From positions 310,001 through 374,000 of the forward strand of contig NZ_VCPD01000004.1 of NCBI RefSeq assembly GCF_005938215.1: 64,000 nt of DNA. The letters are read 5' to 3'. This DNA is from Ruegeria sediminis. GTDB lineage: Bacteria; Pseudomonadota; Alphaproteobacteria; Rhodobacterales; Rhodobacteraceae. Below, one piece after another: positions 1 through 64,000 of this stretch (its first letter is position 1; every line of letters starts with the position of its first letter). The position numbers and the translations under genes are program-made. The notes beneath the pieces are model-generated. The model was not told the origin of the DNA. It did not search any database and worked only from the letters and a program-made list of their open reading frames with translations.

Positions 1-40
1 CAAAATCAAATTTGACAAGTCGGAAGGCTCCCGCGGCAAC

Positions 41-898
41 ATGGCTTCAAGCGACGCCTTTTATCTGGACTTTTTCGGGCTCGACCGGCGGCCGTTCACG
101 TTGCTTCCGGACCCCGGTTTCATGTTCTGGTCCCCCTTGCACAAGCGGGGGTATTCCGTCCTGCAATACGGCATCATGAGCTGTGCGCCGATCACCGTTC
201 TGACGGGCGAGATCGGAGCGGGAAAAACCACTCTGATTCAACATCTTCTGAGCGAGATCGAAGATTCCATCACAGTTGGGCTGATTTCCAACGCGCAAGG
301 CGGCCGAGGCGAATTGCTGCAATGGGTGTTGAACGCGCTGGGGCTGCCGCTCGGCAACGATCCAAGCTACGTGCAGATGTTCCAGCAGTTGCAGGATTTT
401 CTGGTCTCGGAATACGCCGAAGGACGGCGTGTTGTCCTGATCTTCGACGAAGCGCAGAACCTGACGGTCGAGGGCCTCGAAGAAGTGCGCATGCTGACCA
501 ACATCAATTCCAACACCGACGAACTGATCCAGCTGATCCTGGTCGGCCAACCCGAACTGCGCGATCTGATCCTTAACCCGAAGATGCGGCAGTTGACGCA
601 GAGGGTGGCGGCCAGTTTTCATCTGGAAAGGATGGATGAGGAATCTGTCGAGAACTATATCCGGCACAGGATGAAGGTTGCCGGCGGAACCGGAGCGGAG
701 TTCACGGAAAGGGCCTGCAGGCAGATTTTCCAGCAAACCAAGGGCGTACCGCGTCTTGTGAACCAGTTCTGTGATTTTGCCCTGCTTTATGCCTGGACCA
801 ATGAAACCAAGATGGTGGACGAGGAGATTGTCGGCCAGGTGGTCAAGGACGGTGTATACTTCGGTGGCAATTCTCTTGAGAGGGAGATGACGATCTGA
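41..898 (+). CDS. ExeA-like AAA ATPase of exopolysaccharide locus
   Basis: A 285-residue cytoplasmic P-loop ATPase. Walker A is GEIGAGKTT at about residues 56-64 and Walker B is VVLIFDEAQN at 131-140, followed by a sensor-type LVGQPEL near 165. The N-terminal FFGLDRRPF and this layout are typical of the ExeA/GspA family, including the ATPases linked to XrtA/PEP-CTERM exopolysaccharide loci. It is followed one base later by a Wzz-like gene and then an autokinase gene, so I infer a role in polysaccharide assembly or export rather than type II secretion. The length is normal for the short ATPase-only form, which lacks the C-terminal peptidoglycan-binding part of true ExeA. The ATG is preceded by GGAAGG about 13 bases upstream. 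Confidence 0.85.
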   Translation: MASSDAFYLDFFGLDRRPFTLLPDPGFMFWSPLHKRGYSVLQYGIMSCAPITVLTGEIGAGKTTLIQHLLSEIEDSITVGLISNAQGGRGELLQWVLNALGLPLGNDPSYVQMFQQLQDFLVSEYAEGRRVVLIFDEAQNLTVEGLEEVRMLTNINSNTDELIQLILVGQPELRDLILNPKMRQLTQRVAASFHLERMDEESVENYIRHRMKVAGGTGAEFTERACRQIFQQTKGVPRLVNQFCDFALLYAWTNETKMVDEEIVGQVVKDGVYFGGNSLEREMTI

Positions 899-899
899 A

Positions 900-2441
900 A
901 TGGGCCCGGTTCGCTACTACACCTCGATTTTCCTGAGACGGTTTCCGTATTTCCTGATCGTCGCCATGATCGTGTCCGCGGCGTCGGTCATCGTGGCGCG
1001 GACGTTGCCTCCGACCTATGTCTCGCATATGCGGCTGATCGTGGAATCGCCCCAGATCCCGGGAAATCTCGCCGCCAGCACCGTCACCACGTCGCCATTC
1101 GAACAGCTGCAGATCATCGAACAGCGCCTTTTGACCAGGCCCGTTCTGCTAGATATCGCGCGGAAACTGCAGGTGCTGCCCGACCAGGCCGATGCCAGTG
1201 CGGATCAGATCGTGGATACGCTGCGCGCCAAGACTGCCATCTGGATCGATTCGGGCCGCAATCAGGCCAACCTGATGACGATCACATACGAAGCCCATAG
1301 CGGCGAAGTGGCCGCGGGCGTATTGAATGAATACCTGACGGAAATCCAGAAACTCGACGTGGCCTACCGCAAGGAACGGGCTTCCGACACGTTGGAGTTC
1401 TTCGAACACGAAGTGGAGCGGCTGAGCAACGAACTCGACAAGCGAAGCGCCCGAATCCTTGAATTCAAGCGAGAAAACTCCGGCGCCCTACCCGAGAGCC
1501 TGCAGTTCCGTCAGGCGCAGCAGGGGGCGCTGCAAACGAATCTGGAACAGACAGATCAGCAGATCTTCTCGCTAAAAAATCAGCGGGAAAGACTTGTGGA
1601 GACTTTCAGTTCCACCGGACAGGTCGTCGGCGTCTCGCCGCAGAACCAGACGCAGGCTCAGCAACAATTGACCCAGTTGCGATCCCAATTGAACAACCAG
1701 TTGGCGGTCTATTCCGAGAACAACCCGCAGATCAAGATTCTCAGGGCCAGAATCTCCAAGCTCGAAGAAACGGTTGCAGTCGAACAGGCGGCCAGCGCTG
1801 CAAACACCAGCGCGCAGACCGGCAATTCGGCCCTGGACATCCAACTCGCACAGATCGACTCGCAGATCGCGGCCCTTGAGGATCAGAGGGTTACGATCTC
1901 GGATCGGTTGAAGCGGCTGACGCTCACGATCGAACAGACGCCGGCCAACGCGATCACCCTGGCGGAACTCCAGCGCGATCACGACAATATCCAGAATCAG
2001 TACAACTCCGCCGTGGGCCGATTGGCCGAAGCCTCGACGGGCGAGCGCATCGAGGTGACGTCGCAGGGCCAACGCATTTCCGTGATCGAGCACCCGGCGG
2101 CGCCGACCACACCCGCCAAACCCAACCGCCTGATGATCGCAGGCGGAGGCACTTTGGCCGGCATCATGTTGGGGCTGGGATTGGTGGTATTGCTGGAACT
2201 TCTGAACCGCACCGCGCGTCGTCCGGAAGATCTGATCAGCAAGCTCGAAGTCTGGCCGATCGCCACCATTCCGTATGTACGATCCCGTGGCGAAGTGATC
2301 GTGCAGCGGGTTGCCTGGGTAACTTTGATCCTGGCCATCCTGATCGGTGTGCCTGCGGCGGTTTGGGCCGTGCATACCTATTACCTGCCTCTTGATCTGA
2401 TCGTCGAACAGGTGATGGACAAAATGGGGGTGTATTGGTGA
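900..2441 (+). CDS. Wzz/GumC-type polysaccharide chain-length determinant
   Basis: A 513-residue inner-membrane polysaccharide co-polymerase. There is a transmembrane segment at about 13-33, a long periplasmic region rich in Gln/Glu/Leu heptads (about 160-350, coiled coil), and a second membrane segment at about 412-435 after the conserved Pro-rich stretch HPAAPTTPAKPNR. A third hydrophobic segment lies near 470-490. This matches the GumC/EpsF (XrtA-type) chain-length family. It controls polymer length and works with the BY-kinase encoded next; the kinase domain is separate here, as in the split Gram-positive and XrtA arrangement. The gene begins one base after the stop of the ATPase gene, so the two are almost certainly co-transcribed. 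Confidence 0.88.
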   Translation: MGPVRYYTSIFLRRFPYFLIVAMIVSAASVIVARTLPPTYVSHMRLIVESPQIPGNLAASTVTTSPFEQLQIIEQRLLTRPVLLDIARKLQVLPDQADASADQIVDTLRAKTAIWIDSGRNQANLMTITYEAHSGEVAAGVLNEYLTEIQKLDVAYRKERASDTLEFFEHEVERLSNELDKRSARILEFKRENSGALPESLQFRQAQQGALQTNLEQTDQQIFSLKNQRERLVETFSSTGQVVGVSPQNQTQAQQQLTQLRSQLNNQLAVYSENNPQIKILRARISKLEETVAVEQAASAANTSAQTGNSALDIQLAQIDSQIAALEDQRVTISDRLKRLTLTIEQTPANAITLAELQRDHDNIQNQYNSAVGRLAEASTGERIEVTSQGQRISVIEHPAAPTTPAKPNRLMIAGGGTLAGIMLGLGLVVLLELLNRTARRPEDLISKLEVWPIATIPYVRSRGEVIVQRVAWVTLILAILIGVPAAVWAVHTYYLPLDLIVEQVMDKMGVYW

Positions 2442-2472
2442 TTGTTGTTGCGATTGATCGGAGGGGGGCGTG

Positions 2473-3300
2473 ATGGACCGTCTTCAGGTGGCGATTCAAA
2501 AGGCCCGCAAGAAACGCGAAAGCCGCCAGCAGGAAACGCTGACACTCAGTGAGGAACAGCGTTTTATCCCGACGGACAGCTCGCACGAGGCCTGGCTCAC
2601 CCTGCCGGAAATCGAATTCAGCCAAAAATCCTTCCCGCACAGCCGCCTCATGTCCTACGGCGGCGGTCCCGAAGCCACGCCCTACGACATGCTGCGGACC
2701 AAGATGCTGCAGCAGATCCTCACCAACGGCTGGCGCAGGGTGGCGCTGACCTCGCCTCACAGCGGCTGTGGCAAAAGCACGACTGCCGCCAACCTGGCCT
2801 TCAGCCTCGGGCGACAGGACGATCTCTTCACTATCGTGATCGATTTCGACATGCGCCGCATCGGACTCGCCCAGATCCTGAAACAGAGTGGCCGCCACAG
2901 CATGGCCGATGTCATCCTGGGAGACGTACCATTTGAAGAACACGCGCTCCGCCATGGCAAGAACGTGATATTCGGGCTCAATCACACCTCGGCCCGCAAC
3001 CCGGCTGAGATTCTGCAAAGCAGGAAAACCATAGAATTCCTGGAACAGATCGAAGAACAGTACAAACCCGATATCGTTCTGTTCGACACGCCGCCGTTGC
3101 TGGCAAGCGATGACAGCCACGGTTTTCTCAGAAATGTCGACTGCGCCCTGCTTTTGGCCGCTGCCGAGGAAACCAGCATCGATCATATCGATGTGGCCGA
3201 GCGGCAGCTGGCCGAACTCACCAGCGTCATGGGCATCGTTCTGACCAAATGCCGCTACATCAGCGGGGCCTTCGGCAATGAGGACGGCTATTACTACTGA
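2473..3300 (+). CDS. CpsD/CapB-type protein-tyrosine autokinase (BY-kinase)
   Basis: A 275-residue cytoplasmic kinase that partners the preceding co-polymerase. Walker A is SGCGKSTT at about 97-104, Walker A' is IVIDFD at 121-126 and Walker B is VLFDTPPLL at 202-210. The chain ends in DGYYY, a short C-terminal tyrosine cluster of the kind BY-kinases autophosphorylate. The ATG at 2473 directly follows an in-frame GTG at 2470; GGAGGGGG just upstream is a strong Shine-Dalgarno, so either could serve. Cycling phosphorylation of the tail is known in this family to control polymerisation and export. The last codons overlap the start of the next gene (3278), which favours translational coupling. Confidence 0.88.
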   Translation: MDRLQVAIQKARKKRESRQQETLTLSEEQRFIPTDSSHEAWLTLPEIEFSQKSFPHSRLMSYGGGPEATPYDMLRTKMLQQILTNGWRRVALTSPHSGCGKSTTAANLAFSLGRQDDLFTIVIDFDMRRIGLAQILKQSGRHSMADVILGDVPFEEHALRHGKNVIFGLNHTSARNPAEILQSRKTIEFLEQIEEQYKPDIVLFDTPPLLASDDSHGFLRNVDCALLLAAAEETSIDHIDVAERQLAELTSVMGIVLTKCRYISGAFGNEDGYYY

Positions 3301-4165
3301 ACCCGCCAAGGCCGATGCGGTCATAATCCCTCATTACAACGACGTCCCCAGATTGGAACGGTGCCTGCAGGCGCTGATGAAAAACGACATCGCCGGAACC
3401 GAGATCGTGGTCGTCGACAATGACTCGCCGATCTCGTTGGACCGGTTGCGCCGAGATTTCCCGAATGTGCGTTTCGTGGTGGAGACCCGGAAGGGCGCCG
3501 CCCACGCCCGCAATCGCGGTTTGTCCGAAACCAGTGCGCCGCGGCTTTTCTTCATCGATGCCGATTGCGTCCCGGCGCCGGACTGGCTGGCCGTCGGGCG
3601 GATGGTGGCAGACCAGGCCGACCTGATCGGAGGCCGCGTGGACGTGTTTGACGAGACGCCGCCTCCGCGCAGCGGCGCCGAGGCGTTCGAGGCGGTGTTC
3701 GCCTTCAATTTCCGACGCTACGTCGAGGTTCAGGGGTTTTCCGGCGCGGGCAATCTTCTGACCCGCCGTGACGTGTTCGAGGATATCGGCGGTTTCATCA
3801 ATGGCGTGTCCGAAGACCGCGAATGGACCATGCGAGCCGTCGCGCGGGGCTATAGCCTGATCTACGAGGACCGCCTTCGGGTCAGCCATCCTTCGCGCCA
3901 GGACTGGCAGGCGCTCAAGGCCAAATGGCGGCGCACCACTCAGGAAGCCTATCAGTTGAACGGGACCGGTCCGGCCGCGCGCATTCGCTGGGCGATCCGC
4001 GCGCTCGCGATGCCGGTCAGCGTCGTGGCGCATGTTCCCAAAGTGCTGGCCAGCGGCAAGCTCTCTTCCACCGGAGAAGTTCTGCGGGCGGTCATCACGC
4101 TGGCAAGGCTCAGGTGCTTGCGCATGGTCTGGATGCTGAAACAGGCGGGCGGCGGCTCGATTTGA
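3278..4165 (+). CDS. Family 2 glycosyltransferase
   Basis: A 295-residue GT-A fold glycosyltransferase. The N-terminal VIIPHYNDVPRLERCL is the GT2 nucleotide-binding opening, and FFIDADC near 90 carries the DxD metal/sugar-nucleotide motif. The downstream EDREWTMRA resembles the catalytic ED motif. There is no obvious transmembrane segment, so it is likely cytoplasmic or membrane-associated, adding a sugar to a lipid-linked glycan. The start overlaps the kinase gene by 23 bases. Substrate and linkage cannot be read from sequence. A 414-base gap follows, so this is probably the last gene of the first operon. Confidence 0.82.
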   Translation: MRTAITTEPAKADAVIIPHYNDVPRLERCLQALMKNDIAGTEIVVVDNDSPISLDRLRRDFPNVRFVVETRKGAAHARNRGLSETSAPRLFFIDADCVPAPDWLAVGRMVADQADLIGGRVDVFDETPPPRSGAEAFEAVFAFNFRRYVEVQGFSGAGNLLTRRDVFEDIGGFINGVSEDREWTMRAVARGYSLIYEDRLRVSHPSRQDWQALKAKWRRTTQEAYQLNGTGPAARIRWAIRALAMPVSVVAHVPKVLASGKLSSTGEVLRAVITLARLRCLRMVWMLKQAGGGSI

Positions 4166-4579
4166 CCTGAGCCGTGAGGATCCGGCCGAACTCCTGCATG
4201 TCAGAAGCGTGAACAATGGCGCCTTGCCTTGACCCACTGTTCCGGCTTTCGGCGTCATCCGAAGCCATGATGCCAGACTAAAGGCCGTTAAACGCACAAA
4301 TCAGGACACCTCGCAAAATGCCCCCTCGCCGTTCGGAAAACTTCGTGTAAATTTAACTCAGTACCATGATGAGCCCAGGCATCCGTATTACCGTCTGGGT
4401 CGGTTTCAAGATCGTTCATTATGCTTGCCAGAATTTCACAGGGGGGCGTCGCGCATGGTTTCAGTTCGGAAAAACTTTTCAGCCAACGCGCATTGGAATC
4501 ATGCGACCGGACTCCGGAGTGAGTTCCCGTTCACCGCCCACCGCAATTGGCGCTGCAAGGGAGGCCTGCGGCAAGACAC
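4166..4579. other. Intergenic gap without a gene
   Basis: About 410 bases separate the first glycosyltransferase gene from the UDP-xylose synthase gene. No open frame here has a credible start, composition or family resemblance. A TTGACC element lies at 4229-4234 but I find no convincing -10 at the right distance. The stretch near 4335-4365 is locally A+T-rich and could hold the promoter of the following operon. No clear terminator hairpin was found. Confidence 0.5.
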
Positions 4580-5584
4580 ATGAGCACGTCCGAATTCGAC
4601 CTCGCCGATATGCATCAAACCGCCAAGCGGATCCTCGTGACCGGAGGGGCCGGTTTCCTCGGCTCGCATCTCTGCAAGGCCCTGCTGGACCAGGGTCACG
4701 AGGTTCTCTGCGTCGACAACTTCTTCACTGGCCGGCGGGCCAACCTGCACCACCTTCTGAACAATCCAAGGTTCGAGGTCATGCGGCATGACGTGACCTT
4801 CCCCCTCTATGTCGAGGTGGACGAAATCTACAACCTGGCCTGTCCGGCCTCGCCCTTCCATTATCAGCACGACCCGGTGCAGACCACCAAGACGGCCGTG
4901 CATGGCGCGATAAACATGCTGGGGCTGGCCAAGCGGGTCGGCGCGCGAATCCTGCAGGCTTCGACTTCCGAGGTTTATGGCGACCCGCAGGTGCATCCCC
5001 AAACCGAGGATTATGTCGGCTATGTCAATCCGATCGGGCCACGCTCGTGCTACGACGAAGGCAAGCGTTGCGCCGAAACACTGTTTTTCGACTACTATCG
5101 ACAGCACAAACTGCCGATCAAGGTGGCACGGATATTCAACACCTACGGGCCCAACATGCACCCCGATGACGGTCGCGTCGTGTCCAATTTCATCATGCAG
5201 GCCCTGGCAGGCGAACCCATCACGATTTACGGCGACGGTGGTCAGACACGGTCGTTCTGCTATGTCTCGGACCTGATCGACGGATTGGTCCGGCTGATGG
5301 GATCCCCCAAGGAAGTCAACGGTCCGATCAATCTCGGCAACCCGGTGGAACTCAGCATCCACGAGCTAGCCGAAACCGTGATCCGCATGACCGGGTCGGA
5401 CTCGGAGCTGGTGTTTCAGCCCCTGCCGCAGGACGACCCGATCCAGCGCCAGCCCGACATCACCCGGGCCCGTGACTTGCTGGGATGGCAGCCCAGCGTG
5501 CCGCTGGAGCAAGGGTTGGAGGCTACCATCGCATATTTCCGGCGCATCCACGCGGCGGCCAGGAGCGCCGCTGACCGGTCATGA
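4580..5584 (+). CDS. UDP-glucuronate decarboxylase (UDP-xylose synthase)-like SDR
   Basis: A 334-residue extended short-chain dehydrogenase that would convert UDP-glucuronate to UDP-xylose. The Rossmann motif [10 protein letters not shown] is at about 21-30 and catalytic YDEGK at 158-162. Family-specific blocks are [30 protein letters not shown] and DDGRVVSNF. These match UXS proteins closely, so function is fairly firm. I chose the ATG at 4580 over an upstream in-frame TTG at 4547; AAGGGAGG at 4557-4564 is the only Shine-Dalgarno-like element, though 15 bases away. A start at MHQTAKR (4610) is also possible. It overlaps the next gene by four bases (ATGA). Confidence 0.88.
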
Positions 5585-7092
5585 CCTCGCAGGGGATATC
5601 CACGCGGCCGTCATACCGGCTTAGATCCCTCCTGTTGCTTGCCGCAACCGTGGTCATCTGCCTGTCGGTCCTGATCATCAATCGCGGCCCTCTGTTCTAT
5701 TTCGACACCGGCAGCTATTTCCGCCAGGGCAATGTCGCATTGTCCATGGTCCTGCCGCCGGCTTCCCGCGAAACCGGCGAAACGGCAGCGTCCAAGCGAC
5801 CCAAGGCCGAGGTCGCGGATGAAGACGACACCGCCGGCGGATCACGCTCGATGGCCTATGCGCTGCTGGTGGCTGCCTTCTGGCGCGCCGATGCGCTTGC
5901 CGGCGTCGCAGTCGTGCAACTGGCGGCGGTTCTTCTGGCCGTCTGGTTGGCAATGCGCATGCTGCAGCGAACCGCAGATACCGGCCGGTCAACGTTGGAA
6001 CTGGTCACCATTCCGCTCCTTGCCGCCGCGACGACCTCTCTGCCTTTCTATGTCGCCTATGTGATGCCGGACATTTTCGCAGCGATCATGCTGATCCTGA
6101 TCGCGGCCGTCGTTGCGGCAGGTTCGCAAATGCGCTTGGCGGAAGGGTTGGCCGTCCTGGCGCTGGGCGCCTTTGCGGTTGTGCTGCACTCGTCACACAT
6201 GGGAATTGCGGTGCTGATGGTTCCCATCGCCGTGATTGCCGCTCTGTTGAGACGGGGCCAGGGACGGTGGATCGCCGCAGCTTTTTCATTGGGCCTGGCC
6301 GTCATCGCGATTGCGGAGCGCAAGGTCTTCGAAGTCGCGGTGGAAACGGCCACCAAGAAAGAGGTCATGTATACACCCCATATCACGGCGCGGCTGATCG
6401 TGGACGGTCCGGGGATGGCCTATCTCGAAGAGACTTGTCCGCAGACCGACCTGGCGACCTGCGCGCTCTACGAGGCGCTGTCGTGGTCCGATGATCCGTA
6501 CCGCCTGACCGCCGCGCACATCATTTTTGAACGCTCCAAGCGACTGGGGTCCTTCCGGCTCATGCAACCGGAGGACCAGAAGGCGGTCGCGGCCGAGCAG
6601 CGGGAGTTCTTTTTCCGCGTCCTCGCCAATCGGCCTGTGGCCACGGTGCTTGCGCTCGGACAGAACGCTGTTGACCAACTGGGCAGCAACAGCGTGGTGA
6701 TGACCATCCCCAGCGGCCCAGTCATCCGAAACGCGAAATCACTGTCGGGGCTTCCTGAGGAAAAGCTTGTGGTGCTCGACAACATCCGGCTGACACGCGA
6801 CCCATCCTGGCTTGAACCCGCCGACACGATCCACACGGCCATCTACCTGATTTCCTTTGCCATCGTGGCTTGGATACTGGTCCGGCCCGGGCAGGTTGCG
6901 CCGCAGATGAAGGTCTTTGCGTTGTTCCTGCTGATCGGCATTGCTGTCAACGCGCTGGTTTGCGGGGGAGTATCACAGCCTGCTCCCCGGTACGGGGCAA
7001 GGGTGATTTGGTTGTTGCCTTTCGCGGCCGCATTTCTTCTTCTGGTCAGGCGGCACCCGAAGCCGCGATCCGACGCCCGGAGCGCTGTGTAA
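5581..7092 (+). CDS. Polytopic membrane protein, family not recognised
   Basis: A 503-residue integral membrane protein, not assigned to a family. I count roughly eight to ten hydrophobic segments, with one at about 17-35, a run between 95 and 245, and three near the C-terminus. A soluble stretch of about 160 residues lies between 245 and 410. The first external loop contains YFDTGSYF, an acidic position where many GT-C glycosyltransferases keep a catalytic Asp. By location (overlapping UXS by ATGA upstream and the next glycosyltransferase by one base) it belongs to the glycan operon. A GT-C transferase or polymerase-like role is inference only. Confidence 0.6.
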
Positions 7093-8114
7093 TGCCTGAC
7101 CAGACCCTTTCGATCAGCGTGGTGATGCCTGCCTACAAGGCCGAGCACCTGCTGCCGCGCGTGCTGCCGCCGCTGATCGGGATGTTGCAGTCCGGCAAGG
7201 TCCAGGAAGTTCTGGTGGTGGATGATCAGTCACCGGACGAAACCGCCAGTCTTGCGAAACAGATGGGCGCGACCGTCCTCACCACTCCTGTGAACGGCGG
7301 CCCCGGCGCGGCGCGAAATTTGGCGGCGGAACATGCCAAGGGCGACGTTCTGTGGTTCGTCGATTCCGATGTCATCGCCTGGCCGGACGGCCCCGACCAT
7401 ATCCGCATGGCGATGGCCGAAGAAAATGTCGCGGCGGTGTTCGGCTCGTATGACGATGCGCCTGACGGGCAGACCTGGTTTTCGCGCTACAAAAACCTTT
7501 TGCACCGCTATCACCATCAACGCGCCCGACGCGAGGCGCGCACGTTCTGGGCTGGCTGCGGCGCCATCCGCAGGGACGTTTTCCTGGAGGTCGGCGGATT
7601 CGACGTGAAGACCTACAAGGTCCCGTCGATCGAAGACATCGAATTGGGCTACCGGATCGCCGAGACCGGACGGCGCATCCTTGTCGAGCCGCAACTGCAG
7701 GGCAAGCATCTGAAAGTCTGGACCATGCGCAACAGCCTGAGTACGGACATCTACTGCCGCGCGCTGCCCTGGGCGCGCTTGATGATTTCGCGCGAAGGGC
7801 TGACAGACGACCTCAACACCTCGATGGCAGAGCGGGTGCGGGCCGCAATCGCGGGGCTGCTGCTGTTGTCGGTTCTGGCCCTGCCGTTCTGGCCGGGTTC
7901 ATGGCCATTGCCGATGGGCCTGTTTGCTTTGGCATTCTTGGCCAATTTCGACTTCGTCCGCACGATGGCAGGCCACGGCGGGTCGTGGTTCGCGTTCAAA
8001 TGCCTGCTCTATCACCAATTCTACTATGTCTACTCGGCCGCCATCTACGTCTGGTGCCTGATCGAATATCACCTGCTCGGGCAAAAACAGAAACTTCGCG
8101 TCAGGCGCGGGTGA
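7092..8114 (+). CDS. Family 2 glycosyltransferase with C-terminal membrane segments
   Basis: A 340-residue GT2 enzyme. The start is the ATG at 7092 that shares one base with the preceding stop (TAATG); a longer frame upstream lies inside the previous gene. VVMPAYKAEHLLPRVL opens the domain, FVDSDVIAW near 93 holds the DxD motif, and IEDIELGYR near 181 is the catalytic acidic motif. Two hydrophobic segments follow near 255-295, and a further aromatic-rich stretch near the C-terminus may associate with the membrane. It probably acts on a lipid-linked acceptor at the inner face of the cytoplasmic membrane. Acceptor and sugar are unknown. The operon ends here: the next gene is convergent. Confidence 0.82.
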   Translation: MPDQTLSISVVMPAYKAEHLLPRVLPPLIGMLQSGKVQEVLVVDDQSPDETASLAKQMGATVLTTPVNGGPGAARNLAAEHAKGDVLWFVDSDVIAWPDGPDHIRMAMAEENVAAVFGSYDDAPDGQTWFSRYKNLLHRYHHQRARREARTFWAGCGAIRRDVFLEVGGFDVKTYKVPSIEDIELGYRIAETGRRILVEPQLQGKHLKVWTMRNSLSTDIYCRALPWARLMISREGLTDDLNTSMAERVRAAIAGLLLLSVLALPFWPGSWPLPMGLFALAFLANFDFVRTMAGHGGSWFAFKCLLYHQFYYVYSAAIYVWCLIEYHLLGQKQKLRVRRG

Positions 8115-8152
8115 TTGGCGTCATATCCCCTGACTGCGCGGCCCGATTAAGA

Positions 8153-8962
8153 TCAGAAGGTTTTCGGCGGCAGCTGTTCGAAGGGAAGCTTTTCGATCTC
8201 GTCGAAGCGCGGATTGCTTTCGTGGACGTAGAACGTGTCGTAGAGCGAATTGCGCACGAAATGATACCCATTTGCGAACAGTAGCGCGTTCAACTCAGGT
8301 GTCGGCCGTTCAATCGTCATGGCAAGAAACCGATACCTGTCGAAAGGAAAGTTCCGCAAGATCCGAGTTTCCGATCCTTCGACGTCGAGGCTGAAGTAAT
8401 CGATGGCTTCCGGGGCTCCGTAACGGTCAAAGACCTCTTCCAACGGAACCGCCTCGACCGTGACGACCCGTCCCATGCTCCGGAATCGGGCCAGCTTGGC
8501 GGCGCGCCGCTCGGTCATGTTGTCCGCCTCCTCCACCAGCAGGCTGCTGCGCTGACCGTCGATCATGAATTCCAGGTTTCCCGGTACCGGGTCCACGGCC
8601 AGGGGAACTGCCGTTGCCGACCGGTTATGCCACGCCTTGATCCTGTGGTAGTTGATCGGGTTGGGCTCGATCAGAAGCCCGCTCCAGCCGTAGTGTTTTT
8701 CAAGTATGAACGTATTCGACTCCGAAAATCCGTCCGCCGCGCCCAGTTCGACGAAGAACCCGTTGCGCTTGCCGTTGAACACCTCGTTGATCACCCAGAT
8801 GTCCTGCCCCCGATCCGAAACTTGCCGAGGCAGGTAGCCGAGGTTGTTCATGGCGAAGCGCAACCCGACGTTCTTGGCCGTATTCGCGCCAACATAGGCA
8901 AAATAGGCAGGTTTCTGGAGGGCAGGATAGGATTCCACCAGCTTGGCAAGCTTCTGCTTCAT
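8153..8962 (-). CDS. FkbM-family SAM-dependent methyltransferase
   Basis: A 269-residue methyltransferase. The SAM-binding motif FFVELGAADGFSESNT occurs near 68-83, and IDYFSLDVEGSE near 190-201 is the FkbM-family signature. FkbM proteins usually O-methylate sugars or polyketides, so methylation of a sugar hydroxyl on the exopolysaccharide is likely but inferred. The ATG follows GGGGAG at a good distance. It is transcribed away from the unrecognised membrane-protein gene at 9027 (64-base gap, same strand), so the two may be co-transcribed. It converges on the glycosyltransferase at 7092-8114 with no visible terminator in the 38-base gap. Confidence 0.83.
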   Translation of the reverse strand: MKQKLAKLVESYPALQKPAYFAYVGANTAKNVGLRFAMNNLGYLPRQVSDRGQDIWVINEVFNGKRNGFFVELGAADGFSESNTFILEKHYGWSGLLIEPNPINYHRIKAWHNRSATAVPLAVDPVPGNLEFMIDGQRSSLLVEEADNMTERRAAKLARFRSMGRVVTVEAVPLEEVFDRYGAPEAIDYFSLDVEGSETRILRNFPFDRYRFLAMTIERPTPELNALLFANGYHFVRNSLYDTFYVHESNPRFDEIEKLPFEQLPPKTF

Positions 8963-9026
8963 TCGGTTCTCCCCTGGTTGCCCGATCTTGCTTGATCGGG
9001 CGAATCAAATGTTTGACAGCCCCCGG

Positions 9027-10994
9027 CTATCTTAGCCCCACAAGTTTCGCGATGTCCCATACCGGGCGTGGTTCCTGCCGGGCCCCCTGCCCGAAAATCG
9101 TATCGAACGAAACATGATAGGCCGGCGCAATGCTGACCGGAATGCCGGCGCTCTGCAGATCTTTTTCATAGACAGCCGTGCTGCGCGCCACCAGAACCCG
9201 GCCTTCCACAGCTTTGCCGATCACGCGTTCGCCATCGCCCAACGGCTCGGATTCGTCGCGAACGAAATAGTCCGGCGTCGTGCCTTCCGGCGCGGGCATC
9301 CGCGCATGAACATAGACCGAAAGACCGCCAGCCATGTACCTTTCCTTCAGATCGGCTTCGGTCCAGACCGGTGGGAACGCGCCTCCGATAAGCGCCGGCG
9401 TGATCCGGATTTCGTCCAGATCGAAAGATGAGCTTGTCTCTGTTTCTATGACGATGCGATGTCCCAAATGCCGGGTATGGGTAAAGGGGCGAAGTGTTTC
9501 AGGCCAACTGATCCAAGTGCTGAAAACCAGCCCGACCAACGCCAGCGCCAGCGCACCCGCCGGTGCCGCCTGAACCGGGCGCAACCGCCAAAACACGATC
9601 AAGGGCAACAGAACCGCCGGGGCGAAGTGGTGCGGCAGGATGCGATAGGCCTGCACGTAGAAAAACAGCACATAGCCCACCGTCATCAACGTCAGCGTTT
9701 TCGAAAGCTTGTCCTGCCACGGCCACGCAAGAAGCGCCAATCCGGGTAGAAGTCCCCCTGGCAGGAGCCAAAAGAGGATTCTCTGTGTGTCGAATACGGT
9801 GACGAACCGAAGGCGCCGCAAAATGCTGTTGGTGTTGAACTCGCTGGACATGCCGGTCAGTCCGGAACGTTCCAGCGCCATTTGGGTCAGAGACGCCAGA
9901 ATCACAACTGCCAAGGCAAGCAATCCGCCAATGATCACGTGCGCGAACGGCAGAGGCCTCGTCAGGACGAAATGGGCGGCAAGAAAGAATCCGACAAGCA
10001 AGATGCCGTTCGGCGCAGTCAGCAGGGCCAAGGTCGAGACAGCGGCCATCCAGCCGAACTTTCGTTCCGTGAAAAACAGGATGTAGCCCAGCACGCCAAG
10101 AAATATCAGCGGCTCGCGCGTCATCGGCAAAGCGATATCCGCGAAATAGGGGTTATAAGACGGATTGAACGCCATGACGAAGGAAAACAGAGCAAGGGCG
10201 GCAGCCAGGCCTATAGCCGACCATGCGTCGGTTCCCGTCTTGGGGTTGCGGACGAATGCAAGCATGACCGCGAACAGGAACGAAACACCCGGCAGATAGG
10301 CAAAGCGGATGGACGACTCGTAGGGTCCGAAAAAACGCGCGAACCCGGTCTGCAGAAAAGTTTCGGCAACCATTTTCGGTGTCGGGTAGCCCCCGATCGG
10401 GCCGGACTCGGGCGGCCAGAATGGCAGCCCACGGGCAATGAACAGCCTTGCGTTCATAAAGCTGTGTGCCCCGTCGTCATTCAAGACCTCCCAATAGAAT
10501 TTGGGCGTCATCAGCAGCAGGACCACAAGCGGCAACAACACCATTCCCGCAACGTCCCAACTTCTGCCCTTCAGGATGTCTGGGCTGGGACGGCTGGAGA
10601 GAAGTCCGATCCCGATCAGGCTGAGCAGAACGGTCAGCAGAACGAAAGCCGTTCCCACCATCGGAATGCCGGTAACGGACTGCGCAATTGCCGCGATTGC
10701 AGGCACACCGAAAAGAGAAAGTGTAAAACCCTTGAGCAGCCAGTGCTCGAACCCTTCGTCCGGGGGAGCTGCCGCCAAAGCCAACAGCAGTCCCGGCGCC
10801 ACAAAGAGCGCAGACGCCGATAACACGACCAACGGAACCCAGACATACAGAAGCCAGAATTCACCGGCGATGAAATACGGGGAAGGTCCGTCGGCAAAGT
10901 CGGCTTTCGCGGCAACAACACCCGCGATATCCTGCCCTGCCCAGGTGATCCCGGCCAAAGCTGCCAACAGAAATGTAATACGCAACAATCTCAA
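9027..10994 (-). CDS. Large polytopic membrane protein, family not recognised
   Basis: An integral membrane protein of about 655 residues with a dozen or so hydrophobic segments in the N-terminal two thirds and a soluble C-terminal domain of about 150 residues. The start is uncertain. The open frame runs far into the upstream gene, and no ATG occurs in frame between that gene's stop (11083) and the first membrane segment, so I place it at a TTG at 10994 with a weak GGGA upstream. The loop VLNDDGAHSFMNARLF near residue 190 has the paired acidic residues often seen in the first loops of GT-C transferases. A GT-C or polymerase role is a guess from architecture and context. Confidence 0.55.
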   Translation of the reverse strand: MRLLRITFLLAALAGITWAGQDIAGVVAAKADFADGPSPYFIAGEFWLLYVWVPLVVLSASALFVAPGLLLALAAAPPDEGFEHWLLKGFTLSLFGVPAIAAIAQSVTGIPMVGTAFVLLTVLLSLIGIGLLSSRPSPDILKGRSWDVAGMVLLPLVVLLLMTPKFYWEVLNDDGAHSFMNARLFIARGLPFWPPESGPIGGYPTPKMVAETFLQTGFARFFGPYESSIRFAYLPGVSFLFAVMLAFVRNPKTGTDAWSAIGLAAALALFSFVMAFNPSYNPYFADIALPMTREPLIFLGVLGYILFFTERKFGWMAAVSTLALLTAPNGILLVGFFLAAHFVLTRPLPFAHVIIGGLLALAVVILASLTQMALERSGLTGMSSEFNTNSILRRLRFVTVFDTQRILFWLLPGGLLPGLALLAWPWQDKLSKTLTLMTVGYVLFFYVQAYRILPHHFAPAVLLPLIVFWRLRPVQAAPAGALALALVGLVFSTWISWPETLRPFTHTRHLGHRIVIETETSSSFDLDEIRITPALIGGAFPPVWTEADLKERYMAGGLSVYVHARMPAPEGTTPDYFVRDESEPLGDGERVIGKAVEGRVLVARSTAVYEKDLQSAGIPVSIAPAYHVSFDTIFGQGARQEPRPVWDIAKLVGLR

Positions 10995-11082
10995 GGTCCC
11001 GACAAACCCAACTTGAACATTCTGAAAAGCGCTTGCCTTACAATTTTTCCTGCTATCGAAATCGAACCGCTCAGAATGGCAT

Positions 11083-12585
11083 TCAGAGCACCGCCCCCTT
11101 GTCCAAACGCTCCTTGCTGGCCTTGTTCTTGGGCTTGGCCTCGAATTCCTCGTGGTAGGACCGTTCGACATTGACGTCCCAAACGTCGTTGTTCTCGCCC
11201 AAGATGTTTCGCGCGGCATACATCGCGGACAGCATCGAGTGGTCCTGGTTGTTGTACCGATGCAGGCCGTTGCGCCCGACGGTCTGGAAGTTCTCAAGTG
11301 TCTTCAGCCAGCCGCTGACGGTATCCAGCGCTTCCTTGTATTCGCCATCGTAGACCGGATAGGCCTTGGGTTGGCGGATCACGGTCCAGTCTATGACGTC
11401 GCTTGCCTTTGCCAGGTCCAGCTTTTCCAGTTCTTCGCTGGCCAGCTTTCTGAGATCCTCGTCCGAAGACGACCACAGCCCGTCGCCCTTCTGGCAGAAA
11501 TACTCCATTCCGATCGACGAGGTGTTCTGATCCGGCAGCATTTCCTTGGACCAGGCCCGGAAATTCTGGATGCGGCCCACCTTTACCTTGGGGCTGTGGA
11601 TGTAGATCCAATTGTCCGGGAAGGGATCTGCATGATCCAGCATCAGCGTCACGATCAGGAAGTCCCGGTACTTCAGGCGATCGGCCGCCGCGACGACTTC
11701 CGGTGGGGGCGGAGGGTCAAAGGCGTGGATCAGGTCCCGGACGGCCATGGAGTTGACGAAATGCGCACCTTCGATCCGTTCGGTTTTTTCGCTTTGACCA
11801 CCATTTTCGGTCCAGCGACGGACGTCGATCGAAGTCACGCGATTGCCGTCTCGATTCACCTTCACGACTTCCGTGCGCATCTGGACCGTTCCGCCCTGTT
11901 TCTCGATCAGGTCACGGGTCTTTTCCCACATCATGCCGGGGCCAAGGCGCGGATACTGGAACTCCTCGATCAGGCTGGCCGTGTCGTTGGCGCCGGAAAT
12001 CGCGTTCCAGACCGCCTTTGGCAGGGACAGGTTCTTGATCCGCTGCGCCGCCCAATCAGCGCGGATCTCCGAGGGCGGGATGCCCCAGACCTTTTTCGTG
12101 TAACTATGGAAGAAGTGCATGTAGAGCCGCCCGCCAAAGCGGTTGATGACCCAATCTTCGAACGTGTCTTCCTGAGCTTTCGGCCGCAGCTTCCATTTGA
12201 TGTAGCTGCCGATGATCTTGTAGGTCTCGTAAGGTCCGATATTGCCCAGCGCGTTGAAGATGCGCAGTGGATAGTCGTAGAAGCGGCCGCGGTAGAATAT
12301 TCGGCTGAGGCGCTGCACGGTGATGAAGTCATCGCCGAGAACCTCGCGCCACATATCCTCGACCTCGCGCACCTTGGTGAAGAACCGGTGCCCTCCGATA
12401 TCGAAACGATAGCCCTTGTAGGTTTCGGTCCGGGAAATGCCGCCAACCATATCAGAGGCCTCGTAGACCTGCGGCACGTGCGCATGGCTCAGCTTCTGCA
12501 ATTCGTAGGCTGCGGTCAGCCCCGCTGGCCCGCCACCAATAATCACGACTGGAACAGTATCTTGTTTCAAATCACCAATACTCAC
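11083..12585 (-). CDS. UDP-galactopyranose-mutase-like FAD/NAD(P) oxidoreductase
   Basis: A 500-residue flavoprotein. The FAD-binding motif VVIIGGGPAGLTAAYEL is at about 13-29, then YEASDMVGGISRT and GYRFDIGGHRFFTK, the second conserved region of the amine-oxidase/UGM fold. It is over 100 residues longer than classical Glf. Related proteins are common in glycan loci and are usually annotated only as FAD-dependent oxidoreductase. Ring-contraction or another redox-neutral sugar rearrangement is possible; the true reaction is unknown. The start is a GTG at 12585 without a clear Shine-Dalgarno. A paralogue-like gene occurs at 26448. It is divergent from the CDP-sugar cassette across a 671-base gap. 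Confidence 0.72.
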   Translation of the reverse strand: MSIGDLKQDTVPVVIIGGGPAGLTAAYELQKLSHAHVPQVYEASDMVGGISRTETYKGYRFDIGGHRFFTKVREVEDMWREVLGDDFITVQRLSRIFYRGRFYDYPLRIFNALGNIGPYETYKIIGSYIKWKLRPKAQEDTFEDWVINRFGGRLYMHFFHSYTKKVWGIPPSEIRADWAAQRIKNLSLPKAVWNAISGANDTASLIEEFQYPRLGPGMMWEKTRDLIEKQGGTVQMRTEVVKVNRDGNRVTSIDVRRWTENGGQSEKTERIEGAHFVNSMAVRDLIHAFDPPPPPEVVAAADRLKYRDFLIVTLMLDHADPFPDNWIYIHSPKVKVGRIQNFRAWSKEMLPDQNTSSIGMEYFCQKGDGLWSSSDEDLRKLASEELEKLDLAKASDVIDWTVIRQPKAYPVYDGEYKEALDTVSGWLKTLENFQTVGRNGLHRYNNQDHSMLSAMYAARNILGENNDVWDVNVERSYHEEFEAKPKNKASKERLDKGAVL

Positions 12586-13132
12586 ACCAAAACATTTAGG
12601 TCAGGCTACAAGAGGACGGCTTCGATTCACAACATATTCCTGCCGGCCGCCCATTCCGGGCGGGACGTGCGCGGACCAGCGCGATGAGGTCCAGGCAGTG
12701 TTTTTTTGCAATGGCATCCGAACAGGCTTTCGAAACGCCCTCTGGATTGGCTACTGGAAACGCTGCGACCAAAAATGCTGCCCAGCTCCACTTGCCTAAC
12801 ACGTCCTGACGCGGCGAAATGCTCAGGTTCAGGCGCCGCCTTCGTCGACAAGCCTCTGAATCAAGGCGGAATTAGCGCACATGCTCGAAACGTAGAAGTG
12901 TCTGTGTGTCTGCCGACTATGTGTGCCCAGCATATCTGCTCGATTTTGCATTGATCTAGACTTGGGTAGCGTCCGATTTGACCCAACAAAAGTCAGAAAT
13001 TTCTCGATTCATGGCGTGTTGAAACCAGCCCCAATCGAGTTCAACAATACGCCCTCTTCCCTGCAATTGTCTCCGTCTCTTCCTCGACTACGGCCAAACC
13101 TTCAGACCCTGAGAGTCGGGACTCCGTGAATC

Positions 13133-13162
13133 TTGACACAAGCCGGGTGCATCCGCCCTACT
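13133..13162 (+). promoter_or_regulatory. Possible promoter of the CDP-sugar operon
   Basis: TTGACA at 13133-13138 is a perfect -35 box. The best -10 at an 18-base spacing is CCTACT (13157-13162), which is weak. Weak -10 boxes are common in activator-dependent promoters, and the overlapping inverted repeat could be an operator. This is by inspection only. Confidence 0.35.
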
Positions 13163-13169
13163 GCGGATG
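13150..13169. repeat. Inverted repeat CATCCGC-N6-GCGGATG
   Basis: A perfect 7-base inverted repeat with a 6-base centre lies about 90 bases upstream of the rfbF start and over the putative -10. It could be a regulator operator or a 5' leader hairpin. No T-run follows, so it is not an intrinsic terminator. Confidence 0.5.
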
Positions 13170-13256
13170 AGAGTTTGTTTTGGAAAATGCCGTATCGGCC
13201 GGGTTTTGCGGCCATCGAATTGGCGGTGCGGCCTGTTGGTACCGAGGGAGCATTTC

Positions 13257-14030
13257 ATGAAGTGCGTGATTTTGGCCGGTGGTCTCGGGACCAGGCTCAG
13301 CGAGGAAACCGTCAGGATACCAAAGCCGATGGTCGAGATTGGCGGACGGCCGATCATCTGGCACATCATGAAGATCTACGCTGCCCATGGCATCACCGAT
13401 TTCATCGTTTGCCTTGGCTACAAGGGCTACGTCATCAAGGAATACTTCGCGAACTACTTCCTTCACAGTTCGGACTTCACGATCGATCTGGCGAACGGCG
13501 ATCTCGAAATCGCAAACAGCAAATCCGAGCCGTGGCGCGTGACTCTGGTCAATACGGGTGAAGGCAGCGAAACCGGTGGCCGACTGGGGCGCATCATGCA
13601 TCTGCTCAAGGATGAAGAAGCCTTTTGCATGACCTACGGCGACGGTGTTGGCGACATCGACGTCACCGCGCTGATCAAGTTCCACAGGAACCACGGCAAA
13701 CAGGCGACTTTGACGGCTGTCGTGCCGCCGGGCCGTTTTGGCGCTCTGGAGCTTTCAAGCGACCGAATTGCCCGGTTTGCCGAGAAACCAAGCGGTGACG
13801 GCGGTTTCATCAACGGCGGATTTTTTGTTCTGCACCCGTCCGTCGGAGAGCTGATCCAAGGCGACGACACGATCTGGGAACGCGCCCCGCTTGAGACGCT
13901 TGCCGCACAGGGCGAACTCATGGCGTTTCGACATTCCGGTTTCTGGCAGCCGATGGACACGCTTCGAGACCGCCGACAGCTGGAAGCCCGCTGGCTGGAA
14001 GGCAATGCACCCTGGAAGGTTTGGGAATGA
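13257..14030 (+). CDS. rfbF: Glucose-1-phosphate cytidylyltransferase
   Basis: A 257-residue nucleotidyltransferase making CDP-glucose from CTP and glucose-1-phosphate. The signature LAGGLGTRLSEETVRIPKPM spans residues 6-25, followed by VEIGGRPIIWHIMKIY, which is diagnostic for the RfbF/DdhA cytidylyltransferases. The length equals the family norm. I chose the ATG at 13257, preceded by GAGGGAG, over an upstream in-frame ATG at 13167. It is the first gene of a tightly overlapping operon (rfbF, SDR, methyltransferase, SDR, GtrA), so its product probably feeds a CDP-linked modified sugar. The usual partner, CDP-glucose 4,6-dehydratase (RfbG), is not recognisable in the window. Confidence 0.92.
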   Translation: MKCVILAGGLGTRLSEETVRIPKPMVEIGGRPIIWHIMKIYAAHGITDFIVCLGYKGYVIKEYFANYFLHSSDFTIDLANGDLEIANSKSEPWRVTLVNTGEGSETGGRLGRIMHLLKDEEAFCMTYGDGVGDIDVTALIKFHRNHGKQATLTAVVPPGRFGALELSSDRIARFAEKPSGDGGFINGGFFVLHPSVGELIQGDDTIWERAPLETLAAQGELMAFRHSGFWQPMDTLRDRRQLEARWLEGNAPWKVWE

Positions 14031-15097
14031 CCCTGGGTTCGAATCCGAAAATCATCCTGCTCGGCAATCTGGGTTATGTCGGGCCCGTGGTGACCGCAGC
14101 CTTGCGGAAGTCTTATCCCGGCGCCGAACTGATCGGGATGGACCCCGGCTATTTCTCGGACCGGCTGACCACGCACGATGCCTGGCCTGAACGCCACCTC
14201 AACCGCCAGATCATCGCCGATATCCGCGACATCGACGCATCACTGTTCGAAGGAGCCGACGCCGTCGTGGCGCTTGCGGCTGTATCGAACGATCCCATGG
14301 GGGCACGGTTTGAAGCCGTCACCCAAGAAATCAACCAGGATGCCGTCATCCGCGCTGCGCATCTGGCGGCCGCGGCAGGGGTCAGCCGTTTCGTTTTTGC
14401 GTCCAGTTGTTCGGTCTACGGGTTCGCCGAAGGCGACGCGCGGTCCGAAGATGCGCCGCTGAACCCCCTCACCGCCTATGCGCGCAGCAAGATTGGCGCC
14501 GAGCGTGCCCTGGAGACGATGGATGCGCCGGGTATGCTGCGCACAGCATTGCGCTTTGCCACCGCTTGCGGCCCGTCGCCCCGACTGCGGCTTGATCTGG
14601 TGCTGAACGATTTCGCCGCCTGCGCCGTCACCGCCGGCAAGATCACGGTGTTGAGCGATGGCAGCCCGTGGCGGCCGCTCATCGATGTGCGCGACATGGC
14701 GCGCGCCATAGACTGGGCCATCTCCCGGTCCGATGCGGCCGGCGGCCAATGGCTGGCAGTCAACGCGGGCTCAGATGCCTGGAATTATCAGATCCGGGAC
14801 CTTGCCCAGGCAGTTGTCGACGCCGTCCCGGGCGCGAGCTACTCGATAAATCCAGATGCCTCGCCCGACAACCGGTCCTATCGCGTGGACTTTTCGCTCT
14901 ACGGCCAACTCGCTCCGGATCACCAGCCGATACATACGCTCGCCGGCACGATCGGCGATCTGGTCAAACTTCTCAACGAGATCGGCTTTCGCGATTCCGA
15001 TTTCCGGTCCTCACCACTGATGCGCCTGAAGGCACTCGAGCAACATATTCAGCAGGGAACGCTCGGCGAGGATCTGCGCTGGAGGCTGCCGCAATGA
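14027..15097 (+). CDS. NAD-dependent nucleotide-sugar epimerase/dehydratase (SDR)
   Basis: A 356-residue extended SDR overlapping rfbF by ATGA. The nucleotide motif is the variant LLGNLGYVG at about 11-19 in place of the usual TGGxGFIG. Catalytic YARSK is at 151-155, with SSCSVYG at 126-132. It lacks the GHTGFKG opening of CDP-glucose 4,6-dehydratase. It resembles the NAD(P)-dependent oxidoreductases that sit beside RfbF and a C-methyltransferase in other alphaproteobacterial clusters. A role in dehydrating, epimerising or reducing the CDP-sugar is inferred. Confidence 0.8.
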   Translation: MTLGSNPKIILLGNLGYVGPVVTAALRKSYPGAELIGMDPGYFSDRLTTHDAWPERHLNRQIIADIRDIDASLFEGADAVVALAAVSNDPMGARFEAVTQEINQDAVIRAAHLAAAAGVSRFVFASSCSVYGFAEGDARSEDAPLNPLTAYARSKIGAERALETMDAPGMLRTALRFATACGPSPRLRLDLVLNDFAACAVTAGKITVLSDGSPWRPLIDVRDMARAIDWAISRSDAAGGQWLAVNAGSDAWNYQIRDLAQAVVDAVPGASYSINPDASPDNRSYRVDFSLYGQLAPDHQPIHTLAGTIGDLVKLLNEIGFRDSDFRSSPLMRLKALEQHIQQGTLGEDLRWRLPQ

Positions 15098-16326
15098 CTC
15101 AACCTTGTTGCCGGCACTGCGGTGCGGCCTTGTCGCAAACCTTGGTCGATCTTGGGCTTTCGCCGCTCGCAAATTCGTACGTTCCGCCTGAGCGCGCCGA
15201 TATGCCATGCCCGCGGTATCCGCTCCACGCCTGGGTCTGCAACCGGTGCTATCTTGTTCAAGTCGAGGACGCGGTTCCTGCGGACGAGATCTTCAACGCC
15301 GACTATGCCTATTTCTCCAGCTATTCGGTCAGCTGGCTGGCCCATGCCCGTGCCTATGTCGAGGACATGGTTCAGCGGTTCGACCTCGGGCCGGAGGATC
15401 TGGTGATCGAGATCGCTTCGAACGATGGCTACCTGCTTCAGTATTTCGTCGAAAAGGGTATCCCGGTGCTGGGTGTCGAGCCTTCCGGCAGTGTCGCTGC
15501 TGCCGCTCAAAGCAAAGGTGTCCGCACGATTGTCGACTATTTTGGCGTTGAACTTGCCCGGAAAATTGCCGGATCAGAAAAGCCTCCCGCGCTCATCTGC
15601 TCGGCCAACGTTCTGGCCCATGTGCCCGACATAAACGATTTCGTGGCCGGCATCGCTTTCCTGTTGTCCGGCGACGCGGTCTATACGGTCGAGTTTCCGC
15701 ATCTCCTCAATCTCATCAACGAAGTCCAATTCGACACTATCTATCACGAACATTACTCCTACCTGTCCCTTCTGGCGGTCGAAGAAATCCTTTCCAAGGC
15801 AGGCTTGCGCGTGTTCGACGTCGAGGAATTGCCCACGCACGGCGGATCGCTGAGGGTTTTTGCCTGTCTCAACGCCGCGAGCCATTCCGAAGGCGCCGGC
15901 CTCGCCAAGGTTCGCGCGGACGAGGCGGCAGCCCAGCTTGACCGTCCCGAGGGGTACATGAACTTCACCGGCAGAGTCGAAGCGTTGCGCGACGGGCTGC
16001 TGGCCTTTCTGCGGCAAGCGAAAGCCAAAGGCGAGACCGTCGCCGCCTATGGCGCTGCGGCCAAGGGCAATACGCTCTTGAATTACGCGGGGATCGGCAC
16101 TGATCTGATCGCCTATTGCGTGGACCGCAATCCGGCCAAGCAGAACACCCTGCTGCCGGGCAGCCACATCCCGGTATTCGGGATCGAGGCGCTGCGCGAA
16201 GCCCCGCCGGATTATGTTCTGATCCTGCCCTGGAACATCCGGGACGAAGTCGTGAAACAGATGGAAGATCTCAGGACGCACGGAACAAGGTTCGTGACCG
16301 CCGTGCCGGAGATCCGGGTCAACTGA
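15094..16326 (+). CDS. NDP-hexose C-methyltransferase-like SAM enzyme
   Basis: A 410-residue methyltransferase of the TylC3/NovU type. The N-terminal zinc-binding module has cysteine pairs CRHC (6-9) and CNRC (49-52). The SAM-binding motif VIEIASNDGYL is at 104-114, and a C-terminal domain with YGAAAKGNTLLNY follows, which is characteristic of the sugar C-methyltransferase family. These enzymes methylate carbon 3 (or 5) of a 4-keto nucleotide sugar. In this operon the substrate is probably CDP-linked, giving a branched-chain sugar. It overlaps both neighbours (ATGA upstream, TGATG downstream). Confidence 0.85.
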   Translation: MTQPCCRHCGAALSQTLVDLGLSPLANSYVPPERADMPCPRYPLHAWVCNRCYLVQVEDAVPADEIFNADYAYFSSYSVSWLAHARAYVEDMVQRFDLGPEDLVIEIASNDGYLLQYFVEKGIPVLGVEPSGSVAAAAQSKGVRTIVDYFGVELARKIAGSEKPPALICSANVLAHVPDINDFVAGIAFLLSGDAVYTVEFPHLLNLINEVQFDTIYHEHYSYLSLLAVEEILSKAGLRVFDVEELPTHGGSLRVFACLNAASHSEGAGLAKVRADEAAAQLDRPEGYMNFTGRVEALRDGLLAFLRQAKAKGETVAAYGAAAKGNTLLNYAGIGTDLIAYCVDRNPAKQNTLLPGSHIPVFGIEALREAPPDYVLILPWNIRDEVVKQMEDLRTHGTRFVTAVPEIRVN

Positions 16327-17204
16327 TGGCCCGGGTGCTGCTGACCGGGGCGACCGGATTGATTGGCCGTGCCGCAGCTCGGGCTCTTGCCGGTGCGGGA
16401 CACGAGGTGATTGCGCTGGGCCGCGCCGGAACAAGCGATATCGCCTGCGATCTGCTGGATCGGGAAGCCACCACATCGGCCACAAAGCAGGCACGCGCCA
16501 GCCACCTGCTTCATCTGGCATGGCATGACGGAACCCGCGACCGGTGGACCGCTCCGGAGAACCTCGATTGGATGGCCGCGACGCTGCACCTGGTTCGCGA
16601 ATTCGCACGCGCAGGTGGTGAACGCGCGGTCTGTGCCGGCAGCTGCGCGGAATACGACTGGACTGTGCCGATGCTGACCGAAACCACACCCTTGCGTCCG
16701 CGTTCGCTCTACGGTGCGGCGAAGGCAGGGACCGGCCTTGCGCTCTGTGCCGGTCAAGAGGCGCTTGGCCTTTCAATTGCCTGGGCCAGGATCTTTTTCG
16801 TCTATGGGCCGGGCGAACCGCCGGGGCGGCTTTTTGGCGATCTGATCTCGAACCTGACCGCAAACCGGCTCGTCGACTGTACCGACGGTTTGCAGGAACG
16901 TGATTTCCTTCATGTGAACGACCTGGCGCGCGCCCTGTTGCGACTGCTGGAAGCCGACTTGGCCGGCCCCGTGAATGTCGCCAGCGGGGCCGCAATTCCT
17001 GTCCGGAAGCTGATCGAGGAAATCGCGCTGCAGATGCGCCGTCCGGGGCTTGTCCGGCTGGGCGCCGTGCCACGCGCGGCCGACGATCCGGCCCGGCTGG
17101 CGGCGGATGTGACCCGCCTGCGGCACGAGGCCGGCTTCGTGCCGCATTATGACGTCGTTTCTGGGGTGGCTGATGTTCTCGACGCGGAGGGCGTAGCGCG
17201 ATGA
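16326..17204 (+). CDS. NAD-dependent epimerase/reductase (SDR)
   Basis: A 292-residue SDR with LLTGATGLIGRAAARAL at 5-21 and catalytic YGAAK at 129-133. GSCAEYDW precedes the active site and RIFFVYGPGEPPGR follows it. It probably reduces the 4-keto group or epimerises the C-methylated sugar made by the previous gene; this is inferred from position. The start ATG shares one base with the preceding stop, and the end overlaps the GtrA-like gene by ATGA, so all five genes from 13257 to 17602 form one translationally coupled operon. Confidence 0.8.
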   Translation: MARVLLTGATGLIGRAAARALAGAGHEVIALGRAGTSDIACDLLDREATTSATKQARASHLLHLAWHDGTRDRWTAPENLDWMAATLHLVREFARAGGERAVCAGSCAEYDWTVPMLTETTPLRPRSLYGAAKAGTGLALCAGQEALGLSIAWARIFFVYGPGEPPGRLFGDLISNLTANRLVDCTDGLQERDFLHVNDLARALLRLLEADLAGPVNVASGAAIPVRKLIEEIALQMRRPGLVRLGAVPRAADDPARLAADVTRLRHEAGFVPHYDVVSGVADVLDAEGVAR

Positions 17205-17602
17205 TTAAGCGTATGGTGCCCCGCAAAAGATCGTTCATGCGTTTCGCCATGGTCGGGGTTCTGAACACGGCCTTCGGATACGCGCTTTTTGCCGCTCTAA
17301 ACCTGTCCGGACTGCCGCCGCAAGCCGCCCTTGCGATCGCGTTTTCCGGCGGCGTGCTGTGGAACTTCATGACCCACGCCCGGCTTGTCTTCGATACCAG
17401 AGGCTTCAGGCGGCTGCCATTCTACGTGCTGTCATACCTCGTGATCTATGGCCTCAACGCGGCTTCACTTGAGGGCCTGCTTGCCATCGGGCTCCACCCG
17501 ATCATGGCACAGGGGATCATCGTTCTGCCCGCCGCCATCCTCGCCTTCATCGCCATTTCCCGGGTATTGACAGATCGCTTTCCGTGGGAGCCCGAAGCCT
17601 GA
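17201..17602 (+). CDS. GtrA-like membrane protein (lipid-linked sugar flippase)
   Basis: A 133-residue protein with four transmembrane helices (about 14-33, 38-58, 75-93, 99-119) and the GtrA-family opening FMRFAMVGVLNTAFGYALF. GtrA proteins are proposed to flip undecaprenyl-phosphate-linked sugars across the inner membrane for glycan decoration. It closes the CDP-sugar operon, which suggests that the modified sugar is moved to a polyprenyl carrier. A GtrB-like transferase is encoded at 21823-22806. A second Met at 17213 is an alternative start. No terminator is visible in the 112-base gap that follows. Confidence 0.82.
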   Translation: MIKRMVPRKRSFMRFAMVGVLNTAFGYALFAALNLSGLPPQAALAIAFSGGVLWNFMTHARLVFDTRGFRRLPFYVLSYLVIYGLNAASLEGLLAIGLHPIMAQGIIVLPAAILAFIAISRVLTDRFPWEPEA

Positions 17603-17714
17603 TATACTGCCAGAAGGCCGGGCGGCGAAAGCTCGGCAGACTTCGAACAAAGGGCCAAAGTGACTATGGAGCCTGAAAATTGAAATAGACTTTGTATCGT
17701 GAGAGTAATTGTTG

Positions 17715-19751
17715 ATGCGTCTCTATCTTGCCGATCTCGGTCATAACCTCGTTACCGCAACTTCGGACACCTATCCTTTGGGTGTGGGAAACCTCGCCAC
17801 CTACGCCAAGGCTTATGCAAAAAGCCCCAAGCCGTTTGATGTCGCGATCTTTCGCGACCCGCAGGAACTCAGGGCCGCGATCGAGAAAGCGGCGCCTGAT
17901 GTGATCGGGTTCTCCAGCTATTCCTGGAACCATCACCTGGCACTGTCCTTTGCCGATTTCGCCAAGTCGATCAATCCGAATGTCCTGACGTTGATGGGCG
18001 GACCGAACTTTCCGCTGACCGAGGAAGAGCAGGAAAGCTGGATCCGAACGATGCCGCAGATCGACATGCATGTGCGTGGTCCCACATACGAAGGCGAGCG
18101 GGCCTTCCTGAACACCTTGCAACGGTTCATCGACATAGGCGCCCGCCGCGAGGGGATGTGGGACGAAGCGATAGACGGAACTCTGTTCGTGCATCCGAAA
18201 AGCCAGGAGATTCTGCGCGGAGGCGAGGTGCCGCGCATTCGCGACCTGGACGAGATTCCCTCACCCTATCTTGCCGGATTGATGGACAAGTTCTTCGACA
18301 CCGGCCTGTTTGCGCTGATGCAGCTTGCACGCGGATGCCCGTTCACCTGCGCCTTCTGCAACTCGGCGGTCAAGTCGAACTCGAAGGTTTTTCGGCACTC
18401 GTTCGAACGGACCAAGGCTGATCTCGACTACATCGTGGCGCGCATCAATCATGCCAGCCCGCTCTGCTTTGCCGACGACAATTTCGGCATGTATCTGCAG
18501 GACGAAGAGGTCGCCGACTACCTCGGTCACCTGATGGAGAAATACGACTGGCCGAAATACATCCGGACGACAACGGGCAAAAACCGCGGCGACCGGATCA
18601 TCAAGGTCATGCGCAAAGCCAAGGGCCGGCTTCCAATGACCTCTTCCGTCCAGTCTTTGAACCCGACGGTGCTGAAGAACGTCAAGCGCGACAATATCAG
18701 TCTGGATACCTATGCCGAGGTACAGCAGGAACTCCATGCAACCGGCATGCAATCCTATGGAGAGCTGATCCTGTGCATGCCCGGCGAAACCAAGGAATCC
18801 TTCATGGACGCCGTGGACAAGCTGATCGAAACCGGCGTCAGCCGGGTGGCGGCGCATCAGCTCATGCTGCTGCACGGCGCCCCGCTGGCCAATCCCGACA
18901 GCCGCGAGAAGTTCGGTTTCAAGGTTCGCCACAGGGTGGTTGCCCGCTGCTTGGGAAAATATGCCGGTCCGACGGTGGTCGAGACCGAAGAGATGGTCGT
19001 GGAATCCGAACAGTTTTCCTTCCAGGACTATCTGGACACCCGCGTGTTCCATCTTTTGCTGACGATCTTCTACTACGAGAACAATTTCGAAGAAGCCTTT
19101 CGACTGGCGCGATCGCGCGGTATCCGGCCGTTCCAGATTGTCAGGCACATGCAGGACATTCTCGATCAGGCACCTAGGCCGTTCCGGGATGCCGTGTCGA
19201 ACTATCTCGACGAGAACCAGCAGGAGCTTTTCGATACCCGTGCCGACTGCGTCGCGTGGGCCGAGCAAAACTATGATGCCCTGATTAGCGGCGAACTGGG
19301 CGGCAACCTGCTCAGCAAGTATTCCATGATCGGGCGGTTCATCGTGCTGAGCGAGGCCCTCGCTTTCCTGCGGCAAGCCATATCGGATCTGCTGGACGAA
19401 AACGATGACGAGGCGCAGGTCATGCTGGAAACGATCATCAACTACTACGGCGCAGTCATGCTGCACGTGCCGTTTTCCGAAAGCCTTGAACGCGAACCGG
19501 TCTGGACGTCTCTGTACGACGTCGAAAACTGGCGGAACTCGGGGTACGAAGGGTCGCTGCTGGACTACAGGTTCGACGCCCCGCGCGAGTTCCAGACGCG
19601 GGTCGATCCGCGCGTCAAGACGACATTGCTGTCTCGGATCAAAACGTTCGGGGAACACGCCTCGGGCTTGGGCAGGTTCACGCGAACCATGTTTGCGAAT
19701 GATTTCAGGCGCGTGTTCACGAATGCCGAAAATCGGCATGTCGCCGAATAA
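17715..19751 (+). CDS. B12-binding-type radical SAM protein
   Basis: A 678-residue protein. Residues 1-140 look like a cobalamin-binding Rossmann domain (PDVIGFSSYSWNHHLA, LMGGPNFPL) but lack the DxHxxG cobalamin-ligand histidine motif. The radical SAM cluster is CPFTCAFC at 208-215 (CxxxCxxC), with the GMPGETKE-type block CMPGETKES near 355. The C-terminal region of about 260 residues is helical-looking and I do not recognise it. Such proteins carry out methyl transfers and rearrangements on unactivated carbons; a glycan or lipid-carrier substrate is suggested only by location. The ATG at 17715 is chosen over in-frame TTG codons at 17709 and 17712. Confidence 0.78.
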   Translation: MRLYLADLGHNLVTATSDTYPLGVGNLATYAKAYAKSPKPFDVAIFRDPQELRAAIEKAAPDVIGFSSYSWNHHLALSFADFAKSINPNVLTLMGGPNFPLTEEEQESWIRTMPQIDMHVRGPTYEGERAFLNTLQRFIDIGARREGMWDEAIDGTLFVHPKSQEILRGGEVPRIRDLDEIPSPYLAGLMDKFFDTGLFALMQLARGCPFTCAFCNSAVKSNSKVFRHSFERTKADLDYIVARINHASPLCFADDNFGMYLQDEEVADYLGHLMEKYDWPKYIRTTTGKNRGDRIIKVMRKAKGRLPMTSSVQSLNPTVLKNVKRDNISLDTYAEVQQELHATGMQSYGELILCMPGETKESFMDAVDKLIETGVSRVAAHQLMLLHGAPLANPDSREKFGFKVRHRVVARCLGKYAGPTVVETEEMVVESEQFSFQDYLDTRVFHLLLTIFYYENNFEEAFRLARSRGIRPFQIVRHMQDILDQAPRPFRDAVSNYLDENQQELFDTRADCVAWAEQNYDALISGELGGNLLSKYSMIGRFIVLSEALAFLRQAISDLLDENDDEAQVMLETIINYYGAVMLHVPFSESLEREPVWTSLYDVENWRNSGYEGSLLDYRFDAPREFQTRVDPRVKTTLLSRIKTFGEHASGLGRFTRTMFANDFRRVFTNAENRHVAE

Positions 19752-19774
19752 CAGGTGTTGGCGCGCAAAGCCCT

Positions 19775-21826
19775 TTAGTCTTCGTCTTTCATGTAGACGA
19801 CCTCTCGCCCGGGGAATGCCGCGATGACGGCAGCGTTCTGCTCGGGACCCAGATCGCGCAGAAAGATCGGCTTGTCCGGGGGCAGGAAAGGATCGTTCAG
19901 ATAGAGCGCCGATCCAATGTCGCGTTGCGTCGTGACGAACACAAGCGAGTTGCCCAGATCCTCGGCTTGGGCCTGCCGCCTTATGTCGCCCGAATACCCT
20001 CCATAACCGCTGTATTTCGAAACGCCGCGCCAAGAGGCGAAACTGACGACCGACACCGCGCACAAAAGCAGGATGATGCAGTTCAGGCGGCCGCGCGACT
20101 CGTCCGGCAGCCGTCGCCGGACCTCTTCGATCCCGGCGGCGGCGAGAACGAATGCAGGAAGAAGGGCGGTATGCCAGTAGCGCGGGCCGACATAGAACGT
20201 CCCGGTGAACCAGTAAAAGAACAACGCTCCGACAAGCGCCGAGAAGACCGCAAGCATCGCCCAGTCGAACCCCGTCAGGCGCTTCCGCCAGATAAAGGCG
20301 ATCCAGACCGGAACCAGTGATCCGAATGTCCAACCCAGCAATTCGAGATTTAGAGACGCAAACCCGTTGAACAGATTCAGCAAGCCCTCAGCCGGGCTAT
20401 GACCGATCCAGATGTCGAGCGCGCCCCACATTTTGGCAGGCGGTCCCACGTTGGCGCCAAATCCGAAAGCGTTCTGTGTATCGGGCCAGTAGCGGCTGAG
20501 GTAATCGGCTTGCGGGGTCAGCAGTGCGTCCCCTGTGACCGCATAGTTGAACAGCAGGAACACCGATCCGGAAGCGATACCGCCAAGCGCGCAGGCGAGG
20601 ACTTGCCCGAAACCGCCGGGCAGGCGGCGCAATAGCCATAGCCCGGTCAATCCGCCAATGATCAATCCATCAAGCGGCCGGGTGACGAAGACCCAGCCCA
20701 GCGCCAACCCCGCGACAAGCGCCAGCACCGCGTCGCGACGGCTAGACCCGGCCCCCGCGCACAGCAGACACCACCAGGCCAACAGGACCATCACCAGCGC
20801 CGTCGCATGTGTCATCAACGTGGCGCCCGTGGCCAGCACCCAAGGGGAAGTCGCCATTAACAAAGCGACCAGGTCCGCCCGCTCTCGGCTGACGGCGCGG
20901 CGCAGGATGTCGTGTGCCAGCCACACGGAAGCCCCGGTCAGAAGCGGGTTGATCAGCCAAGGCGCCCCGATCAGAACACCTACGGTCAGGACAAATGCCC
21001 AACCCGGCGCGGGCACGCCGATCCATTTGCCTTCGTGAACATCCAGCAGATAAAACTCCAACGCCGGTTGTGCCGCCTCCGGCGGAGCCGGACTCCACAG
21101 CGCGCCTTCTGCAAAGGTGCGCGCCTGAAACAGATAGGCCAGTTCATCCTGAACGTGCGGAACGCGGTCGAAAGCAGTCCAGGCGAGAACGGCGCTGACC
21201 ACGGCGGCGAAGGCGGCAAGACCGGCAGCCGGAATGCGCGGCGCGCCATCCGGCCCGGCCACGGTGAAAAGCGCGACCAGTGTTGCCATCTGCATGAATG
21301 ACAACGCGCCGCCGACACCAATCTGAAGCCCAAAGGCCAGATGATATCCGTAGGCGAGATAGGGCGTCGCGGACAGGCTGAATGCCGCAACCAGAACAGC
21401 CAACAGGATCAGGCGCAGGATTCCAGCCCGACCAACCAGGGCCATTGTTGCTGTCCGGCCAGCGGGTTGTAACAACACGTATAGCGTCAAACCGGCCTGA
21501 GCGGCGAGCACCGCCAGCATGATCAGGTTTTCCGGCGGGACGGCCGAGATCTCAAGTCGCGGGAACCAAAGCGGCAAGGTCAGCCACAACCGGGCGGAAC
21601 TCCCAAGCAGAATCGCGGCACCCAGGATGCCGAACAGAAACTGCCCACGGCGCCAGAAAACGCCCAGCACCAGCACCGCGGCCAAGACCATCACGAGGAA
21701 CCAGAGCCTCAGTTCGACCAGAGTCGCATTGGTGACGGGGGCTTCGACGGCCCAGGCGGGCCCGCCGCACAGCCAAAGCCCAAGCGCGGCGATGCATCGC
21801 TGCCGCATAGCCTGAACGGCATTCAT
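19775..21826 (-). CDS. GT-C-like polytopic membrane glycosyltransferase
   Basis: A 683-residue protein with roughly a dozen or more hydrophobic segments and a short soluble C-terminal tail of about 90 residues. VPHVQDELAYLFQAR near 226-240 closely resembles the first periplasmic-loop motif of GT39/ArnT-like enzymes, where the acidic residue is catalytic. That suggests use of a polyprenyl-phosphate sugar as donor at the periplasmic face. Its start overlaps the stop of the GtrB-like gene (ATGA at 21823-21826), so the two are coupled. Together with GtrA at 17201 they resemble a three-part Gtr glycan-modification system. Precise sugar unknown. Confidence 0.7.
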   Translation of the reverse strand: MNAVQAMRQRCIAALGLWLCGGPAWAVEAPVTNATLVELRLWFLVMVLAAVLVLGVFWRRGQFLFGILGAAILLGSSARLWLTLPLWFPRLEISAVPPENLIMLAVLAAQAGLTLYVLLQPAGRTATMALVGRAGILRLILLAVLVAAFSLSATPYLAYGYHLAFGLQIGVGGALSFMQMATLVALFTVAGPDGAPRIPAAGLAAFAAVVSAVLAWTAFDRVPHVQDELAYLFQARTFAEGALWSPAPPEAAQPALEFYLLDVHEGKWIGVPAPGWAFVLTVGVLIGAPWLINPLLTGASVWLAHDILRRAVSRERADLVALLMATSPWVLATGATLMTHATALVMVLLAWWCLLCAGAGSSRRDAVLALVAGLALGWVFVTRPLDGLIIGGLTGLWLLRRLPGGFGQVLACALGGIASGSVFLLFNYAVTGDALLTPQADYLSRYWPDTQNAFGFGANVGPPAKMWGALDIWIGHSPAEGLLNLFNGFASLNLELLGWTFGSLVPVWIAFIWRKRLTGFDWAMLAVFSALVGALFFYWFTGTFYVGPRYWHTALLPAFVLAAAGIEEVRRRLPDESRGRLNCIILLLCAVSVVSFASWRGVSKYSGYGGYSGDIRRQAQAEDLGNSLVFVTTQRDIGSALYLNDPFLPPDKPIFLRDLGPEQNAAVIAAFPGREVVYMKDED

Positions 21827-22806
21827 GCCAACGGCTCGTCTTTGACCAGAGCCGGATCCCTGGCCGGTCCTTCAATGTTGATTCGCTCCTGTTCCGTAAC
21901 AATCGGGCCGCCACGCACCTGATTGTGTATCGAAGTAATATATTCCCCTAACATGCCTATGAACAGCATCTGGATACCCGACAGGAAGAACAGCGCGACG
22001 ATGATCGTCGTCGTCCCACGCGGAGCTTGATCCGGATTGACGAAATAGAGCAGCGTGGAAATGATCGAAAACAGGATGCAACTGATGGCGATCACAAGCC
22101 CGCTGAGCGTGCAGAACCGCATGGGCGCACGCGTGAACGAGAATATCGCGTTCAACGCCTGATCGGTCAGCGCCATGAGTGAATGTTTCGACAGCCCGCT
22201 TTTTCGCGCCTTCCAGACATAGGGGATAATGATCCTGCGAAAACCGCAGCTTGCGATGATTCCGCGGATGTAAGGGTAGTGGTCGTTATGCGACAGGACC
22301 GCTTGAAGAACCTTTCGGTCGATGAGTTGAAACTCGCCCACCGAAGGTTCCAGCCATACGTCTGACAACCGGTTGACGATCGTGTAGAACACCCCTCGGG
22401 CAGAGCGCATCACGAAGCCTTCCTCGCGGGTACTGCGGGCGCCCGCCACCACGTCGTACCCCTTTTCCCACAATTCCACGAATTCGGGGATCATTTCGGG
22501 CGGGTCCTGCAGATCGACCGGCAGCATGACGACGACCCCGTCTCCGGACGCGTAACGCAACCCGTTGAAAGTAGACCGGAACACACCGAAGTTGCGGGCA
22601 TTGACCACGACCTTCACGTCCTGGTCCTTTTTCGCAATCTCCCGGAGGATCTCCACGGTCCGGTCCGACGAGGCATTGTCGATGAATATGTGCTCTCGCC
22701 TGTAGCCCGGCAAATCCTTCTCGAAAATCGCCTTTACGGTTTCATAACACGTCGCCACGTTGTCTTCTTCGTTGAAGCACGGCGAGACAATGGAGATGGT
22801 TTTCAT
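21823..22806 (-). CDS. GtrB/DPM-type polyprenyl-phosphate glycosyltransferase
   Basis: A 327-residue GT2 enzyme with two C-terminal transmembrane segments (about 225-255 and 270-290). SIVSPCFNEEDN opens the catalytic domain and PVDLQDPPE at 97-104 is the GtrB signature. These enzymes transfer a sugar from a nucleotide to undecaprenyl phosphate at the cytoplasmic face. I chose the Met of MKTISIV over an upstream in-frame Met at 22821; neither has a strong Shine-Dalgarno. It is upstream of and coupled to the GT-C-like gene. A structurally similar enzyme is encoded at 25520. Confidence 0.85.
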   Translation of the reverse strand: MKTISIVSPCFNEEDNVATCYETVKAIFEKDLPGYRREHIFIDNASSDRTVEILREIAKKDQDVKVVVNARNFGVFRSTFNGLRYASGDGVVVMLPVDLQDPPEMIPEFVELWEKGYDVVAGARSTREEGFVMRSARGVFYTIVNRLSDVWLEPSVGEFQLIDRKVLQAVLSHNDHYPYIRGIIASCGFRRIIIPYVWKARKSGLSKHSLMALTDQALNAIFSFTRAPMRFCTLSGLVIAISCILFSIISTLLYFVNPDQAPRGTTTIIVALFFLSGIQMLFIGMLGEYITSIHNQVRGGPIVTEQERINIEGPARDPALVKDEPLA

Positions 22807-23069
22807 TTCATTTCTTTGCATAACAATCACAGGTACCGATAACACACGCCGGTCTTAGGCACCTATACCATCCTGCGATCCCGCGGATTCGCACAACCCC
22901 CGGTAAGAAATAATCTTTCGCGCTACGTGCGCCGGCCGCCACAACTGATGCCGAAACTGCGGCGCGGAACGCCGGGAAACTGCGAGCACTTGTTTCCCGA
23001 ATGGAAGTTTCATTTAATGCGTTCAATTCATCGAATATGTCGTGGAACGTTGTGATTGTCGCTGGCTGA

Positions 23070-24575
23070 ATGAATCGAAAATTTCGCAACTGGGTGTTCA
23101 AGCTTCATACTTGGCTGGGCCTGCATCTTTCCATTTTTTTCGCTTTCCTGTTTTTAACAGGCACGCTGCTGGTCGTCGGCTTGGAGCTTGAATCCATTGC
23201 GCGGCCTGCAATCTGGACCACCGTGAACAAAGAGGATCGCACGGCCAGCTTCAGCACCATCTACCAGGGCATCAAGAAAGCTCATCCCGAAAGCGACGTC
23301 TTCAATATCACCAAACGTCCCACGCCGTGGTTCGCTGACCGGTCGACAGGCCATACCGGATGGGGCGAAATCGTGAATTTCTGGACGGATCCGGTCACCG
23401 GTGAAGTTGTCGCGGAATCCCGGACAGTGGGATTCAGCAGTATTTTGCGCAACCTGCATGACAGTCTTCTGACAACCAAACAAACGGTCGTCCTCGTGAT
23501 TTCCGCGTCGTCGATCCTGCTGTTCCTTCAGATGACAAGCGGTCTCGTCACGTATCGCCGCTTCTGGAAGGGCTTGTTTCGATGGCCCAACAGTTCGAAC
23601 GGTCCCAGATCCTGGGCCGGAGGCGCCCATCGGTTGACGGCGGTTTGGGCAGTGCCGCTTGTGCTTCTGATCGCGGTGACGAGTTTCTGCTTCTTTCTCG
23701 GCGAGTTGGGATATGCGGACAAGGTACCGCAACCGAAACCCACGGCCGAGCGTGAAACCGCTTTGCCATCCGACTTCGGGCCCGCCGCCATCGATCGGGC
23801 CGAAGCGCTGGCCCGAAACGCATTGCCGGGCTTTGAACCGGTCGAGATGCTGATACCGGGAAGGAAAACAGAAAGTATCAAATTCATCGGTCATCAGGAT
23901 GGCTACTCGGAGTTGAGCGGATCGAGTTCGGTTTCAATCGATCCATTGACCTTCGAGATACTGGGCGCCTTCGCACCGGACGACTCACGGGGCCTCGCCC
24001 GCTGGTACACGCTTGTGGAGATGCTGCATTTCGGAACTTGGGGTGGAGCCTTCTCGCGCGGCCTCTGGGTCCTCCTTGGTTTTGCCTCCACTGCCGTCGC
24101 CCTGACCGGCGCCCTTGTTTTTGCGGCCCGACTGGCGCCGAATGCCGCACAATACGGGCCGTTGAGGCGAATCTGGCGGGGTTTGGGGTGGTCCCGTTGG
24201 ATCTATTTACTGATCCTCCTGGGCATTCTTGTCGCCGCCTATCTACGGTTCGGCCCGGATTCGGTTCGCAAATCGTGGATCCATCCCGTCGATACGCCGG
24301 GCTCCGTGGCCCGTCTTATTCTGAACGAGCCGTTGCGACGGGATCGGCCCCTGGATGTCGCGCTACGGCTCGGTGAACCGGATGTCGAGGAAGCCTCGGT
24401 CGTGGTCAACAACGGCGACGCCCAGCAACTGGAACTGACGCAGGTCAGAGAAAAGCCCCAAGCACAATTCCGAATTCTACCCAGCGACACTTCGATGGAG
24501 ATTACCGTCCGACTGAAGAAAACGGATAACAGCGAACAGATCGTCAATTTCCGCCTGGGGCGCCCGATCTGGTGA
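23070..24575 (+). CDS. PepSY-associated transmembrane protein
   Basis: A 501-residue inner-membrane protein of the PepSY_TM (PiuB-like) family. The opening WVFKLHTWLGLHLSIFFAFL with its HxWxG motif is typical. I see membrane segments at about 14-38, 135-155, 190-215, 320-345 and 365-385. Relatives are linked to iron uptake or membrane electron transfer and are not polysaccharide enzymes. Its position between the GtrB-like gene and a truncated flippase suggests insertion into the glycan locus. The ATG lacks a strong Shine-Dalgarno; the 263-base upstream gap is shared with the divergent GtrB-like gene. Confidence 0.75.
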   Translation: MNRKFRNWVFKLHTWLGLHLSIFFAFLFLTGTLLVVGLELESIARPAIWTTVNKEDRTASFSTIYQGIKKAHPESDVFNITKRPTPWFADRSTGHTGWGEIVNFWTDPVTGEVVAESRTVGFSSILRNLHDSLLTTKQTVVLVISASSILLFLQMTSGLVTYRRFWKGLFRWPNSSNGPRSWAGGAHRLTAVWAVPLVLLIAVTSFCFFLGELGYADKVPQPKPTAERETALPSDFGPAAIDRAEALARNALPGFEPVEMLIPGRKTESIKFIGHQDGYSELSGSSSVSIDPLTFEILGAFAPDDSRGLARWYTLVEMLHFGTWGGAFSRGLWVLLGFASTAVALTGALVFAARLAPNAAQYGPLRRIWRGLGWSRWIYLLILLGILVAAYLRFGPDSVRKSWIHPVDTPGSVARLILNEPLRRDRPLDVALRLGEPDVEEASVVVNNGDAQQLELTQVREKPQAQFRILPSDTSMEITVRLKKTDNSEQIVNFRLGRPIW

Positions 24576-24760
24576 TCCCTGACCTCAGGCCCGACTGGCG
24601 AGCACCGAAAGCAAGTCAAAGCGGCCCCGCATGGTCAGGAGAGCGAGGCAAGTATCAACCAACCCTCCTGTCAGCGTTCCCGCCAACAACAGCGGGATTT
24701 GCGGCTATCCGTTTCCAATGCAGAGACAACACCTGCGGCCACCGAAGGCAGGGATTGAAG

Positions 24761-25240
24761 TCACGAAAGGCGTCCAATTTGCAGGCCGGTTACCGCGGCC
24801 CGCACCGCGAGGACCTGGAAACGCATTTCGCGTCGCAAAATCGCCACCGGCACGGCCGCTGCTGCGATCATCAACACGGTCGGGGAAAGTCCGATCAGCA
24901 AGCGGCCCGCCAGCACTTCGCCGTAAAACGGCGAGACTGGCCCAGCGACAAGAACCAGAAGTGTGGACAGGCCGACCCCAAGCAACATCAGCAGCCAGAA
25001 TACCGAGTTCAGCCGCTCCGGCGACAGATCGTCGAAGGTCAGCAGAATTTCCGAGATCGATTCCCGCACCAGGAACTCGGAAAACAGCACGAACGCCGCG
25101 GCCATCGCCAGAAGGCCAAAGGCCTCGACACCCAGAATTCGGGCCAGAATGGCGAAAATGACGAAATTGAGCACCTGCTCGAGCCAGATCCCCGCAGACA
25201 TCCAGGCGACACCGCTGGTGAAGTTCTGCCGCCGTGACAT
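24761..25240 (-). pseudogene. Truncated Wzx-type oligosaccharide flippase remnant
   Basis: A 159-residue frame beginning MSRRQNFTSGVAWMSAG with a strong Shine-Dalgarno (AAGGAGAACG). It matches the N-terminal third of MOP/Wzx flippases: ARILGVEAFGLLAMA is the conserved second-helix region. Full-length relatives have about 450-500 residues and 12-14 helices; this one stops after four or five hydrophobic segments at TGLQIGRLS. The following 185 bases to the convergent PepSY gene show no convincing continuation in other frames. I read it as a decayed or deletion-truncated gene with an intact start. A longer in-frame extension up to 25402 is not credible. Confidence 0.7.
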
Positions 25241-25346
25241 CGTTCTCCTTTCTTTCGCTCGTGCCACCCAGCCCTGTCCGCATACGGCTTCGTTTTGGGC
25301 TTCAAGGCACTCAATCTGCTTTGTGACGCCCGAACAAGTACAAAAC

Positions 25347-25376
25347 TTGACGCCCAATGGCCGTTTTCGGTCAGAT
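25347..25376 (+). promoter_or_regulatory. Possible promoter for the 25520 operon
   Basis: TTGACG at 25347-25352 is followed after 18 bases by TCAGAT at 25371-25376. The -35 is good and the -10 matches three of six positions. It would give a leader of about 135 bases before the glycosyltransferase ATG at 25520. The surrounding 279-base gap has no other gene-like content. Confidence 0.35.
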
Positions 25377-25519
25377 TTATTGTCTATGTTCAGGTTGCGC
25401 ATGTTCGAATACTATCGACAGAACAGGGAACTAGGCCCGCGGCGATCCTTTCGCCACGCATGAGGACGAGGTCGGACGCAGGCATTGAAATTGTGATTAC
25501 GTAAAAGGTTTGTTTTTTG

Positions 25520-26446
25520 ATGAACAAGATTGCAGAGCGGATCGACCCGGGCAACGCCACGTCGGGCGAGATATCCAAGCTGGACACGTCGGGCATGAGC
25601 CTGAGCGTGGTCATCCCCGCCTACAACGAAGAAAAGTCCGTGCGCGGCACGGTCGAGGACGTGCGCACCCATCTTGAACCGCTCGGCATTCCCTACGAGA
25701 TCATCGTGGTGGACGATGCCAGCGAAGACAACACCCGCGCCGAGGCCCAAGCCAGCGGCGCCACCATCGCATTCAACGACGTCAATTCCGGCTATGGCGC
25801 CAGCCTGAAACGCGGCGTGCGAATGGCACAGCACGACTACATTGCAATCCTCGATGCCGACAGCACATATCCGGCGCGTTATCTGCCGGGCATGCTGGCG
25901 CTGTGCCGCGATCAGGATATGGTCGTGGGCGACCGTGGCGCGGCGATGAAGAACGTGCCACTGCTGCGGCGACCCGCGAAGAAGCTCCTGTTCGCCTTCG
26001 CCTCATTCCTGGCCGAGCGCAAGATCAACGATCTGAATTCCGGCCTGCGCGTCTTTCGCAAATCCGAACTGATCCCGTTCCTGCCACTTCTGCCGCAGAA
26101 TTTTTCTTTCACCACCACGATCACTCTGTGCATGACGTCGAATGGCAAGCGGATGATCTATACGCCGATCGAATACGGCAAGCGGGTGGGAAAATCGAAG
26201 ATCCGACCGGTCGATTTTCTCAATTTCATCATCCTGATCCTGCGCATCAGCACGCTGTTCAATCCGCTCAGGGTCTTCATCCCGCTTGGCCTGATGTTCT
26301 TTGCGTTGGGCATGGTGAAGTTCATCATCGACCTCACCTACTGGAACCTCAGCGGAACCACGGTGTTCGCGTTTCTTGCGGCCATCATGATCTGGTCGCT
26401 GGGGCTGATCGCCGACATGATCTCGCGCTTGCATCTGAGGCCCTGA
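25520..26446 (+). CDS. DPM/GtrB-like family 2 glycosyltransferase
   Basis: A 308-residue GT2 enzyme. SLSVVIPAYNEEKSV near 26-40 and IIVVDDASEDNT near 62-73 form the nucleotide-binding part, and AILDADST near 112-119 has the DxD motif. Two or three hydrophobic segments occupy residues 225-300. This is the dolichol/polyprenyl-phosphate sugar transferase architecture. It starts a same-strand run with the flavoprotein (1-base gap), deacetylase, SDR and GMC genes, all likely one operon. The ATG at 25520 is preferred over the TTG immediately upstream. Confidence 0.82.
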   Translation: MNKIAERIDPGNATSGEISKLDTSGMSLSVVIPAYNEEKSVRGTVEDVRTHLEPLGIPYEIIVVDDASEDNTRAEAQASGATIAFNDVNSGYGASLKRGVRMAQHDYIAILDADSTYPARYLPGMLALCRDQDMVVGDRGAAMKNVPLLRRPAKKLLFAFASFLAERKINDLNSGLRVFRKSELIPFLPLLPQNFSFTTTITLCMTSNGKRMIYTPIEYGKRVGKSKIRPVDFLNFIILILRISTLFNPLRVFIPLGLMFFALGMVKFIIDLTYWNLSGTTVFAFLAAIMIWSLGLIADMISRLHLRP

Positions 26447-26447
26447 C

Positions 26448-27932
26448 ATGAACCGCGCGGACAACCCGGTGAAGGCGCCGCAGTTGGCGGACGCGTCTCC
26501 GCCAGAAAGAAACACAGACAAACCACATGTCATCATTCTCGGCGCCGGACCGGCCGGGCTGGCCGCGGCGCACAGTCTGACGCGCTCGGGCCAGGCCAAG
26601 GTCACTGTGATCGAACGGGCCGCCGTCGCGGGGGGCAATTCGGCCTCGTTTCCGGTCGAAGGCGTGATCTGCGACTACGGCTCGCACCGGTTCCATCCGG
26701 CGGCGGAACCCGAGGTTCTGCGGGATGTAAAGGCACTGTTGGGTGAAGATCTGATGCTGCGGCCGAGGCACGGCCGCATCCGGTTGGGCGGAAAGTGGAT
26801 CCATTTCCCTCTGAAACTTTCGGACGCTCTGATCCGGCTACCCAAACCTTTTGCCCTTTCTCTGATCGGGGACATGGTCCTCAAACCCTTCCGCAAGAAA
26901 AACACCGGCCCCGCCACCTTTTCCACTGTGCTCTACGACGGTTTGGGGCCGACGATTTCCGAGAATTTCTATTTTCCCTACGTGCGCAAGCTCTGGGGGC
27001 TGGATCCGGACAAACTGGCGGTGACGCTGGCCGAGCGGCGTGTCGGCAGCGGCTCGGTCGGCAAGATCCTGATGAAGATGCTGCGCCTGCTGCCGGGACT
27101 GCGCAGCGAAACGGCCGGACGGTTCTATTATCCGCGCCGGGGTTTCGGACAGATTTCCGACGCGATGCTGAAAAGCGCCCGCGAGGCCGGCGCCACCTTT
27201 CTGTTCGAGACCGAAATCACCCGCATCGAACGTCTGGGCGACCGCATCAGCGGGCTGACAATTCGCGACGGCGCGACCGAACGGCAACTGAGCGGCGACC
27301 TGATCCTGTCGACCATCCCCCTGACCGGTCTGACCCGGCTGATCGATTCGCCCCCGCCCGAGGTGGTGGACGCCGCGCGAGCGATTCGGTTTCGGGGCAT
27401 GATCCTGCTCTACCTGGTACTGGAATCGGAACAATTCACTGAATTCGATGCGCATTATTTCCCAGAGCAGTCCATTCCAATCAGCCGAATGTCAGAACCC
27501 AAGAATTATTCGGCCAGTGCCGAGCCGAAGGGCGTCACCGTGCTTTGCGCCGAACTGCCCTGCGATCCGGACGAGAAGTGGTGGTCCATGTCCGACGAGG
27601 AACTCGGACTCGAATTCACCGGCTGGCTGGAGCAACTGGGCCTGCCCGTCACGGTGCCGGTCCGCCGCTGCGAAACCCGGCGGCTGAGCCATGCCTATCC
27701 CGTCTACGATGCGGGCTATCAGGCGCGGTTCGATGCCGTCGACAACTGGCTTTCCGGCCTCGACGGGCTGTTGGTCTTTGGACGGCAAGGGCTGTTTGCC
27801 CACGACAACACTCACCACGCCTTCGCCATGGCCTACGGCGCGGCGGATTGCATCGATGCCAAAGGCAATGTCGATCGCGCGAAATGGAACCGGTACCGCG
27901 AGGTCTTTGCGACCCACGTGGTGGAAGACTGA
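26448..27932 (+). CDS. UDP-galactopyranose-mutase-like FAD oxidoreductase (second copy)
   Basis: A 494-residue flavoprotein. HVIILGAGPAGLAAAHSL begins the FAD-binding motif at about residue 27, after an extended hydrophilic N-terminus. YGSHRFHPAAEPEV corresponds to the GGHRFFT region of the protein encoded at 11083, and SHAYPVYDAGYQ to its AYPVYDGEY, so the two are distant paralogues. It belongs to the UGM/protoporphyrinogen-oxidase-like group; reaction unknown. It is sandwiched with single-digit spacings between the glycosyltransferase and deacetylase genes, which supports a role in synthesising or modifying the same sugar. Confidence 0.72.
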   Translation: MNRADNPVKAPQLADASPPERNTDKPHVIILGAGPAGLAAAHSLTRSGQAKVTVIERAAVAGGNSASFPVEGVICDYGSHRFHPAAEPEVLRDVKALLGEDLMLRPRHGRIRLGGKWIHFPLKLSDALIRLPKPFALSLIGDMVLKPFRKKNTGPATFSTVLYDGLGPTISENFYFPYVRKLWGLDPDKLAVTLAERRVGSGSVGKILMKMLRLLPGLRSETAGRFYYPRRGFGQISDAMLKSAREAGATFLFETEITRIERLGDRISGLTIRDGATERQLSGDLILSTIPLTGLTRLIDSPPPEVVDAARAIRFRGMILLYLVLESEQFTEFDAHYFPEQSIPISRMSEPKNYSASAEPKGVTVLCAELPCDPDEKWWSMSDEELGLEFTGWLEQLGLPVTVPVRRCETRRLSHAYPVYDAGYQARFDAVDNWLSGLDGLLVFGRQGLFAHDNTHHAFAMAYGAADCIDAKGNVDRAKWNRYREVFATHVVED

Positions 27933-27935
27933 TCC

Positions 27936-28676
27936 ATGTCCAATTGGCAGGCCGATATCCTGATGTACCACTCCATCTCCGAGGCGGCGGGACCGACTTC
28001 GATCGCGCCTGCCGTGTTTGCCGCGCAAATGCAGGAGTTGGCAGATTCGGGCCTGCCCGTGGTGACGCCCGACGCGCTGACCGCACCTGCCGCGCCTCGC
28101 ATGGTCATCATCAGTTTCGACGATGGGTTTGCCGATTTCGCCGACACGGCTTGGCCGATCCTGCGCGATTTCGGCTTTCTTCCGATCGTCTACCTGCCCA
28201 GCAGCCACGTGGGCGCCTCGGACTCCTGGCGGGGCGGGCACATTCCGCCGCGCCCGCTGATGACCTGGAAAGACATCGAGACACTGGCGGCCGAGGGCGT
28301 TCTCTTCGGCGCACACAGCCTGACCCATGCCGATCTCGCCACGCTTTCGGCACCAGATCTGGAAGAGGAAGTGGCGGGTTCGGGGCGTGAGATCGCCGCG
28401 CGTCTTGACCGGCCTGTCCGTCATTTCGCGCCTCCCTATGGTTCGTCCAGCCCCACGGTTCGCGCCTGCATCGCCAGGCACTATGACACTTCGGTCGGGA
28501 CGCGGCTGGCCGTTGCCGGGCCGGGTGACGACCTCCACGACCTTCCGCGGCTCGAGATGTACTATTTCAACGACATCACGCGCTGGCGGACCCATCTCGA
28601 GGGGCGGGGCAGCCTTTATCTTGCCGCCCGCAAGACAATGCGGGAACTGCGTGCCATGATGCGCAGGCACGCTTGA
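27936..28676 (+). CDS. Polysaccharide deacetylase (NodB homology, CE4)
   Basis: A 246-residue carbohydrate esterase with all CE4 hallmarks. Motif 1 is SFDDGF at 60-65 (catalytic base and metal Asp), motif 2 is HSLTH at 127-131 (metal His pair) and motif 3 is FAPPYG at 164-169. There is no signal peptide, so it probably acts in the cytoplasm on a nucleotide- or lipid-linked N-acetyl sugar. It starts three bases after the flavoprotein gene. Deacetylation of an N-acetylhexosamine is the family reaction; the exact substrate is inferred. Confidence 0.85.
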   Translation: MSNWQADILMYHSISEAAGPTSIAPAVFAAQMQELADSGLPVVTPDALTAPAAPRMVIISFDDGFADFADTAWPILRDFGFLPIVYLPSSHVGASDSWRGGHIPPRPLMTWKDIETLAAEGVLFGAHSLTHADLATLSAPDLEEEVAGSGREIAARLDRPVRHFAPPYGSSSPTVRACIARHYDTSVGTRLAVAGPGDDLHDLPRLEMYYFNDITRWRTHLEGRGSLYLAARKTMRELRAMMRRHA

Positions 28677-28773
28677 TGAACATGTCATCACCTGCCCGTG
28701 TCTGTGGCCGGACGCACGGGCGGGCGCTCCAATTCCCGGCACAATGGCATTTGAAATACGAGTGGCACAGCAC

Positions 28774-29745
28774 ATGCATATTCTAGTTACCGGCGGCGCC
28801 GGATTTATCGGATCCCACCTTTCGGAACGGCTCGTCGCCGACGGTCACACGGTCACGGTTGTCGATGATCTGTCGACCGGCCGCATGTCGAACCTGTCCG
28901 CATTGACCGACCGGCCCGGGTTCACCTTCGTCGAAGGCAGCGTTCTGGACCGGCAGCTGGTGGCGAACCTGGTCAAATCCGCCGATGTGGTGTTCCACCT
29001 CGCGGCGGCGGTTGGCGTCAAGCTGATCATGGACGAACCCAGCCGGTCGATCATGACAAATGTGGCCGGCACCGAGAACGTTCTCGACGCGGCCTTGTCC
29101 AACAAGACGCACACCTTCATCGCCTCCAGTTCCGAAGTCTACGGCAAGAACACGAGCTTTCCGTTCAGGGAAGAGGATGACCTGACGATCGGCTCCACCC
29201 GCAACCTGCGCTGGTCCTATGCCTGCGCCAAGACGCTGGACGAGTTCCTCGCGCTGGCTCATGCCCGGGAATCCGGCCTGCCGGTCACGGTTCTGCGCTT
29301 CTTCAACACCACCGGCCCCCGGCAAAGCGGGCGTTATGGCATGGTGCTGCCGAATTTCGTCAAATCGGCGCTCGAGGGCGCGCCGCTGACCGTGCATGGA
29401 ACCGGCGACCAGTCGCGGTGCTTCGGCCATGTAGCCGATGTGGTCGAAGCCCTTTGCCGGCTTATGGCGACCCCGCAGTCGCGGGGCGATGTCTTCAACA
29501 TCGGCACCGATCAGGAAATCTCGATCCGCTCGCTGGCCGAGCAGGTCATCGAGATGACGGGATCGAAATCGGAAATTCGTTACCTTCCCTACGACGCAGT
29601 CTATCCCGAGGGTTTCGAGGACATGCAGCGCCGGTTGCCGGATGTCTCCAAGCTGAAGCGCGTGACCGGGTTCCGCCCGATGCGGCCGCTGTCGCAGATC
29701 ATCGACGACATCGTCGCCGAGATGCGTCTGACTACATGCGGCTGA
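28774..29745 (+). CDS. NAD-dependent nucleotide-sugar epimerase/dehydratase
   Basis: A 323-residue extended [16 protein letters not shown] lies at 3-15, SSSEVYGKN at 118-126 and catalytic YACAK at 149-153. FFNTTGPRQSGRYG is shared with GDP-mannose/UDP-glucose-type epimerases. The specific reaction (4-epimerase, 4,6-dehydratase or decarboxylase) is not decided by what I can see. The ATG at 28774 is chosen because the Rossmann motif follows at once; an in-frame ATG at 28744 would add ten unconserved residues. A 97-base gap separates it from the deacetylase gene. Confidence 0.82.
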   Translation: MHILVTGGAGFIGSHLSERLVADGHTVTVVDDLSTGRMSNLSALTDRPGFTFVEGSVLDRQLVANLVKSADVVFHLAAAVGVKLIMDEPSRSIMTNVAGTENVLDAALSNKTHTFIASSSEVYGKNTSFPFREEDDLTIGSTRNLRWSYACAKTLDEFLALAHARESGLPVTVLRFFNTTGPRQSGRYGMVLPNFVKSALEGAPLTVHGTGDQSRCFGHVADVVEALCRLMATPQSRGDVFNIGTDQEISIRSLAEQVIEMTGSKSEIRYLPYDAVYPEGFEDMQRRLPDVSKLKRVTGFRPMRPLSQIIDDIVAEMRLTTCG

Positions 29746-29779
29746 ACCTGCCCTTTCCGGCCGCCGGGGATACTGCGCC

Positions 29780-31315
29780 GTGACCGACGTGGTGATCGGC
29801 TCTGGCCCGTCGGGCGTGTCGGTCGCGACCGCTCTGCTGCGACGCGGCCGCCAGGTTCTGATGCTGGACGGAGGCAGGACGCTCGGCCCCGAGACGCAGG
29901 ATCGAAAGGGGCGCATGGCCGCCTCGGATCCGTCCGAATGGTCCGCAGAAGATCTGGGTGACTGGCAAGCCCCGCAATTCGATTCTCCGCCCGGTCAGGT
30001 ACGCCGGTACGGCTCGGATTTCGCGATGGAACCGGGGCAAGAGACATTTGTCCGGCCCCAAGGCATTGGCTTGCGCGCCTCACATGCCACGGGTGGTCTG
30101 TCCAATCTTTGGGGCGCGGCGGTCCTGCCCAACCGTGCCGCCGACATGGCCGACTGGCCGATCGGCATTGACGAATTGGCCCCGCACTATCAGGCCGTCG
30201 CGGAGTTTCTGCCGGTAAGCGGCCGGACGGACGACTTGCAGGACGTGTTCCCCGCCTTTCCGATGCAAGGTCTAAGTGCCCTTTCGCATTCACCGCAAGC
30301 CGGCCGCATCCTGGACCGGTTGAACCGGAGCAAGGCGGATCTTGCGGACATGGGCGTCCGGTCGGGAGCGTCGCGCCTGGCGGTCAACCCAGGCTGCCGC
30401 TACTGCGGGCAATGTCTGCATGGATGCCCGTGGGGCCTGATCTATTCGGCCACGCAGTCCTTGGACAACCTGTTCCGACACGCAGGTTTCCAGCACCGCA
30501 CCGGCCTCGTCCGCCGTTTTGAAGAGGCCGGCAGCCATGTCGCTTTGACGTTGGCCGATGGTGAGATCCTGCGGGCGGGCCGGGTCTTTGTGGCCACGGG
30601 CGTTCTGGAAACGGCGCGGCTGCTACTGGCTTCACATCCTGACCAGAGCCGCAAGTTGCGGCTGCAGGACAGCCAGCATCTCTTTCTTCCCAGCCTGCAT
30701 CGATGGCGCGTATCGCCCCGCCCCGACCAGCGTCCGTATCACACGCTGCCGCAGATCTTTGTCGAGGTCGATGACCCGCAGATTTCCCCCTATCTCGTGC
30801 ATAGCCAGATCTACACATGGAACGAATTCTACGCTCACGATCTGATTACCCGCTATGGCGCAAAACTGCCGGGATCCGCGCCGTTGTGGAACATGCTGGC
30901 GCGGCGTCTGATTGTGGCGCAGGTTTTTCTGCACTCCGCCCATTCTCCGCAGATCGAACTCTCGCTGGCCCCAGACGGGCGGCTCAGCCCATCGGTCCTG
31001 CCGAACAGCGCAACGCACGGTGTCATGAAGGCGGCGTCCTCCCGGCTGGCGCAGGTTCTGAACAAGGCAGGCTGCACGGCGCTTACCTTCGCCAGCCGCC
31101 CCGGCGAGCCGGGATCCAGTTTTCACACCGGCGGTTCGGTACCGATGTCCCGAAACCCCGTACCCGGACAGGCGGACACGCTTGGGCGACCAAGGGGGCT
31201 GGAGCGTGTTCACATCGTCGATGCTTCTTGCCTGCCCAGCATACCGGCCACGACGATCACCTTCACCGTCATTGCCAACGCACATCGCATCGGGAGCCTG
31301 GCGCCCGAAGATTGA
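29780..31315 (+). CDS. GMC oxidoreductase with ferredoxin-type cysteine motif
   Basis: A 511-residue flavoprotein. The FAD motif is VVIGSGPSGVSVATALL at 4-20. GGLSNLWGAAV near 105-115 and the C-terminal block SSFHTGGSVPM...VDASCLPSIPATT are typical GMC elements, including a catalytic His. Unusually, residues 206-216 read CRYCGQCLHGC, a CxxCxxCxxxCP arrangement (Cys206, 209, 212, 216) as in [4Fe-4S] ferredoxins. Oxidation of a sugar hydroxyl with electrons passed to an Fe-S centre is plausible but inferred. The start is a GTG at 29780, and no Tat signal is present. It ends the operon. Confidence 0.78.
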   Translation: MTDVVIGSGPSGVSVATALLRRGRQVLMLDGGRTLGPETQDRKGRMAASDPSEWSAEDLGDWQAPQFDSPPGQVRRYGSDFAMEPGQETFVRPQGIGLRASHATGGLSNLWGAAVLPNRAADMADWPIGIDELAPHYQAVAEFLPVSGRTDDLQDVFPAFPMQGLSALSHSPQAGRILDRLNRSKADLADMGVRSGASRLAVNPGCRYCGQCLHGCPWGLIYSATQSLDNLFRHAGFQHRTGLVRRFEEAGSHVALTLADGEILRAGRVFVATGVLETARLLLASHPDQSRKLRLQDSQHLFLPSLHRWRVSPRPDQRPYHTLPQIFVEVDDPQISPYLVHSQIYTWNEFYAHDLITRYGAKLPGSAPLWNMLARRLIVAQVFLHSAHSPQIELSLAPDGRLSPSVLPNSATHGVMKAASSRLAQVLNKAGCTALTFASRPGEPGSSFHTGGSVPMSRNPVPGQADTLGRPRGLERVHIVDASCLPSIPATTITFTVIANAHRIGSLAPED

Positions 31316-31373
31316 ACGCTGGCAGAATAGACGCCCGGAGCGGCAGGCCCAACCTCCAATCCGATCGTCGATT

Positions 31374-32648
31374 TCAGGCGTCTGTACTCGGGCCGGTCTC
31401 GAACGCCCCCGCCTCCAGCACCCGGGCCAATTCCCGGTCTCCCTTGCCGTGCGCCGCGCGGGCCATAGCGGCGCCGTAGGCTGCGAGAACGCGGTCCTCT
31501 CGCCAGGTTTGCTCGAAAGCGCGGCGGGCGGCTTGCGCCTGCTCTTCGCGCCGCACCGGTTGGTGCTGCAGGTCGCGCATCGCCGCGATCAGATCATCCT
31601 GCGTTTCGAACAGGGCACCACCGCCCGCCCGTTCCACGATCTCGGGGAAAGGTCCCAACCGGCGGGCGATCACCGGAGTTCCCAGTCGAAAGCTTTCGAT
31701 CAGGATGATGCCGAATGTCTCGTAACAGACGGATGGCACGATCAGTCCGATCGCGCCGCGGTAATAGGCGTTGAGTTCGTCAAGGGATTTGCGGCCCAGA
31801 AACCTGATGCGATCATTGCCTGCCGCCATTCTTTTCAGATTGTCCGCATAGTCGCCGTCGCCGAGGATCAGCAGATCCGCATCCGGATACCGGTCGAAGG
31901 CCGGGAACACGTCCTGCAATCCCTTGATCTTCTCCAGGCGCCCGACGAACAGGAAATACGGGCGTTCATGCGTGGCCGGATCAGGCAGCGCCGCCTGATC
32001 GATGTCGGGCAGGAAATAGGGCAGAACCTGCATCTCCTGACGCAAGCCGAATTCGTGGTGTTTCACGCGGCTGAATTCGCTCTTGGAGATGATCAGGTCC
32101 ATCTGGTCAAGCTGCCTGTCCAGGTAACCCGTGTACCGCCAAAGCTGCGGCGGCCGGCGATGGGCCAGCACACAGCGCAGGCATTCGCGCGCGTCGCAGA
32201 GTTCCCGGTGATGACGCCAAAGCACATGGGTCGGGCAAACCAGCCAATGCTCATGCGCCTCGTAGATCTTCAGCCCGTCGCCGACCGACAGCAGCCCGGG
32301 CCCTCCGACCAGCGAGACGTTGTTGTACCAGATGATGTCGTAGCGACCCTCTGCGGCAATCTCTGCGATCTGGCGACCATGCACGACATTCTTGCCGGTC
32401 TGCTGCGTCAGCAGGTTCGAAAACATGCCGAACCGACTCCGCAATCCGACGACCCGCACTCCGTCGTCGGCAGCGGCCGCCGGTTCGGCGCCGCCGAGAG
32501 ACAGAAACGCATCCTCGTCATGCACCACCGTCACGTCATGGCCACGGGCTACCAGCGCGCGCGCCATGCGTTGCACGCCGACCGCGTCGCCGCCAAAGGA
32601 ATACGGCGGGTAGAAGGTGGAAAACATCAGGATACGCAGTGTTCGCAT
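31374..32648 (-). CDS. Family 4 glycosyltransferase
   Basis: A 424-residue GT-B enzyme. The N-terminal FSTFYPPYSFGGDAVGVQRM is the GT4 acceptor-domain opening. YFLFVGRLEKIKGLQDV near 235 starts the donor domain, and ETFGIILIE near 318 is the E-x7-E nucleotide-sugar motif. A cysteine-rich patch, CDARECLRC, near 150 is found in a subset of GT4 proteins. It is cytoplasmic and retaining. It is divergent from the GT4 gene at 32868 with a 219-base gap holding both promoters, and converges on the GMC gene. Confidence 0.83.
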   Translation of the reverse strand: MRTLRILMFSTFYPPYSFGGDAVGVQRMARALVARGHDVTVVHDEDAFLSLGGAEPAAAADDGVRVVGLRSRFGMFSNLLTQQTGKNVVHGRQIAEIAAEGRYDIIWYNNVSLVGGPGLLSVGDGLKIYEAHEHWLVCPTHVLWRHHRELCDARECLRCVLAHRRPPQLWRYTGYLDRQLDQMDLIISKSEFSRVKHHEFGLRQEMQVLPYFLPDIDQAALPDPATHERPYFLFVGRLEKIKGLQDVFPAFDRYPDADLLILGDGDYADNLKRMAAGNDRIRFLGRKSLDELNAYYRGAIGLIVPSVCYETFGIILIESFRLGTPVIARRLGPFPEIVERAGGGALFETQDDLIAAMRDLQHQPVRREEQAQAARRAFEQTWREDRVLAAYGAAMARAAHGKGDRELARVLEAGAFETGPSTDA

Positions 32649-32867
32649 TCAGATCGCACCGGATTGCCTTGGATCGCAAGCATGAGACACGATCGCGTCG
32701 GCAATCAAAAGACCCAAGCCGCGCAATCAGAGTGTTCGCACCCGGTGTTGCTGGCGTGCTGCATTCGCTGTGCGGTGGTACGTCGGGGTCATGGGAGCGT
32801 AGGCAAATCGGGTGCGCATGCTATGATCCGGAAAAATCTTGGTATTTAGATCCGAAATCCTCCGCAG

Positions 32868-34016
32868 ATGCAGACAGACGCCGCCCAGAAACCTCTCAAT
32901 ATCATCGAAATGGGCACCCAGTTCGGCATGGGCGGAATATCCAAACACATCCTCGGCCTGACCGAGTGGCTGCGTGCGCACGATCACCGTGTCACCTTGG
33001 CGGGCACCGCCGACATCTGGGCCGGTCCCGACCAGGAGGCCGAGTTTCTGGAACTGCCGACGCGCTATGTCGCGGCGGACGGCGGCTCGGTCGCCAATCG
33101 GATGCGCCACGCGGCGATTGCGGCCTGGCGTCTGCGGCGTTGGCTGGCGGCCAACCCGGCGGACCTGATCCATTGCCACGAATCTGCGCCGGCGCTGGTG
33201 GCCAACCTGGCCCGGGTCGGGCGGCGTGTCCCGGTCGTCGTAACCTATCACGGTTCGGAACCCGATCGGATCGCCGCCTTTGGCGGCATCGCCGCAAAAT
33301 GCGATCTGGTCATCACCCCAAGCCACCGATCCGCCGAAGATCTTGCATCGATCGGAAAGGTGCCGCGGGAAAAATTGAGGGTGATCGGCTTGGGAGTCGC
33401 GCAGCCGCCCAACGACAGCGCGGATGAGATCGCCGGTCTGCGGGCCGAACTTCTGGGAGATGGCGAGCGACTGATCGTCACCCTCGCCCGCTTGCAGCCA
33501 CAAAAGGGGATCGACATCCTGATCGACTGCGTCGCCCGGATGAAGAATAGCCATCCCGGCTACCGTTTCGTGGTTGCCGGCGACGGGCCGGATGAAGCGA
33601 TGCTGCACGCCCGTGCGCAAGAAAAGGGGCTCGGCAAGCACCTGCGCTTCATCGGTCGCACCGACGCGCCGATCCGGCTGTTGAGGGCGGCGGACCTGTT
33701 TCTTCTCACCTCTCGATGGGAGGCGCTGCCCTTCACCATCGCCGAAGCGTTCCAAGCCGGGACGCCCGCGGTGGCGGCGGCCTGCTCCGGGGTGGTCGAA
33801 CTGATCGACGGCCGCGTCGGGGCCGTCGTACCCATCGGCGATGTCGACGCGATTTGCGCAGCTGTAGCGGAAATCCTGTCGGACGAGCCGCGCCGCCGGA
33901 ACATGGCAGAGAACGCTTTGGAACGCAGCCGCGAAGACCGGTTCAACCCCGACTGGGTGCATCGACAATTTGAAAAGACGTATTACGAGCTTGCGCGCGC
34001 GCAGATCCGCGCCTAG
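32868..34016 (+). CDS. Family 4 glycosyltransferase
   Basis: A 382-residue GT-B enzyme. GMGGISKHILGLTEWL near 21-36 is the acceptor-side glycine loop. LIVTLARLQPQKGIDILI near 200 begins the donor domain, and EALPFTIAE near 284 is the E-x7-E motif. It is a cytoplasmic retaining transferase for glycan assembly. Its TAG stop and the TAG stop of the convergent gene at 34013 share the palindrome CTAG (34013-34016), so there is no room for a terminator between them. Confidence 0.83.
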   Translation: MQTDAAQKPLNIIEMGTQFGMGGISKHILGLTEWLRAHDHRVTLAGTADIWAGPDQEAEFLELPTRYVAADGGSVANRMRHAAIAAWRLRRWLAANPADLIHCHESAPALVANLARVGRRVPVVVTYHGSEPDRIAAFGGIAAKCDLVITPSHRSAEDLASIGKVPREKLRVIGLGVAQPPNDSADEIAGLRAELLGDGERLIVTLARLQPQKGIDILIDCVARMKNSHPGYRFVVAGDGPDEAMLHARAQEKGLGKHLRFIGRTDAPIRLLRAADLFLLTSRWEALPFTIAEAFQAGTPAVAAACSGVVELIDGRVGAVVPIGDVDAICAAVAEILSDEPRRRNMAENALERSREDRFNPDWVHRQFEKTYYELARAQIRA

Positions 34017-34933
34017 GGCCGCTTGGTGATGTAGCCCCAGACTTCGCCCAGCGTCCAGGCCGTTGTCAGCAGCATGACATAGGGCAGCGCCTTGAGGTAG
34101 CGCACGCCGCGCCCCTTGCTGGCCTGCAACCTGTAATGGCGGACCCACAGCAAAGGCGGGATCAAAGGACCGGCCAGGATCAACCCGAGCCGTTTCAGGT
34201 TGCTTTCGTTGCGCACCCGGATCTCACCGAACAGCCGTCCCCAATCGAACCGCTCGGGCAGCAATTCGCCGAATGTGGCCTTGGGCCGGTGGTGGTGAAC
34301 GACGACCTCGTTCGACAGCCACAGGTCCTCGCCCTGTTCGATCAAGTGCCAATGCACGATGGGTTCATGGTAGCGGTCCTTCCAAAGGTGGCGCGTCTCT
34401 TCCAGCGCCTTGCGGCTGTAAGTCAGGTTCACGTCGGACACCCAGTCAGCGGGCCCGGAGTCGAAGGGGCGTCCGTACCGGCCAAAATCCGTTACGTAGA
34501 AGGCCCAATTGAGCGTGCTCACCGGTTCCATGCACTCGATCGCACCACCGATCACGTTCTTGCCGGTTTCGGCGTGGAGCCGCACGATGGTGCGCGCCCA
34601 ATCGGCCTGAGGCAGGCCCCTGTCTTCTAGAATACCGATAATGTCGCCCTTGGCTGCGGCCAACCCGGCCGAGCGGCGACGGTCGTAAAGCTCGTGCTTG
34701 CCTGCTTCCGAGGTAATCGGGCGGATCGGCTCGATCACACCGAGATCGAGAAACCGCACCTCGGGATAGTCACTGGCATAGTCCGCCACACTTGCGACAC
34801 TGGCGTCATAGGGAATGATCACGTCCAGCGGCGGTGGATCGTCGAAGCTGCGCACGGCTTCGAGAAAGTCGCGAACATAGGTTCCGCCCTGAACGATGGT
34901 CAGAACGATCGAAAGGGTCGGATCGCTGCTCAT
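34013..34933 (-). CDS. Family 2 glycosyltransferase
   Basis: A 306-residue GT2-like enzyme. The opening LSIVLTIVQGGTYVRDFLEA and the GDIIGILEDRG stretch near 100, with an acidic pair in the DxD position, support the GT-A fold, though the motifs are more divergent than in the other GT2 proteins of this window. The C-terminal third contains two hydrophobic segments (about 248-265 and 283-300). It is coupled by ATGA to the Gfo/Idh/MocA gene upstream (34930-34933). Substrate unknown. Confidence 0.72.
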   Translation of the reverse strand: MSSDPTLSIVLTIVQGGTYVRDFLEAVRSFDDPPPLDVIIPYDASVASVADYASDYPEVRFLDLGVIEPIRPITSEAGKHELYDRRRSAGLAAAKGDIIGILEDRGLPQADWARTIVRLHAETGKNVIGGAIECMEPVSTLNWAFYVTDFGRYGRPFDSGPADWVSDVNLTYSRKALEETRHLWKDRYHEPIVHWHLIEQGEDLWLSNEVVVHHHRPKATFGELLPERFDWGRLFGEIRVRNESNLKRLGLILAGPLIPPLLWVRHYRLQASKGRGVRYLKALPYVMLLTTAWTLGEVWGYITKRP

Positions 34934-35985
34934 CGCGCCGTCATCTCCCCTAGTGGTTCCAGAAAGACCGGCTGACCGCTGCGCGAGCTTTCAGGGACGG
35001 CTGCGGCGATTTCAACTGCGCGAAGACCTGCATGCCCATCAGCGCAGCGTAATCCGGTTTCGCCCCGGGCCATACGGATAAAGTCGGACAGTTCCTCGCC
35101 AAACGACTGAATAGCGGTCGTTTTCCACGACTTCAGTTTCTCGCGCAGCATGATCTCGGGGTAGTACTTCCGCACTCGCCGTGCCGTGCCGCCCGGTTTG
35201 TCCATTGTGATGACGAGGTTCTGCATCGGCGCATAGGCCCCGCGCACCATGCCGTGTGAACCATAGACCTCGATGGCGCTCTGATACCCCTTCCAGTCGA
35301 TCCAACTGGCCTGGTAAACGGCCGGAATGCCATCAGTGTTTCGGAATACCGCCACTGCGTTGTCTTCGGACCCGGGCACGTTCCAGACCTTGTTGCCCGT
35401 CACCCCATAGACGCTGGTGATGTCCCCAAGGATGAACCGCACCATGTCGGTCATGTGAATGCCCACGTCCCAAAGCGCGCCGCCGCCGGAAAATTCGGCC
35501 TGATACTCCCAGTCATGTGTGAAATTTCCAAGCCCGCCATGACCGCCATAGACCCGGACATGATCGATCTCACCGATTTCGCCAGACATGACGATATCCT
35601 TCACATGAGCGAAGGACGGGTAGTATCGCATGTTGAACCCGCACCCCAGGACCTTTCCGGCATTCCGGGCTGCCTCGACGATCCGCCTCGCGCCCTCAAC
35701 CGTCGGCGCCAACGGCTTTTCGGTCAGGACGTGGAGGCCCTCTTTGAATGCACGGATGCAGAATGTTTCACGCACATGGGCCGGGGTCGAAATCACCACG
35801 GCGTCCATCGTCGTTGAGAAGAACCGGTCGAGGTCGGTATAGGCCGGCGCACCATCGGCTACGGCCACGGCGCGGTGCAATTCAAGATCGAGAACCGCCG
35901 CCAGATCGGCATCGGCAGACTCGAGAATGTTCTGAACCCGCATCTGGCCGATTTTTCCGGCCGCCCCGATCACCCCGATCTTCAT
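34930..35985 (-). CDS. Gfo/Idh/MocA-family sugar oxidoreductase
   Basis: A 351-residue NAD(P)-dependent oxidoreductase. The Rossmann motif IGVIGAAGKIG is at 3-13, EKPLAPT at 89-95 carries the conserved Lys, and DVGIHMTDM near 186 holds the catalytic His region. Such enzymes oxidise or reduce sugars, including the 3-position of UDP-GlcNAcA (WbpB/WlbA). A partner UDP-sugar 6-dehydrogenase is encoded at 38680, which makes a uronic-acid substrate attractive. The ATG at 35985 has AGAGG upstream; the longer frame to 36081 is not supported. Confidence 0.8.
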   Translation of the reverse strand: MKIGVIGAAGKIGQMRVQNILESADADLAAVLDLELHRAVAVADGAPAYTDLDRFFSTTMDAVVISTPAHVRETFCIRAFKEGLHVLTEKPLAPTVEGARRIVEAARNAGKVLGCGFNMRYYPSFAHVKDIVMSGEIGEIDHVRVYGGHGGLGNFTHDWEYQAEFSGGGALWDVGIHMTDMVRFILGDITSVYGVTGNKVWNVPGSEDNAVAVFRNTDGIPAVYQASWIDWKGYQSAIEVYGSHGMVRGAYAPMQNLVITMDKPGGTARRVRKYYPEIMLREKLKSWKTTAIQSFGEELSDFIRMARGETGLRCADGHAGLRAVEIAAAVPESSRSGQPVFLEPLGEMTAR

Positions 35986-36148
35986 GCAACGCCTCTTCAC
36001 CAAACAGGGGCGTTCGCAGACACGATGCGCCCGGCACCTCAATAAAAAAATCACATGCAAGCGGAGTAGCATAGCCACCACCCCTGCGCTAGGTTTCTGA
36101 AATCCAAAGCTATACCGGGATCATCCGATTGGGAAAGGGCCAGGGACT

Positions 36149-37234
36149 GTGAACATTTCCGGATCGGAGCACCTCGGCGGCAAGACCGTCTTCGTGACCG
36201 GGGCAACCGGGTTCATCGGCAGGCGGTTGGTTCCGGCCCTGCTGAACAGCGGCGCTAAGGTCACCGTGCTGCTGCGCAGTCGTCACGGGGCCCGGGCACT
36301 TGAGGCATCGGGCGTGCATGTTGTGACCGGCGCGATGAATGACCGGACAGCCATCGAAACCGCGCTGCATGGTCAAAGCGTGCTGATTCACCTCGCCTAC
36401 GACATGCGGGCGCCGGCGGCCCGAAACCTTGACGCCTTCGAGGCGCTCAAAAGCGCCGCCGAAGCTGCTGGCGTGGGACGGATCGTTCATGTCAGTTCCA
36501 TCGTGGTCTACGACGGCTGGCCACAGGAAAACCTGACGGAACAGAGCGCGACCACGAACCCGGGCGGCACGCCTTACCGGCAAGCCAAGTTGGCGATGGA
36601 ACAGGCTCTCATACAGGGGAAATGCCCGGTTGCGATCCTTCAACCCACGCTGGTTTACGGCCCCGGCAGCATGCTGTGGACCGATCGCTTGACTGACTGG
36701 TTGGCGGGCGGGACCGTGGTGCTGCCCGAGCCGGAGGGGATCTGCAACGGCGTGTTCGTAGATGACCTGGTGCAAGCCTTGCTGCGTGCTTCCGTGATCG
36801 ATGACCTGGGCAGGGAGCGATTCATCATTTCCGGACCGGAACCGTTCGCCTGGTCGGGTCTGATTGGCGGCTATGCCGAAATCATCGGCCGGGGAGCGAT
36901 CCGTCACGTACCGGTCCGACGACTTCGCGACAGCTTGCCGCCGGAGGACACCGGCGAAATACCAGATACGCCGCCCTTGGCTGCCCGGGTCAGCGCCACC
37001 GCGCGGGCATGGATCGGCCGCGAGCGGTTCGAGTCGTTGGTGCGTCGGTTGAAACGCCACCTGCCATCGGACGCCGAGGTCTATCCCGACCGCTACATGC
37101 TGGACCTGTACTCGGCCACCGGGCGCTGTCGGATCGATCACGCCCGAACGCGGCTGGGCTATGCGCCGGCTCACGATCTGAAGGCCGGATTGGCCGCAAC
37201 CCGCGCCTATCTGGAATCCCGCTATGGGAAATAG
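36149..37234 (+). CDS. NAD-dependent epimerase/dehydratase (SDR)
   Basis: A 361-residue extended SDR starting with GTG. VFVTGATGFIGRRLVPALL begins at about 14, SSIVVYDGW near 116 precedes catalytic YRQAK near 144-148, and a long C-terminal substrate domain follows. It resembles sugar-nucleotide epimerases and 3-beta-HSD-like SDRs. It is divergent from the Gfo/Idh/MocA gene (163-base gap) and lies 46 bases upstream of a GT4 gene, so it is probably co-transcribed with that gene. Confidence 0.76.
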   Translation: MNISGSEHLGGKTVFVTGATGFIGRRLVPALLNSGAKVTVLLRSRHGARALEASGVHVVTGAMNDRTAIETALHGQSVLIHLAYDMRAPAARNLDAFEALKSAAEAAGVGRIVHVSSIVVYDGWPQENLTEQSATTNPGGTPYRQAKLAMEQALIQGKCPVAILQPTLVYGPGSMLWTDRLTDWLAGGTVVLPEPEGICNGVFVDDLVQALLRASVIDDLGRERFIISGPEPFAWSGLIGGYAEIIGRGAIRHVPVRRLRDSLPPEDTGEIPDTPPLAARVSATARAWIGRERFESLVRRLKRHLPSDAEVYPDRYMLDLYSATGRCRIDHARTRLGYAPAHDLKAGLAATRAYLESRYGK

Positions 37235-37280
37235 CGGTTTCATGGCTATCGTGGAGACAGAATTTCAGGGATTGAGGTAG

Positions 37281-38459
37281 TTGACCCATATCGCCATTGA
37301 CGCCAGCCCTTGGGAAAACGAGCGCGGTTTTGGCCGCTTCACCCGCAATCTCGTCGCTGCCCTGGCCGCCCGCGACGCGGGATTTCGCTATTCGCTTCTC
37401 TTCGACCAGGCGCCGACGCGACCCGTGCCCGATGGAGTCGACACAATCATCGCCGGGTCTGGGACGTCGATGTCCGAGGCCTCGTCCGGAACGAAATCCC
37501 GCGGCGGCGCCGATCTTTTCACGATGGCAAAAGCTGCCCGCCGCATCGATTGCGACCTGTTCTTCTACCCTGCCGTCTATTCCTATTTCCCGTTGCTGGC
37601 CCGCCGCCCCGCAGTCGTCTGTTTTCACGACACGATCCCCGAGCGGTTTCCGGACCTCATCTTTCCCACAAGGCGGAACTTGCTGCTGTGGCAGGCGAAA
37701 TGCAGACTGGCCAAGATGCAGGCGACACGCGTGATGACAATTTCCGAAGCGTCGGCAGAGGATCTCACGCGCATCCTGCATGTTCCTCGCGACAGGATCG
37801 ACATCATCACCGAAGGCTCCGAAGCGGTCTTTCGCCCAATTGCCGACCCGGCGCTGCTCGCCCGAACCAGGCAAGCCTACGGCATCCCGCCCGAAGCGCC
37901 GTTGCTGGTCTATCTGGGCGGGTTCAACCGGCACAAGAATGTGCTGAAGCTGATCGAGGCCATGCCGCAGATCCTGGCGCAGGTGCCGCAGGTTCGGCTT
38001 GCCATCGTCGGGCGCTCGACCGGCGCCCGGTTCTGGGACAATGTCGAAGACCTCAAGGCCAGCGCCGCAGCGGACGCGGCCCGGTCCAACAGCATCGTGT
38101 TTACCGGCGAGATTGAGGATCCGGCCCTGGCCGCCTTGCTGTGCGCAGCCGACGCGCTGGTGTTTCCCTCGCTTTGGGAAGGCTTCGGGCTTCCTGCGCT
38201 CGAGGCAATGTCCTGCGGCACGCCCGTTCTGTCCTCCGACCGCGGCAGCCTGCCCGAGGTGGTGGGCGACGGCGGTCTCTATTTCGACCCGCTGTCGAGC
38301 GAGGCTTTGGCGACGCAGGTCATCCGCCTGCTGACCGAACCCGGACTCAAAGAAGATCTGTCAAAAAAGGCCCTGGCGCGTGCCGCAACCTTCGGCTGGG
38401 ACAAGGGCGCGGAACTTGCCGAAGGATCGTTCCGCCGCGCCCTCGGTACGGGACGTTAA
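37281..38459 (+). CDS. Family 4 glycosyltransferase
   Basis: A 392-residue GT-B enzyme. IAIDASPWENERGFGRFTR opens the acceptor domain, LLVYLGGFNRHKNVLKLIEA near 212 starts the donor domain, and EGFGLPALE near 299 is the E-x7-E motif. It is mannosyltransferase-like in style, but the sugar is unknown. The start is taken as TTG at 37281: GAGG lies five to nine bases upstream and no ATG or GTG occurs in frame before the first strand. It is followed by a 220-base gap. Confidence 0.82.
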   Translation: MTHIAIDASPWENERGFGRFTRNLVAALAARDAGFRYSLLFDQAPTRPVPDGVDTIIAGSGTSMSEASSGTKSRGGADLFTMAKAARRIDCDLFFYPAVYSYFPLLARRPAVVCFHDTIPERFPDLIFPTRRNLLLWQAKCRLAKMQATRVMTISEASAEDLTRILHVPRDRIDIITEGSEAVFRPIADPALLARTRQAYGIPPEAPLLVYLGGFNRHKNVLKLIEAMPQILAQVPQVRLAIVGRSTGARFWDNVEDLKASAAADAARSNSIVFTGEIEDPALAALLCAADALVFPSLWEGFGLPALEAMSCGTPVLSSDRGSLPEVVGDGGLYFDPLSSEALATQVIRLLTEPGLKEDLSKKALARAATFGWDKGAELAEGSFRRALGTGR

Positions 38460-38679
38460 TTTTTCACTACTTGCGACGAATCTTCCGAAAACTGGAACAG
38501 TCATCGACCTGCGGTCGCATTGAGTCTAACTCGGAAACACTGGGTTGCGCTCCGATACGCGGTCGACAATCTAGTTGGAATCACGCCCGTTCCGACATAT
38601 CCGTAAAACAGGACCGAAAAATTGCCTCTGTTGTGCCGAAATTTGATTTCAAAAAGACTTCTCGACTTCAGGACGCCCA

Positions 38680-40050
38680 ATGAACATTGAAGCCTCACAC
38701 CATCAGTCCCTGAGACAGCTCATCGCCACGCGAAAGGCGCGCGTCGCCGTAGTCGGGCTGGGCTATGTCGGGCTGCCCCTGGCGCTGACGGCTCATGACG
38801 AGGGGTTCGACACGACCGGGATCGATCTCGACCCCGAGAGGGTCAACAAGGTCAATCAGGGCGACCAGGTCATTTCCTATCTCGCGCCCGGGCGCATCGC
38901 GCGGGCGGTGGACAGCGGGCGGTTCCGCGCGACGCAGGACAGCGCCGCCTTGGCAGAGGCCGATATCGTGCTGATCTGTGTGCCGACGCCGCTCACCGAG
39001 GCGCAAGAGCCGGACATGCGCTATGTCACGGCCGCCGCCGAGACCATCGCCCGGCATTTGCGCCCCGGCCAGCTTGTGGTTCTGGAAAGCAGCGTCTGGC
39101 CCGGCGCGACCAGCACGCTCGTCCGCCCGATACTCGAAACGGGCGCCCTGCGTGCCGGGGCTGACTTCTTCCTCGGTTTTTCTCCCGAACGCGAAGATCC
39201 GGGAAACGACAAATTCGACACGCACACCATTCCGAAGGTGGTAGGCGCCGACGATCCGCTGTCGTTGCAACTGGTCGAGGACTTCTACCGCGCCATCGTC
39301 ACACAAGCGGTGCCGGTCAGTTCAGCCGCCACCGCCGAGGCGGTGAAGCTGGTCGAGAACAGCTTTCGTACCGTAAACATCGCTCTGGTCAACGAGTTGA
39401 AAACGGCGCTGGAGGCGATGGACGTGGATGTCTGGGAAGTGATCCAAGCCGCATCGACAAAGCCCTTCGGTTTCATGCCGTTCTACCCCGGCCCGGGAAT
39501 CGGCGGCGCCTGCATCCCCGTGTCACCGGCCTACCTGTCCTGGCGCGCAATCGAAGCGGGGTCGGCCACCCCGATCATCGACTTGGCGCGGACAAGCAAC
39601 GATGCCGTACCTGCGGCGCTTGCCGCGCGCATCGCCACCGAACTGATTGCGCGAAACGGTTCCTCGGCGCCGGCGGAAAGTCAGCCGCTGGCCGGGTACA
39701 AGATTCTCTTGATGGGCATCGCCTACAAGCGCGATGTCGAGGATACCCGCCGAAGCCCGGCGCTGGTGCTGCTGGGCGAACTGGAAAGACTGGGCGCCGA
39801 GGTGGACTATCACGACCCCTATTTCCCCCGCCTGCCCGAAGGCGGCGAATTCCCCACGCTCGCTGGTCGGCAATCTGTGGCGCTTACCGCGGAAAGCCTC
39901 GGACGCTACGAGGCGGTCGCCATCATCACCGATCACAGCGCACCGGACTACGACCTGATCGCCCGCGAGGCAGCGCTGATCTTCGACACGCGCAACGTCT
40001 TCGAAAAAGCCGGAATCAAGGTGACGGGCGGTCGGCTGGTGAAGGTCTGA
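38680..40050 (+). CDS. Nucleotide-sugar 6-dehydrogenase (WbpA/TviB type)
   Basis: A 456-residue UDP-sugar dehydrogenase that would oxidise C6 of a UDP-HexNAc to the uronic acid with two NAD+. VAVVGLGYVGLPLALTA is at 22-38, FSPEREDPG near 167-175, KLVENSFRTVNIALVNEL near 223-240 and GIAYKRDVEDTR near 350. The catalytic Cys is Cys278 in GGACIPVSP; the usual WbpA-type block is GGHCIPVDP, so His and Asp are replaced. It ends the glycan locus. Likely product: UDP-GlcNAcA or ManNAcA, or another acidic sugar. Confidence 0.87.
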   Translation: MNIEASHHQSLRQLIATRKARVAVVGLGYVGLPLALTAHDEGFDTTGIDLDPERVNKVNQGDQVISYLAPGRIARAVDSGRFRATQDSAALAEADIVLICVPTPLTEAQEPDMRYVTAAAETIARHLRPGQLVVLESSVWPGATSTLVRPILETGALRAGADFFLGFSPEREDPGNDKFDTHTIPKVVGADDPLSLQLVEDFYRAIVTQAVPVSSAATAEAVKLVENSFRTVNIALVNELKTALEAMDVDVWEVIQAASTKPFGFMPFYPGPGIGGACIPVSPAYLSWRAIEAGSATPIIDLARTSNDAVPAALAARIATELIARNGSSAPAESQPLAGYKILLMGIAYKRDVEDTRRSPALVLLGELERLGAEVDYHDPYFPRLPEGGEFPTLAGRQSVALTAESLGRYEAVAIITDHSAPDYDLIAREAALIFDTRNVFEKAGIKVTGGRLVKV

Positions 40051-40203
40051 GGGCTCGGCCGGCGCGACCTGATGGAAGCGGCTGGATCCACAGCCATTTC
40101 GTCCCTGATACGACTAGGATACCACCGTCCATCCCTTGCGCGGCGGACCCGCCCGGCATTTCCCCGACCGGAGTTGAGTTTGCCTGCCAAACCCCCTATC
40201 TCG

Positions 40204-40218
40204 GTGCCGGTACGGCAC
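40204..40218. repeat. Short hairpin abutting the RNase D Shine-Dalgarno
   Basis: GTGCCG, GTA, CGGCAC form a perfect 6-base stem with a 3-base loop directly before AAAGGA (40219-40224), the Shine-Dalgarno of the GTG start at 40232. It may modulate initiation or be an operator; it may also be chance in G+C-rich DNA. Confidence 0.4.
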
Positions 40219-40231
40219 AAAGGATATTTTC

Positions 40232-40846
40232 GTGGCAAATCACCTGTACAAGAACGACCTGCCCGACGGGTTGGACCTGGGCCCGGTCGTGGCCATCGAC
40301 TGCGAAACCATGGGGCTGAACCCGCATCGCGACCGGTTGTGCGTGGTCCAGATGTCCGGCGGCGATGGTGACAGTCACATCGTTCAAATCGAAAAGGGTC
40401 AGACCCGCGCGCCGAACCTGTGCGCCATGCTTGAAAACCCGGAAGTGCTGAAACTGTTCCATTTCGGCCGTTTCGATATCGCGGCGCTTTATCATGCCTT
40501 CGGCGCCCTGGCCTCGCCTGTCTACTGCACCAAGATCGCAAGTCGCCTGGTGCGCACCTATACCGACCGCCACGGGTTGAAGAACCTGTGTCAGGAGCTG
40601 ATCGGGATCGACATCTCGAAACAGCAGCAGATGAGCGACTGGGGGTCCGAAACGCTGACCGAAGCGCAACTGGACTATGCCGCGTCGGACGTGCTGTATC
40701 TTCACCGACTGCGCGAGGAACTGGAAATGCGGCTGGCCCGCGAAGGGCGGACGGACATGGCGCAGGCCTGCTTCGACTTCCTGCCCATGCGCGCCCGGCT
40801 TGACCTCGACGGCTGGCCCGAAACGGACATCTTTGCACACTCATGA
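40232..40846 (+). CDS. rnd: Ribonuclease D-type 3'-5' exonuclease
   Basis: A 204-residue DEDDy exonuclease. AIDCETMGL at 21-29 provides the first Asp/Glu pair, FHFGRFDIAAL the next acidic residue and DYAASDVLYL near 149-158 the Tyr/Asp motif. It lacks the C-terminal HRDC domains of E. coli RNase D, as is usual for the short alphaproteobacterial form. It processes RNA 3' ends. The start is GTG with AAAGGA upstream. It overlaps kdsD by ATGA, heading the Kdo/LPS transport operon, a common arrangement in this order. Confidence 0.88.
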   Translation: MANHLYKNDLPDGLDLGPVVAIDCETMGLNPHRDRLCVVQMSGGDGDSHIVQIEKGQTRAPNLCAMLENPEVLKLFHFGRFDIAALYHAFGALASPVYCTKIASRLVRTYTDRHGLKNLCQELIGIDISKQQQMSDWGSETLTEAQLDYAASDVLYLHRLREELEMRLAREGRTDMAQACFDFLPMRARLDLDGWPETDIFAHS

Positions 40847-41811
40847 CCGACACCGAATCTTTCCTCAGAACCGCGCGACAGGTCGTCACCGACGAGGCCA
40901 AGGCGCTGGAAGTCCTCGCCGGCAGCCTTGACGAGCATTTTGCCGAGGCCGTCCGGCTGATCCTCGACGCCAAGGGCCGCATCATCGTGAGCGGTATCGG
41001 AAAATCCGGCCATATCGGCCACAAGATCGCGGCGACGCTGGCCAGCACCGGCACGCCCGCCTATTTCGTGCATCCGGCCGAAGCGAGCCATGGCGATCTC
41101 GGGATGCTGTCCGAAGGCGATGTGGTACTGGCCATCTCAAACTCAGGCGAAGCGCCGGAACTGGCGAATCTGCTGGCCTTCACCCGCCGCTTCGGAATTC
41201 CGCTGATCGGCCTGTCCAGCAAGCCGGAAAGCACGCTGATGAAACAGGCCGACGTGCATCTGCTGATCCCGTCTCTGGGCGAGGCATGCGGCTTTGGCAT
41301 GGTGCCGTCGATCTCGACCACCCTGACGCTGGCGATGGGCGATGCGCTGGCGATCGCGCTGATGAAATACCGCGACTTCCGGCCCGAGAATTTCCGCGAT
41401 TTCCATCCCGGCGGCAAGCTGGGCGCTCGGCTGAGCAAGGTCGGCGATCTGATGCATTCGGGAGCGGCGCTGCCGCTGGTTGCAATGGATACGCCGATGA
41501 GCGACGCCCTGATCGAAATCAGCCAAAAGGGCTTTGGCGTGGCAGGCGTTGCCGATGCGGATGGCAACCTGGTGGGCATCATCACCGACGGCGACTTGCG
41601 GCGCCACATGGACGGGCTGCTGGACAACACCGCGGCACAGGTGATGACCCGGAACCCGACCACGATCGCGCCCGACGCCATGGCCGAGGAAGCGGTGGCG
41701 ATCATGAACCGGCGCAAGATCACCTCGCTTTTTGTGGTGGACGCGCAGGGCCCATCACGTGCGCAGGGACTCTTGCACATCCACGACTGCCTGCGCGTCG
41801 GCCTGGGTTGA
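40843..41811 (+). CDS. kdsD: Arabinose-5-phosphate isomerase
   Basis: A 322-residue enzyme that converts ribulose-5-phosphate to arabinose-5-phosphate, the first step of Kdo synthesis for LPS. The SIS domain covers about 35-170, with VSGIGKSGHIGHKIAATLAS and the AISNSGEAPEL phosphosugar loop. Two CBS repeats follow, MSDALIEISQKGFGVAGV and VMTRNPTTIAPDAM. The length fits KdsD. It overlaps rnd upstream and is 12 bases from lptC, consistent with the conserved kdsD-lptC-lptA-lptB order. Confidence 0.93.
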   Translation: MTDTESFLRTARQVVTDEAKALEVLAGSLDEHFAEAVRLILDAKGRIIVSGIGKSGHIGHKIAATLASTGTPAYFVHPAEASHGDLGMLSEGDVVLAISNSGEAPELANLLAFTRRFGIPLIGLSSKPESTLMKQADVHLLIPSLGEACGFGMVPSISTTLTLAMGDALAIALMKYRDFRPENFRDFHPGGKLGARLSKVGDLMHSGAALPLVAMDTPMSDALIEISQKGFGVAGVADADGNLVGIITDGDLRRHMDGLLDNTAAQVMTRNPTTIAPDAMAEEAVAIMNRRKITSLFVVDAQGPSRAQGLLHIHDCLRVGLG

Positions 41812-41823
41812 GAGGGGGTTGGC

Positions 41824-42423
41824 GTGGACAGCTATTCCCGCATGGTGCAGTTCCTCAAGGTGCTGTTGCCGCTGGCGGCCATCGCCTTGCTGTCCACGGT
41901 GTTCCTGCTGTCGCGCAAGATCGACACCGACGTTTCAGGTCCGTTTTCACCCGGAGACATGGACGAGCGCCTGAGCGGACAACTCGTCACCCGCCCCGTC
42001 TATTCCGGCACCACCCGGAAGGGTGAGGAAATTCAGGTCTCGGCCACTCTGGCGCGTCCCGGCGGTGCGCAAAGCCCGTCGCAGGCCGCCGACCTCAGGG
42101 GACGGATCCGGTTCCTGAACGGCCGCGAAATGACGTTGGATTCGGACCAGGGGTCGCTCCGCCCGGACCGGGGAACCGTGACCTTCACCGGCAACGTGGT
42201 CATCACCACCGCGGACGGGATCCGCGTGACGACGGATACCCTGAACACGGCGCTGGACGAAATAAGCGGAGATGCGCCGGGAACCGTCACCGGCACCGGT
42301 CCGATCGGCGATTTTACCGCCGGCCGGATGCAATTCGGCACCGAAACCGAGGATGGTCCGGTGCATATTCTTTTTACAGATGGCGTGAAGCTGATATATG
42401 ACCCTCAGAAGCCGGAAAGATAA
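41824..42423 (+). CDS. lptC: LPS export periplasmic anchor LptC
   Basis: A 199-residue bitopic protein. A single N-terminal helix (FLKVLLPLAAIALLSTVFLL, about 10-29) anchors a periplasmic beta-jellyroll domain with repeated GxxxF/VTGNV-type strands. It hands LPS from the LptBFG transporter to LptA. The GTG start follows the kdsD stop after 12 bases and GAGAGGGG serves as Shine-Dalgarno. Identity rests on length, topology and gene order more than on strong motifs, which this family lacks. Confidence 0.85.
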   Translation: MDSYSRMVQFLKVLLPLAAIALLSTVFLLSRKIDTDVSGPFSPGDMDERLSGQLVTRPVYSGTTRKGEEIQVSATLARPGGAQSPSQAADLRGRIRFLNGREMTLDSDQGSLRPDRGTVTFTGNVVITTADGIRVTTDTLNTALDEISGDAPGTVTGTGPIGDFTAGRMQFGTETEDGPVHILFTDGVKLIYDPQKPER

Positions 42424-42426
42424 CCT

Positions 42427-42918
42427 GTGATCGATTTTCGTGTAGTCACGTTTTGCATTGCCTTGGCGTTCGGGACTCCTGCCGCTTTGGCGCAGGAGAC
42501 CAACCTGACCTTTGGCGAAGGCGCGTCCGATCCCTCTCTGCCGGTCGAAGTGACCTCCGAGACGCTGGACGTGAATCAGGCGGACGGGTCCGCCGAGTTC
42601 AAGGGCAACGTCATCGTGGTTCAGGGCGAGATGCGGCTTTCGGCGCGGCGCGTGCTTGTCATCTACAACGAGGAAAAGTCGGCCATCGAGCGCATGGAGG
42701 CCACCGGCGATGTCGTGCTGGCCAGCGGGCCGGATGCCGCCGAAGCCGATCGCGCGGATTACACCATCGACAGCGGGGTCATCGTGCTGACCGGCAACGC
42801 CCTGCTGATGCAGGGACCGAATACGCTTGCCTCGGACAAGGTGACCGTAAACCTCGAGACGGGTACGGCGCAGATGGTCGGCCGTGTGAAAACGATCCTG
42901 CAGACGGGTGGCAACTGA
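42427..42918 (+). CDS. lptA: LPS transport periplasmic bridge LptA
   Basis: A 163-residue periplasmic OstA/LptA-domain protein. A signal peptide ends at about residue 22 (PAALAQE). VTSETLDVNQADGSAEFKGN and IERMEATGDV are typical OstA repeats that polymerise into the LPS bridge between membranes. The GTG start lies three bases after lptC. The stop overlaps the lptB start (TGATG). Confidence 0.92.
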   Translation: MIDFRVVTFCIALAFGTPAALAQETNLTFGEGASDPSLPVEVTSETLDVNQADGSAEFKGNVIVVQGEMRLSARRVLVIYNEEKSAIERMEATGDVVLASGPDAAEADRADYTIDSGVIVLTGNALLMQGPNTLASDKVTVNLETGTAQMVGRVKTILQTGGN

Positions 42919-43676
42919 TGCGCCGCCCGAATTTGACTGTCACCGAAGGATCCTCGGGTCTGAAGATCGAGAAACTGCGCAAGTCCTACCGCAAGAAGAC
43001 CGTGATCCGGGACGTGTCGATGTCGCTCGACCGTTCCGAGGTCGTGGCTCTGCTTGGGCCGAACGGCTCGGGCAAAACGACCACCTTCTACGCGGTGGCC
43101 GGGCTGGTCTTTCCCGAAGCCGGAACCGTCACCATCGACGGCCAGAACGCCACCACCCTTCCGATGTACCGCCGCGCCCGCATGGGAATCGGCTATCTGC
43201 CGCAGGAAATGTCGATCTTTCGCGGCCTCAGCGTCGAGGACAACATCGCCGCTGTTCTCGACATCACCGTGAAGCACGCGCACAAGCGCAAGGAGCGGCT
43301 GGAAGAGCTGCTGTCGGATTTCTCCATCGAGCATCTGCGGCGCGCTCCGGCGCTGGCGCTGTCCGGCGGCGAACGGCGACGGGTCGAAATCGCGCGGTGC
43401 CTTGCCGCCGACCCGAAATATCTGTTGCTGGACGAGCCGTTCGCCGGCGTCGATCCGATCAGCGTCGGCGACATCCGGCATCTGGTCGCGGATCTTAAGA
43501 AGCGCGGCATCGGTGTCCTGATCACCGATCACAACGTCCGCGAAACGCTCGAGATCGTGGACCGCGCCTATATCCTGCATGACGGCCAGGTCCTGATGTC
43601 CGGCACGCCCGGCGAGGTGGTCGAGAATGAAAATGTCCGCCGCGTCTACCTGGGTGAAAACTTCCGGATTTCCTGA
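42918..43676 (+). CDS. lptB: LPS export ABC transporter ATPase LptB
   Basis: A 252-residue ABC ATPase. Walker A is GPNGSGKTT near 45-53, the Q-loop is YLPQEMSIFRGL, the signature LSGGERRRVEI is near 148-158, and Walker B LLLDEPFAGVDP is followed by the H-loop ITDHNVRET. These match LptB, which powers LPS extraction with LptF/LptG (not in the window). I chose the ATG at 42918; the same frame runs upstream through lptA without meaning. A 251-base gap follows before hpf. Confidence 0.94.
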   Translation: MRRPNLTVTEGSSGLKIEKLRKSYRKKTVIRDVSMSLDRSEVVALLGPNGSGKTTTFYAVAGLVFPEAGTVTIDGQNATTLPMYRRARMGIGYLPQEMSIFRGLSVEDNIAAVLDITVKHAHKRKERLEELLSDFSIEHLRRAPALALSGGERRRVEIARCLAADPKYLLLDEPFAGVDPISVGDIRHLVADLKKRGIGVLITDHNVRETLEIVDRAYILHDGQVLMSGTPGEVVENENVRRVYLGENFRIS

Positions 43677-43735
43677 TTTTCATCGTCTCTTCGCCCGATG
43701 TTCGGCGAAAACTCGTGAATACGCATCTGTTTTGA

Positions 43736-43764
43736 TTGACTCCGCCTGCGTCTCTTGCCTCAAT
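43736..43764 (+). promoter_or_regulatory. Possible promoter for hpf-ptsN
   Basis: TTGACT (43736-43741) and CTCAAT (43759-43764) are separated by 17 bases. The -35 is strong and the -10 moderate. It lies about 165 bases before the hpf start in a gap with no other gene. Confidence 0.35.
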
Positions 43765-43927
43765 TGCATCATGGCATTTCTTCGGCTCCAGTCTGGATCT
43801 CGATGCCCCTTCGAAGAAGGGTTCAAAGACGGACAACCGGGTGATATGTCGTTCCCCACCACCCGATAACAACAGGCATGCCGCGCCTCGCGGCGTCAAA
43901 ACGGGTGCGAATTGTGAAGGAGATCAC

Positions 43928-44491
43928 ATGCGTTACCAAATCAGCGGAAAACAGATCGACATCGGCACTGCTCTGCAAACCCACGTGCAGACCGAGCTGG
44001 GCGAGGTCGTGGGCAAATACGCCCAGAGGCCGACCGACGCCAACGTCGTCTTTTCCCGTTCGGCGCATGAATACGTGTGCGAAGCTACCGTGCACCTGTC
44101 CACCGGGCTGACCGCCCAGGCCAAGGCGCATGCCAACGAGATCTACGCGGCCTTCGAAGCCTGCTGCGAAAAGATGGACAAGCAACTGCGCCGCTACAAG
44201 CGCCGTCTCAAGGACCATCACCGCGAGCGGGCTGAACCGGTTGAACTCTTCGGAGCAGCGTCCTATATCCTCGCGTCGGACGAATCGAGCGCGGCTGACG
44301 AGCCGGACTCGTTACAACCGATCATCGTCGCCGAGATGGAAACCAGAATTCCGTCGCTGAGCGTGGGTGAAGCGGTGATGCAAATGGAGCTTGCCGGCGC
44401 CCCGGTGCTGGTGTTCCGCAACGAAACCAAGAATGGATTGAATGTCGTGTACCGCAGAGATGACGGAAACATCGGCTGGATCGATCCATAA
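43928..44491 (+). CDS. hpf: Long-form ribosome hibernation promoting factor
   Basis: A 187-residue protein. The N-terminal S30AE domain (about 1-100) begins MRYQISGKQIDIGTALQ and contains the basic LRRYKRRLKDHHRE helix that docks at the 30S subunit. The C-terminal domain (about 130-187) with the NVVYRRDDGNIGWIDP ending drives 100S dimer formation in long HPF. The ATG has a strong AAGGAG seven bases upstream. It sits between lptB and ptsN as in many proteobacteria, but rpoN, often between lptB and hpf, is absent. Confidence 0.92.
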   Translation: MRYQISGKQIDIGTALQTHVQTELGEVVGKYAQRPTDANVVFSRSAHEYVCEATVHLSTGLTAQAKAHANEIYAAFEACCEKMDKQLRRYKRRLKDHHRERAEPVELFGAASYILASDESSAADEPDSLQPIIVAEMETRIPSLSVGEAVMQMELAGAPVLVFRNETKNGLNVVYRRDDGNIGWIDP

Positions 44492-44550
44492 ACAGGCAAG
44501 ACAAACGAAATGTGCCTCCGCAAGGCGGGGGCACAATCAGGAGCGGTATC

Positions 44551-45015
44551 ATGGAGCTTTCGAGCATCCTCAAGCCCGAGGCTGTGCGCGTTTTGGCATC
44601 GGCCTCGAGCAAGAAGCGACTATTCCAGGAAATCGGTGATGTGGCCGCCAGTGTTCTGCATCTGGACCCGCAGAACATCGTCGAAGCCCTGCTGGAGCGC
44701 GAAAGCCTCGGCCCGACCGGTGTCGGCCACGGCGTCGCCCTGCCGCATACCCGCCTGCCCGAACTCGAGTCGGTGGAGGGTGTTTTCGTCCTGCTGGAAA
44801 AACCGCTCGATTTCGGCGCCGTCGACCGGCAGCCGGTCGATCTGGCCTTTGCCCTGTTCGCGCCCGAAGAGGCCGGCGTCGAACACCTCAAGGCGCTGGC
44901 GTTGGTATCCCGCACCCTGCGCGACACCACCGTTTGCAACAAGCTGCGCGCCAATCCCGATCCGGTCAAACTCTACGCCATACTGACGGAACCGCATTCG
45001 GTGCAGGCGGCCTGA
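44551..45015 (+). CDS. ptsN: Nitrogen PTS regulatory protein EIIA-Ntr
   Basis: A 154-residue PTS EIIA type 2 domain. The active-site block GVGHGVALPHTRLPEL near 62-77 holds the phospho-His (ALPHTR). LEKPLDFGAVDRQPVDLAFAL matches the family. It regulates potassium and nitrogen/carbon physiology by phosphorylation state and does not transport sugar. The ATG at 44551 with CAGGAG upstream is preferred over an in-frame start at 44512. Transcription ends at the terminator 45035-45065. Confidence 0.92.
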   Translation: MELSSILKPEAVRVLASASSKKRLFQEIGDVAASVLHLDPQNIVEALLERESLGPTGVGHGVALPHTRLPELESVEGVFVLLEKPLDFGAVDRQPVDLAFALFAPEEAGVEHLKALALVSRTLRDTTVCNKLRANPDPVKLYAILTEPHSVQAA

Positions 45016-45034
45016 ATTTTCAGGACCGGGAACG

Positions 45035-45065
45035 AAAAAGGGCCCCTCGCGGGGCCCGTTTTTTT
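45035..45065. terminator. Strong bidirectional intrinsic terminator
   Basis: GGGCCCC (45040-45046), loop TCGC, GGGGCCC (45051-45057) is followed by G and seven T; five A precede the stem, so it also works for the convergent CAP-protein gene ending at 45085. Confidence 0.92.
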
Positions 45066-45084
45066 GGGGGTTTGAAGGCTTTCC

Positions 45085-45609
45085 TCAAAGGGAATAGCCG
45101 CCGGCCCCCATTTCCAGCGTCCACCACAGCTTGCCGCTGCCTTCCTGATGCCAGGAGAAACCCATGTCCGTCGCCTTGGGGTCCATGATGACCGCGCGCG
45201 ACCCCTGCTCGTCCATCCAGGCGGCCAGGGTTTCCAACTCGGTCTCGTAGGTTTCCGAGATCGCCTCGCCGACAAAGGTTCCCGCATACCCCGCGCGCGC
45301 CGCCCGGTCGAGCGGCGACGAGCCGTCCGACCCGAAGTGCCACGGACGGTTCTGCCGCGCCATGTCCTTGGCATGGGTTGCCGCCGCTGCATTCAGCTGG
45401 GAATTGAGCTGCACCGGTTGCAGGCCCGAAGCCTGACGAAGCGCGTTGACCGAATCAAGCATCCGGTACTGGATCTTCTCCGGATTGCCGCGAATCTTGT
45501 AGACTTGGGGCAAAGGCCTGCCGTCCGCGGCCAACCTCTGCGTGTTGGGCGAGGTACATGCCGCAAGAGCGACAAAGCAAATCAGCAGAAGGGAAATAAT
45601 GCGCGCCAT
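45085..45609 (-). CDS. CAP (SCP/PR1)-domain lipoprotein
   Basis: A 174-residue protein. The lipobox VALAAC places the lipidated Cys at residue 18 after a short hydrophobic signal, so it is probably anchored in a membrane facing the periplasm. The CAP domain follows: LRQASGLQPVQLNSQLNAAA, THAKDMARQNRPWHFG (conserved His), VGEAISETYETE and the C-terminal WWTLEMG. The biochemical role of bacterial CAP proteins is poorly defined. I chose the ATG at 45609, which gives a clean signal peptide, over the frame extension to 45795 that would overlap the divergent gene. Confidence 0.85.
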   Translation of the reverse strand: MARIISLLLICFVALAACTSPNTQRLAADGRPLPQVYKIRGNPEKIQYRMLDSVNALRQASGLQPVQLNSQLNAAAATHAKDMARQNRPWHFGSDGSSPLDRAARAGYAGTFVGEAISETYETELETLAAWMDEQGSRAVIMDPKATDMGFSWHQEGSGKLWWTLEMGAGGYSL

Positions 45610-45778
45610 GATCAACCTGGTTATTGTGTCGCACACGGAAATAGCGCGCCGGGCCCCGAGGAGCAAATGCCCAATGGGCGCAACCTGCGCATTTTTGCCG
45701 GTTTGATTTGCGACTGAGGCATTCCGGCAATAAAATGCCGGGAATTTCTCGGTTTGAACACGATAGAGGACCGCGACC

Positions 45779-46378
45779 ATGGTCAAGAAACCCATTCAGT
45801 CTGCAACCCGCCGCGGATTTCTGTTCGGCGCCACCGCCACGCTCGCCACGCCCGCGATCGCGCAATACATCCCCGGCGATCCACTTCGCCCGGCGCCGGA
45901 ACTGGAACCGGCCGTCCGGCGCAATGTCTCGGGCTTCCGCGCGCAAAGCTGGAAGGCGTACTTCTCCAACACCCGAAACGGCGCGATTCTCGTCGATACT
46001 GTTTCCCGCGCGCTGCACTACTGGTCGGACGATCAGACGATCTACCGGCTGTACCCGTCTTCGGTGCCGCTGACCGAGGAAATGACCCGCCGCGGCAGAA
46101 CCAGCGTCATCCGCAAGGTCGAAGGGCCAAGCTGGGCGCCTACGCCGTCGATGAAAAGACGAAACCCCGAGTGGCCCGACTATATCCCGCCGGGGCCCGA
46201 CAACCCCCTTGGAACCCATGCGCTGTACCTGAGTTGGCAGTACTACCGGATCCACGGCACGCATGACACGCGCAAGATCGGACGCCGGTCCTCGAACGGC
46301 TGCATCGGCCTTTACAACGAGCATATCGCCGAACTTTTCTCGATGGCCAAGGTCGGTACGCAAGTGTTGCTAATTTGA
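45779..46378 (+). CDS. Tat-exported L,D-transpeptidase (YkuD domain)
   Basis: A 199-residue cell-wall enzyme. The N-terminus TRRGFLFGATATLATPAIA is a twin-arginine signal with cleavage near 30. The YkuD catalytic block HGTHDTRKIGRRSSNGCIGL lies near 159-178, with nucleophile Cys175. It would form 3-3 peptidoglycan cross-links or attach lipoproteins to the wall. It is divergent from the CAP lipoprotein gene across 169 bases; no terminator is visible before the small membrane peptide gene. Confidence 0.9.
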   Translation: MVKKPIQSATRRGFLFGATATLATPAIAQYIPGDPLRPAPELEPAVRRNVSGFRAQSWKAYFSNTRNGAILVDTVSRALHYWSDDQTIYRLYPSSVPLTEEMTRRGRTSVIRKVEGPSWAPTPSMKRRNPEWPDYIPPGPDNPLGTHALYLSWQYYRIHGTHDTRKIGRRSSNGCIGLYNEHIAELFSMAKVGTQVLLI

Positions 46379-46473
46379 CGACATTTCCAAACCCGAAGCC
46401 GCCGGACGCACAAGTATCAATTGCATTCGCCGCGGATAGCTGATTAGAAAACGTCACGAGGTAAGTCTTGGGT

Positions 46474-46500
46474 GCGCATTCCAAACATTGGGAATCGCGC
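46474..46500 (+). promoter_or_regulatory. 5' leader hairpin of the small membrane peptide gene
   Basis: GCGCATTCC (46474-46482), an 8-base loop and GGAAT-C-GCGC (46491-46500) form a 9-base stem with one bulged C, ending 7 bases before the GGAGG Shine-Dalgarno (46508-46512). It could stabilise the transcript or tune translation. Confidence 0.45.
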
Positions 46501-46517
46501 AAATTCTGGAGGTTAAA

Positions 46518-46700
46518 ATGAAAAAACTCGTTCTCGCCGCAGCTCTGACCGCCGCTGCTTCGACCGCATATGCTGGCAACCTGGAAGAGCCGGTTGTTGA
46601 AGCACCTGTCGTCGTCGAAGAAACGCAGGGCACGTCGGCCGGCATCTGGCTGCCCCTGATCCTGCTGGTTCTGGTTGGCGCAGCTGTTGCAGCAAGCTAA
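46518..46700 (+). CDS. Small membrane peptide, 60 residues, unrecognised
   Basis: A short protein of 60 residues. MKKLVLAAALTAAASTAYAG is a clear signal peptide. An acidic linker rich in Glu, Pro and Val (EEPVVEAPVVVEE) follows, and then one strong transmembrane segment, IWLPLILLVLVGAAVAAS, at the very C-terminus. The mature product would be about 40 residues, membrane-anchored with a short acidic periplasmic part. Start choice is firm (GGAGG six bases before ATG). It has its own leader hairpin and terminator, so it looks like a monocistronic, possibly abundant transcript. Function unknown. Confidence 0.8.
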   Translation: MKKLVLAAALTAAASTAYAGNLEEPVVEAPVVVEETQGTSAGIWLPLILLVLVGAAVAAS

Positions 46701-46720
46701 GACGACGCAAGTCATCGAAG

Positions 46721-46753
46721 AAAAGGCGGTGGAGAAATCCACCGCCTTTTTTT
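46721..46753. terminator. Intrinsic terminator, probably bidirectional
   Basis: GGCGGTGGA (46725-46733), loop GAAA, TCCACCGCC (46738-46746), then seven T; four A precede the stem, so it can also end the convergent hemH transcript. A perfect 9-base stem with a GNRA-type loop. Confidence 0.93.
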
Positions 46754-46774
46754 GTGCCCGGACGAAGGGCGGCC

Positions 46775-47824
46775 TCACTCCAGCCAGCCCTGCAAATTCT
46801 CCTCGATCACCTGGCCCAGCGCGGCGATATGCGCATCGTCATCGTTCAGGCATGGAACATAGGTAAAGGTCTCGCCGCCGGCTTCCTCGAAGCTTTCGCG
46901 GATCTCCTCGTTGATCTCTTCCAGCGTTTCGATGCAGTCGGCGGAAAAGGCCGGGGCGACAACGGCGATGTTCTTTTTGCCCTGCCGCGCCAGTTCGGCC
47001 ACGTGATCGACGGTATAGGGCTTGAGCCACTCCTCGGGCCCGAATCGCGACTGGAAGGTCGAAACGATCTGGCTGTCCTCCCACCCAAGCCGTTCCTTCA
47101 GCAGCCGCGTGGTCTTGACGCATTGGCAGTGATACGGGTCGCCCTGCTGAAGGTAGCGTTCCGGCATGCCGTGGTACGAACAGACTAGAATATCCGGCTT
47201 GATGGCAAGATCCGAATAGGCGCGTTCGACCGACTGCGCCAGCGCGTCGATATAGGTGGGGTGATCGAAATAGGCCGGAACCGTGCGGCTCGCCGGCTGC
47301 CAGGCTTCCTCCATCAGCGCCCGAAAGAACTGGTCATTCGCGGTGGCCGTGGTCGCGCCCGCGTATTGCGGATAGAGCGGAAAGAACAGGATGCGGTCAC
47401 AGCCTGCCGCCACCATGTCCCGCACCTTGGACCGGGTCGACGGATTGCCGTAGCGCATGCAGAAATCCACCAGCACCCGGTCGCCGTAACGCGCCTCCAT
47501 CGCCGCGCGAATTCTTGCGGTCTGGTCCTTGGTGATGATCATCAGTGGGCTCTCGTCCCTGTCGTGATCCCAAATCGACTTGTAGGCCGCGCCCGAACTG
47601 AACGGGCGCTTGGTCAGGATGATCGCCTGCAGGATCGGCTGCCACTTCCACGCCGGATAGTCGATCACCCTTTTGTCCGAGAGAAACTCGTTCAGGTAGC
47701 GCCGCATCGGCCAGTAGGAATAGTCGTCCGGCGTGCCGAGATTGGCCAGCAGGATGCCGACCCGGCCCATCTTCACCTTGGGGTGATCGGCGGGCGCGTG
47801 GGCGGGTCGGGTGGCGTCAAACAT
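46775..47824 (-). CDS. hemH: Ferrochelatase
   Basis: A 349-residue enzyme inserting Fe2+ into protoporphyrin IX, the last step of heme synthesis. VGILLANLGTPDDYSYWPMR opens the protein, SYHGMPERY near 200 holds the catalytic His, DPYHCQC follows, and TFQSRFGPEEWLKPYT carries the conserved QSRFG block. I chose MFDATRP (ATG at 47824, with AGGAAG upstream) over the frame extension to 47884, which would overlap the upstream gene. It is transcribed with the methyltransferase gene 56 bases upstream. Confidence 0.94.
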   Translation of the reverse strand: MFDATRPAHAPADHPKVKMGRVGILLANLGTPDDYSYWPMRRYLNEFLSDKRVIDYPAWKWQPILQAIILTKRPFSSGAAYKSIWDHDRDESPLMIITKDQTARIRAAMEARYGDRVLVDFCMRYGNPSTRSKVRDMVAAGCDRILFFPLYPQYAGATTATANDQFFRALMEEAWQPASRTVPAYFDHPTYIDALAQSVERAYSDLAIKPDILVCSYHGMPERYLQQGDPYHCQCVKTTRLLKERLGWEDSQIVSTFQSRFGPEEWLKPYTVDHVAELARQGKKNIAVVAPAFSADCIETLEEINEEIRESFEEAGGETFTYVPCLNDDDAHIAALGQVIEENLQGWLE

Positions 47825-47880
47825 ATCTGGCTTCCTGAATTTTCTGCTTCCGGCCTGAGATATAGGGAAATCAGGCCTCG

Positions 47881-48711
47881 TCAATCGGACAGTTTGTTCT
47901 CGGTCGTGCCCAGTGCCTTGGCCAGCGGCGTGTTTGCCGAACCGGGACGCAGGGGTTTGGGCTGGCTTTCGTGCGGTGCCCAGCCGGTCAGGCAGATGAG
48001 GTCAAACGTGGCGCGCAACCGGCCTTCGGATCCGATGAAATGCTCGGCATAGAGTGCGCCGGCCCGTTCGAACACCGCGCGCCGCGTGGGATGTTTCAGG
48101 CGGGCCGCCAGCGCGTTGCTTTCGCCCATTGCCCGAAGATCCCGCATCAGGTGCCATATGTCGCGGTATTCCGCCGTCAGCGCCACGTTGTCGGCAACCG
48201 GCAGCGCCAGTCCCGCGCGCTGCAGCAGCGCGCCGAGATCGCGAAGTTCGCCCATCGGCGCGATGCGGGGGCTCAGGCCGCCTGTCACCTCGACCTCAGC
48301 CTGGCCCAGTACGGCGCGCAATTCGTGCAGGGTTTCACCGCCAAGGCATATGGCAACCAGCAGCCCATCCGCTTTCAGCGCGCGGTGGCATTGGATCAGC
48401 TGTCCGACGGGATCGTCGGCCCAGTGCAGCGCCATGGCGTGGATCACCAGATCATGCGACCCGGGCTGCACCTGCAAAACGTCGTCATCGGCAACGATCG
48501 CTGCGCCCGGCAGAACACCATCCCAAATCTGCGGAAACGGCGTGATGATGGCGGGTGCCGTAAACGCTCTCTTAACCATCGCCAGACGATCCTGCACCTC
48601 GTCTACCGCCGCGCGCTGCAGGAACAGCGCCTCGTCGCGGGCGCGGGCGCGGCGGGCAGCGACGGCGGCACGGTCGAACAGCGGGGGCGTTTTGGATGCT
48701 GGCATCTTCAT
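47881..48711 (-). CDS. SAM-dependent methyltransferase-like protein (BioC/NDUFAF5 group)
   Basis: A 276-residue protein beginning LFDRAAVAARRARARDEALF. DLVIHAMALHWADDPVGQL near 87 is the post-motif region shared by BioC and NDUFAF5-like proteins, and GLLVAICLGGETLHELR follows. The canonical glycine-rich SAM motif I is poorly kept (PFPQIWDGVLPGAAIV). In alphaproteobacteria this gene often sits beside comF and grxC as here, and is thought to relate to the mitochondrial complex I factor NDUFAF5. Enzymatic role unproven. Confidence 0.72.
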   Translation of the reverse strand: MKMPASKTPPLFDRAAVAARRARARDEALFLQRAAVDEVQDRLAMVKRAFTAPAIITPFPQIWDGVLPGAAIVADDDVLQVQPGSHDLVIHAMALHWADDPVGQLIQCHRALKADGLLVAICLGGETLHELRAVLGQAEVEVTGGLSPRIAPMGELRDLGALLQRAGLALPVADNVALTAEYRDIWHLMRDLRAMGESNALAARLKHPTRRAVFERAGALYAEHFIGSEGRLRATFDLICLTGWAPHESQPKPLRPGSANTPLAKALGTTENKLSD

Positions 48712-48727
48712 GAGGCGCAGTTAACCC

Positions 48728-49456
48728 ATGTGGAACCGGATTCAAACCGCTGTCGAACTGATCTACCCGCCGCGCTGCCTGGGCTGCGGCGATCTGGTCA
48801 CCTCGGATTTCGGCCTCTGCGGGCCATGCTGGCGTGAAACGCCGTTCATCGGCGGCACCATTTGCGAATGCTGCGGAACACCACTGCCGGGCGAAACGGA
48901 CGGCCACAGGATCGAATGCGACGATTGCATGCAGGACCCGCGCCCGTGGGGCGACGGACGGGCGGCGCTTCTGTATCAGGGCCGCGCCCGGCGCATGATT
49001 CTGGCCCTGAAACATGGCGACAGGCCGGAATTGGCGCGCCCCGCCGCGCTTTGGATGGCGCGGGCCGGCCGGGAAATCCTGCGGAACGTCGACCTGATCG
49101 CGCCGGTGCCGCTGCATTGGTCGCGGCTGGCAAAACGCCGATACAACCAGTCGGCCCTTCTGGCATGGCACCTCGGTCGCGAAACCGGGCTGCCGGTCTG
49201 TCCCGATCTGCTGATCCGCACCCGGCGCACGCCGGTACTGGACGGCAAGACCGCCAATGAGCGCGCCGAAACCCTGGCGCAGGCCATCGCGCCGCATCCA
49301 AGGCGCCGTCATCGGTTGGCTGGGCAGACCGTGCTACTGGTCGATGACGTGATGACCTCTGGCGCGACGCTCGAAACCTGCGCCCGCGCCTGTCTTGATG
49401 CAGGCGCAGAACAGATTTGCGTGCTGGTACTGGCGCGCGTTGCCAAGGATGCCTAA
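48728..49456 (+). CDS. ComF-family phosphoribosyltransferase-like protein
   Basis: A 242-residue protein. The N-terminal zinc-finger-like region has pairs CLGCG, CGPC, CECCG and CDDC between residues 17 and 67. The C-terminal PRTase fold carries the PRPP loop VLLVDDVMTSGAT near 203-215. KRRYNQSALLAWHLG is the family block. ComF is tied to DNA uptake in competent bacteria and to single-strand DNA metabolism. It is divergent from the methyltransferase gene with only 16 bases between starts, and is followed by grxC. Confidence 0.88.
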   Translation: MWNRIQTAVELIYPPRCLGCGDLVTSDFGLCGPCWRETPFIGGTICECCGTPLPGETDGHRIECDDCMQDPRPWGDGRAALLYQGRARRMILALKHGDRPELARPAALWMARAGREILRNVDLIAPVPLHWSRLAKRRYNQSALLAWHLGRETGLPVCPDLLIRTRRTPVLDGKTANERAETLAQAIAPHPRRRHRLAGQTVLLVDDVMTSGATLETCARACLDAGAEQICVLVLARVAKDA

Positions 49457-49493
49457 TTCCCCCTAGATTGCGCCAAACCGCCAGGGGACGGAT

Positions 49494-49751
49494 ATGAAAA
49501 CGGTCGAAATCTACACCTCGCCGCTTTGCGGCTTTTGCCATGCCGCCAAACGGCTGCTGACCCAGAAAGGCATCGCCTTCACGGAAATCGACATACGGGC
49601 CGATCCGAACCGCAAACCGGAAATGATTCAGCGTGCAAACGGTCGCCATACCGTGCCGCAGATTTTCATCGGCGAAACCCATGTGGGCGGCTGCGACGAC
49701 CTGTTCGACCTGGACCGATCCGGCAGGCTCGACCCGCTGCTGGCCGCATGA
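49494..49751 (+). CDS. grxC: Glutaredoxin 3-type protein
   Basis: An 85-residue thioredoxin-fold protein. The active site is CGFC (Cys12, Cys15) in place of the usual CPYC; the cis-Pro block is HTVPQIFIGETHVGGCDDL near 50-68, typical of glutaredoxin 3. It reduces disulfides with glutathione in the cytoplasm. The ATG at 49494 follows GGGGACGG. It overlaps the next gene by four bases (ATGA), suggesting coupled synthesis with the nitrilase-like hydrolase. Confidence 0.92.
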   Translation: MKTVEIYTSPLCGFCHAAKRLLTQKGIAFTEIDIRADPNRKPEMIQRANGRHTVPQIFIGETHVGGCDDLFDLDRSGRLDPLLAA

Positions 49752-50581
49752 TGCAGACCGCCCTGCTGCAGATCACCTCGTCGGACGACCCGGCCGCGAA
49801 CCTGGAAATGGTGCGGACGATGATCGCCGAAGCGGCCTCGCAGGGCGCCAAATTCATCCTGACGCCCGAGGTCACCAATTGCGTCTCAACCAGCGCGACG
49901 CGCCAGCGCCAAGTGCTGCAGCACGAAGAAGACGACATCACGCTGGCGGGCCTGCGCGAACAGGCCGCGAACCTGGGCGTTTGGCTGCTGATTGGCTCGC
50001 TTGCGATCAAGACCCACGACGCGGATGGCCGCTTCGCCAACCGCTCGTTCATGATCGATCCCCAAGGCCGCATCGTGGCGCGCTACGACAAGATTCACAT
50101 GTTCGACGTGCAGGTGACCGAAACCGAGACCTTCCACGAGTCCTCCAACTACCGCCCGGGTTCGCGCGCGGTGATTGCCGAGACCGATTTCGGCAAGGTG
50201 GGCATGACCGTCTGCTACGACCTGCGTTTCCCGCATCTCTACGCCGCGCTTGCGCAGGCCGGAGCGCGGATCCTGACCATCCCATCCGCCTTTTCTCCGG
50301 TCACCGGCGCGGCGCATTGGGAGCCGCTGCTGCGCGCCCGCGCCATCGAAACCGGGTGCTGGGTGATTGCGCCCTGTCAGACCGGCACACACCCGACGAC
50401 GCGGGGAAGGGTGCGTGAAACCTACGGTCACGGGCTGGTCGTGTCGCCCTGGGGTGAGGTGCTGATCGACGCAGGCACCAAGCCCGGCATTCACTTTTTC
50501 GATTTGGATGATACTTCTGTTTCAAAGGCGCGCGGCCGCGTGCCCTCTCTGTCTCATGTCCGTCCCTTTGACGGCCCCTGA
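49748..50581 (+). CDS. Carbon-nitrogen hydrolase (NIT-like, deaminated glutathione amidase type)
   Basis: A 277-residue nitrilase-superfamily enzyme with its Glu-Lys-Cys triad visible: PEVTN (Glu41), YDKIHMFD (Lys115) and VCYDLRFP (Cys156). The HMFDVQV stretch points to the Nit1/Nit2 branch, which removes deaminated glutathione or omega-amides. Its overlap with a glutaredoxin gene fits glutathione repair. A second Met at 49751 is an alternative start. It is followed closely by a MarR-type regulator gene. Confidence 0.88.
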   Translation: MMQTALLQITSSDDPAANLEMVRTMIAEAASQGAKFILTPEVTNCVSTSATRQRQVLQHEEDDITLAGLREQAANLGVWLLIGSLAIKTHDADGRFANRSFMIDPQGRIVARYDKIHMFDVQVTETETFHESSNYRPGSRAVIAETDFGKVGMTVCYDLRFPHLYAALAQAGARILTIPSAFSPVTGAAHWEPLLRARAIETGCWVIAPCQTGTHPTTRGRVRETYGHGLVVSPWGEVLIDAGTKPGIHFFDLDDTSVSKARGRVPSLSHVRPFDGP

Positions 50582-50595
50582 TCCTGATTCGGAAG

Positions 50596-51036
50596 ATGCC
50601 GGACGATACCAATGCCCTTGCGGTCGCGCTGTTCAGCGAGATCCTGACCGCCGATCAACTGTTGCGGAACCGGCTGAGCCGGGTACTGCCCAAGGGCATG
50701 GAAATCTCGCATTTCTCGGTGCTGAACCATCTTGTATTCGTCGGCGGCGAGCGCAGCCCGGCGCAACTGGCCAGCACCTTTCACGTCACCCGCGGCGCCA
50801 TGACCAACACCCTGGCCAAGCTGGAATGGGCCGGATACATCCACATCCGCCCCGACTGGGACGATGCCCGCCGAAAGATGGTCGCGATCAGCCCGGCAGG
50901 CCGGCAGGCCCGCGACCAGGCGATCTCGTCGATCGCACCGCTGATAAACCGGGTGGTCGGTGAACTGGGGGCCGAGCGCGTCCGCACGACTCTGCCCGTC
51001 CTGCGCGACCTGCGGATCAGGCTCGAGGAAGAATAG
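50596..51036 (+). CDS. MarR-family transcriptional regulator
   Basis: A 146-residue winged-helix protein. HFSVLNHLVFVGGERSPAQL near 40-59 and FHVTRGAMTNTLAKLEWAGY near 62-81 form the helix-turn-helix, and HIRPDWDDARRKMVAISPAG is the beta wing. It would be a dimeric DNA-binding regulator; its target and ligand are unknown. It is 14 bases downstream of the nitrilase-like gene and converges on ubiG with only ten bases between stops. Confidence 0.87.
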   Translation: MPDDTNALAVALFSEILTADQLLRNRLSRVLPKGMEISHFSVLNHLVFVGGERSPAQLASTFHVTRGAMTNTLAKLEWAGYIHIRPDWDDARRKMVAISPAGRQARDQAISSIAPLINRVVGELGAERVRTTLPVLRDLRIRLEEE

Positions 51037-51046
51037 GCGCTGACGT

Positions 51047-51793
51047 TCAGCCCGGCTTCACGCTGGCCGTAACGTAGTTCACGCTGAGGTCGCGGTCGGA
51101 AATCGCCCAACTCCAGGAGATCGGGTTGAAGACGAACCCCTTCCGGTCCACCGGTTCCAGCCCTGCCTCGCGCAACAGGTCGAAAAGCTCGTCCGGGGTG
51201 ATGAACTTGGACCATTCATGCGTGCCGCGCGGCAGCCAGCGCATCACCACCTCGGCCCCGAATATGGCCATCGCATAGGATTTCGGATTGCGGTTGATGG
51301 TCGAACAGATCTGCAAGCCGCCGGGCCGCAGAAGCTGCCGCGTCGCCGTCAGGTAGCTCAGTGGATCGGCGACGTGTTCGACCACTTCCATGTTCAGCAC
51401 CACGTCGAACTGCTCGCCCGCCGCGGCCAGCGCCTCGGCGGTGGTGTGGCGGTAATCGATCTCGAGCCCCGACTGTTCGGCATGAATACGCGCAACCGGC
51501 AGGTTGCGCTCGGCGGCATCCGCCCCAACGACCTCGGCCCCCAGCCGCGCCATCGGCTCGCTCAGCAGCCCGCCACCGCAGCCGATATCCAGCAGCCGCA
51601 ACCCGGCAAAGGGTTTTGCGGCCTGCAGGTCGCGGTCGAATTCACCGGCGATCTGCTGCGTGATGTAGTCCAGGCGGCAGGGATTGAGCATGTGCAGCGG
51701 CTTGAATTTGCCGTGCGGATCCCACCATTCGGCGGCCATCGCTTCGAATTTCGCGATCTCGGACGGGTCCACCGTGTTTGGAGGCGCTTGCAT
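51047..51793 (-). CDS. ubiG: Ubiquinone biosynthesis O-methyltransferase
   Basis: A 248-residue class I methyltransferase catalysing both O-methylations in ubiquinone synthesis. [19 protein letters not shown] near 8-26 is the UbiG-specific opening, [20 protein letters not shown] near 66-85 is SAM motif I, and [14 protein letters not shown] near 163 is another UbiG block. The ATG has GGAGACAGG upstream. It is divergent from pip with a 48-base gap. Confidence 0.93.
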
Positions 51794-51827
51794 TCCTGTC
51801 TCCGTATGCTCTTTTACGCTTTAGGAC

Positions 51828-51833
51828 TATATA
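51828..51833 (+). promoter_or_regulatory. Possible -10 box of pip
   Basis: TATATA lies eight bases before the pip ATG at 51842. If used, transcription would begin at or next to the start codon. No good -35 is seen at 17 bases (TATGCT at 51805-51810). Confidence 0.3.
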
Positions 51834-51841
51834 GGCCCATA

Positions 51842-52819
51842 ATGGACAAGTACCCGGACCAAAAGCGCGCAGTTCAGTTTCTCTATCCGCCGACCGATCC
51901 TTACGATCAGCGGATGGTGGATGTCGGCGACGGCCACCGTATCTACGTGGAACAATGCGGCAATCCCGCTGGCATACCCGTGGTGATCCTGCATGGCGGT
52001 CCGGGCGGCGGCTGCAGCCCGGCGATGCGGCGCTATTTCGATCCGCTGATCTACCGGGTGATTCTCTTCGATCAGCGCGGCTGCGGCCGGTCGCGCCCGC
52101 ACGCCTCGGTCGAAAACAACACGACCTGGCATCTTGTCGCCGACATCGAACGCATCCGCCGCCTGCTGCAGATCGAGGAATGGATCGCTTTCGGCGGCAG
52201 TTGGGGCGCGACGCTGGCGCTGCTTTATGCGCAGACCCATCCCGATCGCGTTCTGCGCCTGGTTCTGCGCGGCGTGTTCCTGATGACGCAGGCCGAGCTG
52301 GATTGGTTCTACGGCGGCGGCGCGGGAAAATTCTGGCCGGAACAATGGGCGAAATTCCTGTCGCTCCTGCCGGAGAACGAACAGTGCGACGCGATCCGGG
52401 CCTATCACAAACGGCTGTTCTCGGGCGACTACGCGACCGAGATCCTGTATGGCCGCGCCTGGTCGAACTGGGAAAACGCCTTGGCTTCGATCCACAGCAG
52501 CGGTCCGACAGGGGAAAGCCCGGGGGATTACGCCCGCGCCTTCGCCCGGCTTGAGAACCACTATTTCCTGAATGGCGGATTCCTGGAATATGACGGCCAG
52601 ATCCTGGCGCAGATGGACCAGATCGCGCATATTCCTGGCCACATCGTCCAGGGCCGCTATGACATGATCTGCCCGCCCAGCTCGGCCTGGAAGCTGAGCG
52701 AAGCCTGGCCCGAAGCGGAACTGCGGATGGTGCGCAACGCCGGCCACGCGCTGTCGGAACCGGGCATCAGCGCCGAACTTGTGCGCATCATGGACCGGGT
52801 TGCGGAGGGTGTGGCATGA
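51842..52819 (+). CDS. pip: Proline iminopeptidase
   Basis: A 325-residue alpha/beta hydrolase that removes N-terminal proline. The oxyanion block HGGPGGGCSP is at 51-60, DQRGCGRSRPH at 77-87 is the family signature, the nucleophile is Ser120 in GGSWGATLALLY, the acid is in GRYDMICPP and the His in NAGHALSEP. MDKYPDQKRAVQFLYPP is the standard start of this family. No Shine-Dalgarno precedes the ATG; an in-frame ATG at 51806 would add 12 residues but has none either. It overlaps the next gene by ATGA. Confidence 0.92.
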   Translation: MDKYPDQKRAVQFLYPPTDPYDQRMVDVGDGHRIYVEQCGNPAGIPVVILHGGPGGGCSPAMRRYFDPLIYRVILFDQRGCGRSRPHASVENNTTWHLVADIERIRRLLQIEEWIAFGGSWGATLALLYAQTHPDRVLRLVLRGVFLMTQAELDWFYGGGAGKFWPEQWAKFLSLLPENEQCDAIRAYHKRLFSGDYATEILYGRAWSNWENALASIHSSGPTGESPGDYARAFARLENHYFLNGGFLEYDGQILAQMDQIAHIPGHIVQGRYDMICPPSSAWKLSEAWPEAELRMVRNAGHALSEPGISAELVRIMDRVAEGVA

Positions 52820-53637
52820 CCCGGATCGATCGCCGCGCATTGTTTGCCTCGGGCGCCGCCGCCGCGCTGCTGGCGGCGACCGGGGTTTCACTGGCCGGCA
52901 CGCCAAAGCCCGGCGGAACGCTGCGGCTGGCCGTACCCCGCGACGACAGCCTGGAACAGGTGGCCCGCGGAGCGGTCTTTGACTCCCTGACCGAGATTGC
53001 CCCCGACGGCACGCTGCGGGGCGAACTGGCCAGCGGCTGGCAGACCGATGCCGCGGCGCGCGTCTGGACCTTCGATCTGCGCGACGACGTCCTGTTTCAC
53101 GACGGCGCGCCGCTGCGGCCCGAGGATGTGACCGCGATACTGGCCGAAGTTGGCCGGTCCGAGGCGCTGGCGCCCAACCGGGTGCGGTTGGAATTGGCCG
53201 AATCGAATCCGGGTCTGCCTTTCCTGCTTGCCGACACCCGGTTCGTCATCACCCGCGGGGGTCAGGACGTGTCCCCATTGCACGAGGCCAACGGAACGGG
53301 TTGCTACCGGGTCGAGCGGGCGCAGGATGGCCGGCATTTCCTGGGGCGCAGGATCGCCGGCCACTACAAGGACGGCAAGGCGGGATGGGCCGACGCCGTG
53401 GAGATCATCGTGATCCCCGACGCCCGCATCCGCGCCGAGGCGCTGCGCGACGGATATGTCGACGTCGCCGCCCTGCCCCTGCCCGACGATCTGCGCGCGC
53501 GCCGGGGTTTCCGCTATCACCCGTCCGAGATGGACATGACCCTCGCCGTCGCGCCGTCGGTCGGCATGCCCCGGCAGATCGCGGCCCGCGGCGTCCTGGA
53601 CGACGGCCGCGTCGCCGAGCGGTGGTGGATGCTCTGA
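52816..53637 (+). CDS. Half-length peptide-type ABC solute-binding protein
   Basis: A 273-residue protein. RIDRRALFASGAAAALLAATG is a twin-arginine-like signal. The rest matches the N-terminal half of SBP_bac_5 (DppA/OppA) proteins: GGTLRLAVPRDDSL, LASGWQTDAAARVWTFDLRDDV, FHDGAPLRPEDV. Full proteins have about 500 residues; here the second lobe is missing and the chain ends near RVAERWWML. No permease or ATPase gene is nearby. It could be a degenerate gene or a family that kept one lobe for another task. It overlaps pip by ATGA. Confidence 0.75.
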   Translation: MTRIDRRALFASGAAAALLAATGVSLAGTPKPGGTLRLAVPRDDSLEQVARGAVFDSLTEIAPDGTLRGELASGWQTDAAARVWTFDLRDDVLFHDGAPLRPEDVTAILAEVGRSEALAPNRVRLELAESNPGLPFLLADTRFVITRGGQDVSPLHEANGTGCYRVERAQDGRHFLGRRIAGHYKDGKAGWADAVEIIVIPDARIRAEALRDGYVDVAALPLPDDLRARRGFRYHPSEMDMTLAVAPSVGMPRQIAARGVLDDGRVAERWWML

Positions 53638-53687
53638 AATTCCGCCATGACCGGCAAAAATAGGTGCGCCTCGGCAAAAGGCAGGGG

Positions 53688-53717
53688 TTGCAGATTCGGT
53701 TTCCCGCGCGTATATGG
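53688..53717 (+). promoter_or_regulatory. Promoter-like element of the rimP-nusA-infB operon
   Basis: TTGCAG (53688-53693), an 18-base spacer and TATATG (53712-53717) form a sigma-70-type promoter. Predicted start near 53724 gives a leader of about 85 bases before rimP. Confidence 0.5.
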
Positions 53718-53730
53718 CCTTTCAACAGCG

Positions 53731-53795
53731 GCGCGTCGGGCCTAGGGCTCGGGGCTCCACCGGAATGATCGACGGGCCGCGCGCCCGTTTTTTTG
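53731..53795 (+). promoter_or_regulatory. Leader with terminator hairpin and alternative fold before rimP
   Basis: ACGGGC (53773-53778), CGCGC, GCCCGT (53784-53789) followed by a run of seven T including the stem's last base is an intrinsic terminator 13 bases before the rimP ATG, inside the presumed transcript. Upstream GGCGCG (53731-53736) and GGCC (53740-53743) can instead pair with CGCGCC (53781-53786) and GGCC (53776-53779), which would break the terminator. This looks like an attenuator; the operon encodes NusA, a termination factor. Pairings were found by eye. Confidence 0.55.
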
Positions 53796-53807
53796 TGCTT
53801 GGACAAC

Positions 53808-54398
53808 ATGACCAACGACCTGATAGCAAAGGCTGCCATCGACCGGCGACTGGCCGAGATCATCACCCCAGTGATCGAGGATCTGGGGTTCGAACTGGTC
53901 CGCATTCGCCTGATGAGCGGCAAGCACACCACCTTGCAGATCATGGCCGACAAGCCCGACGGCGGGATCGAGGTCGATGATTGCGCCGAGATCTCGAACG
54001 CGGTCAGCGCCACGCTGGATGTCGAGGACCCGATCCTGGACGCCTATACGCTCGAAGTGTCGAGCCCCGGCATCGACCGGCCCCTGACCCGGCTCAAGGA
54101 CTTCGAGATGTTCGAAGGCTACGAGGCCAAGCTGGAGACCTCGGAACTGATCGACGGGCGCCGCCGCTTCAAGGGCGAGCTGGCCGGGGTCGAAGGCGAC
54201 GAAGTTCTGGTTAACATTCCGCAAGGGAATGAGACGATCACCATCGGTCTGAAATTCGACTGGCTGAGCGACGCCAAGCTGGTCCTGACCGATGATCTGA
54301 TCAAGGAAATGCTGCGTCAGCGCAAGGCCGCGGGCGCCCTGAACGAAGACCAATTCGACGAGATCGTGACCGAAGGGTCCGAAGAGGAGACGAACTGA
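53808..54398 (+). CDS. rimP: Ribosome maturation factor RimP
   Basis: A 196-residue 30S-assembly factor. The N-terminal domain contains [18 protein letters not shown] near 18-35, and [20 protein letters not shown] followed by [14 protein letters not shown] is the RimP signature at the interdomain region. The C-terminal Sm-like domain follows ([18 protein letters not shown]). It is the first gene of the conserved rimP-nusA-ylxR-infB operon; its stop overlaps the nusA start (TGATG). The ATG at 53808 is preferred over an in-frame TTG at 53793 inside the terminator tail. Confidence 0.93.
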
Positions 54399-56017
54399 TG
54401 GCAATCACCTCTGCAAACCAGCTGGAGCTGTTGCAAACCGCCGAGGCCGTGGCCCGGGAAAAGATGATCGACCCCGGTCTGGTGGTCGCGGCGATGGAGG
54501 AATCCCTCGCCCGCGCCGCCAAGAGCCGCTACGGCGCCGAGATGGACATTCGCGTGTCGATCGACCGCAAGACCGGCAAGGCGACCTTCACCCGCGTGCG
54601 CACCGTGGTCGAGGATGAAGAGCTCGAGAACTACCAGGCCGAGATGACCGTCGAACAGGCCCGGCAGTACATGGAAAACCCGCAGGTGGGCGACACCTAT
54701 GTCGAGGAAGTGCCGCCGGTGGAAATGGGCCGCATCGCCGCCCAGTCGGCCAAGCAGGTGATCCTGCAGAAGGTGCGCGAGGCCGAACGGGATCGCCAAT
54801 ACGAGGAATTCAAGGACCGCGCCGGTACCATCATCAACGGCGTCGTCAAGCGCGAGGAATACGGCAACGTCATCGTCGATGTGGGCGCCGGCGAAGCGAT
54901 CCTGCGCCGCAACGAAAAGATCGGCCGCGAAAGCTATCGCCCCAACGACCGCATCCGCTGCTACATCAAGGACGTGCGCCGCGAGCCGCGCGGGCCGCAG
55001 ATCTTCCTGTCGCGCACCGCACCGGAATTCATGGCGGAACTGTTCAAGATGGAAGTTCCGGAAATCTACGACGGTATCATCGAGGTCAAGGCGGTGGCCC
55101 GCGACCCCGGTTCGCGCGCCAAGATCGCAGTGATCTCGTATGACAATTCCATCGACCCCGTCGGCGCCTGCGTCGGCATGCGCGGCAGCCGCGTGCAGGC
55201 CGTCGTGAACGAGCTGCAGGGCGAAAAGATCGACATCATCCCGTGGAACGAGGATCAGCCGACCTTCCTGGTGAACGCGCTGCAGCCGGCCGAGGTTTCC
55301 AAGGTGGTTCTGGACGAGGAAGCCGGCAAGATCGAAGTGGTGGTCCCGGAAGAACAGCTGTCGCTCGCCATCGGCCGCCGCGGTCAGAACGTGCGCCTGG
55401 CCAGCCAGCTGACCGGGCTGGACATCGACATCATGACCGAAGCCGAGGAATCGGCCCGCCGCCAGAAAGAGTTCGAGGCCCGCACCCAGCTGTTCATGGA
55501 CAGCCTGGACCTGGACGAGTTCTTCGCCCAGCTTCTGGTTTCGGAAGGCTTCACCAACCTTGAAGAAGTCGCCTATGTCGAGCTTGACGAGCTTCTGGTG
55601 ATCGACGGCGTCGATGAGGACACCGCCAACGAATTGCAGGCCCGCGCCCGCGACCACCTGGAAGCGCAGGCCAAGGCGGCGCTCGACAACGCCCGCGCAC
55701 TGGGCGCCGAGGACAGCCTCATTGAATTCGAGGGCCTGACACCCCAGATGGTGGAAGCACTCGCCAAGGACGACGTGAAGACGCTTGAGGATTTCGCCAC
55801 CTGCGCCGACTGGGAACTGGCCGGCGGCTGGACCACGGTCGATGGCCAGCGGGTCAAGGATGACGGCATTCTCGAACCTTTCGACGTGTCGCTCGAAGAA
55901 GCGCAGGATCTGGTGATGACCGCGCGGGTCATGTTGGGCTGGGTGGACCCGGCCGAATTGGAAGCGGCCGCGGAAGAGGTCGAAGACGAGGTCAGCGAAG
56001 AGGAGGCCGGGGCCTGA
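54398..56017 (+). CDS. nusA: Transcription termination/antitermination factor NusA
   Basis: A 539-residue RNA polymerase-binding factor. The N-terminal domain covers about 1-130, the S1 domain about 135-200 ([18 protein letters not shown]), KH1 and KH2 about 205-345 ([20 protein letters not shown] and [18 protein letters not shown]). Two C-terminal helix-hairpin repeats follow ([16 protein letters not shown] and [20 protein letters not shown]) and then an acidic tail. All domains appear intact. It controls pausing, intrinsic termination and rRNA antitermination, and may act on the leader of its own operon. Confidence 0.96.
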
Positions 56018-56042
56018 TCCCGGGCCCCTGCGGGTGGCGCAG

Positions 56043-56666
56043 ATGGGTCGCGGCGGCGTCTCGAAGGATCGTTCGGATGGACCCGAGCGGAAATGCATCG
56101 CCACGGGCGAGGTTCGGCCTAAATATGGCTTGATCCGCTTCGTGGCGGGGCCGGACGGCCAGGTCTGCCCCGACATAACGGGCAAGCTGCCCGGACGCGG
56201 GGTTTACGTGGCCGCCGACCAAGGCGCATTGCACCGCGCGATCAGCAAGAAACTGTTCGCGCGGGGCCTCAAGATGCCGGTGACGGTGCCCGAAGGCTTG
56301 GCGGCCGAAGTCGAACGGCAATTGTCCCGGCGCGTGGTGGAACTCATCAGCCTCGCGCGGAAATCGGGCGATGCGGTCGCGGGATACGAAAAGGTCAAGA
56401 CCTGGCTCGACAAGGAAGAGGCCCAGATCCTGATCCAGGCGGCGGATGGCTCGGGGCGCGGCAAGTCCAAGCTGAGCACGCCGCATTTCGGGAAATACAT
56501 CGGCTGGCTGACGGCGGATGAATTGGGCATGGCGTTTGGACGCCAAACAGTGATACATGCGGCGCTGGCCTCTGGTGGACTCGCCAAACGTGTTGTAGAG
56601 GAAGCGCAGCGCCTGCGTGGCTTGCGCGAAACGGATGACGGCGGCAAGGGCCGCTCGGAAGGGTAA
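56043..56666 (+). CDS. YlxR-family RNA-binding protein with L7Ae-like tail
   Basis: A 207-residue protein. The N-terminal YlxR/DUF448 domain has [19 protein letters not shown] and [15 protein letters not shown] second domain of about 100 residues ([20 protein letters not shown]) resembles ribosomal L7Ae/L30e folds. The two are usually separate genes (ylxR, ylxQ) in Firmicutes; the fusion is normal in Rhodobacterales. It likely binds RNA or RNase P/ribosome partners. I chose MGRGGVS (ATG at 56043); a GTG at 56034 is the alternative. It ends eight bases before infB. Confidence 0.88.
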
Positions 56667-56674
56667 GAAGCTTT

Positions 56675-59170
56675 ATGAGCGATAGTGACGGCAAAAAGAC
56701 ATTGGGTCTGCGTGGCGGGGCACGCCCCGGGAATGTGAAACAGAGTTTCAGCCACGGACGGACCAAGAATGTCGTGGTGGAAACGAAACGCAAGCGCGTG
56801 GTCGTCCCCAAGCCGGGAGCGGCCAAGCCGAGCAGCAGCGGTTCCGCGCCGGCGGGCGATCCCTCGCGCCGTCCCGCCGGGATCTCCGATGCGGAAATGG
56901 AACGCCGCCTGAAGGCGCTGCAAGCCGCCAAGGCGCGCGAATCCGAAGAGGCCGCGCAGCGCGAGGCCGAGGAAAAGGCCCGCGCCGAAGAGCGGGAGCG
57001 CCGCCGCGCCGAACAGGAGGCGAAGGAACGCGAACAGCGCGAGGCCGAGGAGAAGGCCCGCCAGAAGGCCGAGGAAGAGGAGCGCCAGCGTCAGGAGGCC
57101 GAAGTGGCCGCCAAACGAGCCGCCGCCGAGGCCGCCGCCGCGAAAGAGGCGCCCAAGGCCAAGGCCCCGGTACCCGGCAAACCGCCTGCTTCCGAAGAAG
57201 AACAGCGCCGCGGCGCCGAGCGTGAGCGCGAACAGCGCCCTGCCCGCACCAAGGGACGCGACGATGGCCGCCGGTCCGGCAAGCTGACCCTGAACCAGGC
57301 GCTTTCGGGCGGCGAAGGTGGGCGTCAGCGGTCGATGGCCTCGATGAAGCGCAAGCAGGAACGCGCCCGCCAGAAGGCGATGGGCGGACCGGTCGAGCGC
57401 GAAAAGGTGATCCGCGACGTGCAGCTGCCCGAAGCCATCATGGTTTCCGAACTCGCGAACCGCATGGCCGAACGCGTTTCCGACGTGGTCAAGGAACTCA
57501 TGAAAATGGGCATGATGGTCACGCAGAACCAGACCATCGACGCCGATACCGCCGAACTGATCATCCAGGAATTCGGCCACAATGTGGTCCGCGTCTCGGA
57601 TGCCGACGTCGAGGACGTGATCAAGGAGGTCGAAGACAAGGAAGCTGACCTGCTGCCGCGCCCGCCGGTGATCACCATCATGGGCCACGTGGACCACGGC
57701 AAGACATCGCTGCTGGACGCGATCCGCGACACCAAGGTCGTTTCGGGCGAGGCCGGCGGCATCACCCAGCATATCGGCGCCTACCAGGTCGAGACCAATG
57801 ACGGCGTCACGCTGACCTTCCTCGACACGCCGGGCCACGCCGCCTTCACCTCGATGCGCTCGCGCGGCGCGCAGGTGACGGATATCGTGGTTCTGGTCGT
57901 CGCCGCGGACGACGCGGTGATGCCGCAGACGGTCGAAGCAATCAACCACGCCAAGGCCGCCAAGGTTCCGATGATCGTGGCGATCAACAAGATCGACAAG
58001 CCCGAGGCGAACCCGACCAAGGTGCGCACCGACCTGCTGCAGCACGAAGTCGTCGTCGAAGCGATGTCGGGCGAGGTGCAGGACGTCGAGGTTTCGGCCA
58101 AGACCGGCCAGGGTCTGGACGATCTGCTCGAGGCCATTGCGCTGCAGGCCGAGATCCTGGAACTCAAGGCCAACCCGAACCGCGCGGCCCAAGGCGCGGT
58201 GATCGAGGCGCAGCTTGACGTGGGCCGCGGCCCCGTGGCCACGGTTCTGATTCAGAAGGGCACGCTGCGCCAGGGCGACATCTTCGTCGTGGGCGAGCAG
58301 TACGGCAAGGTCCGCGCTCTGATCAACGACAAGGGCGAGCGTGTGCAGGAAGCCGGACCTTCGGTCCCGGTCGAGGTTCTTGGCCTCAACGGCACGCCCG
58401 AGGCCGGGGATGTCCTGAACGTGACCGAAACCGAAGCGCAGGCCCGCGAGATTGCGGAATACCGCGCCCAGGTCTCCAAGGACAAGCGCGCCGCGGCTGG
58501 TGCCGCGACCACGCTGGAACAACTCATGGCCAAGGCCAAGGAAGACGAGAACGTCTCGGAACTTCCGATTCTGGTGAAGGCGGATGTGCAGGGCTCGGCC
58601 GAGGCCATCGTTCAGGCGATGGAAAAGATCGGCAACGAGGAAGTGCGCGTGCGCGTGCTGCATTCCGGCGTCGGCGCGATCACCGAGACCGATATTGGCC
58701 TGGCCGAAGCGTCGGGCGCGCCCGTCTTCGGGTTCAACGTCCGCGCCAACGCCTCGGCCCGAAACACCGCCAACCAGAAAGGCGTCGAGATACGCTACTA
58801 TTCGGTGATCTACGATCTGGTGGACGACGTGAAAGCCGCCGCATCGGGCCTGCTCAGCGCCGAGATCCGCGAAAAGTTCATCGGCTATGCCGAGATCAAG
58901 GAAGTCTTCAAGGTTTCCGGCGTCGGCAAGGTCGCTGGTTGTCTGGTCACCGAAGGGGTCGCCCGCCGCTCGGCCGGTGTGCGCCTGCTGCGCGACAACG
59001 TGGTGATCCACGAAGGCACGCTGAAGACGCTCAAACGCTTCAAGGACGAAGTGAGCGAAGTCCAGTCGGGCCAGGAATGCGGCATGGCCTTCGAGAATTA
59101 CGATGACATTCGCGCCGGCGACGTGATCGAGATTTTCGAACGCGAAGAAGTGACGCGGACCCTCGCCTGA
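56675..59170 (+). CDS. infB: Translation initiation factor IF-2
   Basis: An 831-residue GTPase that delivers initiator tRNA. A long charged N-terminus with Glu/Arg/Ala heptads (about 70-200, coiled coil) precedes the IF2N-type region. The G domain starts near 330: G1 GHVDHGKTS near 336, G2 [12 protein letters not shown]3 DTPGH, G4 NKID near 439. Beta-barrel domain II, domain III and the C-terminal tRNA-binding domain ([20 protein letters not shown]) follow. The length is normal. Transcription ends at the hairpin 59196-59223. Confidence 0.96.
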
Positions 59171-59195
59171 TCCCTTGCGGAATTGCGAAACTGCG

Positions 59196-59223
59196 AACGG
59201 CGGCCCCTTGGGTCGCCGTTTTT
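59196..59223 (+). terminator. Intrinsic terminator of the nusA-infB operon
   Basis: AACGGCG (59196-59202) and CGCCGTT (59214-59220) form the stem with further G-C pairs inside; five T in total end the element. It lies 26 bases after the infB stop. Confidence 0.85.
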
Positions 59224-59228
59224 CGATG

Positions 59229-59253
59229 AAAAGGGGATGGCAGAGCCATCCCC
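59229..59253 (-). terminator. Intrinsic terminator of the 44-codon minus-strand gene
   Basis: Read on the minus strand, GGGGATGGC, TCT, GCCATCCCC is a perfect 9-base stem followed by TTTT. It lies 33 bases after the stop of the small gene at 59286-59420 and is separate from the infB terminator. Confidence 0.8.
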
Positions 59254-59285
59254 AAATCGTTCGCGAGTGGTGTGCCAGTTTGCGC

Positions 59286-59420
59286 TTACGAGGCAGCCTT
59301 GACTGGCCGTCCGGAGTAGATCTTCTTGCCTACACGCACCGATATCCGGCCGCCGGACAGTTTCTTAACAAAAATACCTTGAACCAGAACACAACTACCG
59401 AGAGTGATGGTTCTGAGCAC
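59286..59420 (-). CDS. Small conserved-looking protein, 44 residues, function unknown
   Basis: A GTG-started frame of 44 residues, MLRTITLGSCVLVQGIFV and onward, ending in a basic stretch SGRPVKAAS. The start is supported by GGGGAGG (59428-59434 on the plus strand as CCTCCCC) seven bases upstream. The chain alternates hydrophobic and polar residues (SVRVGKKIYSG), suggesting a small beta-sheet protein; it has no signal peptide. It has its own promoter (59460-59488) and terminator (59229-59253), so it is a free-standing unit convergent to infB. I know no assigned function. A longer frame to 59543 exists but has no start signals. Confidence 0.72.
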   Translation of the reverse strand: MLRTITLGSCVLVQGIFVKKLSGGRISVRVGKKIYSGRPVKAAS

Positions 59421-59459
59421 GTCAAATCCTCCCCACAAGAACGAGACATACTTATTGAT

Positions 59460-59488
59460 ATAGTAAAATGCTTGATTAATCACGTTAA
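59460..59488 (-). promoter_or_regulatory. Promoter of the 44-codon gene with internal palindrome
   Basis: On the minus strand TTAACG (59488-59483), a 17-base spacer and TACTAT (59465-59460) fit a sigma-70 promoter in A+T-rich DNA. The spacer contains the perfect 10-base palindrome TGATTAATCA, a possible operator. Predicted leader: about 30 bases. Confidence 0.55.
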
Positions 59489-59609
59489 TTTTCGCCCAGA
59501 CACGAGGAAGTGTCGAAAATTCATCAAGAATTCCCGTTTCCAAAGTGTCCCGGATTTCTCATTTCCCGCTTCTATTGCTGCGGGCATTGGATGATCGACG
59601 ACGTCGGTC

Positions 59610-61961
59610 TCAACGTGACCGGGCGTGCCGGCCCGGCGCGGCCTTGCGCTGCAGTTCCTGCATCTTCTCGCGGGTCTTCTCGGTCTCGCGAAACGCTTGC
59701 ATCGCACCGCTGAGGTATTGACGGGGCCATGCGGCGTCGTTTCGAACGCCGTACCAGGCGGCGGCCTGATGGGTGAAATAGGGGTTCCACAGGTGCGGGC
59801 GGCCGATGGCCACAAGATCGGCGCGGCGGGTATGCAGGATGGTGTTGATCTGCGCCGGCTCGGTGATGGCGCCGACCGCCATGGTGGCGATCCTCGGCAC
59901 GTTGCGGACGGCTTCGGCCAGGTGGGTCTGGAACATGCGGCCATAGACCGGCTCCTGATCCGGCACGGTCTGGCCGGCCGAGACGTCGATCAGGTCGCAG
60001 CCTGCGTCGCGGAACGCTTCGGCAATGCCGATCAGCTCGGCCTCGGTCAGACCGCCGTCCTTCCAGTCGGTGCCCGAGACCCGCACCGACATCGGCCGCT
60101 CGGCGGGCCAGGCGGCGCGCATCGCGGAAAACACCTCGAGCGGATACCGCAGGCGGTTCTCCAGGCTGCCGCCATAGTCGTCACCGCGCAGGTTGGTCAG
60201 GGGCGACAGGAACGAGGCCAGCAGGTAGCCATGGGCGCAGTGCAGTTCCAGCATGTCGAACCCTGCGCGGGCGGCGCGTTCGGTCGCCTGCACGAAATCG
60301 GCTCTGATACGGTCCATTCCGGCCCGGTCAAGCTCGGCCGGGATCTGGCTCTCGTCCTCGAACCACGGCAGCGGCGAGGCCGAGACCAGCGGCCAGTTCG
60401 CCCCGGCTTCGGCGATCGGGTGGTTCTCTCTCTCCCAACCCAACTGGGTCGAGCCCTTGCGCCCGGCATGGCCGAGCTGCATGGCGAATTTGGCCGCCGA
60501 ATGGGTATGGACGAAATCGACGATTTCCTTCCAACGCCTCTCATGCTCGTCCGTCCACATGCCGGTACAGCCTTCGGAGATGCGGGCGTCCGCGGACGGG
60601 CAGGTCATCTCGGTATAGATCAACCCCATGCCACCGGTCGCATGGCTGCAGTAGTGCACCTTGTGCCATTCGGTCGGGTTGCCCTGCCTGTCCGCCGAAT
60701 ATTGCGCCATGGGCGACATGACCACACGGTTGGCAAGCTCCATATCTCGCAAGCTGAACCGCGAGAACATCGGCGTGGGGCGCGATTTCCGCAGATCCTC
60801 GCCGGTTTCGCGCAGGTGGCGGGCATACCACTCGTCATCCGCCTTCCGCACGAACTCAGGGTCGCGGATGATCAGGTTGTCGTAGGTGATCGATTTCGCC
60901 CGGCACATCACGACCATGGCGAATTGATAGGGTTCCATGTCCCAGGACCGGTTCATGTGTTCGAACCAGGCCAGGGAAACGTCGGCATTGTGCTGGATGA
61001 TCTGGCAGGGCGTGCGGCGGGCGTCGTCGTAGGCCCGGAAGGCCGTCTGCACGTCGGTTTCTGCATGGTCTAACAAGGCATCCGACAGGGCAATCGCACA
61101 TTCCATCGCCAGCTTGGTGCCCGAGCCGATCGAGAAATGCGCGCTCGCCTTGGCGTCGCCCATAATGACGATATTGTCCACGAACCAGTTCTCGCAGAAT
61201 ATCCGCGGAAAGTTGCGCCAGTTCGACCGGTTCAGCAGCAGCGGGTGGCCCTGCAGTTCCTCGGCAAAGATCGCTTCCAGCTTGGCTTTCGAGCCTTCCT
61301 CGTCGAATTCCTCGAACCCGTGCCCGGCCCAGGTGGCCTCGTCCATTTCGAAGACCCAGGTCGAGTGATCCTTTTCATACTGGTAGCAATGGGCCACCAT
61401 CTGTCCATGCTCGGTCTCGCGGAAGAAATAGTTGAACTCTCCCATCGGGCGGGTCGAGCCCATCCAGCAGAACCGGTTGCTGCGCCAGGTGGTCGAGGGC
61501 CTGAACGCGTCCTTGTACTGCGTGCGTATCGCCGAGTTGATGCCGTCGCTCGCGACGATGACATCCGAATCCGGGAATTGCGTCTTCAGATTGGCGGCGT
61601 CGATCTCGGCGCCGAAGGTCAATTCGACCCCAAGCTCCGCGCAACGTTCCTGCAGGATCCGCAGCAGCGTGTGCCGCGACGTGCCGCAGAACCCGTTCCC
61701 GGCACAGCGCATCTCGTGGCCCTTGAAGTGAACGGCGACGTCGTCCCAATAGGCCATCTCGTCCTTCAATCGCTCGAAGACCGGTTTGTCCCGGCTCAGG
61801 AACTCATCCAGCGTTTCGTCCGAAAAGACCACGCCGAACCCGAACGTGTCATCGGCGCGGTTGCGCTCGAACACCTCCACATCCCAGTCCGGTCGCGCCT
61901 TTTTCGTCAGAAGCGCCGTGTAGAGACCGCCTGGCCCACCGCCGATCACCGTGATCTTCAT
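59610..61961 (-). CDS. Fused FAD monooxygenase / old-yellow-enzyme (2-aminobenzoyl-CoA monooxygenase/reductase type)
   Basis: A 783-residue two-domain flavoprotein. Residues 1-395 are a salicylate-hydroxylase-like FAD monooxygenase: [19 protein letters not shown] at 3-21 and [19 protein letters not shown] near 270-288. Residues 400-765 are an old-yellow-enzyme barrel: [50 protein letters not shown]. This exact fusion is known from 2-aminobenzoyl-CoA monooxygenase/reductase, which dearomatises anthraniloyl-CoA, and is often annotated salicylyl-CoA 5-hydroxylase. Neighbouring tryptophan dioxygenase and kynurenine formamidase genes favour the anthranilate role. GGAG precedes the ATG. A 132-base gap separates it from the upstream hydrolase gene. 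Confidence 0.85.
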
Positions 61962-62093
61962 CTTCGTTCTCCGCCTGAGTCCGACGCGCTCGTACCCTGC
62001 GCCTTACCATGTTTCGCCATTTGATTTAAGTATGAAATGTTTAGACATATAGAAACTGTTGGCATTTCACACCTCCGCTTACCGCCGGTCGCC
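61962..62093. other. Gap upstream of the fused monooxygenase/reductase gene
   Basis: A 132-base spacer, A+T-rich at 62020-62060, contains a short dyad ATGT-CTAA-ACAT on the minus strand. It may hold a promoter or operator for the fused flavoprotein gene, but no confident -35/-10 pair was found. Confidence 0.3.
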
Positions 62094-62921
62094 TCAGCCC
62101 AACGGTGTCCGAAACGTCCCGGCATGCAGGATGATGTCGAAGTGATTCACCCCTTGCTGCAGATCGAAACTGACCGAATGCCCGGCCTTGCGCAGCCGTT
62201 CCGCATAGTCGCGGCTCTGGCGGATGAACTCTCCGGTGTCGCGCCCGCCCGCCGTGACGCGGTATTGCGGGCCGGTGGGCGGAAGGTGGTGGATCGGAGA
62301 AAGGTCTTCGATTTCCTGCTGCGTCAGTTGCAACGGGTCGTTGACCGGCACCAGCGAAATCGGCTCCAGATCGAATACGCCGCTGATCAGGGTCACATCA
62401 CTCACCTGCAACCCGGCCCCGGCCAAGTCCGACCCTGCCGTCGCCATCACCATCGCCGCCAAATGGCCGCCCGCGCTGTGCCCGGACAGCGACACCCTCG
62501 CCGGGTCAAACCCCATCGTCCCGGCCTGTGACCCCAGCCACATCAGCGCGTCGCGGCATTCGACCACCATTTCGCCAAGCCGGGCGTTGGGCGCGATCGT
62601 GTAGTTCAAGGTGGCAAAGGCATGGCCGCCCTCGACCAGCGCCGGCGCCATCATTGCCGACTCCCGCTGGCTCAGCGCTTGCCAGTAGCCGCCATGGATG
62701 AACACATGCAGCGGCGCGTCTGGTTCCCGGCCCGGGAAGTAGTCCAGCACATGCGTCGGCCCGTTCCCGTAGCTCAGGTTCTCCTGCACCTGCAGGTCCG
62801 TGCGCACCTTGGCGCTGAGCGCCGCATAGGCCGCAAGATAGGGAGAGTTGTCGCCCCCAACCATGGAACTGGGCGAATATTCCCGCGCCAGCTCGTCGGA
62901 GGAAAAGCCGCGATACAACAC
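62094..62921 (-). CDS. Kynurenine formamidase-like alpha/beta hydrolase
   Basis: A 275-residue alpha/beta hydrolase of the animal-type (AFMID-like) formamidase group. FIHGGYWQAL near 73-82 supplies the oxyanion HGGYW motif, GHSAGGHLAAM near 147-157 the nucleophile Ser, and the C-terminal QGVNHFDII the catalytic His. It would hydrolyse N-formylkynurenine to kynurenine and formate. It starts three bases after the tryptophan dioxygenase stop. It is unrelated to the metal-dependent KynB cyclase-fold formamidase. Confidence 0.86.
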   Translation of the reverse strand: MLYRGFSSDELAREYSPSSMVGGDNSPYLAAYAALSAKVRTDLQVQENLSYGNGPTHVLDYFPGREPDAPLHVFIHGGYWQALSQRESAMMAPALVEGGHAFATLNYTIAPNARLGEMVVECRDALMWLGSQAGTMGFDPARVSLSGHSAGGHLAAMVMATAGSDLAGAGLQVSDVTLISGVFDLEPISLVPVNDPLQLTQQEIEDLSPIHHLPPTGPQYRVTAGGRDTGEFIRQSRDYAERLRKAGHSVSFDLQQGVNHFDIILHAGTFRTPLG

Positions 62922-62924
62922 GTC

Positions 62925-63812
62925 TCAGGCCCCCTGATTGTACATGAGTTCGGTCCGCATGTCGTAAAGATCGTGGAAGAATTTGAGCTCCAGCGCCTTT
63001 TTCAGGAAGGCTACCCCGCTGGACCCGCCGGTGCCCGGCTGCATCCCGATCACCCGCTCCACGGCCGTCGCATGGTCGAAGCGCCAGCGCTGGAACAGCG
63101 ACTCCACATCCATCAGCTTTTCCGCCAGCGCGTAGAGATCCCAGTACTTGTCGGTGTCGCGGAAGATCTCGACCCAGATCTTCACCACCCGCGGATCGCC
63201 GGAATAAGGCTGCGAGTAGTCCCGGTCCAGCAAGTCCTGCGGCACGTCAAACCCTTGGCGCGCCAGCATGTGCAGAACCTCGTCGTAGAGCGACGGCTTG
63301 GTGAGCGCCGCGTTCAGCATTTCCATCACTTCGGGGTCGTGCGCGTGTACCTTCAGGGTCGAAGTGTCCTTGTTGCCGAGGATGAACTCGATCTGGCGAT
63401 AGCCGTAGCTCTGGAAACCCGACGAGTTCCCCAGAGCATGGCGGAACGTAAGGTAATCCGCCGGCGTCATGGTCAGCAGTGTGTCCCAGGCCGAGATCAG
63501 CTGCCGTTGGATCGCCTTGATCCGGTCGAGGTTCTTCATCGCCGGGCCGAAGTCATCCATCTGCAGGAACCGCCGCACCTCGACCAGCTGGTGATGCATC
63601 AGCTTGAGCCACAGCTCGCTGACCTGATGGATGATGATGAACAGCATTTCGTCCGGCTGCGCCGGGTCCTGAAAGGTCTTCTGCAGGTTCAACAACGTCT
63701 TGAGCTGCAGGAAATCGCCATAGCTCTTGCGGTGCTTGTCCGCGAAATCGGTGACGAGCGTGTCTTCGACGCCGCGCTTCACAAGCCGGTCCCGTTTGTC
63801 CTGTTCAGCCAT
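62925..63812 (-). CDS. kynA: Tryptophan 2,3-dioxygenase
   Basis: A 295-residue heme dioxygenase converting L-tryptophan to N-formylkynurenine. FIIIHQVSELWLKLMHHQL near 52-70 contains the distal His region, LTFRHALGNSSGFQSYGYR near 115-133 the substrate-binding block, and GTGGSSGVAFLKKAL near 261-275 the C-terminal heme-pocket loop. GGAG precedes the ATG. It lies downstream of a RidA-family gene (43-base gap) and upstream of the formamidase gene, forming one catabolic operon. Confidence 0.95.
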   Translation of the reverse strand: MAEQDKRDRLVKRGVEDTLVTDFADKHRKSYGDFLQLKTLLNLQKTFQDPAQPDEMLFIIIHQVSELWLKLMHHQLVEVRRFLQMDDFGPAMKNLDRIKAIQRQLISAWDTLLTMTPADYLTFRHALGNSSGFQSYGYRQIEFILGNKDTSTLKVHAHDPEVMEMLNAALTKPSLYDEVLHMLARQGFDVPQDLLDRDYSQPYSGDPRVVKIWVEIFRDTDKYWDLYALAEKLMDVESLFQRWRFDHATAVERVIGMQPGTGGSSGVAFLKKALELKFFHDLYDMRTELMYNQGA

Positions 63813-63855
63813 CTTGGTTCTCCAGAATGCGGGAATACCCGCTATTTCACCTGAA

Positions 63856-64000
63856 TTAGAGCCGTTTTTCGAGTTTGGCAGTCGCTTCGATCTCGACCAG
63901 CGCCTCGTCCTCGACCAGCCCGGCGACGACGACCATCGTCATGGCGGGAAAGTGCCGCCCCATGATCTTGCGATAGGTCTCGCCCACTTCCCTCTGGCGG
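63856..64000 (-). CDS. RidA-family protein, partial (N-terminus beyond window)
   Basis: Only the last 47 codons are inside the window. The frame reads ETYRKIMGRHFPAMTMVVV and AGLVEDEALVEIEATA, which is the C-terminal core of the RidA/YjgF family, where the Pro-Ala-Met-Thr strand and the final VEIEA strand line the active site. RidA proteins hydrolyse reactive enamines and imines to ketones; some act as 2-aminomuconate deaminase. It is upstream of and on the same strand as kynA, so it probably belongs to the same operon. The conserved Arg (usually xxRxxVE) appears as the Phe-Pro-Ala context only, because the relevant segment is at the cut. Confidence 0.75.
   Translation of the reverse strand, partial: RQREVGETYRKIMGRHFPAMTMVVVAGLVEDEALVEIEATAKLEKRL

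Follow-up and report, generated by a model that had tools for sequence, protein, structure and literature searches.

A 14-gene minus-strand operon, whose last genes lie in the window (the whole 64-kb stretch of DNA that was analysed), appears to break down tryptophan via a CoA-linked ring intermediate, and a small protein of the Rid superfamily encoded in it, with methionine at the position of the RidA arginine, is the leading candidate for the step at which this pathway releases ammonia. We consider it probable that the operon carries out anthraniloyl-CoA tryptophan degradation, with this Met-type Rid as the deaminase of the CoA-bound enamine made by a fused monooxygenase/old-yellow-enzyme protein. 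The broader reading, that Met-type Rids form a dedicated arginine-less subfamily deaminating a CoA-bound ring enamine in bacteria and, through distant Rids, in haloarchaea, is advanced more tentatively, as one that could fall either way.

Operon layout and gene content

The operon ends with the genes of the Rid protein (63856..64000, minus strand), tryptophan 2,3-dioxygenase (62925..63812, minus), an alpha/beta hydrolase (62094..62921, minus) and the fusion (59610..61961, minus). The Rid gene runs to 64260 in extended coordinates (63856-64260, equal to L002:9857-10261), so that just its final 145 bases, coding for the C-terminal part, fall within the window. Thioesterase, Liv-type transporter, aroyl-CoA ligase, acyl-CoA dehydrogenase, crotonase and MarR genes of the same operon lie outside it. 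Intergenic gaps, with start codons picked partly by eye, are operon-like (-11 to 51 bases) in 11 of 13 cases, the remaining two being 132 and 172 bases. A hairpin 3′ of the fusion gene, the last of the operon, resembles a terminator by consensus match only (59233..59253, minus; 9 pairs, 7 G-C), and such sites overall are not more frequent than in shuffled sequence (10 versus a mean of 11.4).

The first-pass annotation had named the four genes in the window RidA, tryptophan dioxygenase, formamidase and fused monooxygenase/old-yellow-enzyme. All four are present, but “RidA” is right only at the level of the superfamily (PF01042), the protein scoring under the TIGR00004 cut-off and having no RidA arginine, and “formamidase” is a name drawn from gene context for an alpha/beta hydrolase with generic family matches (Abhydrolase_3 and BD-FAE; alpha/beta-hydrolase and esterase/lipase families). 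From its position next to the tryptophan dioxygenase, the hydrolase is likely a kynurenine formamidase. The dioxygenase itself matches TIGR03036 over 3-264 of 264 (358.9 bits, under the cut-off of 390.7) and PF03301 above cut-off, and is the sole PF03301 match in the genome. The kynureninase gene lies on a separate contig (C12) next to an SDR gene (TIGR01814, 285 bits, cut-off 246); both of these kynurenine route genes, tryptophan dioxygenase and kynureninase, are thus present in the genome. The operon ligase is 54% identical to that of Arthrobacter plasmid pAL1, and the crotonase, compared with the hydratase PaaF, has neither of two PaaF glutamates. These two glutamates are catalytic in PaaF. 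Anthranilate 1,2-dioxygenase was rejected as an anthranilate route, with just two weak TIGR03228 matches (87 and 64 bits, cut-off 672).

The fusion is one chain of 783 aa with FAD_binding_3 at 2-317 and Oxidored_FMN at 398-733, and is proposed to be a 2-aminobenzoyl-CoA (anthraniloyl-CoA) monooxygenase/reductase. That enzyme is a single-chain fusion of a flavin monooxygenase and an old yellow enzyme of about 87 kDa. NF006101, named “bifunctional salicylyl-CoA 5-hydroxylase/oxidoreductase”, matches the fusion end to end at 1012 bits, under its curated cut-off of 1078, and does not discriminate the two substrates. Identity to the pAL1 fusion, which adjoins a ligase gene, is 45.8%. Where a cluster includes a Rid, its fusion goes by the database name salicylyl-CoA 5-hydroxylase. 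Isolated fusion copies (e.g. L070, L080, L085) have no common neighbours in their ORF lists; the fusion tree excludes L260, a locus without a fusion.

The anthraniloyl-CoA reading of the first-pass annotation is well supported by the operon content beyond 64000, where the ligase, crotonase and acyl-CoA dehydrogenase follow in the same operon, the kynureninase being elsewhere in the genome. Gentisate neighbours, which it had named as a sign against this reading, were seen only beside other fusion copies: neither gentisate dioxygenase nor its FAH partner was matched within the 20 kb stretch L002. Operon content, the kynureninase elsewhere and this absence of gentisate dioxygenase together fit the anthraniloyl-CoA route.

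A Rid protein without the arginine

The window Rid belongs to the Rid (YjgF/UK114) superfamily (PF01042, 72.3 bits, cut-off 27.3), and scores under the cut-off of the RidA-type family TIGR00004 (54 versus 106 bits) and far under that of the RutC equivalog (44 versus 169 bits). Canonical Rid proteins bind the carboxylate of their substrate through Arg105. By alignment, Met107 (codon 63940..63942, minus) stands at this position in the window Rid and Gly93 at that of Asn88, so that canonical RidA identity is ruled out, while the positions of RidA Glu120 and Tyr17 (as Tyr or Phe) are retained. We defined the Met-type group by at least 150 bits to profile A1 together with Met107, Gly93, Trp36 and Trp77. 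The four residues are invariant across the 21 rows of alignment A1, one of which is the window Rid itself (212-215 bits, within the group); these rows are 21 of 23 extracted Rids, L053 (cut by a contig end) and L061 (in a long open frame) having been dropped. Among 166 group Rids, Met is found in 163, Gly in 164, and Glu as well as Tyr or Phe in all 166.

A structure model of a relative with 76% identity (single chain, pLDDT 95.9) matches the RutC, YabJ and RidA structures, RutC coming first among the top Foldseek hits (TM-score 0.80-0.85). Canonical RidA forms a homotrimer in which the active site is located at the interface of the subunits. The Rid tree places E. coli RidA outside the Met-type group, although resolution is poor for so short a protein, with good support at 15 of 45 inner branches. 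Pfam and NCBIfam searches did not assign the window Rid to any of the published subfamilies Rid1-7. Identity with 2-aminomuconate deaminase was provisionally set aside, there being no PF06052 (3-hydroxyanthranilate dioxygenase) match in the genome; the control genomes gave none either.

The extracts considered here of published work on Rid proteins without the arginine treat its loss as a mark of inactivity (PMC5619798, PMC8113886), and such subfamilies are said to “remain mysterious” and are predicted non-deaminases (PMC4433059, PMC5619798). In RutC, which deaminates the beta-enamine 3-aminoacrylate, Arg104 is needed, R104A being dead (PMC8113886).

Co-occurrence of the Rid and the fusion

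Among 398 Pseudomonadota genomes the fusion was found in 71 and the Met-type Rid in 69, with both in 69 and the Rid alone in none (Fisher p 9e-76, uncorrected for relatedness); counted by genus, the same sample gives 46/213 for the fusion and 44/213 for the Rid. In the family to which the window belongs, the two occur together in 12 sampled genomes, and all 15 that lack the fusion lack the Rid too. The class sample of 289 genomes gives 51 with the fusion, 53 with the Rid and 46 with both; its exceptions include G231 (100% complete), with the fusion and no Rid, and five genomes (G011, G067, G095, G125 and G187) with the Rid and no fusion-length match. The counts of both samples were copied by hand from tables into scripts. 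The plasmid records matched numbered 94 for the fusion and 85 for the Rid.

The association does not depend on the two genes being neighbours in every genome. A search covering 41 of the 48 public Rid loci with no fusion in view found a fusion elsewhere in 41/41 genomes, 39 above the family cut-off and 2 at 981-997 bits, and in one genome (G154) the two genes are separated by 1.8 Mb. Chance gene neighbourhood is ruled out by the genome counts, and the gene arrangement is non-random, as the same gene set is found again in dozens of loci. The crotonase follows the fusion almost as closely as the Rid does, occurring in 67/398 genomes, all within the 69 Rid genomes.

Two of the 398 genomes, G601 and G649, have the fusion without the Rid; in both it adjoins gentisate dioxygenase and an FAH hydrolase, and Met-type Rid is present in 0/7 gentisate-linked fusion loci. 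The crotonase is likewise missing from both genomes. This control therefore does not single out the Rid, since the whole downstream set, crotonase included, is missing there.

Outside Pseudomonadota, plasmid clusters of Arthrobacter, Rhodococcus and Streptantibioticus retain the ligase, the fusion and a Rid with Met, while the operon crotonase and acyl-CoA dehydrogenase were unmatched in all three. An annotated acyl-CoA dehydrogenase of a different kind lies 4 kb from the Rhodococcus cluster. With the Arthrobacter Rid as query, the best 25 of 416 plasmid records include fusion-bearing Arthrobacter, Streptantibioticus and Rhodococcus. The Streptomyces BHT-5-2 locus is the reverse of these three clusters, with relatives of the fusion, ligase, crotonase and acyl-CoA dehydrogenase; the 28 kb examined there contained no Rid. 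A fusion locus of Halostagnicola likewise had no Rid across 19.6 kb. Rids from actinobacteria and haloarchaea are only distantly related (87-115 bits), and two haloarchaea have Val or Leu in place of Met at the arginine position.

Proposed role of the Rid protein

In the proposed scheme, tryptophan dioxygenase, the alpha/beta hydrolase and the unlinked kynureninase would produce anthranilate, which the ligase would activate to anthraniloyl-CoA (the first CoA step, taken from the literature). The fusion would then hydroxylate and reduce this ester to 2-amino-5-oxocyclohex-1-enecarbonyl-CoA, the product reported for the Azoarcus enzyme. Either this beta-enamino thioester or the form of it reduced by the SDR may then lose its amino group as ammonia, Met-type Rid hydrolysing the C-N bond. 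What is left would be a 2-oxo (beta-keto) CoA ester, whose acid would have the formula C7H8O4 provided that the 5-oxo group is still present. The crotonase, with neither of the glutamates of a hydratase, perhaps cleaves the ring of the beta-keto thioester hydrolytically, after which acyl-CoA dehydrogenase and then beta-oxidation would act. In anthranilate-grown Arthrobacter Rue61a, a C7H8O4 CoA ester was found, tentatively cyclohexanedione-carboxyl-CoA according to the authors (PMC3534580).

The suggestion that the Rid deaminates the enamine was already part of the first-pass annotation. The tie between Rid and fusion proved much tighter than gene order implied, yet the chemical premise, that RidA proteins hydrolyse enamines, does not transfer as worded, and since the arginine to which published work ascribes deaminase activity is absent, deamination is something we infer by way of the thioester. 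A thioester has no carboxylate of a free acid to be held, which would make the arginine dispensable; with a CoA substrate, Arg might thus have been given up for Met and Asn88 for Gly, with Tyr/Phe and Glu kept. Conservation of the latter two adds little, as mutation of the corresponding Tyr and Glu had little effect in Salmonella RidA (PMC4433059). The claim is sharply testable, because the published arginine rule predicts an inactive Met-type Rid.

The strongest competitor, distinctly less probable by our reckoning, is that the Rid is a helper quenching an enamine that leaks or is unstable, or else a side product such as 5-hydroxyanthraniloyl-CoA, and is as dispensable for flux as RutC is on uridine. 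RutC accelerates a reaction that also proceeds with water alone, and growth on uridine in vivo does not require it (PMC8113886); the enamine CoA ester is unstable below pH 5 and hydrolyses by itself in acid (PMC3534580), so an enzyme is perhaps unnecessary for the deamination. The Streptomyces BHT-5-2 locus, with the other genes and no Rid in the stretch read, points the same way and slightly lowers our confidence in the deaminase reading. Against a mere helper stand the near-perfect co-occurrence (69/71 fusion genomes) and the finding of the Rid in clusters from several phyla. The same Streptomyces locus, with its crotonase relative, would also suit a rather improbable scheme in which the crotonase deaminates, through addition of water at C1=C2 beside the thioester and loss of ammonia, and the Rid serves another step. 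The crotonase is indeed about as exclusive to fusion genomes as the Rid; however, that of the window is without the two PaaF hydratase glutamates, the three actinobacterial clusters have a Rid with the crotonase unmatched, and no obvious enzyme would be left for ring hydrolysis.

Two further explanations detach the Rid from the product of the fusion, and we regard both as very improbable. Canonical RidA protects pyridoxal-phosphate enzymes from stray imines or 2-aminoacrylate (PMC4433059), and the Rid could shield kynureninase, present in some clusters, in the same manner; but the arginine required for that activity is missing, kynureninase lies in the flank of just 16/80 Rid loci, and the annotation of 24 kb at the Paracoccus denitrificans PD1222 cluster includes no tryptophan dioxygenase and no kynureninase. 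The NCBI product name and the existence of gentisate-linked fusion copies would instead make the substrate salicylyl-CoA and leave the Rid unconnected to the product, a view hardly compatible with an operon containing tryptophan dioxygenase and aroyl-CoA ligase, a kynureninase in the genome, a 20 kb stretch with no gentisate dioxygenase, and gentisate-linked copies devoid of Met-type Rid.

If deamination by the Met-type Rid is true, an arginine-less Rid can deaminate enamines provided that they are thioesters and not carboxylates, the arginine rule would be of limited use as a predictor of Rid activity, and the ammonia-releasing step of anthraniloyl-CoA degradation would be filled in bacteria and, via the distant Rids, in haloarchaea. 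A 2022 pathway-curation paper omitted tryptophan breakdown through anthraniloyl-CoA monooxygenase/reductase, citing lack of knowledge (PMC9007349), and no open-licence PMC paper was found to mention RidA, under that name, jointly with 2-aminobenzoyl-CoA or anthraniloyl-CoA. A specific substrate for one arginine-less Rid group would address this gap and the question of the Rid subfamilies together.

Comparison with known systems

RutC shares the Rid fold with Met-type Rid and its known substrate, like the one proposed here, is a beta-enamine beside a carbonyl; it differs in keeping Arg104, in acting on a free acid (3-aminoacrylate) and in sequence, as the RutC score above indicates. E. coli RidA/TdcF has PF01042 in common with it, together with Glu120 and Tyr17 (Tyr/Phe), and differs by Arg105 in place of Met and Asn88 in place of Gly and by its place outside the group in the tree. 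AmnE, the 2-aminomuconate deaminase of Pseudomonas sp. AP-3, is also a Rid superfamily member from an aromatic degradation pathway, but its substrate is a ring-opened dicarboxylate and Arg117 is among its conserved pocket residues (PMC6742747).

Salicylyl-CoA 5-hydroxylase/gentisate clusters have fusions of the same family, to which databases often give the name that the window fusion carries, and differ in the adjoining gentisate 1,2-dioxygenase and FAH hydrolase and in having no Met-type Rid. In the loci examined, the presence of Met-type Rid or of gentisate dioxygenase tells the two kinds of fusion apart, which is of help in annotation.

The 2-aminobenzoyl-CoA pathway of Azoarcus evansii and Arthrobacter sp. 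Rue61a has a CoA ligase and a monooxygenase/reductase fusion, as does the window operon. On pAL1 of strain Rue61a, 7 kb of sequence takes in a Rid gene, the ligase gene and the fusion, and the ligase gene corresponds by position to a ligase with demonstrated anthranilate-CoA ligase activity. No Rid is named for the Rue61a pathway in the consulted extracts of PMC3534580, where endoribonuclease and L-PSP gave no match. The Arthrobacter cluster differs in its FAH hydrolase, cupin and thioesterase genes and in the unmatched crotonase and acyl-CoA dehydrogenase, and the window operon is set apart from the Azoarcus and Arthrobacter pathway by being joined to tryptophan dioxygenase and a Liv-type transporter.

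The degradation operon and its genomic setting

Reading past the window end (L002, positions 364000-383999 of the contig) showed that the four minus-strand genes recognized in the first-pass annotation (RidA, tryptophan dioxygenase, formamidase and the fused FAD monooxygenase/old yellow enzyme, hereafter "the fusion") do line up, as the 3′ part of a single longer minus-strand operon in the 4.2 Mb genome, of which the window covers C13:310001-374000. The closest named relatives are Rhodobacterales. In order of transcription, the operon comprises a MarR regulator, a crotonase, an acyl-CoA dehydrogenase, an aroyl-CoA ligase, five Liv-type ABC transporter genes (named from ORF reading), a 4HBT-like thioesterase, a Rid gene (63856-64260 in extended window coordinates, its last 145 bases, the key residue among them, lying inside the window), tryptophan 2,3-dioxygenase, an alpha/beta hydrolase and the fusion (59610-61961). 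With start codons partly chosen by eye, 11 of the 13 intergenic gaps measure -11 to 51 bases; the wider two, of 172 and 132 bases, separate the ligase from the binding protein and the hydrolase from the fusion, respectively. The crotonase matches NCBIfam PRK08258 (481 bits, cut-off 330), and the ligase scores 371 bits for the benzoate-CoA ligase family (cut-off 375). Plus-strand ORFs reading as rimP, nusA, ylxR and infB (53793-59170) converge with the operon.

Extension past 64000 thus supplied ligase, crotonase and acyl-CoA dehydrogenase within the operon, while a genome search placed kynureninase on contig C12 (285 bits, above cut-off). There it forms a minus-strand pair (C12:500375-502369; L097:9325-11439) with the gene that, within this genome, best matches (41% identity) the short-chain dehydrogenase-type gene (SDR) lying 3′ of the fusion in clusters including that of Ruegeria pomeroyi. 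The operon stretch gave no SDR match, so the two genes absent from the operon sit together elsewhere, a pair that would seem to complete the pathway.

Substrate of the fusion

A single database name spans anthraniloyl-CoA and salicylyl-CoA enzymes of the fusion family. The context of the window fusion points to anthraniloyl-CoA, because the operon holds tryptophan dioxygenase, the genome kynureninase and the ligase is pAL1-like, and because gentisate dioxygenase and FAH hydrolase, neighbours of the kind that the first-pass annotation held to speak against this substrate, had no match in the 20 kb read around the operon. The operon ligase is 54% identical to that beside the fusion on Arthrobacter pAL1, which corresponds by position to the gene with demonstrated anthranilate-CoA ligase activity (PMC3534580).

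Among all fetched fusion loci, seven carry gentisate 1,2-dioxygenase and FAH (L258, L259, L263, L264, L275, L286 and L303; L263 and L264 come from different strains of the same species), and none of the seven holds a Rid with Met at the RidA Arg105 position ("Met-Rid"); L263 and L264 carry a different Rid with Asn at this site (70 bits). The plasmid-borne gentisate copies occupy two separate places in the fusion tree, apparently through more than one change of substrate. The name "salicylyl-CoA 5-hydroxylase/oxidoreductase" (NF006101) is attached to fusions of Rid-bearing anthranilate-type clusters (e.g. L250, L251, L253-L255, L261, L262), including the R. pomeroyi DSS-3 and pAL1 copies, where it looks like a misannotation. 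Sulfitobacter sp. F26204 has three full-length fusion copies, one of 1280 bits and two of 983-988 bits.

A distinct group of Rid proteins

The gene first called RidA does belong to the Rid fold: a structure model (pLDDT 95.9) of a relative with 76% identity shows this fold, with RutC as top match. Canonical RidA it is not, since alignment with E. coli RidA replaces Arg105 by Met and Asn88 by Gly, with Tyr17 kept as Tyr/Phe and Glu120 retained. Met107, Gly93, Trp36, Trp77 and Glu123 are invariant in an alignment of 21 cluster-linked Rids, the window's included (A1). Among 166 collected Rids (at least 150 bits, or 140 in the named set, with a few genomes perhaps present in more than one set), Met is found in 163 (the others having one Thr and two Ile), Gly in 164 and Glu in all. 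Genome-search scores are strongly gapped, with about 150-217 bits for Met-Rids, 105-128 for a small group and at most 82 thereafter; E. coli RidA (58 bits) falls outside the Met-Rid group in the tree. By sequence, Met-Rids form a distinct, arginine-less group, with a specific predicted substrate. L158, L159 and L162-L165, stretches in which the fusion had no match, contain related Rids of 110-155 bits whose residue at the arginine site is Ile or Met.

Co-occurrence of fusion and Rid

At thresholds of at least 1000 bits for the full fusion and 150 bits for Rid, 289 alphaproteobacterial genomes included 51 with the fusion, 53 with Rid and 46 with both (Fisher p 5e-40, ignoring relatedness). Five had the fusion alone: in G277 a Rid beside the fusion is cut by the contig end, G025 is 86% and G226 70% complete, and G224 is split over 450 contigs; this leaves as an exception G231, which lacks Rid although 100% complete (460 contigs, with a stop within the fusion match). 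Seven had Rid alone, two of which (G007, G196) hold fusion pieces; a fusion-length match was absent in G011, G067, G095, G125 and G187. Among 398 Pseudomonadota genomes, sharing 8 fusion-bearing genomes with the former sample, 71 had the fusion, 69 Rid, 69 both and none Rid alone (p 9e-76, again ignoring relatedness), over 46 and 44 of 213 genera for fusion and Rid, respectively. The two fusion-only genomes (G601, G649) are gentisate-linked, and G533, with one fusion copy of each kind, has its Rid 10.7 kb from the anthranilate-type copy. Within the window's family, 12 sampled genomes hold both, and none of the 15 without the fusion has Rid.

Scanning public genomes with A1 gave at least 80 Rid loci (flanks up to 10 kb), many from Rhodobacterales and others from Rhizobiales, Thalassospira, Halomonadaceae and Saccharospirillum. 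The 80 listed hold ligase (53), crotonase (46), fusion (32), tryptophan dioxygenase (23) and kynureninase (16). For 41 of the 48 listed without a fusion in the flank, whole-genome search found one in all 41 (39 above the family cut-off), just past the flank in some and far apart in others (1.8 Mb in G154). Stretches around Met-Rids with a remote fusion (L131, L132, L134, L136, L138, L139, L144) frequently hold an acyl-CoA dehydrogenase, 25-39% identical to the operon's, which in L131 and L132 looks like glutaryl-CoA dehydrogenase from its start. A short cupin (~150 aa) recurs in L251 (8721-9173, SPO_RS21870), L293, L294, L297, L299 and L302.

Outside the Proteobacteria, Arthrobacter (pAL1), Rhodococcus and Streptantibioticus have plasmid-borne clusters with ligase, fusion, Rid with Met, cupin and thioesterase genes, and among the matches listed their fusion plasmids carry the same Rid kind. 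FAH is found in the first two, with no match in the Streptantibioticus cluster; operon-type crotonase and acyl-CoA dehydrogenase had no match in any of the three, and an annotated acyl-CoA dehydrogenase lies ~4 kb from the Rhodococcus fusion. Three of the four actinobacterial clusters retain ligase, fusion and Rid but differ in their ring-opening genes, so Rid most probably acts at a step near that of the fusion. The fourth, of Streptomyces sp. BHT-5-2 (L265, NZ_CP081497 1725000-1753000), shows the reverse and weakens the case for Rid, with fusion, ligase and relatives of crotonase (44%) and acyl-CoA dehydrogenase (47%) but no Rid match within 28 kb. In Deinococcus psychrotolerans a single row of genes comprises fusion, SDR, MarR, crotonase, acyl-CoA dehydrogenase, ligase and Rid. 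Two haloarchaeal plasmids combine the fusion with acyl-CoA dehydrogenase, MaoC, SDR and crotonase genes and with a Rid whose residue at the arginine site is Val or Leu; one of them also has ligase, kynureninase and indoleamine 2,3-dioxygenase. On haloarchaeal plasmids of Haladaptatus (L256) and Halomicrococcus (L266), a trpB-like gene lies beside this kind of cluster, and indoleamine 2,3-dioxygenase is present in the former. By contrast, 19.6 kb of a Halostagnicola fusion locus held no Rid.

Proposed role of the Rid protein

The Azoarcus enzyme is described as forming 2-amino-5-oxocyclohex-1-enecarbonyl-CoA (review, PMC4539516), whose enamine lies beta to the thioester. Rid, already proposed in the first-pass annotation as deaminating the fusion's product, would hydrolyse this enamine to a beta-keto thioester, and the crotonase would open the ring of the latter by hydrolysis. 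The cluster crotonase lacks the two glutamates of hydratase PaaF, which we take to be catalytic, and, like PaaG, carries an Asp close to the second of these sites, a pattern that fits an isomerase or hydrolase more than a hydratase. Anthranilate-grown Arthrobacter yielded a C7H8O4 CoA ester, tentatively assigned by its authors to cyclohexanedione-carboxyl-CoA (PMC3534580).

The published arginine rule predicts that Met-Rid is without deaminase activity; RutC, a Rid protein deaminating the beta-enamine 3-aminoacrylate, is reported to require the arginine (PMC8113886). In RidA crystal structures this arginine binds a carboxylate (PMC4433059), which a thioester lacks, so replacement of Arg by Met and of Asn by Gly would be expected of a thioester deaminase, and we infer that Met-Rid is such an enzyme, with the arginine dispensable. 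Its conserved Tyr and Glu support this role weakly, since their replacement in Salmonella RidA had little reported effect (PMC4433059). Spontaneous hydrolysis of the enamine ester is a possible alternative to a deaminase. Moreover, the crotonase is tied to the fusion nearly as tightly as Rid (67/398) and, like Rid, is missing in G601 and G649, so that in the gentisate control all the downstream genes are lost together.

The start of the pathway is already known, and a 2022 paper states that this tryptophan route was omitted for lack of knowledge (PMC9007349). Our search of the open-licence literature found no paper joining RidA with anthraniloyl-CoA or 2-aminobenzoyl-CoA. Rid proteins in aromatic pathways are themselves known: COG251 genes have been predicted in benzoate regulons (PMC6449761), and 2-aminomuconate deaminase (PMC6742747), like Met-Rid, is a member of the Rid superfamily within an aromatic degradation pathway.
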